A program made the position numbers and the translations under genes. Below are positions 1 through 64,000 of a stretch of 64,000 nucleotides of DNA, in pieces; positions within the stretch are counted from its first letter, which is position 1; every line of letters begins with the position of its first letter. Below the pieces are notes generated by a model, which did no database searches, was not told the origin of the DNA, and saw nothing but the letters and a program-made list of their open reading frames with translations. The stretch is from Branchiostoma floridae (Eukaryota > Chordata > Leptocardii > Amphioxiformes > Branchiostomatidae), in assembly GCF_000003815.2 (NCBI RefSeq), contig NC_049980.1, forward strand, positions 30,807,045 through 30,871,044, in the 5' to 3' direction.

Positions 1-1669
1 AGAGCACGCCAGTCTGTCTGAAAAAATCCGTGACGAGTGAAGGTAACAACTATATAGGAGAGCTATATGGCCTCCTACTTGCTGCAAACTTCATAAAAGA
101 TACTAACACACATGGGAAGAACATCATAATAATGTGTGACTGTAAAGCTGCCATTGAGGCTGTATTAAACGCTGGAGCACCTAGGAGCAACTTTGACACA
201 ACAATCCTAACAAGGAAAGCAATTACTGAAATAACTGAAAATGGAAATACTGTAAATGCATTTAATTTTGCGGGGATTTAATTTCGCGGTAGCGGCAAAA
301 TGGACATTTCGCGGTGGATTTAATTTTGCGGTAGCGCCATCCCGCGAAATTCAATACATTTTCAGCACTGTAGTCACGAACTGCCGTGTAAAACCCGGCG
401 CCTCTACAAACCGCCAGTCGGAAAACACTTGCTGGTTACCCGGTAAGGGTCCTATACAGACGGATAGAACAGTTTCCATGCTTTTGACTTGTTCTTGCGT
501 GAGCAACTGTTACTGATCTAATCGTATCTACCCTGTCAATACGTAATAGTATACAGTAGTACAGTACTGTAATACAGTTGGTCGTATGAAAAAACTACAT
601 GTGTGTCGTCAGTCAAGACTTCACCGTAGTAAGTATGTCAAACATTTCATTATACAGTGACAAAGACAGTAGTAGTATGTACATGGAGCGGAAAAGGGGC
701 ACCTTAGGCGGCGCCAGCAGACGAAATATTCGCGGTGGATTTAATTTCGCGGTGAAGCGGCCGCCGCGAAAACCGCGAATATTAATCCACCGCGAATATT
801 TCTGCATTTACAGTAATGTACAAATAGTCTGGACTCCTGGGCACATGGGCATACCTGGTAATGAGATGGCAGATGGTCTAGCGAAGGAAGCGGCCAGACA
901 AGCAATGACAGAAGAACACATGAAGACGCCACATTTAACGAAACAAGACATAAGAAAAGAACTCAGAGAAAATTCTACGAAAAGCTGGCAGAACAGATAT
1001 GACATGTCAATGCAGTCCCTGACCACGCACAATGCAATCAAAAACGTGGGTGCAAGAAGGATTGGAAATAAGACGTACAGAAAAGGAAACGTATCATTGA
1101 ATCAAGTGTTAAGTGGACACACAAGGCTGAACTGCATGGAAATACATACTAATCCAGAATGTGAGACAGACAAGTGTGAACAGTGCAAGAGACCAGAAAC
1201 CATCGACCATTACCTGCGGGATTGTTGCAAATATGAAAAAGAAAGAGAAGAGCTAGAGAGGGAAACATACATGTGTCTAAAAGAGGAAGACCAGCTAGAG
1301 AGAACAGGAAGTCTGGAAATATACTCTGGCACCCTGGAGGAAATCAGCAGAGAAGGATCAGAGAGGCTACAAAAGGCAATGATGGATTACATCCTAGAAA
1401 CAAAACGTTTTTGAATGACTGGAAACTGATAACACACATGTGAAGTAAGATCATACACATGTGAAAGGAACGGAGAAGAACATTAGGATGATGTAGAAAA
1501 GAGAGAAAGAAAGAGTACCGACAGATGTGTGCCGCATGCCGACCAATTGGAAAAAAGCAGCAAGAGAAGTACACAAGAGAAAGAAGCACAGTGAGAGAGA
1601 AAAGACAGCACATGTGACCATCTTCCGACGAAACAAGCGGATAAATATTATAGAGACAACAACAACAAA
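1..1669 (+). pseudogene. Non-LTR retrotransposon remnant, RNase H region and 3' end
   Basis: Two coding blocks, 1-249 and 814-1414, together look like the C-terminal RNase H region of a LINE ORF2. The first holds GELYGLLLA (catalytic Glu) and MCDCKAAIEA (catalytic Asp). The second holds WTPGHMGIPGNEMADGLAKEA-type sequence (the final His/Asp part of RNase H), then a Cys/His cluster (CETDKCEQCKRPETIDHYLRDC) typical of the ORF2 tail. The stop is at 1412-1414, followed by an A/G-rich 3' UTR and an (AAC)n tail near 1656-1669. The blocks are separated by a palindromic MITE (250-813). A frame change near position 38 also breaks the reading: EHASLSEKIRDE in one frame meets SEGNNYIGE in another. It is a dead, 5'-truncated copy; the clade was not determined. 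Confidence 0.8.
250..813. mobile_element. Palindromic MITE, CTGTAAATGC family, long copy (A)
   Basis: Terminal inverted repeats CTGTAAATGCA / TGCATTTACAG are flanked by TA on both sides (248-249 and 814-815), the pattern of a Tc1/mariner/pogo-type insertion. The subterminal sequence is rich in the motif TTCGCGGT and its complement, as in copies at 18043, 36191, 41438, 44023 and 57751. This copy is 564 bp against about 208 bp for the others; roughly 350 bp in the middle (370-720) are absent from the short copies. It interrupts the RNase H domain of the host retrotransposon. No transposase is seen. Confidence 0.8.
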
Positions 1670-2229
1670 TGTTTGCTGTGCTGTAAAATCATGACACCCC
1701 AAATTTATTTTCACGCTGATATAGGATTAGTTCGACTGCAAACTCCATGAAAACATCCTTTTCACTCTAACAGCAAAAATAAAAGAATCTACTGTAATAA
1801 TGTCTTTATAAATTATAGACAAACGTGACTTGTCCACACACAAATTATTCTCCAAAGATAGTATATAATTTGTTCCAACATGCAAAAAAAGGCACCCCAC
1901 AGTCTTACCGTTACTCAGAAAGTAGAAAACCATTTTGCAGATTTCCAGATCAGTCCTGAACTGAAGAAAAAGAAAGACCAAGTTGACGAAAGAAAACCAC
2001 CACGACCAACTTCCCTCAAACCGGAAGTATCCTGTGTAGTGAGGTCAAAGGTGAAGGGTGAATATTTCGAGATAAAATTTAATATAAAATTCAAGTACAA
2101 CAAAAACAGTATGAATTAATGTTGGTATCATGTTACATTTATTAGATGAACATTACCCCTAGCAGTCGTTGATAGGATATAATTTGTAAAAAAAAAAATT
2201 ATTTAGTGACCGATTTCGGATCAAGTTAC

Positions 2230-2241
2230 TTTCCCGCGAAA
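2230..2241 (+). promoter_or_regulatory. E2F-like site in ESCO promoter
   Basis: TTTCCCGCGAAA lies 11 bp upstream of the proposed ESCO start codon and matches the E2F consensus TTTSSCGC on both strands. More GCGGGAAA-like copies follow at about 2269-2278, 2290 and 2307-2315, in exon 1 and the start of intron 1. The start-codon context CCAAGATGGCGGG also resembles a YY1 site. Cell-cycle control of ESCO genes through E2F is plausible from the family; occupancy is inferred. Confidence 0.55.
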
Positions 2242-2252
2242 AACGAGCCAAG

Positions 2253-5200
2253 ATGGCGGGATTTGAAAGCGGGAAACGAAGGTAAGCTCGGGAAAATCGT
2301 GATTTGTGCGGGAAACAAGGAAACATCTGCTCCCAAACTGCGCCTAGATACGTGCTAACTGATAAGGAATGTACATGTCGAGGCTATATTAACGTGTGCG
2401 GTAAATGCACTCTCTGTTGGAAAGATACGTTTCGCGCCTCTCATCATGTTATGTCATGGTCATGCAAAATATGCTTGCGGTATATTCTTTCCCTTTTCCA
2501 AAACAGATGAACTGAAAATGAATACTATGCTAACGTTGCATTGCTTTTAGACATTCTGTGGCATATTTGAAGTGGTGCTTCATGAACAAGTCTGTCCTTA
2601 AGTTGATTATAGCTCCAGATTGTATTGAAATCAGGAAGGGGGAGGGGCTAAAATCTCTATCAAAACCAAGCCTACTGAAGTTGTCATCTTCAACCGAGTC
2701 GAAGCATAAAGCGTATTCAAGTATTTAGCAGTGCAGTGAGGCTCTACTTTATAGCCACCACATCACAATGTGCTGGGGCTTGATGTTAGTGGCTAATGTC
2801 TCGAGCTACCTATACTGACAATGGGCTGCCGGCTTTACTGTACTTGTAGAAATGGTGAATGCATCTCACACGTCATGCCCAAGCTGGGACCCGACCCTGG
2901 GACCAACCCCCACCCACAGATCAAAATAAGCCCTCTCACAGAGATCAGAGCGCATGTGCCGCGACAGGAATTCTAGGTAATAATATTATGTCAAAGGTTA
3001 AGGGCCTTGAAAAAGAAAACAGTCCTTGTCTCTGCCATCCATTGCTTAACAACTTCCAGATGGGTTTTGTTTTCTTTTTGTGGGCCTTTACATTTGACAT
3101 ATTACCTAGAATTCCTGTCACCGCACATGCACTCTGATCTCTTTGACGAGTGTGAGAGGGCTTATTCCACGCAACATGCCAAAGCTGGGGCCCGACCCTG
3201 GGATTAAACCCCCACCCACATATCCACTGAATTTGATCCACATTGCAAAACAGTGTGAAAGTGTTACTAATTGCACCTCGGGGACATTTTGTTGCTCTAC
3301 TTGCTGATATTGAGAGAGGTTTGTGCCCCTTTTCTCCACAGGTCTCCACGTGGCACCAGACGAACTCCAAATGTACAGAAAAGAAAGCTGGACATGGTGG
3401 ACAGGTAGGTTTCTTTCTTAAATCTAACGGCTGACCGATAGTGATAGATTGATGTATGCAGATCGCGGAGTGGGCTCCTGAGCCACATCAGGAGCAACAG
3501 CAGAGGACAACCTTCCAGAGGTGCACAGATGGTCTCCTGAGACTGGACTGCCAAAGTGATGTCTGTAAAAGACATGCACCATTTTAGATCATTTCCCAAC
3601 CACATAAAATGCAATAATAAGTTTTCCAAGGAGAGTAGTTTGCTTGATGCACTAAATTGGTAAATCTATATTAGAAGCCTGTTCAAACTCAAAGTTTGAA
3701 TTGCATATATACTGGTTGAAAGTCAAAGGTGAAGGCCCCTAACTTGTAAACAGTTCTTGTTTAGATCATGCTTGATCAGGGCTCTTGCCAGCTCGAAATT
3801 TTTTTCCGTCAGCCAATTTCCACTGTCGCGAAAACACTATTCCAGGTGATAGAGAGACTGAACTGACACCTTGAAAAACGGGTTTTTAATGAGATTATCG
3901 TATGTGAAAGGGCGCCGACACACTTTGTCAACTATAATAACAATAGCAAAACAAACAGTGTGTAGCTTTTACTGCCGTGGACAGCGTCCCCAAGCTGCCT
4001 GTAGCTTCCACCAAGGATTTTTGTCCAGCAAGGTTGACAGATTGGTTTGAAAATTTTTCCGTCATACGCAGCAAATTTCCGTCAATTGACGGAAAAACGG
4101 ACGCTGGCTAGAGCCCTGTGCTTGATACATGTCAAGAAGTGTTAATCTCTTGATAGCCTTTTATGTATCCTACCTGCTGAGCACTGAAGACTAACTCAGT
4201 CACTGACAACTGTCTGCTACCGGTATAATATAAAATACATGTACTATCATTTGCTTTATTGCATTCTCACAGCAGAAGCAGCATAGAGAAATCCGACGAA
4301 GGATCCCAGCATTCCGCGCAGTCCTTTTACAACAAGTCATCAGCCAATAAGAAGCGGCCTTACATCGGCCCTTTGGAGAGGAAGTACCTGCGAGAGATCG
4401 AGGAGAAGAGAGCGCAGAGATCGCGAGAAAACTCGACAGAAAGGCTGAACGGCGAGACAAAGGTTTCTCCTACAGCCCCACCTGCTGGACCGAGGAAATA
4501 CATCATCACTGTACCTGTCAAGAACAAGACTGTCAAGAAAACGCCTGTAAGAAAGAGCCCAAGAAAATCTTCCAGCCCAAGCCTCACTCCTTCAAGGCGG
4601 AGTCCTAGGAAAGCCATGACACCCCAGTTGAAGAAGACGTCACCAAGCTCAGAGAAAGCGCGTACAGGGCTTACCAAATCCACTCCGCGGACCCCTCCTT
4701 TGAGTGTGAATGAGACTGTGTACACCCTTACGCCCTCCCTCTTTAGTGACATTGACAGCCAGGACACAGATGACACGGGCAGTTTGGCAAGTTGTGAATC
4801 TAACAGCATCATTGGCCCCACCCCACCCGTTGATGCCACCACTGTGATGTCACACAAGGATGGTCAGACGGGTACTCACATGATGGGCAGCCCGCAGAGA
4901 GCAAAGGCTTCCCAACAGGTCTCACCAAAATCCTCTCCAACACAGAGGCAGACAAAGCAAGTTACCTTGCATGCCTTTCTGAAGAAGAGTCCCCAGGGGA
5001 AAACAGATGGTAAGGTGGAGTCCAGAAAGTCAGCAGAGGTTGTGTCAGAACCTGTTTCAGAAGTTACTTCTGCAAGCACTGAGCAGGAGGAGTTACTGAT
5101 GGCATTTGAGGAACTTGCCAACGCTTCTGAGAGTAAGGAGGAGGAAGATGCCTGGAATGACACAGAGATAGACAACACACCATCAGTGTGTGGATCAGAA

Positions 5201-8200
5201 GACTTGTTTCCTGATTACAAATCAGGAGGCTTCGAAGGAAAGGATGGGACATACAAGAGTACAGCAGGAGACGAGGTTTCACCGTCTAAGTCAAGTTCAG
5301 ATTCTGGGTGTGGGTCAGAGGTGATGGAAGACTTGAGGGGCAGTGACCAATCAGGTCAGTTCCAGTGTTTAAACTTAAAGTTAAATTGTGAAATTTTACT
5401 GTTATTAAGGTCCTCAGTGAGAGGTACTGAGTTGCCATGACATTGTCTAACAAGCATGAAATTCTGATTGTCCAAGGTGGATACTAAGTCACATTTGGCG
5501 ACAGTAATTTTGTTGTATTCAACAAAATTTGCACCTCAAAATGCAGAAATTAGTGTTTAAGAGAGTTATGAATTTCAAAATTTTTCAATGGAGGATGCCC
5601 CCGGACTGCGATACTCATGCAGGGGGCGCTCGCTATGCAGCAAGATATTTGGACCCGCTTTGAAAAAACATAGCTATATGTCCGATAGGAGGCTACTAGA
5701 ACTTAGTAGAAGGTTACTTCAGAGTCTCACCTGTCATTGATTGTTTATTCCTTCCACAGGTGAACCTGAGGCCAAGCGGATGAAGAAGTGTTATCCCATC
5801 TTCTCATCTTCACCAAAACCGAGGTCTCGCCTCTTCAACAAAAGGTGAGTCGAAAGAGGGTCACAGTCTAAAATTCACTGTGCTGGCAAAAAAACACCCT
5901 TTCTGCCCTAGGAATCACATGTTTTGTCCACCACATTTGTCAGCTGATGGCTAGTTGCGCAGCGTTGGTTGCATCAAGGAGCTTTTATAAAGCATGGTTT
6001 CATGAATACCTCATTCAGTTGTATATCTATCATTTATGGCATTGTGAAAATGACAGTGTTGAGATGGAATAAATTCCACTGGTTTTGTCTTTATTTATCC
6101 CTTAAGAATGGCAGATGCATTCAGTTCTGTCTATTAGTATTACATTTATAATACAGTCAAACCTGCCCAAGACGACCACCCGGGGGACCGGGAAAAAGTG
6201 GTCAATTTGGGCAGGTGGTCGCTGAGAAGAGTATCGACTCAAAACATGGCCGATGCAAACTGTAAATTGTAAATTTAACCCCAAGCTTTTATCGAGATTT
6301 TATACGATACAGTGTTTTAAAGCTCAATATTTGTACACTAACGTTTTAGACAGTACGGGAACTTTGATGCTGTCAGTTACTATACAAGCCTTTATGCGTC
6401 GCTGTGTTCTTGATCACCGTATCTGAAATAACTACGGTGCACCTTTTGAAATTGATGCCCGGTACGTTCCGATAGTGTACTTATCCACGCGGGTGAATGT
6501 AACAGTACAGTTGGACAAAAGCACTACACAGATCTTTCTTTAAAAAGTATGAGGCTATATACATTTCAGCATTCGTTCACTTTATAATGATATCGATTTT
6601 TTTTTAAAACTAAAGTCGGATTTTCTTACAACGAAATTTCCTCCCATATTACAGTAGACTGCCCCATTGACCCGCCCATTGACCGCCGCCATCCTTATTC
6701 TAAACATAACATTGTAATGGCAGTCAAAATCCGACGCAAACTTGCCGATTTCGGCACAAAATCCCGCTAGTAATCATCAAAAATCGATGAAAACCTCAAT
6801 TTTGAAAATTATGTGGTCGTTATGGGTCCCAATTTCGGCCAGTCGCGGTCGCGTTGGCCAGTTGGTCGTTGAGAAAAGGTCGCTTAATACTTACGTCAAT
6901 GGAAAAAAAAATCGGGACCGAGAAAAAGCGGTCGAAGTGGCCAGGTGGTCGCTGAGAAGAGGTGGTCGCTCGGGCAGGTTTGACTGTACACTCAAAGGAG
7001 AAATGATGGTGCAAATGTTTTTACAGGAATATTTTTATTATATTAACTTAAGTTATTTTTCCACCTTCCTGGTTTCCAGTTCCCCACGTTCCAGCCCACT
7101 CTCAACCGGCAAACTGAAGTTACCGCGGAAATCTAAGGAGCCACAGGGGATGGAGCAGCTGATTATTGTAAGTACAAGTTAAGTGTTTAGGAAGTTTATC
7201 ATTATTTTGGAAAATCATATCCAGTTGCTTGAGTCACAGTACTGCTTTTTTGGCATATCTTAATAACTGGATGTCTAATCTTCATGAATGTTTAATATGG
7301 TACCTTAAGGTTTTGAGCAGTAGGTAGCTCTGGAGCTCATAAAAGTAGGCAAATGCCCCTCATTAGCTTTTTGGAACTGCAGTGTAATGCAGTTGGCCTT
7401 TTTGTTTGAAATGTTAATGATGGTTTGATAGCGCATCATGACATGTGGTCCTATCATGCCCCTTTGTATGTGTGCATTGTACTACAAGTTGTACTTTCCC
7501 ATATAATACCTCACATAGTACTTCCCAGTTTTACCTACAATTCTGTGGTGTTTCCTTCCCTACAGGATGCTGGACAGAAGAAGATCGGAGCGATCGTCTG
7601 TGAGACGTGCGGAATGCTGTACACAGTGGGACATGCTGACGACGAGGCTGCTCACCAGAAATATCACCACAAGTTCCTCAACTCTGTCAAGTTTGAGGTA
7701 AGGACTATAGGCCACGATACAGATAAACTGACATTCATGACAATTGGCCGGTAGCGCGCGTGTGCCGTGTATGTACATTCATCCGGGATATTTGTCATAG
7801 CCATGACGTTATCTCTCGTCTGTCGAGCTGTTTTCGTGCTTTCCAGTATCAGAGTTCTTAACCCAGGATTCATGTGTTCAAGCATTAGGTGGTGGTGTTG
7901 TTGTTGTTTTTCAGATGACAAAACTAAGTGAGTGTATATAACTTTCTAATTTAGGAGTTATGTTTTCAAGCATTATTTTACCCTATAACTATGACAGAGT
8001 TATAGGGTATCTAACAGATACACTACTCAAGGATGCTTTAACACATGTTTATCTGTGCTTGGTATACATCATACTTGTAAAGAGAAACTAATTTTCCCTG
8101 CTTTTGCCTTCATGTTAGATGTGAACAAAGGTCCTTAATGGCTTAAAGGAGCATACCTTCAAGTTATGGATGTTTCTCAAATGTCTTCCATTTTCTTACA

Positions 8201-11200
8201 GTTGAGCCATTTTTTATTGATTCAATGACTTTTGTTCTCAAGGGTTGGAAGAAAGAGCATGTGTTAGCCACATTCCACGATGGAAGAATAATCATGGTCT
8301 TGCCAGATGACCCCAAGTATGCCATCAAGAAGGTGGGTACTTTTTAACTACCAGGGTTCTAGCTAGGATGAAATTTTAGCGTAGTGGTACAGGCGAGGGA
8401 GCGAAGCGACCAAGCGCGAGGGCGCGAAGCGACGGAGGGGGGGATGGTGTGGAAGGGGGGCTTTCCCCCCTTCCACGGTATGGAGCTTTTGGAAATATAA
8501 AATTGAAATGGGCCATTCTTAGGGACCTATAAAAGGAAAATTGTTGTTTTCTCAATATGTATTCTTGATGGGTAATTCTTATACTTTTGCATCTTGTCAC
8601 TGTGTTACCCTTACAAAGGACCTTGTCACAAGATATCTTAACTCATACATAGAAACAAAAAATTAACAGGTAAACCTAGAAACAGGTAAGTAACATCATT
8701 TTACTAAAAGTTACTAGAGAGTCAAATCAAAGTTAAGAATTAATTTCAAAAGTCTGTAATCATTTCTACATACATTTCCAAATTTGCTTAGACTTCCTCA
8801 ATGTTCCTCCATTTCCATACAATGTTCAGAATACTGTATTCAATTCCATGGCAGTGGGAACAATGTTTACAATACTTGAAAAAAGAATGGCTACATCACA
8901 CTGCCAAAATCTTAACATGTTTATCAATGTAAGCCACTCTACCTCTCTTGCAAATCAATTCCAGAAATTTAGTGAGAGAAAGAACACAGAACACACTTAA
9001 CATTTTACACCTCCCCCTACATGTCATATCGTATTGCTGATTCCTCTGCAGGCACTACCAGAAGATAGAAAGAAAACACGTTCCTTTGAGACACACCAAA
9101 TATGGTTTAATGTATTCATCTATGAGGCGGGTCCCACGGCTTGTATGCACAATGCTCCTCCCACTGCACTGGGGCCGTGCTGGCGGCAAAACTTTTTAGA
9201 GGCTAAAGAGACTTGACTCCGCCCACTACACTAGACACAGTAGACAGTCTCTGGCACCAGCCTGCTGGCAGTGCAGACTCCGCCCTTTTGGGGGTGTTGT
9301 CTAGTCAGGTTTACTTTTGGGGAGGACAACCGGCGTTTGGAATTTCCAAAACAAAGACTGAACTGACAATATCTGATGATTAAATGACAAAAACAAATGC
9401 TCATAAAGCATATCTGATGGTAACAGTGCTCCAACTTTTTAAAAATATTTCACATTATATATTGTCAGCTTAGTTTTTACTTTGATAAAATGACCAAAAG
9501 TATCTGCTACTGTGACGAACTTTTTCAACAGCCTCCCACGGCCTGATCGGGACGTGCCAAGTGTATGAGGGACAAGTGTCTGATTATTATTTTTTCTATC
9601 CTTTAAAAATTATTGATGCAGTTTAGTGAGGGTAGGCGCGCAAGTTACGAGGTAAAAGCGTTGAGGACGAGGAGGAAACATATTTGTAGTTGTAGTTGTT
9701 CAAGTTCCACGAAAAAGATTGCCATACAAGGACACTCCCTCGGCAAGTCGTAATAAGCCAGTCTAGCCCAAATATGGCTCTGGGCTTGCCACATATGGGA
9801 GGGCAACATGAAGACCCGCCTCGGCCGTGCGCTCTGTGCACATGGGACCTGATAAGTCACGCCAGGCAGCGCCCACACATGTATTTGTGTTTTGCTCATT
9901 GCGATTCCCTCTGAAACAACTGAAACCAACGTTTTTTTACATTTGATCTGGCATTATTGCACAAATAAATACAGTCAAAATGCCGCTACTTTGTATTGAA
10001 AATAAGCGTAGCGGCCCCAAAATGAGCGTAGCGGTCCAAAATTTTAACGTAGCGGGCCGCTACGCAACTTTGCGCTAGCTAGAACCCTGACTACAATTCA
10101 TATCACGTAGATCAATGGACTGGCTTTAAATTTAGGGTTCATAGATAGAGACCCACCTAACACATTTCCAGCATCACAATCAGACACTTGGGATCTTGCC
10201 AATCTGTGATTCTACCAAATCACATTATCCCGACATAAACAGAAACCTGTCATCACTTTGCTGTTTCTATGTGTGTCCTTCATAACAGGCTGAAGAGGTG
10301 CGAGAGCTGGTTGATAATGAGTTGGGTTTTATCAAAGGTTACTCAACAACCCGCTCTAACTGCAAGGTTAGTACAAAGCACTTTTTTTGGTTTTCCCCAC
10401 GACACTATTCAGATACATGTATTTGCTATTCTAACAAGAATTGAAGCAGCAGAATATGGTATCGCAGCTTAGTGTTTGGTTTTGTATTGAAAAAGTGCCA
10501 CTTGTGTGGTAATCTAGTGTTACCAACTATGATTGAGGCTCACTTTCACTTCCAAGTAACGTTAGTTCACTTTTATCCGTAGAGAAACCTATATCCGTTG
10601 TTTAAAAAAAACAGGGTATTTGGTATTTGGGGATATCAAGTCGACGGATGGTGGTTTCAAACTGCAGTATTTTGAAAATATTGCAGTTTGAAACCACTGT
10701 CAGTTCACTTAAAATCCTTAAATACCCTGTTTTTAGAAACAACGGATATAGGTCACCCTACGGCTAAAGGTGAACCAACGTTTCGTTCAAGACTACCATG
10801 GAACAGGACAAAAACATTAAATAAATAACAAGGCAATGCATGACTCTTCTGATTATATGCTCTAAATCTCCGTTAGGTAGGCATGACTTTTTTTTAGTTG
10901 ATGAAAAAAACATGTTTTCTGTAATATGTGGGTTCTGTGATGTTTCGTGAGTTGTTTTTTTGTTGATGATGTACATCTATCTATTAGTACAAACTGGATG
11001 GGATATGAGCATCTTTTATAGAAAGTCTTACATGCAAACATGTTGTTGTCAGACACTGCTGTTCATCTCAAACGACAAGAGAGTGGTGGGCTGTGTGATC
11101 GCAGAGGAGATATCCAAGGTACGGGCTGCTTTCGAAAACCTCTGTCTAACAGTATCATAGCAATATACATTTTGTACATGTAGCTACAAGAAATGAGGAT

Positions 11201-13092
11201 GAGACACTATTAGATATTTCTAAGTTGATCAACCATAGATGTAAAATGGACAATACAAGTAATTTTGAGGAAAGTACATTTGTAAAAGCCCCAAAAAATT
11301 ATTGCCATCTGCCACTCTGATTAAGGTTTTTCAAAATTGTTTCTTCTTGAACTATCATAGCATGGAACTCATCCATACAAAGTACAATAGAGGCATCCTC
11401 ACGTATGATAAAGATGATGGCCTCTGACCTCTTAAACAACTTGCTCTTTTTCCCCCATTTTTCCAGGCCTATCGAGTTCTCCCCAACGAGAGCCAGTCCA
11501 GCCCCTCGTCCCCCTCCCCCTGCGAGTGTGGTGCTGCGACACCCGGCCCGTCGTTATACGGGCTATACAGATACAGATGATGACTCTCAAGCAATGCTCT
11601 TTTCCCCCATTTCCTCTCCAGGCATATCGAGTTCTGCCCAACGAGAGCCAGTCCAGCCCCTCGTCCCCCTCCCCCCTGCGAGCGTGGTGCTGTGACACCC
11701 GGCCCGTCTCCGCGGTGTGCGGGGTCAGCCGGGTCTGGACCTTCCGTCTCTGGAGGAAGAAGAAAGTGGCGACCAGACTGGTGGACACACTGAGGTACGT
11801 TCAGGCTTTTAGCTAGGATTTTATTATGGGGGGTCCAAAAAAACACCAGGCCCATCGCCACAGTGTGCGGAGTCAGCAGAGTCTGGACCTTTTGCCTCTG
11901 GACGAAGAAGGGAGTGGCGACCAGACTGGTGGACACTCTGAGGTATGTGGGTCTCAATTTAGCTAGGATTTATTATAGGGGTCAAAATTTCTTGGTGAGT
12001 CATATGGTACTTAGTGATATAAGTGCCACTATTGTAGGGGACATCCACCTTCCATGGTGCAGAGTTTTCAAGAATTTTAAGTTAAAATGGTACATTCTAA
12101 GGACTTTCCGCCTCTAGAGGAAGAAGAAAGTGGCAACCAGACTGGTGGACACACTGAGGTATGTGGGTCTCACACCAGGGTTCCAGCTAGTGCCTTTTAG
12201 TGTAACGGGCCACTGTACTATAAGATGCTGCTCAGGTATGTGGGTATCACAGTCTAGGGTTCCAGCTAGAATAAGTGCTTTTTAGTGTAATGGGCCGCAA
12301 ATATGCCGCTGTATTGAGGTCACATGAGTTAGCGCCAAATGGCAGCCGCTCCACACCCTTGCGATTTAACCCCGCCTATTGTAAGCTCCTCACAATTTCC
12401 TCCCAAGAGAGAGTGGTCGGCCCGCCCAATACCAAAATGTTATCACCACGTTAAATGAGGACCGTTTTGCTATTTTTTTTTTTTAACTAGCATAGTGGTA
12501 CTTTGCTATTCTGGTCAAATATGACAATGTATGTTCTGAAGGCGTAACACCCCACTTTGAAACCATCCATGATTGGTCACCATTACCATTCCTTTATCTG
12601 AATGGAAATTGGTCTGCTGGCTTGTATATAGGTCACATTGATACAAAATTCAATTCTTGCAAACCTGGAGACTAACAAAATCTGGTCTATGTGGACAGGT
12701 GGTCACTATAGACAGGATTCTCACTGCATGTTAATGGACAAAATTATATTAGGGAAAAGTGTTTGTATTGACCTCAATGGTACTTTTGTAGAGTCACTCG
12801 TACACATGAGACTGCATTTCATGCTACTGCAATGCAAGGATTGGATGTACATGTAAATGTAAAATGTCTTTTTTGCATCAAAATGTACCAATGTTGGAAG
12901 ACTTTAGTTTGTACATGATTGACTTATCTTTCAGCCTATTCACAATGAATTTGTGTCCCTTCACGCAGGTCCCACTTTGCATTTGGCTCCTTTCTATCCA
13001 AGGACGACGTGGCATTTTCTGATCCCACCCCAGACGGACGGAAGTTTGCTGAGAAGTACTGTGGCACAGCAGCATTCTTGTGCTACAAGTAG
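2253..13092 (+). CDS. ESCO: N-acetyltransferase ESCO1/2 (sister-chromatid cohesion acetyltransferase)
   Basis: ESCO enzymes acetylate SMC3 to establish sister-chromatid cohesion. Eleven exons join in phase to 669 codons: 2253-2281, 3342-3404, 4273-5354, 5760-5844, 7080-7167, 7566-7697, 8243-8332, 10289-10366, 11053-11118, 11622-11794, 12969-13092. The N-terminus ([10 protein letters not shown], then a basic Ser/Pro/Lys-rich region) is disordered and holds a PIP-box-like QVTLHAFL at about residues 260-267, as expected for PCNA binding. Exon 6 encodes the family zinc finger (CETCGMLY, then His residues of HQKYHHKF). Exons 9-11 form the GNAT fold: [27 protein letters not shown] (acetyl-CoA site) and the hallmark FSDPTPDG and YCGT near the end. 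The start was chosen because the 29-nt first exon splices in phase and lies behind E2F-like sites. Vertebrate ESCO2 is about 600 aa and ESCO1 about 840. This is likely the single pre-duplication orthologue. Confidence 0.93.
2859..3227. repeat. Composite repeat: direct repeats outside, inverted repeats inside
   Basis: Segments at about 2873-2923 and 3176-3223 are direct repeats (CCAARGCTGGGRCCCGACC...CCCCCACCCACA). Between them, about 2930-2984 and 3098-3165 are inverted repeats centred on GAATTCTAGGTAAT / ATTACCTAGAATTC. It lies in ESCO intron 1. The origin is unknown; it may be a MITE inserted in a locally duplicated segment. Confidence 0.55.
3777..4118. mobile_element. hAT-type MITE with 8-bp TSD
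   Basis: Ends CAGGGCTCTTGCCAGC / GCTGGCTAGAGCCCTG are imperfect terminal inverted repeats. The flanks are identical 8-bp sequences TGCTTGAT (3769-3776 and 4119-4126), the expected hAT target duplication. The 342-bp element lies in ESCO intron 2. It contains TTTCCGTCA repeats and no coding region. Confidence 0.85.
6154..6986. mobile_element. Non-autonomous TA-inserting element, CAGTCAAACC family
   Basis: Ends CAGTCAAACCTGCCC / GGGCAGGTTTGACTG are flanked by TA (6152-6153 and 6987-6988). The subterminal GGTGGTCGCTGAGAAGA blocks occur twice near the right end and once near the left. It is 833 bp, sits in ESCO intron 4 and has no transposase ORF. Decayed relatives occur near 12655-12715, 37555-37705, 46070-46240 and 57953-58090, recognisable by GGTCA..GTGG..AGGTTTG. 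Confidence 0.75.
8352..10089. mobile_element. hAT-like DNA transposon remnant (CAGGGTTCTAGCTAG ends)
   Basis: Perfect ends CAGGGTTCTAGCTAG / CTAGCTAGAACCCTG are flanked by the direct repeat ACTAC (8347-8351 and 10090-10094). The 1,738-bp interior contains GTAGCGG-type subterminal motifs and, near 9030-9330, sequence that resembles neither arm. I see no intact transposase. It lies in ESCO intron 7. Fragments with the same end (AGGGTTCCAGCTAG) occur at about 12180 and 12255. Confidence 0.8.
10561..10783. mobile_element. Palindromic MITE
   Basis: Two arms of about 45-60 bp are inverted copies: GTTCACTTTTATCCGTAG and its complement, the block ACCTATATCCGTTGTTT, and the inner TGGTTTCAAACTGCA. AACGT flanks both sides and may be the target duplication. 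It lies in ESCO intron 8 and has no coding potential. Confidence 0.7.
11466..12160 (+). repeat. Partial tandem duplicates of ESCO exon 10
   Basis: The functional exon 10 is 11622-11794. A 5' partial copy precedes it (11467-11552): it keeps the acceptor and [11 protein letters not shown]-type sequence but lacks one C in the C-run, so the frame shifts. Two 3' partial copies follow (about 11852-11942 and 12099-12160); each retains the end of the exon and a GT donor. The copies are only modestly diverged. The downstream copies have no proper acceptor. Confidence 0.8.
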
Positions 13093-14930
13093 TTTTCATT
13101 TAGACATTACGGGGCAGACATTCCATAATTATATGAATCTGGAATACTACTACTAATTATTATTAATTAATATTCGTCAATGTGTAAAACACTACATGTA
13201 AGTCTTGATATGTTTGTTGCAGTGCTTTTATTTTCTGCGATTTCTTTATTCCTACCATGAAATCATGACACTGCGAATGTACTGTGCTGCTTCTTGATTC
13301 AACCTCGAATTTAACACTTCCTTTTCCTGCCTATTGCAAAATAAAGTAAACTGGGTACTAGTATCTCACTGGAGTGCAACATGTTGGTGGCGACACTGCG
13401 TAGAAAATTGGGTGTGTTACCCTTGACTTTGTAATGAAATATCATCCCCAATTTAGATGGGATGTGCTTTGAGATTTAGTCCTCAGTTCCAACATTGTAT
13501 GAACTTTCCTGCTAATCTCCAAGCAGATCCTACGGTGCCATAAGATAGTATCAAAGCTGGCCAAGGAGTATAGCGGGCCAAAGGGAGTCAAATGGGCACC
13601 TACGGTGGGTTTGATACTATATTACGCCACCGTGGATCTGCTTGGAGATTACTTTCCTGCTACTGCAGAAACTGTACATTGCATCTGTTATTGTTTTTTT
13701 AAAAGACGTTATTTAGTTGAATTTCAATACTAGTACTTCTACAAGTTAAGGAGTACAAAGGATTTAACGGGCCGAAAATTAACACAAGATGTCCATTCCT
13801 ATAAGGAAATGACAATCAATAATTAAAATTTAATGTTCAGGTCAGCTACCTAGTACGACTTGGAAATTAAAATTACCGTGTGATAGTTGTCTTGCTATTT
13901 CTTTTAAGTAACTCGTACAAGATGATTATTTCGGTGTACTGGTAATGTATGGTATTTTAGGATTTCATGTAACTATATAGATAATACACTAACAATGGTA
14001 TTGTAATTGAACACCATCAACTTAAATAAATTAAATAGACTTGTTCTAACTGAGATGGTCAACCTTTATGACATGGTATAAAACATGACAGGCAGAAAGA
14101 CATGTCTGTACGTTAGAAAATACTGCACAATATTAGTTTGACTCCTGAAAAGGAATGTGAAGCTTTATAAGATACCATTAAAAAATTGTGTAGTTCTAAG
14201 ATTGGTTTTCATTTTTGTACTTGGGACATTTCAGCGGGAATGAGTGGTGGGATATTACTTTTACCCTGAATAAACATGAACAACCACAGTATGGTCTTCA
14301 CATTTCTTGCTCTGCTAAGAAATAGCAGTCCCTAAGGTTTCAGCTGTCTCAGCCATGCATGGGATGATATGTTGTGATGAAAAATATGAAACTTGACTTC
14401 TGCTAGGGTCCCATTTCCAAACAGGCACCTGGCAAGGCAGTTTGCAGGATCCCACGACAAAGTATGACAAAAACAGAAGACACAAATTCAGAAATTGTCA
14501 TGAAAATAACTCGTGTAAATCTCTTGATATGCGTTTTTGTTTTTATTTCTTGTTCCTGCAAACAGCACAAATGGTTCCTCTTTTGAAACTGAGACCCTGC
14601 ATTACTGAGAATGACTTTCTAGGTCTAATATGACACATCACAAAAAGCACGAGTGTTATCTTTATTTCATCTGGTTGTCTATATAGTGGGACACAGAAGT
14701 AAGGAACAGAAACGATGCCAGTTATTAGGCACATGGAAACACTGAGATCCCTTGTTGGTTTGAGAACCATTGTAAAGCACTGGGCTTGAGCACAACGATT
14801 GGTTTCTCATAAATGCCGTTCAGGTCGACATGTACAGTATATGTACCTTTAGAATAGTGATAATGTACACTGGCTCTGCTTATCACAAATAGCACCTTCA
14901 AACTAAAGATGAGGTACATACTGATGTCAC
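13093..14930 (+). other. ESCO 3' UTR and intergenic stretch
   Basis: A polyadenylation signal AATAAA lies at 13340-13345, about 250 bp after the ESCO stop. The rest is AT-rich. I see one MITE (13515-13649) and no further coding region. Confidence 0.6.
13515..13649. mobile_element. MITE, TCTCCAAGCAGAT family, copy 1
   Basis: Ends ATCTCCAAGCAGATC / GATCTGCTTGGAGAT are inverted repeats flanked by TA. The 135-bp body contains GGCCAAAGGGAGTCAAA, shared with the copy at 60375. Other copies are at 56701 and about 58374. Confidence 0.75.
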
Positions 14931-15071
14931 AGTTTCAGAGCTATATCTGAAGACCGTGGATTGATGAATTCCACAGCTGTGATATTCATCACTTAGATGA
15001 TGAATTCCACAGCTGTGATATTCATCAGATGATGAATTCCACAGCTGTGGAATCATCAATAGTGCTGTGAG

Positions 15072-16303
15072 ATTCATCGATCTACTGATGAATCCAACGC
15101 CACTTCCGTCCCTAATACTGGCGATTGGCCGTGAGATTCATCGATCTACTGATGAATCCAACGCCACTTCCGTCCCTTATACTGGCGATCGGCCGTGGGA
15201 TTCATCGATCTACTGATGAATCCAACGCCACTTCCGTCCCTTATACTGGGGATCGGCCGTGAGATTCATCGACCTACTGATGAATCCAACGCCACTTCCG
15301 TCCCTAATACTGGCGATCGGCCGTGAGATTCATCGATCTACTGATGAATCCAACGCCACTTCCGTCCCTTATACTGGCGATCGGCCGTGGGATTCATCGA
15401 TCTACTGATGAATCCAACGCCACTTCCGTCCCTAATACTGGCGATCGGCCGTGGGATTCATCGATCTACTGATGAATCCAACGCCACTTCCGCCCCTTAT
15501 ACTGGCGATCGGCCGTGGGATTCATCGATCTACTGATGAATCCAACGCCACTTCCGCCCCTTATACTGGCGATCGGCCGTGGGATTCATCGATCTACTGA
15601 TGAATCCAACGCCACTTCCGTCCCTAATACTGACGATCGGCCGTGGGATTCATCGATCTACTGATGAATCCAACGCCACTTCCGTCCCTAATACTGGCGA
15701 TCGGCCGTGGGATTCATCGATCTACTGATGAATCCAACGCCACTTCCGCCCCTTATACTGGCGATCGGCCGTGGGATTCATCGATCTACTGATGAATCCA
15801 ACGCCACTTCCGCCCCTTATACTGGCGATCGGCCGTGGGATTCATCGATCTACTGATGAATCCAACGCCACCTCCGTCCCTTATACTGGCGATCGGCCGT
15901 GAGATTCATCGATCTACTGATGAATCCAACGCCACTTCCGTCCCTAATACTGGCGATCGGCCGTGGGATTCATCGATCTACTGATGAATCCAACGCCACT
16001 TCCGTCCCTAATACTGGCGATCGGCCGTGGGATTCATCGATCTACTGATGAATCCAACGCCACTTCCGTCCCTAATACTGGCGATCGGCCGTGGGATTCA
16101 TCGATCTACTGATGAATCCAACGCCACTTCCGTCCCTTATACTGGCGATCGGCCGTGAGATTCATCGATCTACTGATGAAACCAACGCCACTTCCGTCCC
16201 TAATCCTCGCGATCGGCCGTGGGATTCATCGATCTACTGATGAATCCAACGCCACTTCTGTCCCTAATACTGGCGATCGGCCGTGGGATTCATCGATACA
16301 GTC
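15072..16303 (+). repeat. 64-bp tandem array, left arm (about 19 units)
   Basis: The unit reads GATCGGCCGTGGGATTCATC, then GATCTACTGATGAATCCAAC, then GCCACTTCCGTCCCTAATAC and TGGC. Units differ by a few substitutions (GTGAG/GTGGG, CCTAA/CCTTA, GTCC/GCCC). Each contains a short hairpin, GGATTCATC..GATGAATCC. The array is the reverse complement of 19363-20155. Confidence 0.95.
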
Positions 16304-17344
16304 TTGGATTTTACTACTTAGGTTAATTAATGATCTCTATGTCATCAAATTTTTTAATTTTTAGTCTCTCCACAGGGATGGATTTAACAGAGGCTTGATG
16401 AATTGCATGGCCGGAATCATTTCTAAAATTTAAAACTTACATACACATACATAAAAATCACTCAAATCTTTAATACCACCCACTACCGCAATGACTGATG
16501 GGATAGCTTGGGTGCCATTTTGTTCCTTTGTTTTCAGTCACATGCTGAAGATTTTTGTTCACAAACGAAATTCCCTCTTAATATGCAGACATATGTTACT
16601 CAAAAGTAGCGAACAATATGGTAAATTAGGAATTCAATATGTGTAGCAGATTAGCCCTGTTTTGAAATATCGATGGTAGACTAATTAGGACAGTTTTATC
16701 ATCGAAAAGATATAAGCGACACCATTCTTGTCGTTATATGCTATTAAAATTTTGGGCACTAGTATACCTTGCGATCAAAATGCGTAAATAAACTAACGAT
16801 ATGCTTATGGCTGCCCATTTAGTCCCGGGGTCCCATGATCACTAAAGTGTCCCACGCAGCAAAGAAGCCACACGTATGTTGATATTATTCAGTGGGCCGT
16901 GAGGTTTTTCTAGCAAGGAGCTTTTATAAAAGCTTTTAAAGTTTTATAAAAGCTCATTGGATTCAACTCTCCCTTCTATTGCTAAAATAAACTCTCTCAA
17001 TATTTCAACGATTGAGATCGTTACACTGTCTGAAGTCTTTCTTGTCAGAAATTAGGCCTATACAGGTAGGTGAGAATTCTCAAGTTTCCCTTCAATGACA
17101 AGACGAACTTTCCCAGCCAGAAAAGGCCAAGCTTGTTTTTCAATCACTCACAAACAATACTAAACCAACAGACTGTATGCAAGAAAATTTCACTGCTTCC
17201 CAATGTTGTGCTTTGTGGCTTGGGTGGTAAGGGATTATGACTTGTTTTGACCAATGCTCCTTTGTTTTTCAATCAATCACAAACAATACTAAACCAACAG
17301 ACTACTGTTTAATTGATGCTCTATCTCAACTAACTATTCACCTT

Positions 17345-18030
17345 ATGTAAAACAAGCTAAAGCCCCAACAAACCCATTACCAACTAAGTACATTTGGGAT
17401 GATAACTCCAAACTCAAATTTACAGAGGCATTACAGGATCCTCCGATATAAAAAAAAATCTTACAAAAGTTTACTGCTAAGTCATTTTGTGACGTAGACA
17501 ATGCAGTAAAAGAATTTTCTGACATAATCACACATGTAGCTGATAAATGTCTGCGTAAAATTACCCACAACAATAACAAGAAAAGAAAGAAGAAAAGTAA
17601 ACCATGGTTCAACCATTCATGTGCATCTCTTAAACGCAAAATAAAACAATTAGCCACTCCGTTTTCTAAGTGCCTGTGGAAACTTGATGTTCGCCACGTA
17701 TACTTCTGCAATCTGAAATTGTACAAGAAGAAAATCAAGACAGAGAAAAGACTCTTCAAAGAAATACAATTAAACAATCTCAGAAAACTTAGTAAGGAAA
17801 ATCCACAAAAATATAATCTTGGAGGGAAATCAAATCACTGTGACAGGAAGATAATGTTCAACAGAAGGATGATAATGCCATTAACCCAGAAGAATGTTTG
17901 ACTCATTTCAAAACTTTAAACAATTTTGTTGATAATAAGGAGCCAAATAAAGACTTTACTCAACATGCTGCTCAAGAATGGCCTGTTCAACAGAAGGATG
18001 ATAAGGCCATTAACCCAGAAGAATGTTTTT
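17345..18030 (+). pseudogene. LINE fragment (endonuclease to reverse-transcriptase linker)
   Basis: A broken reading frame encodes KYIWDDNSKLKFTEALQDPP, then CLRKITHNNNKKRKKKSKPW and a Lys-rich helix region ending in LSKENPQKY. This pattern (PWFN..C..LK, many Lys, then NPQKYW) is typical of the segment between endonuclease and reverse transcriptase in many animal non-LTR elements. The start and the whole RT domain are missing. A block of about 40 bp (AACAGAAGGATGATAAKGCC...) is duplicated at 17859 and 17989. Confidence 0.65.
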
Positions 18031-18042
18031 TATTTCACTGTA

Positions 18043-18170
18043 GCAACATGCACTATAGTCTCTTACTGTTATGGAAAAATGTTCGCGGCGGTTTTAAATT
18101 CGCAGTGAAGTGGCCGCCGTGAAAACCGCGAAGTTCATTTAATCCACCGAGAACGTTTCTGCATTTACAG
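18043..18170. mobile_element. CTGTAAATGC-family MITE, truncated copy (B)
   Basis: The right half matches the other family members: TGGAAAAATGTTCGCGGCGG, GTGGCCGCCG and the end TCTGCATTTACAG followed by TA. The left terminal repeat is missing. Confidence 0.7.
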
Positions 18171-19311
18171 TACAGCATATTTCAGCCATCTCCCTCCCCA
18201 TGCAACAATAGACTATTCCAAAATCACCCATGTGCAAAAATGGAACACTTTTCTTTAAAAGTCACTTCTACTAATGACACTTTAGCCCAAAATTCCCAGT
18301 GCAAGAATTTACTCTTCCAGTGCACCCCATGTCACATGCTGAACAAAAATCTTCAGCATGTGACTGAAAACTAAGGAACAAAATGGAACACAAGCTATCC
18401 CATCAGTCATTGCGGTAGCGGGTGGTATTAAAGATTTGAGTGATTTTTTTCTTTCTACGCTGCGTTCGACTTCATCACAACATATTGATAAAGTCCACAG
18501 TCAATTGTCAGTATTAGCGACGGAATGCCCGTGGATATTATCACTACATATTGATGACTGTAAGTGCAGGGTGTTTTGTGTATATTGTGCAACTTTTGTT
18601 ATTGGTCACGCAACAGGAGCAGTGCAACTCTATTACTAATTAGTATTGTGTGCAATTCTAGCATTTGTCAGCTCCATTTGTACAGGAATGTGTCCACAGG
18701 AATGCTAGTTCACGCCACGGTAATGTTTGGAATGTTATTACCTAGGAAAAGCTATCCAGCCATTAATTACTTGGTAACAGGTGGGTCCTGCAGGCCCTCA
18801 GGAGTATTATTTTGCAAATAAACAATCAATATTATTCTAGGAAACAGCGACATTGTTACATGTGTCAGCCAAGTGGCTTTTTTGCGGGAGTCAATGTAAA
18901 TAGTGTGTTATACATGTAATCAAACAGAAAAAAAACATGCAGATAAAGATTTATATCAATTATACTGTACTGGACAGCTCACAACATGGTTAGCAATTCA
19001 TTTGAATTACAAGTTGAAATGTTTATGCCTCGAAGCGCAAAACTCCAAAATCAGCAAAAAAAATCTTCCTTGCAGGAATTTCCAGATGATCATTGGTTTG
19101 ATGATTGATTGTAACTTTATTCAAATGTGTGCTAATATGAATATGTGACCAATAAATGCAAAGTTCTCAGTACACTTTTTTTCTTGCTCATTCAGCTGTC
19201 GATAAGTGCTAGAATTTGTGAGTCCCACAACAAAGAATAGTACAAGAAATATTACAAAGCTCTCTGTAGAAGCATCCGCACTGCCATAGACAGTAGATTT
19301 TATCATTACAT

Positions 19312-20160
19312 AGATGAATCCGACGACCAAAGGCTTTATAGTATTAGTGACAGAATGGACGTTGGATTCATCAGTAGATCGATGAATCCCACGGCCGATC
19401 GCCAGTATAAGGGACGGAAGTGGCGTTGGATTCATCAGTAGATCGATGAATCCCACGGCCGATCGCCGGTATTAGGGACGGAAGTGGCGTTGGATTCATC
19501 AGTAGATCGATGAATCTCACGGCCGATCGCCAGTATAAGGGACGGAAGTGGCGTTGGATTCATCAGTAGATCGATGAATCCCACGGCCGATCGCCAGTAT
19601 TAGGGACGGAAGTGGCGTTGGATTCATCAGTAGATCGATGAATCTCACGGCCGATCGCCAGTATAAGGGACGGAAGTGGCGTTGGATTCATCAGTAGATC
19701 GATGAATCCCACGGCAGATCGCCAGTATTAGGGACGGAAGTGGCGTTGGATTCATCAGTAGATCGATGAATCTCACGGCCGATCGCCAGTATTACAGATG
19801 GAAGTGGCGTTGGGTTCATCAGTAGATCGATGAATCCCACGGCCGATCGCCAGTATAAGGGGCGGAAGTGGCGTTGGATTCATCAGTAGATCGATGAATC
19901 CCACGGCCGATCGCCAGTATAAGGGACGGAAGTGGCGTTGGGTTCATCAGTAGGTCGATGAATCCCACGGCCGATCGCCAGTATAAGGGGCGGAAGTGGC
20001 GTTGGATTCATCAGTAGATCGATGAATCTCACGGCCGATCGCCAGTACTAGGGACAGAAGTGGCGTTGGGTTCATCAGTAGATCGATGAATCCCACGGCC
20101 GATCGCCAGTATTAGGGACGGAAGTGGCGTTGAATTCATCAGTAGATCGATGAATCCCAC
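19312..20160 (-). repeat. 64-bp tandem array, right arm (12-13 units, inverted)
   Basis: This is the reverse complement of the left-arm unit, starting with a degenerate unit near 19312-19375 and running in near-perfect 64-bp steps. The adjoining 20160-20360 holds repeats of GATGAATATCACAGCTGTGG and AATTCATCATTTTCACAGCT, the outer-zone unit. Confidence 0.95.
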
Positions 20161-20773
20161 AGCACTATTGATTAATTCCATAGCTGTGGAACTCATCATC
20201 TAAGTGATGAATATCACAGCTGTGGAATTCATCATTTTCACAGCTGTGGAATTCATCATCTAAGTGATGAATATCACAGCTGTGGAATTCATCATTTTCA
20301 CAGCTGTGGAATTCATCATCTAAGTGATGAATATCACAGCTGTGGAATTCATCAATCCACGGTCTTCGGATATACCTGAGTTTCAGGGATGGTACAATTG
20401 ACACTTAAGTAACAAAAATGAGGTATGTCAGTTATAAGAACTAGTACATGAGCAATCAAATATTTTCCTGACAGAAATTGTTATAACATTAAACTACAGT
20501 AAAGCTACAATCTACATATTGTGCCTTCAACTAAAACCTAACACAATCTACATACAAGACTGAAAGTTAACTGAAAGACATTACAAAAATACATCTTGTG
20601 ATGAAAAAATAGAGTAAAAACTAATATATCTCCTTGGCACGGACGTTGCTTTGTACAGCTTCACAGTATCTTTCCCTGATAAAGCTACTCTGACTTCAAC
20701 AGTTCCAGAGCAAACACTTGGAGGGTATTTCAGTACATAGCTAATAGAAAAGTAAGCACTACCGGTATTACTT

Positions 20774-20972
20774 TTCAAAAATAGTTTCATCAGGTTGGTA
20801 GAATATACGATGAAGGAGAATTCATTTTACACAACCAGTAGGTACTTACGGCTACATATAGCTGTGAGAAGCAGAACTCCAGTTAGAAGCTCTGTGACGA
20901 AGGTGTCTGAGAGACATCGAAACGTAAGCAATGTAAGTACCTACTGGTTGTGTAAAATGAATTCTCCTTCAT
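20774..20972 (+). mobile_element. Penelope-like 3' end, solo copy with inverted flanks
   Basis: About 41 bp at 20809-20849 (GATGAAGGAGAATTCATTTT then ACACAACCAGTAGGTACTTA) returns inverted at about 20932-20972. The centre holds TGACGA-A-GGTGTC-TGAGA-GACATC-GAAAC (20895-20923), a hairpin of the form seen at the 3' end of the Penelope-like copy at 24606. The insertion is flanked by direct 12-bp repeats CCGGTATTACTT (20762-20773 and 20973-20984). There is no coding domain in this copy. Confidence 0.6.
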
Positions 20973-20984
20973 CCGGTATTACTT

Positions 20985-21445
20985 GTCATGGCGGCCTGCG
21001 ACATGCCACATACAGCACTTGTCGTGCTCCTCACAGCGTCAAATGAAAACACGCTGGTCCACTAAACTTCACCAAAGTATTACTTCAGTCGGGAACACGG
21101 ATCTGCAGTTGGTCTCAAACAAAAACACAACAAATTGTTGAGTACCACAGACTGGAGTTAGTGGCCCGTTAACTATAATTTCCACATTTCAGATTGGACA
21201 GGAACACAGAGCACCATGAGAACATAAAGGTTTGGCACTTGGAATGTTAATGATATGAGGTAACCTGATCTATTAACCCTCTCCATGCTAAAGTAGCCAT
21301 TTGGCACCAATTCTGTATTGGCTATGGGGTAGAGTAGCAGCAAGGAGGTTAACAGGAAGCATAGGTTCACTATGCAATACATGTAGCTTCACTATGCAAT
21401 AGGTACACTATGCAATACATGTAGTTTTACTATGCAATAGGTCTA
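20985..21445. other. Region 3' of the helicase gene
   Basis: No gene was seen. At 21366-21458 there is an irregular minisatellite of CTATGCAATA with spacers such as CATGTAG. It runs into the last codons of the helicase gene on the minus strand. No clear minus-strand polyadenylation signal was found. Confidence 0.5.
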
Positions 21446-34873
<13,428 letters not shown>

Positions 34874-35464
34874 AGTCGAAAAACAGTGTTAAAACGAAAG
34901 TAAACGGTTCAGCTAAAAAGTGACAGTCGCGCAAGTCTTTTCAACTTTCGACAGCGTGGAGACAAAGCAATAAAGACCATGCCACTATATAAAAGGGGAG
35001 AAAGTGTACTAAAAAATATTTTGGGTAAATATTTTTGTAAGAACTATGAAATAATTGGTACAAATGTAATATCATTCCTTTGTTTACACAATTTCCTACA
35101 CTTAATTGTCATTTAAAGTGATCCAATTAACTTGTTTAATCCTTTTATTAAAATTGAACCCCCCAGAACTTTTCCATTAAACTTGGCTCTTGAAAAGTTT
35201 CCAAGAAATGGACATGCGCGATAGGCGCGATAGGGATTCCATTGGAAGAGTCCATATTACATTACTCTAGGGGGTCGGCTTAAATATATTTCTCTATGTA
35301 AACTTTTAGTGTATCTTATGACATTATTTATACCAATTTTCTGATGTAATTTTAGTATGGCATTTGTTAAGCTATATTTCAAATTCATTATGGTTGAATT
35401 TACTATACATAAATTTTAATATTCAGTTCTATCCTCTCCTGAAGCATAATAGTCCATACCCAAG
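34874..35464. promoter_or_regulatory. Shared intergenic/promoter region of DDX43 and MRGBP
   Basis: 591 bp separate the divergent start codons. CAAGATGGCGGC at the MRGBP start (35461-35472) matches a YY1 motif overlapping the initiation codon. The region is mostly AT-rich with a GC-rich patch near 35214-35235 (ATGCGCGATAGGCGCGATAG). Bidirectional promotion is inferred from geometry. Confidence 0.5.
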
Positions 35465-38400
35465 ATGGCGGCAGGTGAGAGAAAAGAGCGCGAGAAGCGA
35501 GCGTCCGGACGTGAAGCGCGGAAAACTGACGACAGCGCACCTCCAGTCGACTGGAACGTGGATCTGGAGATCAACCTGTTCCAGGCGATGAGAGGACACA
35601 AGCCTGTTGGTCAGTTTTGAGTGTTTTATAGTAGAAATTAAAGTATAAAAGTCGCATATGGGGAGGGGTCAGGTGCTTTGTTAGATGGTTACGGGTTCAG
35701 ATAAAGATCTGTCTCTGGGCGAACTGCATACACCTTGCAGTGGATCCAATCAGACGACAGTCTACTATCAAACAATTGATTTTGCTCTGTGACTGCAAAG
35801 CTGCAATACAGAATATCACAGGGGGTGTAACAAGTAGAAGCATACTCTAGTACTCCTCCCTCGACTGAAGATGGTATACCACGCTGGCTGGAAATTATGA
35901 GAGAAGACCTTTCAGAAGGAATTAACAAACAGATGTACATGGCCTTCTCCCAGTACATTGAGAGTACACACCGTTTCGACGTACTCTCCTAGAAACTCCT
36001 CCAACAACTCTCAAGCACAAGGAACCAAGAGTTAAATACCAAGAGAGACTATAAATGACTCAAAAGCGAACCATGTGTTGCTCCGCACCAAGAGGCCACG
36101 TCTAGCAAAATAATAGACGTTAAACGAGAACAACAACAACAACAACATGCAGGTATACAGCAACACAATACATGCAGTCAAAAGCAAATACTGTAAATGC
36201 ATTTAAGTTCGCGGGGATTTAATTTCGCGGTAGCGGGAAAATGGACTTTTCGCTGTGGTTTTAATTTCGCGATAGCACCATGCACTGCAGTCTCGTACTG
36301 TTATGGAAAAATGTTTTTGCGGTGGTTTTGATTTCGCGGGAAGCGGCCGCCGCGAAAACCGTGAACATAAATCCACCGCAAACATTTCTGCATTTACAGT
36401 AAGCTCTGAACCAGACTGAAGCATATTATAAAAGGGCTTCGACATACAGCTGACTTGAGTTCCAGGACATATAGGGATTGCTGGCAATGAAATTGTTGAT
36501 ACAGAAGCTAAACGTACAGCAGAAGAGGCTGCAATCTTGCAAAATAACACATTGTGGACCAGACACCAACACTGTATGTATTTGTTCAGCTGTCAACAAA
36601 CAGCCAGGGCTGCCCAACTAGCTGTAGGCTATTGCTAAGGGCTAACCCTGTACATGTTCGCACATGTTTACACACGACGGGTTATAACGCCCCTTACGGG
36701 GTGACGCACCCGTCCGGGTGAATGATGTAAATCACCATGTGGCTGATACGAGACAGAGGTTTGCCAGGCCTCCATTCGGGTTTTGTGAATCACCAACTCC
36801 CGACAGAAGGATTTGCACCAACGCACACCGCACCATCACCCGTGTGGGGGTTCTTTAACGTGCATGGGTGTGGCTCTTCCCATACACGGGACCTCCATTT
36901 AACGTCCTATCTGAGGGACGGCCCTTGCCGAAGCTAGGTACTCATTTTCACCTGGGTAAAGTGAAGAAAGCTGTGTAAAGTGCCTTTCCCAAGGGCACAA
37001 GATCGGTGGCATGGCAGTCAGATTCGAACCCACAAAACAAATGCCAGATAGTCATAATCATTTTTCTTTCCTTTATGTTGTACAGGTGTGAACAGACACT
37101 TCCAGATGGCGTGTATCCATGAAAAACTGAATCAGATGGTGAACAAACACATCAGTGCACAGCAGATCTGGGTTCATCTGGATGACATGTATGACATGCC
37201 TGCACTGGTAAGGAATTACTAGTATTCATACAAGAACGGGATCAGCTATTTAATTCTATTCCACTGATAATGTTGTTGATGTCAACTATGGAATGGACAA
37301 TACCAATGATATTGGCCCTGTGACCACTGCTGGGACAGATATACTGTAATTCACCTTGTCTTCTCAGTACCAAACTTTCACAGTCTGAGAAAATTTAACT
37401 TGTTCTTGGAACTAAATGTTCACGGTGGTGGCAGGTGCGTATAAAAAAGTATCTTGTATTATTTGTTATCAGTAATGATAAGTTCATGTTACAGTCATCA
37501 CCATGAAAGCTGTGAACATAAAAGTACGTTGAAAAAATCAGGAATTACAGTATTCTGGTCTATGTGGACAGATGGTCACTGTAGACAATATACTTTAGTG
37601 CCGAACCAGAATGATAAGAACATGGAATGGGATGTAATCATGTAAGGGACCACCAAAAAGTGGTTACATTGGTCAGATGGTCCTGTGTATAGGTTTGGCT
37701 TTACATTTTGTGTGTGTTTGAGGAAGATGTTGGACTCCAAGACGGAGACCTCCTGTTTGTCGTGAGCGACAGAGTCGTCTGGAAGAACTTTATAGTGTCA
37801 CCGGATGGATAAACTGAACTAAACTTGTATATGTTCCACTTAGCATAGGTATCCCATTCGGCAGCAAGGCTAGATTGTACTTCAGTTGAATCAAATTTAG
37901 AGAAGTGGCTAATTACCATATGATATTTTTTTTCAGCATGACTCAGAAATCCTGCCTTTCCCAAACAGCCAGATCGAGTTCATTCTTCCCGAGGAGATCA
38001 GGCATCCTGATGATTCGTTCGACACAGCTTCTCTCAAGGACTCAGAAATGGGTAAGCACATGTGTATAACAGTGATTGCATACTTTTCTATTTTCAGAAA
38101 GTGAAGAAAAGAAAAAGGTCATTGACCACATGTAACAACAGAACAATACTACCTGAAATAAGTAGAGAAATATTCCATGTACTTCTGTCTACCTAGGCCA
38201 AGTGTATAACACTGATCGAATGCTTGTCTGTCTTTAGTGTTTAAAAATTTAAAAATGATTATTTTTTCAGTAACACATTCGCTGAAACTGTCATTCCCTT
38301 TGAAAACTACTAGTAAGTTAAGAACAACATGTCCACAACATAGAAGGGGACAAACCTCAAATGAGTAAAAAATAAAACAAGACACATAATGAACAGGTAC

Positions 38401-39010
38401 ACCCTCTGTAGAATACTGTAGCATCAAGCAGATACAACCTGTCTTGGCTCAAAAGAAATGTTTGTTGTTTTTGTTTTGTTTTTTGTATTTGTGTACTATT
38501 CAATCACTGAAATGGAAAAAGATGAATGTAAAAAAAAAAGAAGTATGGCAAGACAAAGACCAAAGGTTCAGGGTTGTCTCCAAGACCCGTCCTTCCATCC
38601 CGGGACGGAAATTTGCTTGTTGGGACAGGAAATAATTTTATGCCATACATCCCAAAAATGACATTAAAATGTATTTTCATAGGCTTGAAACAACATATTT
38701 AACAAGGAAAATCAACAACATGGGCTCCCCAAATGAGTGGGATGGAAAAAAAAGGAGCCAGCCCTGATGCAAGTAGTATGTAAAACTTGAGACTGCTATT
38801 AAAAGCTAGGCTATAGAATTCCAAAGTGATCACTCCTTTCTCTTGTCGCCAGGTGGTGCCAAGTCCAGCCGTGGAGCCGGGACAGGAACCACCAACACAC
38901 CTGACAGCTCGCCCAAGCGGAAAAGGACGCGGCAGCTAGCGTCATCCAGCCCCTCAAGTCCTGCCAACCCACCCAGTTCCACAAAAAGAAGGAGATTGCA
39001 GAATGTGTAG
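35465..39010 (+). CDS. MRGBP: MRG-binding protein (EAF7 family, NuA4 subunit)
   Basis: Subunit of the NuA4/TIP60 histone acetyltransferase complex that binds MRG15-type chromodomain proteins in the nucleus. Four exons join in phase to 179 codons: 35465-35609, 37086-37207, 37937-38051, 38853-39010. The EAF7 domain fills exons 1-3: VDWNVDLEINLFQAMRGHKP, then VGVNRHFQMACIHEKLNQ, IWVHLDDMYDMPAL, and HDSEILPFPNSQIEF with LPEE. The C-terminus (SSPKRKRTRQ ... STKRRRLQNV) is Ser/Pro-rich with basic clusters likely to serve as nuclear localisation signals. Human MRGBP is about 204 aa, so the length fits. Intron 1 carries retrotransposon debris, a MITE and a SINE-like repeat. A polyadenylation signal AATAAA lies at 40102-40107. 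Confidence 0.94.
35700..36150 (+). pseudogene. Degenerate LINE RNase H / 3' tail fragment
   Basis: LCDCKAAIQNITG (about 35788-35826) matches the second RNase H motif of the retrotransposon at 1-249. The frame is broken by several stops. It ends with an (AAC)n tail at about 36128-36146 preceded by AATAGACGTTAAACGAG, a typical non-LTR 3' end. It lies in MRGBP intron 1. Confidence 0.6.
36191..36399. mobile_element. CTGTAAATGC-family MITE, complete copy (C)
   Basis: Ends CTGTAAATGCATTTAAGTTC / GCAAACATTTCTGCATTTAC(AG) are flanked by TA. The body contains the family TTCGCGGT motifs and AAGCGGCCGCCGCG. It is 209 bp and adjoins an RNase H fragment. Confidence 0.85.
36412..36560 (+). pseudogene. LINE RNase H C-terminal fragment
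   Basis: VPGHIGIAGNEIVDTEAKRT (about 36458-36517) is the His/Asp C-terminal motif of RNase H, related to but diverged from the copy at about 837-900. An in-frame TGA precedes it. It directly follows MITE copy C. Confidence 0.65.
36620..37045 (-). mobile_element. SINE-like repeat with tRNA-type B box (reverse orientation)
   Basis: On the minus strand the sequence starts TGGGTTCGAATCTGACTGCC (B box GGTTCGAATC), then GTGCCCTTGGGAAAGGCACT, ACCCAGGTGAAAATGAGTAC and GGACGTTAAATGGAGGTCCC. Sequence of this kind is, as I recall, widespread in marine invertebrate genomes. It lies in MRGBP intron 1; the family name was not determined. Confidence 0.5.
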
Positions 39011-40818
39011 CCCTTTGTTCTTCCCACTACACTGTTTTCCAAGCGTTTTGAATTAATATAATAATAGTACTTTATGATCTTTCTTGTATACAAACTTCCA
39101 ACTTTGGCATTGTTTTTTTTTCTACTGGGTATAGTGTTAGCATCTGACCTGGTCAATTGTACTCCATGTACATGTGATGTTTGTGCGTGAGGAGTACCGC
39201 TTTGTCATCCTTCTTTATGTATAAACAATTTATAGCCACAGGGCTTGAACTTAAGTACTGTATACCTGCAGAAGGACAGGTAATGTTTAAGATTACCTAT
39301 GCCAGACACATTTGTTGAAGTGTTAAAGTATGTACATGTATGTGGTGTATGAAGCTCGGGAACATTCCCAAATACTAGTACCTTATTGTGATAAACGAAT
39401 ACAGATAAGATGTGAAAGAGAGGCAAAGATATCTCAAGATAGATGGTATATTTGGCCAGTCAGACTATGATGATGATGTTGATGAAAACAATTCAAATAG
39501 ATGCATCCTTGCCACCAACATTTATCAGGCACTGTATCTAATTGACAAAATATGACACCTATTGCAGATTGTTGATGTGAAGGAAAGCTCTAATATCTTC
39601 TTTTTTTTTCTCATATTTATGTACGGCTAGAATCTGACATAAGTGTATGCAAGGGGGTTCTATACCTCCTTGGGGTATCATGTATGTCAGCATTCTCTGA
39701 CTTCCCTTCCAATATCCATGATCTTGGCTTGAAAGTATTAGTTACTGTACTATCCTGATGGAGAAACCTAGATGCACATATCAGTGTGGTGAAAATGTTT
39801 GAAAAATTGGATATATGAGAAAAGTGTATTTGCCAGGAAAGTTGCAGTCTGGCAAGTAGAATGCGAAAATGCCCAACATTAGCCTTGTATTCAAACTCAT
39901 TAGCAAAATTTGTGAGAGGATAAAGAAACACGGCAGCTATAATGGGTTAGGATACCAGGCAAACACAACATTGTATAAAGGGAGGGGAGTATAATGAACT
40001 GATGACACGAGTCACTAGTCATCGTTTAGACTTCTTGCAAGGACAAGGACTTACATGTATTGTACATACTTTTCATGTTATGTATTAACGTTATGCCCAT
40101 GAATAAAATGTGTGGTAAAATGTTCTGACTTCTGATTTGTAATGAAGTATAGTGGTGTTATGGTGGAAATTGTTAAGGCTTGGAGTACTGCCATTTGATA
40201 CCACCCCCTATAAACAGGTGAATAAATAAAAAGTTATGTCCTTGCTGTCAAAGCTACGACTTGAGTTCTCTGGAAACAAGGCATGCCAGCAATGTTTTCT
40301 TTTACATGATTACAAGTAAAATGCCAAGAACATCAAAACGTAGAAAAGATGTCCATAGATTTAATAGGACTCTTGGAGATAAATCGAAAAGTTATCGTCA
40401 TCGCTTCTGTTATTTTGTGTAGTGACGTAGTCACAAGACACGCCACTGGTGGGTCACCCTCAGGGAACATGTGTCATCCTGACGTCCTTCCGGCAGTGTG
40501 CTGACAGGGATTCCCCGGCAAATTGTAGTACTCCGCCCAGAGTATTAAAACGTCAATCCTTGATGTTTTACCTTTCTCTAGTCCTAATAAACCTGTCATT
40601 CCATCTGATAAAGCTATTTTGTAATATTTAGTTGAACTTCACTGTCAAGTGGATGGAGGCGACTTCTTTCCATCGGTGTGTGCCGGTCAAAGAAAGTAGT
40701 CCGTCGCGGAGGAACCACGTCTGATTTCCGGGTGCCATCTTGCCTACTGAACAGTTCGTCCGGTTCCGCCCGGGAGTGTCAACCTTCCCTACATTTTGTC
40801 CCTCCTTTCACCGCCAAA
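39011..40818. other. MRGBP 3' UTR and intergenic region
   Basis: About 1.1 kb of likely 3' UTR runs to AATAAA at 40102-40107. From there to the SMAP start codon (40819) no further gene was found. The final 150 bp are GC-richer and likely hold the SMAP promoter and 5' UTR. Confidence 0.5.
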
Positions 40819-43800
40819 ATGTCGCGACAGAAAGCCGAGAAAGAGAGGGAAAGGGAGAAGAAACTCAACGAGAAACACCAGGCCATCCTAGCGCAGCTTT
40901 TACGCGAAGAAGACAACAAGTACTGCGTGGATTGCGAGGCGAAAGGTAACGATAGTTCTTCACCTGGCAGGGGTAACGTAACGTTTTTTGAAGGTGGGAG
41001 GGCGGAGTTATCGGGTCCCACAGGACTTTCGCTCATCAAAAATGTCTCCTCGCGTGTAGCCAACTTTCGAATACATCATGATCAGACAGAGGATGTCATA
41101 ACCTGGCATAACTAATGGTCTACCGCAAGGTGAAATTGACTTGAATACGGGTTCTGTCTGAAACTTCCTTGCGGAAGGGGGAGGGGGGCTAGAAGCCGAC
41201 TGTATGCGACCCGGATCTATAAATTTTTGTCAAATCTTTCGGTTTCTGCCCTATCAAACTCCTTGTCGTAACTACAAGGTTAAAGATTCAGGCTTTCTTG
41301 GCCAGGATAGGAGGTAGAACTCCTTTGACTCTTGTTGTTGTTGTTGTACTTGTAGCAAATTGTTCATTTATAATTTGCACACCTTAAACTTTCAAGTCTC
41401 GCCCACTGTCTACATCTCTTCCAGTTCCTGGAAATATAGTGTAAAAGCATATTTCAAGTTTGCGGGAGTGGGAAAATGGAGTGTTTCTGGTGGTTTTAGC
41501 TTGTGGTAGCACCATAGACTGTAGTCACATACTATAAATGGAAAGATGTTCGAGGTGGTTTTAAGTTTGCGGTTAAGTGGCCGCCACAGAAACCACAAAC
41601 ATTTTCTGCATTTACAGTAGTTTTCAGGAAAAAATAGTCTTCAATATTTCATGGTGACCTCTCCATCACAAATTCACGACAACACAAATATACATTTTTT
41701 ATGTATTACCACAGTTCTATACTACAGAATTAATAACTTGAAATGCTACGAAAACCTTTTAGTTTTACCTCCGAGTCTTACCATGAATTTGAATGTCTCC
41801 ACGAAAATAAACAAAAAGAAGGGAGGAAGATACCTGTAGTCTTTAGGTACATTTATACAACAACAACTCTGGTATTCTGGTACAATTCTGTTATCATTTG
41901 GGGAAAACATCGTCATGCCATAGAAAAGGCATTTTCATTTAAACAAAAGTAAGGTTCTGGCTCTTTAAGCCTCTTACTGGGCCACAATGACTTGTATCTA
42001 TTCAGACTATTGAGTCAATTTTTGACCGCTTAAAAATAACACATCAGAATTAAAGAAAGATTCAACGCTGCATTTTATCATGTGCAGTCGCTGTCTGCTG
42101 TCTATTATATCTTACCTTTTGATCTGAACTTTGGACAAAAGCAAATAATGTGTACACACGGTAAACACGAGACAGAGCATGTATCCATTACGTTCTGTGC
42201 CAGAATGTTATGTGGAAGGAGCCAGGGCCTTGGTTGTCAACACAACATACATCATGTACTATCTAATGAGTTAACTCATTACTGCATATCTCACCGACAG
42301 TCAATTGTGAAGTTCCATCATGAATGTAGAGGAAAACTGAGACATACCAATGTGACATTCATTGCATTTTTTTATGTTTTATTTATGAAAGACATGAATT
42401 ATAAATTTTTCATGCGGTATTTGTATGTATGTGCAAAAGGAATGCCACATGACAAGAAGGCAAAGGCTTGCTACATTTCTCTCAATGGATACACAATTAG
42501 TATAAACTACTGTTGAAATAAAGACATTTCAATGTCTCAGATACGGAAAAATTCATTTACAAATGTATTTCAAGGGGATTTGATTAGGCAGTAGTGCTAG
42601 GGAAAATGAGATTTCATGTTGGGAAAATGAGGTTTTCATGTTGGGAAAATGAGGGTTTTTTTCAGTTTTTTGTCTGAAGCAATTCTGTAGTACAGTAGTA
42701 ATACATTATAAATGCACATTCATGACACATTCTTAAGTTATAATACCTGAAACATGGGATATTTTTGCACCATTGTTTTATTGACAAAGGGTGTCTTGAA
42801 TTCGCATTGAAGAGGTCACTGCATATATAACCATGAAAATAAAACAATTGCGCACCTGCAAATTCTAAGTGTATGTTAGCCTGAATACACGAGTGAACAA
42901 GATCTGGTTTTTCCTTTCCTCAAGGACCAAGATGGGCGTCCTGGAACCTGGGCCTGTTCCTGTGTATCCGCTGTGCCGGGATCCACCGCAACCTGGGCGT
43001 GCACATCTCACGCGTAAAGTCTGTCAACCTGGACTCATGGACACCCGAGCAGATACAGGTAAAGGGAACTGTTTGTTTGTTTGTTTGTTTGCCTGATCCT
43101 GTGTATCCGCTGTGCCGGGATCCACCGCAACCTGGGAGTGCACATCTCACGCGTAAAGTCTGTCAACCTGGACTCATGGACACCCGAGCAGATACAGGTA
43201 AGGGGAACTGTTTGTTTGTTTGCCTGATCCTGTGTATCCGCTGTGCCGGGATCCACCGCAACCTGGGCGTGCACATCTCACGCGTAAAGTCTGTCAACCT
43301 GGACTCATGGACACCCGAGCAGATACAGGTAAAGGGAACTGTTTGTTTGTTTGTTTGTTTGCCTGATCCTGTGTATCCGCTGTGCCGGGATCCACCGCAA
43401 CCTGGGCGTGCACATCTCACGCGTAAAGTCTGTCAACCTGGACTCATGGACACCCGAGCAGATACAGGTAAAGGGAACTGTTTGTTTGTTTGTTTGTTTG
43501 CCTGATCCTGTGTATCCGCTGTGCCGGGATCCACCGCAACCTGGGCGTGCACATCTCACGCGTAAAGTCTGTCAACCTGGACTCATGGACACCCGAGCAG
43601 ATACAGGTAAGGGGAACTGTTTGTTTGTTTGCCTGATCCTGTGTATCCGCTGTGCCGGGATCCACCGTAACCTGGGAGTGCACATCTCACGCGTAAAGTC
43701 TGTCAACCTGGACTCATGGACACCCGAGCAGATACAGGTAAAGGGAGGTTTTTGTTTGTCTGCTTGTTTGTTTGTTTATTTTACATACCCAGTAAACTGT

Positions 43801-46800
43801 CATAAGGCATGACACACTAGTTTTGTATGTGAGACAGGGCTCTGAGGTTTGTTTTAGCACTCATACAGGGATGGACCCCTGATCTTTTGGATAACTCGGA
43901 TAAGCGTGTAGCATACTCGTCGAGGTGTAGCTCTTCTGAAAAATGCAGTAAAGTGTACTATTTTGTGTAGATATATCTTCATTCTTGATGCCATTTATTT
44001 GCGAACAGTGACTTGCCATATACTGTAAATGCAGAAATGTTCGCGGTGGATTAATGTTTGCGGTTTTCGCGGCGGCCGCTTCACCGCGAATTTAAAACCA
44101 CCGCGAACATTTTTCCATAACAGTAAGAGACTACAGTGCATGGTGCTACCGCGAAATTAAAACCACCGCGAAAAGTCCATTTTCCCGCTAACGCGAAATT
44201 AAATCCCCGCAAACTTAAACACATTTACAGTAGTACTACCAACAATGTATTGTTATGTATTACTTCACCACCCATCAAGTTCTGACCCTGTGTTTGTTCC
44301 CAGATGATGCAGGAAGTGGGGAACTATCAGGCCCGAGCTGTGTACGAGGCGCGTCTGCCCGACAGCTTCAGAAGGCCGCAGACAGACTCGTATCCTTTAC
44401 TCTTTCATTATTCTGTGGGAAAGGGAGTTTTTTGTAGATGTTTGAATGTAGGATGTCACTAAGTGATCAATGGTTTCAACATCATGTGCCTCCATCCATA
44501 CAATGATTAAGAAACACTTTTGGGACAAAGCAGGAAACAAATACTACAAGAACCTGATGTCAACCAACCCTTAGAAAGAACTGAATCAGACATGGCTCAA
44601 AATCCCTTTTTGGGAATAGGTACGCTGGCAAACCTAACCTAAAAATTTAGGTGCCCTTTTGAACACCTAGCTAGAAAAGTTGAAAACAGGCTAAGGTTAA
44701 ACAAGATAAACTGACTTTATAAACAAGTAGTATAAGACCATGGGTTTGTAATACATGTACATACTTTTTCATGTGTTTCAATATCTTTAGATGTTGATAT
44801 AATGCTAACAGTGCATAGAGCTACAAGTAAACAAAGTTATTAAAATCTTAACTCGTCACTCAGCGCCTTGGAACAATTTATCCGGTCCAAGTATGAGAGG
44901 AAGCAATACATCGACAAAAATGCCCATATCATCACACCATCTGATCTCAAGGTAGTACATGAACAGTTGGACAGGATTCTGTTGTGAAAAATCGTTGAGA
45001 TTGACACAAAATAACGTATCTATTTGATCTTATAAGCTTATGTTTGCCATCAATTACAGTTATATAATTGTATGATTTGCTTTGATTTGATATGATTTTG
45101 GTTTTGTTTGTTTACTGCTATCATGCACCACACATTGCATGTCTACACTTTGAAAAAGTTAGGAATGATAGTAATGGAAAAAACAATGAAAAAAATATAT
45201 TTGAAAAATAGCACGGTAAGTACTAAGACACAGCAAACAGTTAATTCCATGATTGTTGTATTGCACAAATCAAGAGTCAAGATGCATGTTTATTGTTAGT
45301 GCAAACTTCTACGATTAGAACTTGCACATGATGATAACATGAACTCCTGAATGTACAATGATGAAAAGGCAATCAAAGGAACCACTGATGCAAGTTCAAA
45401 TGCACCAGATGGTATCTACAAAAGTTCCAAGTCTGCCATGAAGCTCTTTGTCTAATTCATCTTCTGTCTTCACTGATTTCCAGCCTCGTAAGGAGGAAGA
45501 GATAGAGAAACCGAGGGAGAAGAAGAAGGAAAGGAGAGAGAAGAAGCTATCTCCCCCATCTGTTGTTAAGGAGAAGCAAAAGGTATTGGTACTATCCACT
45601 TTTAAGCTATGATATATGATATTGACAGTTTGTATTCAGTTTAGTAAGAGGAAAATGTCTGTATTTTCGTCCTGTTTACTAGCAAGTGGTCTTAAAAAAA
45701 GTTTGGCTAAAAAAGTTGCCTTTAATATGAAATCTAAATGGTCGGGAAGTTTGCACAATTTCAACAAAAATGACTGAATTTGCAGTGAAGAGGCAAAACT
45801 GCAAAAGCAAACCACCACCATGAATAAGTACAGTACAGTACTCTGACCCCTGACCTGTGACCTGTCCCCAGCAGTCCCCCTCAGTGCCCAGACCTGTGAA
45901 AGCGGAACCAGCTCCAGCCAAGTCTGCGTCCGCACCACCAACACCAGCAAAGAGCGAACCTGCACAGCCGCAGATGGACCTACTGGGACTAGGTGAGCAT
46001 GCTGACCACCCCTACTGGGTCTCGGATAGTATCACCCAATTCCAAGGACTTATTGCTATTGATATACAGTGAAAACTGTCCAGGAAGAAAGCTCAGGGGG
46101 CAGTAAAATCTTGGACAGGTAGTTAAGATAGACAGGAATCTTAATGCTTGTGAAAGTTGAAAAAATTTAATTAACCAAAACTAAGGGATCACCAAAAAGT
46201 GATCACATTGGTCTGATGATCTTTGTACAGGTTTGACTGTATTTGACTTTCAATTCTATTTTTGAACTGCAAAAACAGATTCTGATGTGAAGCACCAGTC
46301 AGTATTTGTTGGACATTGTATACATAATACCATAGATAAAAACATAGCCTAATTCTTATTAAGACCTCTCTCATTCTAACCCAAGGAAGATTACTTTCAA
46401 CAGGTATACACAACTAACGCCAGTTACTACAAAAGACGCTCTTCTCTCTTTGATATGAATTATATTCTTGTGGACTAATTTGGTGTTAACTGTCATCTTC
46501 CTATCTTGAACATAACCCATTTACAGACACAAATGACCTTCTCATGGATAACATTCTGCAACCATCCACCAATCAAGATGCAGGGGTGGAGCTGCTGACC
46601 TTTGACACTGACCAATCAGACACTAATGCCAACAACCAAAAAGATGATCACGCCATGAGTATGGACTGCTAATTGCACTGCCCCCCCCCCCTTCAGATAA
46701 TTGCCATGCATTGGGTTAAGGTTTAGCTTTGTAGATTCTAGTTTAGACAGTTCACACCAACATAGAACATACAGTACTTAAGGTAACAGCTATTAGTCTA

Positions 46801-49800
46801 ATCTTCACTAATGGTGTTGCTCTACTAACACAGCTTTCTTCTCTTGAATGTGCTTACCAGTACTAGTCCTGCCTGTCCAATAATCTAAACTATGTTGGCA
46901 TGAAAGAAACAGAGTGGGAATTCATTCCTCAGGAAACTAACATCTTCAAACATCCTTCAGAAAACATCTCAACATGAATACCTTTTAGAGGTTACTACAC
47001 GAACCGCAAAAGACTCAGCTTGCCATCCAGACTGGTTTTGCTAGATGTCTTTTTGAGGGGTAATGTGGTTAACTTAAAAGATGCCAGTTACCTGAGGAAT
47101 GAATCCACTCTGTTTGTATGTATATACTAGACAATTAATGTTTGCATGTTCCTTCTAACTTCTGTTGAATCTGAGTGAATTAAGGATAGAGTTATTAGAG
47201 TGTTAACATTTATCCTATGTTCCAGATGGCCCCGTGACAAATGGAGACGCTGACCCTTTTGGTGACTTCCTGTCTGCAGCCACATCCACAACCATTCCTG
47301 CTGTTAACAGTATGCATTTCATGAACAACTTTAGCAAGCTTTATATAAAGTACTAACTTTGGGAATTGATTTTAGCGGGAAAAACGTTGGTGTTTTCAAT
47401 AGCTCAATTTTTTCCCCATTTCCAACTGGTGTACTAATGAAGCTCCCATTTCTTCACTTTTGGTTGTGTATAAAAAATACATGTAATTCATATACTCCCC
47501 TCACATGTTTGTACTAATGAGCTGTCCCCTACAATGTACTAACCTTTTAAATTATCTAAAAGGCAATATACTTACCTAGCCCTGCCGATAGGACCCATAG
47601 AATACTATCCAACTGCATATGCATACTGTGTGCTAACCCAGTGTTTGTTATTGTCACCATTTTGTAAGAAATATTCTTCACCATAAACCTTGCCCTCCTG
47701 AGGTTTGTTTGGTTGTATTTATTTGTCTGTCTTTATTTGTCCACAGATTCCCCGACAGGCCCTCCAGTCGCCTCCTCAAGCAATGACCTCTTTGCAGCCT
47801 TCAACTCCTCCACCAATCAGAGCATAGCTCCCTCCCAGCCCAGCCAATCAAATGCTGAGGAATCCCTTTTGAAGGACGATTCAAAACCCAAGAAATCGAC
47901 CAAGGAATCCATCCTCTCCCTGTACGGATCCTCGTCAACCCAGCCGCAGAACCAAGTCTTTGGTGTACCAGGTGGGCCAAATGATTTCTTTTATCAATGA
48001 ATTGACTACATTGTATTTTCACATCTTGTATGACAGATACAACAGATAAGCAATTATGTTACTAGTACTACTAGGTTGATGTTAACAACTGAGCTCGTTG
48101 GTCAAAGACTTGAGGCACTTAAGTTAACAAATACTAAAAAAAGTCAATTAGTACTCTCCCACACATAAAATGTTTAGTCCAGTGGTTAGCAGCCCTGCCT
48201 CTGAAACTAGAAGCCATGAGTTTGATATTTGCTCCGTTGCTCACCTGACATGCACTCCAAAAAAGGATTGCAGTCCCTTCGGATGAGCAGGCACGTTCAA
48301 GCCTAATGGTCCGTACTGTTCCCTATTGTCACAAAAGAACAAGGGGAATATCTCGGTTACAATGAACCTGTAAACCTATACTTAGATCTGGGTTTCTGTC
48401 ATGACCAATGGAAGAAAAGCTCTTTANNNNNNNNNNNNNNNNNNNNNNNNNNNNNNNNNNNNNNNNNNNNNNNNNNNNNNNNNNNNNNNNNNNNNNNNNN
48501 NNNNNNNNNNNNNNNNNNNNNNNNNNNNNNNNNNNNNNNNNNNNNNNNNNNNNNNNNNNNNNNNNNNNNNNNNNNNNNNNNNNNNNNNNNNNNNNNNNNN
48601 NNNNNNNNNNNNNNNNNNNNNNNNNNNNNNNNNNNNNNNNNNNNNNNNNNNNNNNNNNNNNNNNNNNNNNNNNNNNNNNNNNNNNNNNNNNNNNNNNNNN
48701 NNNNNNNNNNNNNNNNNNNNNNNNNNNNNNNNNNNNNNNNNNNNNNNNNNNNNNNNNNNNNNNNNNNNNNNNNNNNNNNNNNNNNNNNNNNNNNNNNNNN
48801 NNNNNNNNNNNNNNNNNNNNNNNNNNNNNNNNNNNNNNNNNNNNNNNNNNNNNNNNNNNNNNNNNNNNNNNNNNNNNNNNNNNNNNNNNNNNNNNNNNNN
48901 NNNNNNNNNNNNNNNNNNNNNNNNNNNNNNNNNNNNNNNNNNNNNNNNNNNNNNNNNNNNNNNNNNNNNNNNNNNNNNNNNNNNNNNNNNNNNNNNNNNN
49001 NNNNNNNNNNNNNNNNNNNNNNNNNNNNNNNNNNNNNNNNNNNNNNNNNNNNNNNNNNNNNNNNNNNNNNNNNNNNNNNNNNNNNNNNNNNNNNNNNNNN
49101 NNNNNNNNNNNNNNNNNNNNNNNNNNNNNNNNNNNNNNNNNNNNNNNNNNNNNNNNNNNNNNNNNNNNNNNNNNNNNNNNNNNNNNNNNNNNNNNNNNNN
49201 NNNNNNNNNNNNNNNNNNNNNNNNNNNNNNNNNNNNNNNNNNNNNNNNNNNNNNNNNNNNNNNNNNNNNNNNNNNNNNNNNNNNNNNNNNNNNNNNNNNN
49301 NNNNNNNNNNNNNNNNNNNNNNNNNNNNNNNNNNNNNNNNNNNNNNNNNNNNNNNNNNNNNNNNNNNNNNNNNNNNNNNNNNNNNNNNNNNNNNNNNNNN
49401 NNNNNNNNNNNNNNNNNNNNNNNNNNGCTCTTTAGCTACTGAATTTTCACATACAGTTGTCCAACTCAGAGCTGTCCCTTTTCAGGTGGAATGTACATGC
49501 CTCAGCAGCCAGCTCAGCCTGCACAGTTCCAGGTACCAGGCATGCAGCAGGGCATGATGGGTAAGAGATATAGCTCAGTCATGTTGCCATCGAATCAAGA
49601 TGAGATTAATTGTCCCTGAGTGGCCAGGTGGGTTCAAGGGTTCGATTCCTGACTGGATGTGCTCTTGATGTTTACTTTGGGGAGGTAAAAGGCCGTGGAA
49701 TGGAAAGAGAAGGGTCTGGACTGTGCCCTGAACAGTGGAGAACAATCCATATGGCCTGGAAAAGGCTATGGAACTACCTTTACCCATTGCCAAAGACGAA

Positions 49801-52800
49801 ATACTGTTGTATGTTTTCCACCAATGTTGCTAGTATAGTCATGATTATTTCAATGATTGAGTTTTTCATGTATCCAATACCCATTTTATTTCATACTGAC
49901 GCCATATTTTACCTCTTTCAGGAAATATGCCACAACAACAACAGCAGCAACAACATCCACAGCAGCAATGGATGATGGGAGGGATGCCGCAGCAACAGCA
50001 GCAGGGCATGCAGCAGGGAATGATGGGAATGCCGCCCAACAGCATGATGGGAGGAGGACCGGGCATGATGGGAATGTACAACGCACAGCAGATGCAACAG
50101 ATGCAGCAGCAACAGTTGCAGCAGCAGCAGCAAATGCAACAAATGCACCTGCAGCAGGTTGGTTCCTTTTACTTTTTATTTTTAATCATCATAGGTGATA
50201 GATATTAAGTAGTATTAAAGACTTTTTATGAAGAATGTTTGTAATGGAAACACAATATAGCTGCTAGCTGCCTGTCTCTTAGTGCTACACAAGGGAACTG
50301 ACAGAAAAGTTCACTTCAAAGTAAGGCAAGCAGTCCCTTTAGATGTTAGAAAAAACATTCCAAACTTGCAGAGACATTTTGAATTCCTATTAGCATTCAG
50401 AAAACATATACATGTACAGTGGAATCCGCTTTATTGTATCGCCTATTTGTCTGGGCATTTTATCCAATTATCCGGCCTATTCTAGAGTCCGAAGTTGGCT
50501 ATATGACCAGCTTTAGCGGCATTGGTTGGGGAGGGGTGTAGTTTTGAAAACCAATACGCAAACATAACACACAGACGCTCATAGAGGTTACCACTCTAAC
50601 GATACGGAACTCCGTTTACAAAACTTTAATCATATGTTCCGATACTGTGCGATTTCTGTGAGATGCTTGATCTAATAAAGAGTTCAAATCAGTGGCTAAA
50701 TGCACATGTGGAAAAGTACGCTTGACTCGCACAGCCGTGCGTCGGCAATTTGGCGGCATACCAAAACAAAGACGAACATGGCTCCGCTCGTATGCCGGAG
50801 AATATGACGTTACTTTCATAATTTTAAGTTAAAACAACGGTATTGGAGAGTGATAAACTCTTCACCTTCTTGTCTACAACTTGTGTCCACAAATTACTCT
50901 GAAATTTACGTCTTTCGCGGTGGAAGACGGAAAAAATTCACGTTCAAAACATTCAAAATGGCGGCGCTTGGGTTGAGATATCCCGCCATTCAATGCGCAA
51001 GATAGGTCATTGCGAAATCACACCCCTGTTGCGTTACGTGCGTTGTTGTAAATCTACGTAGCGCAGCCGAAATCAGCTCAATTAATGAGACAGTGGATAT
51101 GAAAAAAACACATTTTTGTAGGGTAAACCAAGTTTAGACATTGTCTGAAGGGGAAATATGAACTCAAAAGCGTGTTGACGTTCCAATGACGTTCGCCCAT
51201 CATGCCTTGCGGCAACCTAACAAAATGGCGCCTAACTCCAAATGTTCGCACGCTAGCACAGCGCTATCGGCTAGATTTTCTGTGGAATGTAACTTTCTTA
51301 CGGTCCTTTACATGGCTTTACGCCTTTATACATACATTTACTAGTTACCTTTGGACTCATTTTGTAAGTTTTAGGGCATATTTTACAATTGTTAATTTGT
51401 GTGACCTGACGTAATTCTATCCAAAAACCCGAAGTTTGAGACCGTGGGTATATCCAATTCTGCGATGTTCTAAACAATAGAATGAATGGCAAATGTTTTG
51501 GGATTTCGTAATTCTATCCGATTACCCGAATTATCCAAAAAGGCGTAATACGAATAATTGGAATCCACTGTATTACAATTTTTTCACTGTCAACATGTGG
51601 ACAGTTTTCGTCTTAATTTCCATAAAATAATCCCTACTGGTGATGTTGGTGGTGTGAAATTATAGATCCTATGCAATAGGTTTGTGTCTAGTGCAATTTA
51701 ACACTGTATATATCAGTTCTTTTTTAATCAAAGATCATCAAATATTTGAACAAGCAGTTCAGGTACAGATTCAGGTCCGGACTTGTACCTAAACCCGTGT
51801 AACTGTACATGTACCTAAAATTTGTTTTCTCTCACCTCTCAAATAGAAGTACCCCCTGGAATAAAAGTACCCCCCGGACAAATCTTCAAAATCTAATAAA
51901 AGTACCCCCTGGAATAAAAGTACCCCCCGGAAAAATACCAAATTGACATGTAAACTGTGTCCATACTACTTCTGTCCAAGAGAAGATGATCAGGTAGGTT
52001 CTTTTTGCTTATTTATGCCTGAGTACCAATGGTTTTTGGTGTATTTTGGGCAACTTGTCAGCTCATATCTTTAAGATTTACCTTTACATCTTAAAAATTT
52101 GTAGTAAGTAAATAATAAACTAATTGGACATTGTAAAACACTTATGGCAAAAATTATTTTTGGCAAACATGACTATGCATGACTACATGTACATGTTTAT
52201 AAAATAAATAACCCCCAGTTCAGAAAGAAAGCTGGACAGCTCTAACAGTTTCACAGCCTTCCAGAGCAATCCCCAGTGTAATTCCTACAAGTTAGAGCTC
52301 TTTCATTCATGCCATTCATTGTACTACATCTATTATCTAGGGGAACAACTGTTCATTGAATGCAGGGAAAGAACACATTTCAAGTTAGAAAAAGATTCCA
52401 TGTTTATAGAAATACAAAAGGGTATTTTGTAATATTGTATTTCAAAATACTGAGTGGAAACTTAGAGACAATAGTAAATTGTTATTTGGCCATGTTTATC
52501 TTTAGAAAAGGTTACAGAGTAGTAACCAAAATAAACACAACTTCCCCAAATGTTTCGATCATAGACTCAGCACTGTAGCCACTCCCCCAAAAGTGTTATA
52601 TGCATGAGAGACCTGAGAACTCTGTTGGAGCAAGGATAATCTTTTAGTTTTACAACTTCACAAGCAGCATAAACTAGAATTTTTTCTCTATCCACAACTT
52701 TACCTGCAAGTTGGTAAAAAGAAATACATTTTAGTGTAGAAGTTACCAGGGAAAGATCGACATATAGCTGAGAATGCGACATCTAACAGAAATGTTGTGA

Positions 52801-54302
52801 TGGTTCCCATGCCAACGGCACACCCCTAGTAGACTTCCCGGCTCCATGATCACAGGCGGCACAGGCTCACAAAGCTTGAGTTATTTAACTCCGCCCCCTT
52901 GGAGGCGTGGGCTGGCATCACTGCCGGCCTCAAACAATGTAAACAGAGATAGAATACATCGGAAATTCGAAGAGAACACACTTGAAACTAGCCTGTGTTT
53001 ACACAAGCTCTCGCCGGCTGGGCTTAATTGTAGGGCCGGCCGCTAGGGGCTTGATTTTAGTCAGGCTAACTTGAAACCTTTCCATATCTTTATTGGATTT
53101 TTTTTTACTTGTCCAAGATTAGTTGCACACTTCTAAATTTACTTGCCGGTTAATGTGAAATCAAGCTAGTGGGTAATTTGAGACTTTTGCCGGAAAAGCT
53201 CTCAAGCTGCTTCTCTCAAGAAAACTCCGCCCTTCAGGGGGCGTTGGTCTCTGGGCAGGCCCCTGCACGCGCCACTGCTGACTGTCGGCAACTTTCAACA
53301 ATGTAAACAACAGATTTACGTGGGGAAAATGATACTTTTTAGATAAATTTAGTGAATTTTGAGCAAAAATACTGCGGAAATATGGGCAGAAAATTCCAAC
53401 TTTCAATATTTGTGAGTTCCCTGGTTAGTCAAAAAAGCCCAAATTTAAAAAAAAAAATAAACGTACCGTCTAAAATAAGGACGTACCGGGTGGATTCTGA
53501 GGCGGAAAAAAATAAACGTACCGGTACGTTTATTTGAGAGGTGAGAGTAGGTACACAGCTCTAGCCTAGCCTGGAATCCAGCTGTGTTGTGCTTTGGTCG
53601 CTCTGCTTCCTGTGCGAACACATCTGGCATTCGTTACGATTGAAACGATTGGCCCTTACGTCACTAATGAGGAGACTCATGAATATTCATATTTGTTTCT
53701 CTTTGCTGATTGGATGACCCCTGAGAGAAGAACACCAATCGCGAGGCGCTATTTCTAGCGTGATCTGTTGTTGTGATACTGAAAAGTTCGCGGGAAAGAT
53801 AGAAGTAGTGTTCCGTTCGATTACAAACTGTAAACTTGGAGCTAACAGCCTATCAGAAATCTCGCAGATAAAATCTGCGAATAGTTAAATGCCAATCGTT
53901 CGAATGCTAACGAATGCCAGTCGTATTGGCAGGAAGCGTACCTCAGGGGAGCGACCAAAGCACAATACGGCTGGATTCCAGGCTACTCTAGCCAGAAGTG
54001 GAGAACCTTCGTGGACACTGGACAGACAGGCTGTCCCTACGGCTACCTAGCTCGATGGGATAATGATTATAAAACTTTGAATTTACGTTATGTGCTATAC
54101 GAGTCCAATGCTAAATTAGGACTACCTTTACATTTACCTTTTGTTTTCATAGGTGCAACAGCAGCTGCAGAGCATGAGGATGGCAGGTCCAGGGGACATG
54201 ATGGGGGGGTTCAGTTCAGGAGGGATGGCGACGGGGATCCCCGTGGCGGCCCCCGGCGGGCCCGGGACGGGACAGACCCTCAGCACGCAGCTGTGGAAAT
54301 GA
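40819..54302 (+). CDS. SMAP: Stromal membrane-associated ArfGAP (SMAP1/2-like)
   Basis: GTPase-activating protein for Arf that acts in clathrin-dependent vesicle traffic. Exons: 40819-40945, 42925-43058, 44304-44389, 44864-44951, 45484-45582, 45872-45992, 46527-46658, 47226-47309, 47747-47971, 49486-49560, 49922-50157, 54153-54302; joined they keep phase (518 codons, unless the gap hides an exon). The ArfGAP zinc finger is CVDC-x16-CIRC across exons 1-2, followed by [20 protein letters not shown] with its arginine finger. A basic helix (KKKERREKK) follows. MDLLGL at the end of exon 6 resembles a clathrin box. DPFGDF and [11 protein letters not shown] match SMAP family motifs. A Met/Gln/Gly-rich tail ends in QTLSTQLWK, like vertebrate SMAPs. 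It is probably the single orthologue of SMAP1 and SMAP2. AATAAA at 54716-54721 is the likely poly(A) signal. Confidence 0.94.
41438..41617. mobile_element. CTGTAAATGC-family MITE, diverged copy (D)
   Basis: The right end TTCTGCATTTACAG+TA is clear; the left end is decayed (AGTGTAAAAGCATATTTCAA). Many CpG sites of the family consensus are changed, so this is an older copy. It lies in SMAP intron 1. Confidence 0.65.
42959..43750 (+). repeat. Six tandem copies of most of SMAP ArfGAP exon 2
   Basis: The first copy belongs to the spliced exon (42925-43058). Five more start at 43098, 43229, 43368, 43507 and 43638, with periods 139, 131, 139, 139 and 131 bp. Each holds about 100 bp of coding sequence ([12 protein letters not shown] ... 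TPEQIQ), an intact GTAA donor, and a (TTTG)n tract whose length explains the 8-bp difference in period. Only the first copy has a 3' splice acceptor. The copies are almost identical. Confidence 0.95.
44023..44230. mobile_element. CTGTAAATGC-family MITE, complete copy (E)
   Basis: Flanked by TA (44021-44022 and 44231-44232). Ends CTGTAAATGCAGAAATGTTC / ACACATTTACAG. It is inverted relative to copy C: GCGGCCGCTTCACCGCG appears in the first half. SMAP intron 2. Confidence 0.85.
48175..48340 (+). mobile_element. Possible tRNA-derived SINE fragment
   Basis: TAGTCCAGTGGTTAGCAGCC resembles a tRNA 5' half with an A box. The downstream body (GATTGCAGTCCCTTCGGATG) is SINE-like. The B box is degraded. 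Adjoins the assembly gap. Confidence 0.35.
48427..49426. other. Assembly gap (1,000 N)
   Basis: Exactly 1,000 N, so probably a nominal size. The octamer GCTCTTTA lies on both sides of the gap. It is within SMAP; the exons on either side are phase-compatible, so no missing exon is required. Confidence 1.
49605..49805 (+). mobile_element. SINE-like repeat with B box
   Basis: GGGTTCAAGGGTTCGATTCC at about 49629-49648 contains a Pol III B box (GGTTCGATTCC), preceded by TCCCTGAGTGGCCAGG like a tRNA D-arm. The body, about 150 bp, has no coding sense. It lies in a SMAP intron. Confidence 0.5.
50417..51570. mobile_element. Pogo-like non-autonomous transposon, copy 2
   Basis: Ends CAGTGGAATCC / GGAATCCACTG are flanked by TA (50415-50416 and 51571-51572). 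It is 1,154 bp and in opposite orientation to 28222-29520, sharing CCGAATTATCCAAAAAGGCG and TTCTATCCAAAAACCCGAAG. No intact transposase. It lies in the last SMAP intron. Confidence 0.8.
51811..53553. mobile_element. Possible element bounded by TCTCACCTCTCAAATA inverted repeats
   Basis: TCTCACCTCTCAAATA at 51830-51845 is repeated inverted at 53531-53546, with GTACCTA outside both. Next to each end is GTACC-rich repeated DNA (AAAGTACCCCCTGGAATA twice near 51848-51935; AATAAACGTACCG near 53456-53525). It might be a 1.7-kb transposon of unknown type. Confidence 0.4.
53567..53985. mobile_element. MITE with 8-bp TSD (TAGCCTGGAATCCAGC ends)
   Basis: Ends TAGCCTGGAATCCAGC / GCTGGATTCCAGGCTA are inverted repeats, extended by GTGCTTTGGTCGCTC and its complement. 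An identical 8-bp CTCTAGCC flanks it at 53559-53566 and 53986-53993. The 8-bp duplication points to the hAT (or P) superfamily. It is 419 bp, non-coding, and lies about 170 bp before the last SMAP exon. Confidence 0.85.
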
Positions 54303-56700
54303 TGACAATCGGTGTAGCGTAGCGTTCTGTAGGTATTGTATTGTACTGTTTAACAATCGGGCACCAATTTGCGGGAGGGGGCATGGGCAACTCCTAACAT
54401 CTGACACTTCCGTTGTAACCAACCACACAGCAGTTAAGCAGCTGGAGCATTTTTCTAGAGTGAAACCTTTTCTTGTCACCCTAAGGCGATGAGGAAAAGA
54501 AAAAGCTTGCACCATTAGAAAAAAGCCCCTCCTCTGTTGACGATAACCAGCTTAGTCTTGATCAAAACTGTTACAGTCTGAGAGCAATGGACTGACCCTT
54601 TTGAACACCGTTTCGAACAAATAGAATACCCTCTGTTATATTTCGAACATCTCTGTCAAAAGCAGCACTATTGGGACCTGTCCTGAAACAACTGTACTTG
54701 GTTGCTATGGCGTGCAATAAAGAAGGCATAACATTTTAATTTTACCATTTCTGAGATGGTTTCAGTATCTCAAAAAAAAGCTGAACTGAAGTTAGTCATC
54801 TAGCGGCGGTATCCACAATCGCTGTTCAAGACGGAGGTTTTCAAAATAGAACAATGGTCAAGGGATGAGGCTTCTGAATCGGTCTGTCGGAAAAGGGTAA
54901 CCTACGAGTGTTAACTTTTTTCTACAGACATACTTTTTGTCTAATCTGAACCTCTGACGATACATGGATTTCAATAGAAGACTTTCTTCTTTCTTTGACT
55001 TAACAGTCGTCTGCTTACATGTCAAAATCCGTTACCTGCAGCTAGCTCATGATCAAGTGCTTGACTCGGTGCCGTGGAGAAAACGTAGCAAACCGTGGTG
55101 ACTATTTAATCCGCTGTAGTTTTATAGACAAATGGTAAAATCGGCCGGAGAATTTCCTACTGGATGTCTTTAGTATATCAACACTACACAGGAGTGAAAC
55201 GTTGGACACAACAAGAACAGATTTGATAATAAAATTAATATAATGTAATTGTTTTACTGTACTAAGTTGTGTTCTCCCTGTGACCCATCAGTATGAAAAG
55301 ACTAACACATGGTGAAGGTATGTGTTCTGTTTGTCAAGGGCTTCATTGTCAATCCACTCTTGTGCAAATCCTGTGCTTGTACAAAGTGTCTTGCCCCGGC
55401 AAAGGTTTCCCATTCCCAGCCTACGCTTGTCTGGATTTTAATTTCTTATTGTACAGCGGCAATAACATGTACATGTACTTCGATTTGATATCTATAGAAA
55501 GTCGTGACTACCAGTACTTCTTATCTCTTAGTTAAATGCCCATCATCAAGAAAAAAATGTCACAGGCAGCAAGGTAAATGTCTTCAACAGCACAATGTGA
55601 TCATAATGTTTTACATATTTTCTCATGTGTGTTTGTGTTACATGTTTGATCAGTAGAATCTAGCAGGGGAGATACTAGTCTCCACCAGGCCTTCCCATTG
55701 GGTTACAGATGGTAGAACTTAGCAGAAATAGGGTGTATAATACCCTATGGGAAATAGGGTTGATAATACCCTTTGGGAAATAGGGTTAATAATACCCTAT
55801 GGTAGCCAAACTCCATTAGCAAATTATTCTCTCTATTTGGCTAAATTCTACTACTTTGTATCCAGCAAATAGTGGCTAAAATGTGCTATGAGGGACAGTC
55901 ATACCAGTGCAGTAGAGAGAGAGATAGGAAAAGTCTAATGTATGTAGGATCAAGTGATGTACATAAATGATCCAATAGTGACTTGTTACCCTGCTCTGAC
56001 TCTGTGTTAATAAGTAATTTACCTTTTCTTCCTGATAACACCGGTTATGTTCACATATGTTTATGTCATGGGACCAATGTGGTAATTGATATGTGTGTGT
56101 CACTCATGAGTTTGTATAAGTTACTCGTTCTTTATTCTCAGGCTAAAATGACATGTCAGGACGTTTCCTTTGAAGTAATATATATGATATAGCCAACAAA
56201 ATAAATTGAAAGATTAAGAACTAAATTTATTATTATGATTGGAATGGTACACTTTAAATAGGATTTAGCATCTTAAATGTCAGAAGCATCAGGCCCTTCT
56301 TGAGGCTGAAATCTTGTGTATACATTGGAGCCTACGTTGGTCTGAACAGCTACTGTAATTGTCTACATGTTTGCCACTGCAAGGTGAGATGTCCCCTCAT
56401 AGTGAGGTATAAACTTGTCCTTATAGCAGCTGTGCAGGTTTGAAAAAAAACTTTTATTTTAATTTATCATGTAGTAAATGTTTAAATCCACTTACTTAGA
56501 CACTGATGATGGTATAGCTTCCTTGGTAGGCTCTACAAATTTGTGTTTTATTGGATTATACATTGTGAATTGTCCTTGATATCATGTAGGCTGCCTCCAT
56601 AACTGTCTCTCTGAGATCATTGGGAAGTCTGCTCGAAGTGTATGTTCAGCTATGAACTGTTGGGTCTGAAAAAAAAAGCCCAAGTCACAGAGCCTGCCTA

Positions 56701-56816
56701 ATCTCCAAGCAGATTTACTGGTGGCATGAGACAGTAACGAATGCGGTACCAGTAACGGACACTGTTTGGCCAGCTTTTGATAATGTCTCATACCACCGTT
56801 AAATCTGCTTGGAAAT
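56701..56816. mobile_element. MITE, TCTCCAAGCAGAT family, copy 2
   Basis: ATCTCCAAGCAGATTTA at the left pairs with TAAATCTGCTTGGAAAT at the right; TA precedes the left end. The centre contains TTTGGCCAGCTTTTGATA like the copies at 13515 and 60375. Confidence 0.7.
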
Positions 56817-57750
56817 GGGAGCCTGGCAAGGAGTCTAGCGATTGCAGGTCTTCCTACAAGTGTTTCATGTGTGTGTCGATTCTTTCTAATGTAGGAATTT
56901 GAGCAATCTTTATATCCTGAGCATACTACATATGTACAACCATGGTAGAACGACATTGTATATTTTAAGTAGCAGCAAAATCGTCCTATTGTTCTCAGGT
57001 CTAGCTGCACATCACCCACAGCTGACTGCTTAGAAATTTTCTTAATGTTTTGTAGTTTGAAGTACATGTATATAGAGAGACTGGACTAAGCTAGCCAATG
57101 TTTTTATCACTACAATCATGCCTCAGTAAAACATTTTGAGCTGCAAAGTTCGTATTTCTGAAGCCCAAAACATGCTGGTTAGCTGAGGTTTCAATGAATC
57201 TACTTTCTATGTACACTGTTTATGATTTATGATTTAGGTTTTTATTTTAACTTCTCTTAGTTGTGACATACCTCTGTGCACATGTTGTTTCTGGTGGCAC
57301 AGGATTGTTTAATCAAAGACTGCCTGTGCACAGAGGTAGATTTTTAGTTTACATGCACATGGTAGAGTTTTCTGTTCATTTACCCATATAGATGTAGGTG
57401 TACCATTACATTATTCAAATAACTAATCATAATCATTATGAAGCAACATTTCTTCTACATTTGGAGAGTTCTGCCAGTAATATTGAATATCAACCATCTT
57501 GTAGAATTGATTTAATTTGCATTTTACTTGTGTGTAAATAGCAATATGAACATGTACAAGCATCACCCTGAGCAGATTGTTTAAGTCATGACAACATTAA
57601 ATGCAAAAGTCATGTTTTATCCTGTAAATTCAGCTGTAAATGTTATTTGATTAAATGTCACTAAGCAATTATTTGTTTTCTTGGGAGTCATTGTCTGGAA
57701 TCTTTAATTGCTGTGACTTATTAACACCTATTGACCTTCTTCGCTAAATA

Positions 57751-57932
57751 CTGTAAATACATTTAAGTTCGCGGAGATTTAATTTCGCGGTAGCGGGTAA
57801 AGGGACTTTTCGCGGTGAATTTAAGTTCGCGGTAACACCATAGACTGCCGTCAAATACCATAATAGAAAAATGTTCGCGGTGGTTTTAAATTCGCGGTAA
57901 AGTGGTCACCGCGAATATTTCTGCATTTACAG
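57751..57932. mobile_element. CTGTAAATGC-family MITE, copy (F)
   Basis: Ends CTGTAAATACATTTAAGTTC / CGAATATTTCTGCATTTACA(G) are flanked by TA. It is 182 bp and lacks the central GCGGCCGC block found in copies C and E. Confidence 0.8.
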
Positions 57933-58373
57933 TATCAGGTAAACTCAGGTACAGTCAAACCTGTGCAAGTGACTACACATATGGACCACCTGGCCATTGA
58001 TATACAGTCAATCCAAACCTGAATACTAATGAACACCTCTACAGAAGGACCGCCTTGCCAATGTAACCACTTTTTGGTTGTCCCATTGTTACAAGAATTT
58101 CAGTTCTGTCTATATGCACCTATGCACATAGACTAGATTCATTGGTCCTAGGCTGGTCTTCTTGGGCTAGGTGCGACTTTATTTAATACAATCTTGCATT
58201 TTTAGTCCACAGGACAAAAAAGTTTATATTACTAGAGAATGTGTCAATGTCCGCTCAAATGAACCAACCAAGATTCGATTATCTGCCTCAAATCCTTTGT
58301 CGTCCGCCCAGTTTCTGAGACAGCCACGTTGTCAAGAAGACCCTTTTGTTCAGCAGCATTTGCATCAACACCC

Positions 58374-58596
58374 ATCTCCAAGCAGATGCAACCGTCGGGA
58401 TTGTTTTGACTTGAGCATATTTATGGTGTTTTGTAACGTTACGTTAACTAATATTATATTTTGGAGATGATGCGCTTTCCATTTTAGTTACAAATAGGAG
58501 GGTGTCTCTAAAAGTTGCGTTATCTCTAGGAAAACGTTCAAGACACCGTCCAATACGCTCTGAACCAGCCCGACTGCTGTATCTGCTTGGAAATTG
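58374..58596. mobile_element. MITE, TCTCCAAGCAGAT family, long diverged copy 4
   Basis: ATCTCCAAGCAGATGCAAC at the left pairs with GTATCTGCTTGGAAAT at the right, about 220 bp apart. The interior differs from the other three copies. Confidence 0.5.
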
Positions 58597-59189
58597 CATC
58601 ACTCAACTTGCGCTATGACCAGAAAGTCAAATAGTCAAGTCAAGTTTATTGCGCAACGATTGCATCAGGTACAACGTATGGCAAATAACATGTATTACGA
58701 TGAAACAATTACAAACTATGACCGCTATTGTATATAATTAACCTTGATGACGTCACGAAATCAAAGCTCTTTCAGAAGACAGTCCCACCCTCCGTAAGAG
58801 GACCAAAAAAGCATAATACGCACGATGTATAAACGAAATTAAAATGTGTTGTCTTCAAATCAACATGTATTTTACTCATTTAAGTATACAATCACTAGAT
58901 TGATTGGCGCGAAATATAGACTACATGATATTGTGTCGAAGCTACGGGTGACTCCGTAACCTGGAATAGCCAGGTCAAAGATCACCCAGCTGGTGAGTGC
59001 CCACACGTACACACGTTGTTGTTTTTTCCCCGGCCCTCTTCTCAGTAGACGTAGTTTTGTTTTTCTCAAACTAGGCGTTATCTAATCATCACAGGTGATG
59101 CAGCATAGGTGAAAGACGAGTCTATACTGTGTGCAGTCATTTCAACACATTATTTTTGTCCAGACAGTGTTTGTTTCTTCACTAGTATC

Positions 59190-62100
59190 ATGGATCGGAG
59201 CTTCGACACTGTGGTCCTGGTTGGAACTCTTCTCGTGGTCTTCTCGGTCTCCAGTTTGCCGGTCCTTGGTTCGATCCCCAAAGGTCTGGGAACCCCCGAT
59301 AACTTTACCCAAGCTTTGTTGGATAGATACGGGTCTGGGGACAGGTTGACCGTGCAAGACCTGCAAGTTTTGCTCTGGAACGCGTCACGATGCCCCGGGG
59401 TGCAGCAGTGCGGTCGACGGGACGAGGCGACAGGCGCGCCGGCGGAGGAGACGGGTCGGACCGAGGAGGACATCTGCAGAACCACGGTACGTCTGTGGTG
59501 GGTCTTATATAGCCTGGTAACTGACTTACAGGTGTTTTGCCGGGCCTATTCCTACTGATCATTCTCGGGCATTTTTCTGAGTTTCTTTCTTGCTTTAAAT
59601 TTAAATGCTGCCGTCCTTCCGCAAACCAAACTTGCAGCATTTTATAGCCAAATAGAATTTATCGGATATTTTTACGTGATTCGATTTACCCTGGATATCA
59701 GAGTACAACTTAGCCGGCTACTGGGCTAAGGGAATTACGCCTTCACACTGCGCGGGGCGTATCTCCCCGGGCCGGCTAATTCGATTTAAGGGGCTATGTT
59801 GCTAGCGGCCTGGGAAAGAACCGTAGCCGCGAGCGCTGTTCTCTGGATACCAGGGTAGATTCAATTAGGTTACCTAATAGTGTAGTAGTATGTGAAAATA
59901 AAATCGTACTTGGCGGGCACCGGTTTGGAAAAAAAACAATGTTCTATGATGATTACTAGATTAATATCATTTTCTGTTTTTCTTGTGTATTTGTGCACTT
60001 TAATGTTAACTTGATTGACTTACCTGGCGTTGTCTAGCTTTTCTCTAAAATATGATAGTGCGCTTCCCAGATTCAGAACAAATATTAGTATTGCTCTACT
60101 CTATTCTACTCTATTCGCTGTAGTAAATCTGTACCTGTGAACTGTATCAAATCAGTTCACATTGTCACACCACAATATACAAACAAACAGCAAGCTGAGG
60201 ACATCCGTGATCGCAGGTCCTGGACGTTCCAACCAGCAGCTTCCAGCTCATTCTGGTCTCCTGTTACCTGGGTGTCATGTTTCTTTTCTCAGAGCAGCTG
60301 TATCGCTAATCCTCTTTACCTGTACTGGCTGATGTAACGTTGTGTACCGGATCAGCAAAGAATAAGAGGATGTAGTCTCCAAGCAGACCCATCGGTGCCT
60401 TAGAGATAATATATTAAAGCTGGCAAAGGAATATAGCCGGCCAAAGGGAGATAGCCGGCTAAGGGAGTCAAACGGGCACCGGTGCCGTACTAAGTCCCTG
60501 GCCAGCTTTGATACTATCTCTAAGGCACCGTTGGGTCTGCTTGGAGACTAAAGAGGATGAACTTTAAGCATCAATGAAACATAATTCTGCCAGGCAATTC
60601 CTCCACTCCAACAGATAGCATCTAAAGAGATCTCCAATCCAACATCTCCCTGTATAAATCAAACTCCTGTATAACATTATCTTTTATAAATGTGCATATG
60701 GGTGCATAAGAGATTTCTCAAACCATTGTTCTTTTGTTAACATGGTTTGCCTTTTGTTTACCTCTAGAAAGGTTGTAACTGTAAGAGACAGTCATCGTCG
60801 CCATTTCAGTAATATTTTTATTGCCATTCTTGTTTAAAGGGGAACAAGAACGCTAACTGTGCCCCCTTACCTTGGAGAGCAGATCCTCTGGCAAACATAA
60901 ATTCTGATTGACCAGGGATGCTATTGGATGACATGTGGCCACATTTTTTTAGAACAGGCAAAAATGAATGTGTGTGCAATGTGTCTGACCTTAAAATAAG
61001 CAAACAAACAAGCAAACATCCTGGTCAACTCTGACCAACTAGATTCCCATTATTGTATATTTGCTGATGTATAGAAAAATGGTTTATTACTAATTTAGAC
61101 CGGCACTGTCTGTCCAACCCACAGTGTATAACAGCAAGAGAGGTACTACAAGTTCACAACATGTCGGGAGACTCGGAGCTGAACTCTACTGGACTCCGGG
61201 AGGTTTGTCCAACTCTCTTGTACAGTGTGGACCGTACCATCGGCTGCCAGAGTCAGGGGGAGGACAGCATAGAGTCAACAGAAGAGGAGCATGATGGATC
61301 TAGACGTCCCAGCCCAGCTGAAGGTTGGTTGGTTGGTTGGTTGGTTAGTTGGTTCACTTGGTTGGTTAGTTGGTTGGTTGGTTGGTTGGTTGGTTGGTTG
61401 TGCCTCACCTGTGCCTCACCTGTGCCTCACTTTTTCCATTTAAAACATTGTAATGTCCTTGCAACAGTTCAGCCCATAGGCTGGCACCGTCATGTAGGAT
61501 TATGACTTTTTATCCTTAAAAGTTTGATCAAATAAACCACTGATATATATTTTACATTTAAAACATTATAATGTCCTTGCAACAATTCAGTCTATGATTT
61601 AAGGTTGGCACTGTCATATGGGACACTTTTATCTTTGATAAAAATAAAACACTGACATAGATTTTACGTTTAGATACACTGACATACACAGCGCTATAAC
61701 CATTCCTATTCCATTTTGCAGTGTGGGGATTTGGTGTTTTGTCGGTTGCCATTATCAGCCTGTGCTCTGTGATGGGGGTTCTCGTCGTGCCCTTCATGAA
61801 GAAGAGACTGTACACTCTACTGCTCACCTTCCTCATTGCGCTGGCTGTCGGGGCGCTGTCAGGGAGCGCGCTGTTCCACCTCATACCTCAGGTATAGCAC
61901 GTGTGCTTTTTTTCAGCATTCTGGCTAGCAAAGTTTAAACTTTGAGCATACATGAATTGGTTTATTTACTTTACAACCCAGACCATAGATAGCCTCCCTA
62001 AACTAAAGTGTAAAGTCTGTTACAGGAATAATCACATACAATATTTTACATTCATTTAACAAGTGGAATAGTCAACATTTCTTGAGCTCTCAGTGCTGAT

Positions 62101-63586
62101 CTAAGAGAGACCTGAACACCTGATTATGTGATGTGATGATTACCTCTTTTGCTCTTTCCCTCGAGTGGTTGCCTAAGATAGGTTTAACTTTGTTTTTGTT
62201 TTTGTTCAACATTATCTTGTACCTTTACCCACGACCTCTGTTTTTCTGCAGGCCTTTGACCTTCCCCTTGAGGACTACACAGAAAAGGCGGCTGCAGTGT
62301 GGGCAGGCATCTATCTGTTCTTCATCACAGAGAGGCTGCTGAAGATGGCATCCAAACAACGACAAAAGGTGAGTCAGAAATGTTGTAAGTTCAATCATTT
62401 AAAGAGACACATGGTTTGTTAGGGCCTGATTTGCCTAATTAGTTTCTAGTTATGCCAATCATCACGTAAGCTCCCTACATTGTCCATGCCCATGCATCAA
62501 TTTCATTCTTGTGTTATTCTCTTTCAAAGTCTCAATCAAAAGCAGGCCCTACAGTACCAAAAAAGCGGCTAGGAGGTTCAAAGATACACCGTTTTTTTCA
62601 TAGTGGAAGAACACAAGAAAAATCATGACCATAGCATGTCTAGAACATCTGATAATAAACTTAAAACTCTACAGTAACAAAGAAAGCTTCTGAAGGTCTA
62701 TATTTAAATTATCCTTCATTTTCAAGTACCCGACCAAATATCATAAAAATCTGACTACAACTTCTCAAGCCTGTCCACAAACAAGCTAACAAACGTTAAA
62801 GATAATGTTTGTGGTCGCTGTATGTCACTTTTAATCAATATGGAAAACCAAGTTTCAGCTTTCTGATAATGTCAAACATAAAGTAAGATGTACATTAGAC
62901 CATATTGGCACCTTTGATAAAAATTTCCCATGTCTCTCCTCTACAGAGAAAGGCCAGTAAGTATGCCAAGCAGAACGGGAAGGCGGACTTCAGAGCCGAT
63001 GCGGCTGTGTGTGCAGTCAGGGCACGCTCACTGTCTCACGTGGATCCGCCCTTAACAGAGCCACCGCGTCACCACAGTCACAGCCACGGGCACGTCTTTC
63101 ACAACCCAGACACAGAAGACAGCAGTACAGAGGACAGTCACAGTCAAAAGGTATCAATTGAAAGTGAAGTACAAGACACAGGATCTTGTACACCTACAAC
63201 CTACATGTATGAAAAGAATTGAGTGATTGAGAATGTCAGTCATGATTGAAAGAGAGTGAATGCTTTCTTCTGACTCTTCAGAGAATTTATTCAGTGCTTG
63301 ATTTTTTTTGTCAATAATGTTCAATCTGGATGTCTAACATTGACAAAACAAGTCTTCATTGACAAAATGACGTTTTCCTTCCTTCTCCAACAGAAGAGAA
63401 ACTGTTGCCAGGCGTTGTGTTCTAACACGGACACCATAGCCACCGTGGCCTGGATGGTGATATTTGGGGACGGGCTGCACAACCTGATGGACGGTCTGGC
63501 CATCGGCGCATCGTTCCAAGTGTCGGTCTTCAGTGGAATCAGCACCTCACTGGCCGTGCTCTGCGAGGAGTTTCCACATGAGCTTG
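59190..63586 (+). CDS. ZIP-family metal transporter, LIV-1 type (SLC39A8/SLC39A14-like), 3' end beyond window
   Basis: Imports divalent metals (Zn, Mn, Fe) across the plasma or endosomal membrane. Six exons are present, in phase: 59190-59486, 61125-61323, 61722-61891, 62252-62368, 62947-63150, 63394-63586; the rest lies past the window end. Exon 1 starts with a signal peptide ([18 protein letters not shown]) and the LIV-1 ectodomain element [17 protein letters not shown]. Exon 3 holds TM1 and TM2 (ending FHLIPQ), exon 4 TM3, and exon 5 the cytosolic loop with HHSHSHGH. Exon 6 carries TM4 with [12 protein letters not shown] and TM5 with EEFPHELG. The Glu in place of the first His of the usual HExPHE motif is characteristic of ZIP8 and ZIP14, which transport Mn and Fe as well as Zn. 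The likely orthologue is the pro-ZIP8/14 gene. Confidence 0.9.
59688..59860. mobile_element. MITE with CCCTGGTATCCAGAG-type ends
   Basis: TACCCTGGATATCAGAGTAC at the left pairs with TTCTCTGGATACCAGGGTA at the right. The flanks GATTCGATT and GATTCAATT may be a worn target duplication. The body has GGCCGGCTA palindromes. It lies in intron 1 of the ZIP gene. Confidence 0.6.
60375..60548. mobile_element. MITE, TCTCCAAGCAGAT family, copy 3
   Basis: Perfect ends GTCTCCAAGCAGACCCA / TGGGTCTGCTTGGAGAC, flanked by TA. The 174-bp body includes a short internal tandem (AGCCGGCCAAAGGGA / AGCCGGCTAAGGGA). It lies in intron 1 of the ZIP gene. Confidence 0.8.
61322..61401 (+). repeat. (GGTT)n microsatellite overlapping a splice donor
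   Basis: The exon 2 donor of the ZIP gene (exon ends 61323, then GTTGGT) is itself the first unit of a GGTT repeat of about 80 bp, interrupted by TAGTTGGTTCACTTGG. Confidence 0.9.
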
Positions 63587-64000
63587 GTAAGTCCCAGTTA
63601 TGTTGTGTAAGTTTATAGTGCTGCAGTTTTTCTGGAGGAGAGTATTATAACTAGCCAGCAATTTTTTTTCTGTATGTTGTACTCAGTAGGAGATGTTGCC
63701 AACCTGCTTTTAAGTCTTGAAACTGTATTTTCATCATCCAGGTTATATTTTGGGCAGTGATTTAGTGTGTGAGCATGTGTGTTTGCGTGTGCATGTATGT
63801 ATGTTGGCCAGGAAGATAGCTCGAGTCAAGAACAGCTGGATGGATAATTGCTTTACAATTTTTTTGTGGTTGGTAGGTTATGACAGAAAGAGTGTAAATG
63901 ATTAGATTTTGGGGTCCCTGGTGGCAACAGCAGACTTCAAGCCCAAAATGTAGTGCCTTGTTTTGTGGTGAATTCAGGACCCGTCCTTCCGTCCCAAGAC

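Follow-up and report, generated by a model that had tools for sequence, protein, structure and literature searches.

FB of Drosophila melanogaster and TU of the sea urchin have the foldback architecture that is also seen in the element described here, and differ from it in the length of their target-site duplications, which is 9 bp for FB and 8 bp for TU. As far as the accounts in PMC4079207 and PMC3169594 go, foldback elements have been named from insects, nematodes, plants and the sea urchin. Galileo, a member of the P superfamily in Drosophila, is described as having long inverted arms that are repetitive inside and differ from each other in repeat number, duplications of 7 bp, and chimeric copies whose duplications do not match (PMC3573991, PMC3688188, in the sections consulted), and all of these features recur here; the likeness is drawn from these descriptions. 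Transposase-coding copies are known for Galileo, and none was found here. Tetris, a foldback element of Drosophila virilis, is likewise non-autonomous, with tandem repeats in its arms and no transposase found, and we also count as a likeness that its arm repeats are linked with satellite DNA; it differs in its 8-10 bp duplications and in its TIR-220 arm repeat (PMC4079207, in part). The account of Tm1, a Mutator/foldback family of Meloidogyne, gives similar composite arms with repeated motifs, and asymmetric motifs at the termini that lie beyond the inverted repeat, but mostly 9-bp duplications and a putative transposase encoded in some copies (PMC3169594, in part). Rehavkus, which is Mutator-related, has a minisatellite adjoining a terminal repeat; unlike the present element it carries this minisatellite before its 3′ end only, makes a 9-bp duplication, encodes a PHD-finger transposase and is hosted by arthropods and annelids (PMC6446971, in part). 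Among papers, our literature search returned none that joins foldback elements with amphioxus.

The window analysed here is a 64,000-nucleotide stretch of Branchiostoma floridae DNA, in which a first-pass annotation had recognised a foldback-like transposon with an 8-bp target duplication. The inverted ends, arms, arrays and outer zones of that description all held up, and the length of the duplication did not. The features of the element are given in Table 1.

Table 1. Features of the family A element in the window (positions are those of the window; a point marks features given no strand).
Feature	Position	Strand	Remarks
Target-site duplication, left copy	14931..14937	.	7 bp, AGTTTCA
Whole family A element	14938..20378	+	5,441 bp
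Left terminal repeat	14938..14959	+	GAGCTATATCTGAAGACCGTGG; inner boundary approximate
Left outer zone	14960..15066	+	copies of near-palindrome GATGAATTCCACAGCTGTG...TTCATC
Left array of 64-bp unit	15067..16297	+	19.2 copies
Interior	16298..19339	.	~3 kb, common to other A copies; no transposase domain in 4 ORFs scanned
Inner inverted repeat, left copy	16453..16561	+	109 bp
Two pieces like family B interior	17099..17303	-	17099-17240 at 82%; 17254-17303 at 94%
Inner inverted repeat, right copy	18340..18448	-	109 bp
Relic of family B 66-bp array inside A interior	18468..18557	-	79-92% to B arrays
Right array of 64-bp unit, inverted	19340..20160	-	12.8 copies
Right outer zone	20161..20356	-	includes 60-bp repeat of 2.9 copies (20182-20354)
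Right terminal repeat	20357..20378	-	CAGGTATATCCGAAGACCGTGG, read on - strand
Target-site duplication, right copy	20379..20385	.	7 bp, AGTTTCA

The arms, which had been put at about 1.36 and 1.06 kb and ascribed to inverted 64-bp tandem arrays, are indeed of this composition and measure 1,360 bp (14938-16297) on the left and 1,039 bp (19340-20378) on the right. In each of them a terminal repeat and a GATGAATTCCACAGCTGTG zone are combined with units of the 64-bp repeat (19 on the left, 13 on the right), which is the form of the long terminal inverted repeats made of tandem subrepeats that mark foldback elements. Matches within the arrays amount to 96% over 19.2 copies (left) and 93% over 12.8 copies (right), and the two arms are 95% complementary over 833 bp. 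The outer GAATTCCACAGCTGTG zones were recovered as well, and the near-palindrome GATGAATTCCACAGCTGTGGAATTCATC occurs outside the arrays at five places in the element when up to two mismatches are allowed. GATGAA is found 78 times in the two arms (~2.4 kb), three times in the interior and 38 times in the remaining 58.5 kb of the window, a concentration that is partly one of construction, the arms being repeats. An Rfam search of positions 14900-20420 gave no match.

The terminal repeats of the window element read TATATC(C/T)GAAGACCGTGG, in agreement with the inverted ends reported before. Comparison of copies placed the limits of the element at GAGC on one end and CAGG on the other, with 7-bp duplications outside them; the four bases at one end are not the reverse complement of the four at the other. 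Because this comparison sets both the ends and the duplications, the eighth base of the proposed 8-bp duplication belongs to the element, and the duplication is really the 7-bp AGTTTCA: on the left side the additional G opens the element, as the start of GAGC, and on the right side it is a chance match. At three further copies (L013, L017 and L018) the first seven duplicated bases match and the eighth differs.

A search of the genome for the ends had been set beforehand. The terminal 28-mer pattern, used with at most two mismatches on 513.43 Mb, gave 82 matches versus none for the reversed pattern that served as control; more degenerate ends, for example those of L022 and L025, are missed by this pattern. 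When sorted by eye, 24 of the matches were of A type, the window's own (14 left, 10 right), four were of C type and most of the other 54 were of B type. The ends thus recur elsewhere with duplications of their own, contrary to the refuting condition named in the first-pass annotation, by which they would be confined to this locus, and the element belongs to a dispersed multi-copy family with common ends, as foldback elements do. Eight A copies have two ends that can be compared, and five of these are flanked by exact 7-bp duplications (AGTTTCA in the window, TATTGAG in L012, GTTTGAT in L013, ATTCTAC in L017 and CAGAGAC in L018). L020 has one of 8 bp (TTTCATGT), and two copies have no exact duplication, namely L016 and a 42-kb pair of ends on contig C5 in which six of the seven bases agree. 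The count omits the small contig L011, which has the flank of L013; L014, whose right end is lost; L015, where an A-type left end is combined with right ends of B type; and L019 and L021-L025, in each of which one end was seen. The chance of a 7-bp match at a fixed offset is 6e-5 for each copy, the offset having been chosen after the copies were seen. The 42-kb pair was considered as a giant autonomous copy, which proved unsupported; here an A copy is interrupted by 31 kb of other DNA, a 1-kb sample of which has a 79-90% relative elsewhere on C5. For the two insertions checked for empty sites, those of the window and of L018, the joined flanks match only their own two halves.

The relatives that share these ends fall into no fewer than three related families, A, B and C. 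Family B has GAGG and CAGG ends and 66-bp units, and its inward-facing ends lie 10.6-18.4 kb apart in five pairs chosen from the listed end matches, a sample that leaves aside possible pairs of greater spacing, at 38 kb on C5 and at 60 kb on C8. Read by eye, four of the five B pairs are flanked by 7-bp duplications (GTGGAAG, CCAATAA, CTATTGC and TGACATT), and the pair at C5:6022/6035 has no exact one. When the A and B pairs are pooled, 9 of 13 have a 7-bp duplication, one has an 8-bp duplication and three have none that is exact; the duplications present fall within the 7-10 bp range of foldback elements. The array units were compared using 323 A units from 24 arrays (mean divergence from their consensus 3.7%), 122 B units and the units of one C locus (L070). 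Identical columns number 50 of 67 between A and B, 47 of 67 between A and C and 48 of 68 between B and C, with alignment scores of 29, 24.5 and 24 versus shuffle maxima of 9, 6.5 and 4, respectively. Judged by these alignments, the array units of the three families are homologous. Families A, B and C are a new family group of a known structural class, the foldback elements. Family B was also considered as the autonomous partner of A; the parts of it that were read hold a 206-bp satellite and no long transposase ORF. In one B copy (L049), 1,809 of 5,000 bases are N.

A Pfam scan of 19 of the longer interior ORFs (four from the window element, five from L020, four from L016 and six from a family B copy on C5) detected no transposase domain; weak hits to ApoC-I, DUF7583, DUF7475 and a phage-tail model were under the curated cut-offs. 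The longest plus-strand ORF of the window interior, of 149 aa (17452-17901), is among those without a transposase domain and matched no solved structure; a LINE origin, suspected by eye, was dropped when comparison with a LINE-like ORF in L032 gave nothing. L016 and L020 carry 2.9 and 2.5 kb of extra interior DNA, respectively, which are mutually dissimilar, and L016 has a further 1.4 kb adjoining its right arm; likewise, no transposase domain is present in the nine ORFs that were scanned from L016 and L020. The core of the inner inverted repeat recurs in a family C element, where it forms a subterminal repeat. With ends that recur, duplications proper to each copy and 19 interior ORFs without a domain, the earlier view of a foldback-like element lacking a visible transposase is well supported. 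Movement in trans we only infer, because no autonomous copy with these ends was seen in what was read of the copies, a minority of them in full.

The window element is very probably a non-autonomous, cut-and-paste DNA transposon of the foldback type that is moved in trans and whose arrays probably multiply transposase-binding sites. That it is instead no transposon, and rather an inverted satellite pair left by local rearrangement or mis-assembly, is hardly credible: tandem arrays readily collapse or rearrange, and N runs are present in several copies, but unlinked sites share the ends and the two-armed structure, and the target duplication differs from site to site. In particular, the arms are not an assembly artefact of one array, since both inverted arrays lie within single stretches at six other sites on four other contigs (L012, L013, L014, L016, L018 and L020). 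Counted against the transposon reading are the two of eight A pairs and one of five B pairs without exact duplication, the lost right end of L014, the B-type right ends of L015 and the more diverged interior piece of the same locus, and the lack of an empty site for the two insertions checked.

Three further alternatives differ only in the transposase that would act, and all of them fit the transposon reading. P element ends begin with CA. One end of the present element begins with GAG, which speaks against a transposase of the P superfamily (THAP), and the closest listed P-type matches are also remote, at ~577 kb (PF21787, C19:10311853) and 580 kb (PF21789) from a listed end. The same enzyme is favoured by the long and repetitive arms and by the presence of P-type domains in the genome (at least three matches each to PF21789 and PF21787, two of the latter in frames of 767 aa (C19) and 678 aa (C11)). 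Duplications of 7-8 bp, as in the P superfamily and Galileo, flank 10 of the 13 pairs, and their prevailing length of 7 bp points away from Mutator, for which PMC6446971 gives 8-11 bp in the part consulted, and fits the 7 bp given for Galileo in PMC3573991, also in part. Duplication length alone is insufficient to make family A a P element, and its standing as a chordate counterpart of Galileo is rather doubtful. A Mutator-like transposase, the type proposed for most foldback elements according to PMC4079207, would suit the foldback structure, the asymmetric terminal motifs found also in Tm1 (PMC3169594, as far as its account goes) and the at least 27 MULE-domain matches in the genome; with the duplications mostly of 7 bp, and the closest listed MULE match 50.8 kb from a listed end, it is distinctly unlikely. 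Among the listed matches, none of Mutator or P type lies within 50 kb of any of the 82 listed ends, which argues for a transposase of some other lineage (hAT, KDZ, Dada or an unnamed one), a solution that comes only a little short of being probable.

Under the favoured reading of a transposon moved in trans, a transposase made by another element elsewhere would bind the GATGAA-type motif that is repeated through the outer zones and the arrays, cut at the GAG/CAG ends and insert with a 7-bp stagger. Arrays would grow or shrink by unequal exchange or replication slippage, and the interior would be passenger DNA with pieces resembling family B. Multiplication of transposase-binding sites is the most likely role of the arrays by analogy with Galileo, whose THAP domain is described as binding sites inside its arm repeats (PMC3688188, in part). 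The retention of the unit across A, B and C is more telling for this idea than the concentration of GATGAA. A bolder proposal, which we consider improbable on balance, is that A, B and C at least would form a diversified cephalochordate foldback lineage with asymmetric ends (GAGC/GAGG versus CAGG) and homologous arrays kept through the family split, served by a transposase lineage not yet linked to foldback elements and using the arrays as an expandable, multi-site landing platform. An apparently young group of three families in a cephalochordate offers a fresh case for asking why different transposons evolve arm arrays, and the idea of multiplied binding sites is open to direct test, given a unit that is conserved between families while array lengths vary by copy. 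Long inverted arms can, moreover, give rise to rearrangements, as described for Galileo in Drosophila (PMC2775673, in part).

Divergence from the window interior is 0.18-2.05% in ten stretches, which come from seven sites and from the small contig C386, counting aligned pieces longer than 200 bp, and because the aligned A interiors differ so little from that of the window, family A looks young. A 149-bp interior piece of L015, left out of this count, is more diverged (94.6% identical). Array sizes range from 6 to 23 units in 22 arrays from 14 records, some of them truncated at contig ends, at fetch ends or by N, and L022, L023 and L024 have one, four and two units, respectively. L011, on C386, has a 58-base flank in common with L013, the last bases excepted, and the same arm holds 11 units in L011 versus 21 in L013. 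L011 therefore looks like an allele of L013 with a shorter array; an assembly error is possible. About 2 kb of L011 (2936-4924) is without match to L013. The mean difference between units is 5.6% within an array, 5.9% between the arms of a locus (eight loci) and 7.8% between loci, a weak sign that units may be homogenised within copies.

The family A copy at C5:22433426-22475948 (genomic stretches L010, L029-L032 and L009) is interrupted by 31,000 bp of other DNA, and the outer flanks of this split copy match at 6 of 7 bases. By eye, the intervening DNA contains open reading frames that resemble an ADAMTS-type gene. For a 1-kb sample of this DNA, a relative with a similarity of 79-90% is present at C5:25.896 Mb. 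The split may have originated by rearrangement, by insertion or by mis-assembly.

An identical 30-base flank was observed beside the A-type left end in stretches L023 (contig C12) and L024 (contig C4). This shared flanking sequence suggests that both are parts of a duplicated segment. The surroundings of another stretch, L012, resemble a transposase gene with a GRPSSA motif when inspected by eye.

At the level of the genome, two long P-type open frames are present in B. floridae, together with at least 27 matches to the MULE domain, whereas PMC6446971 reports that no MULE transposases were found in this species.

A satellite of ~206 bp is located within or adjoining elements of the sister family B (L043/L048, L047, L033, L038 and L049), and the family B copy at C5:8591288 adjoins a diverged array of it.

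Other features within the window
Position	Feature	Evidence
590-1414	ORF that includes part of an RNase H domain	PF00075, E 3.3e-6
42952-43770	Tandemly repeated copies with a period of 139/270/409	

The ORF is probably a retroelement remnant. Every one of the tandem copies contains a sequence (32 protein letters) that by eye looks like an ArfGAP-type exon, which may reflect either a repeated exon or an assembly effect.
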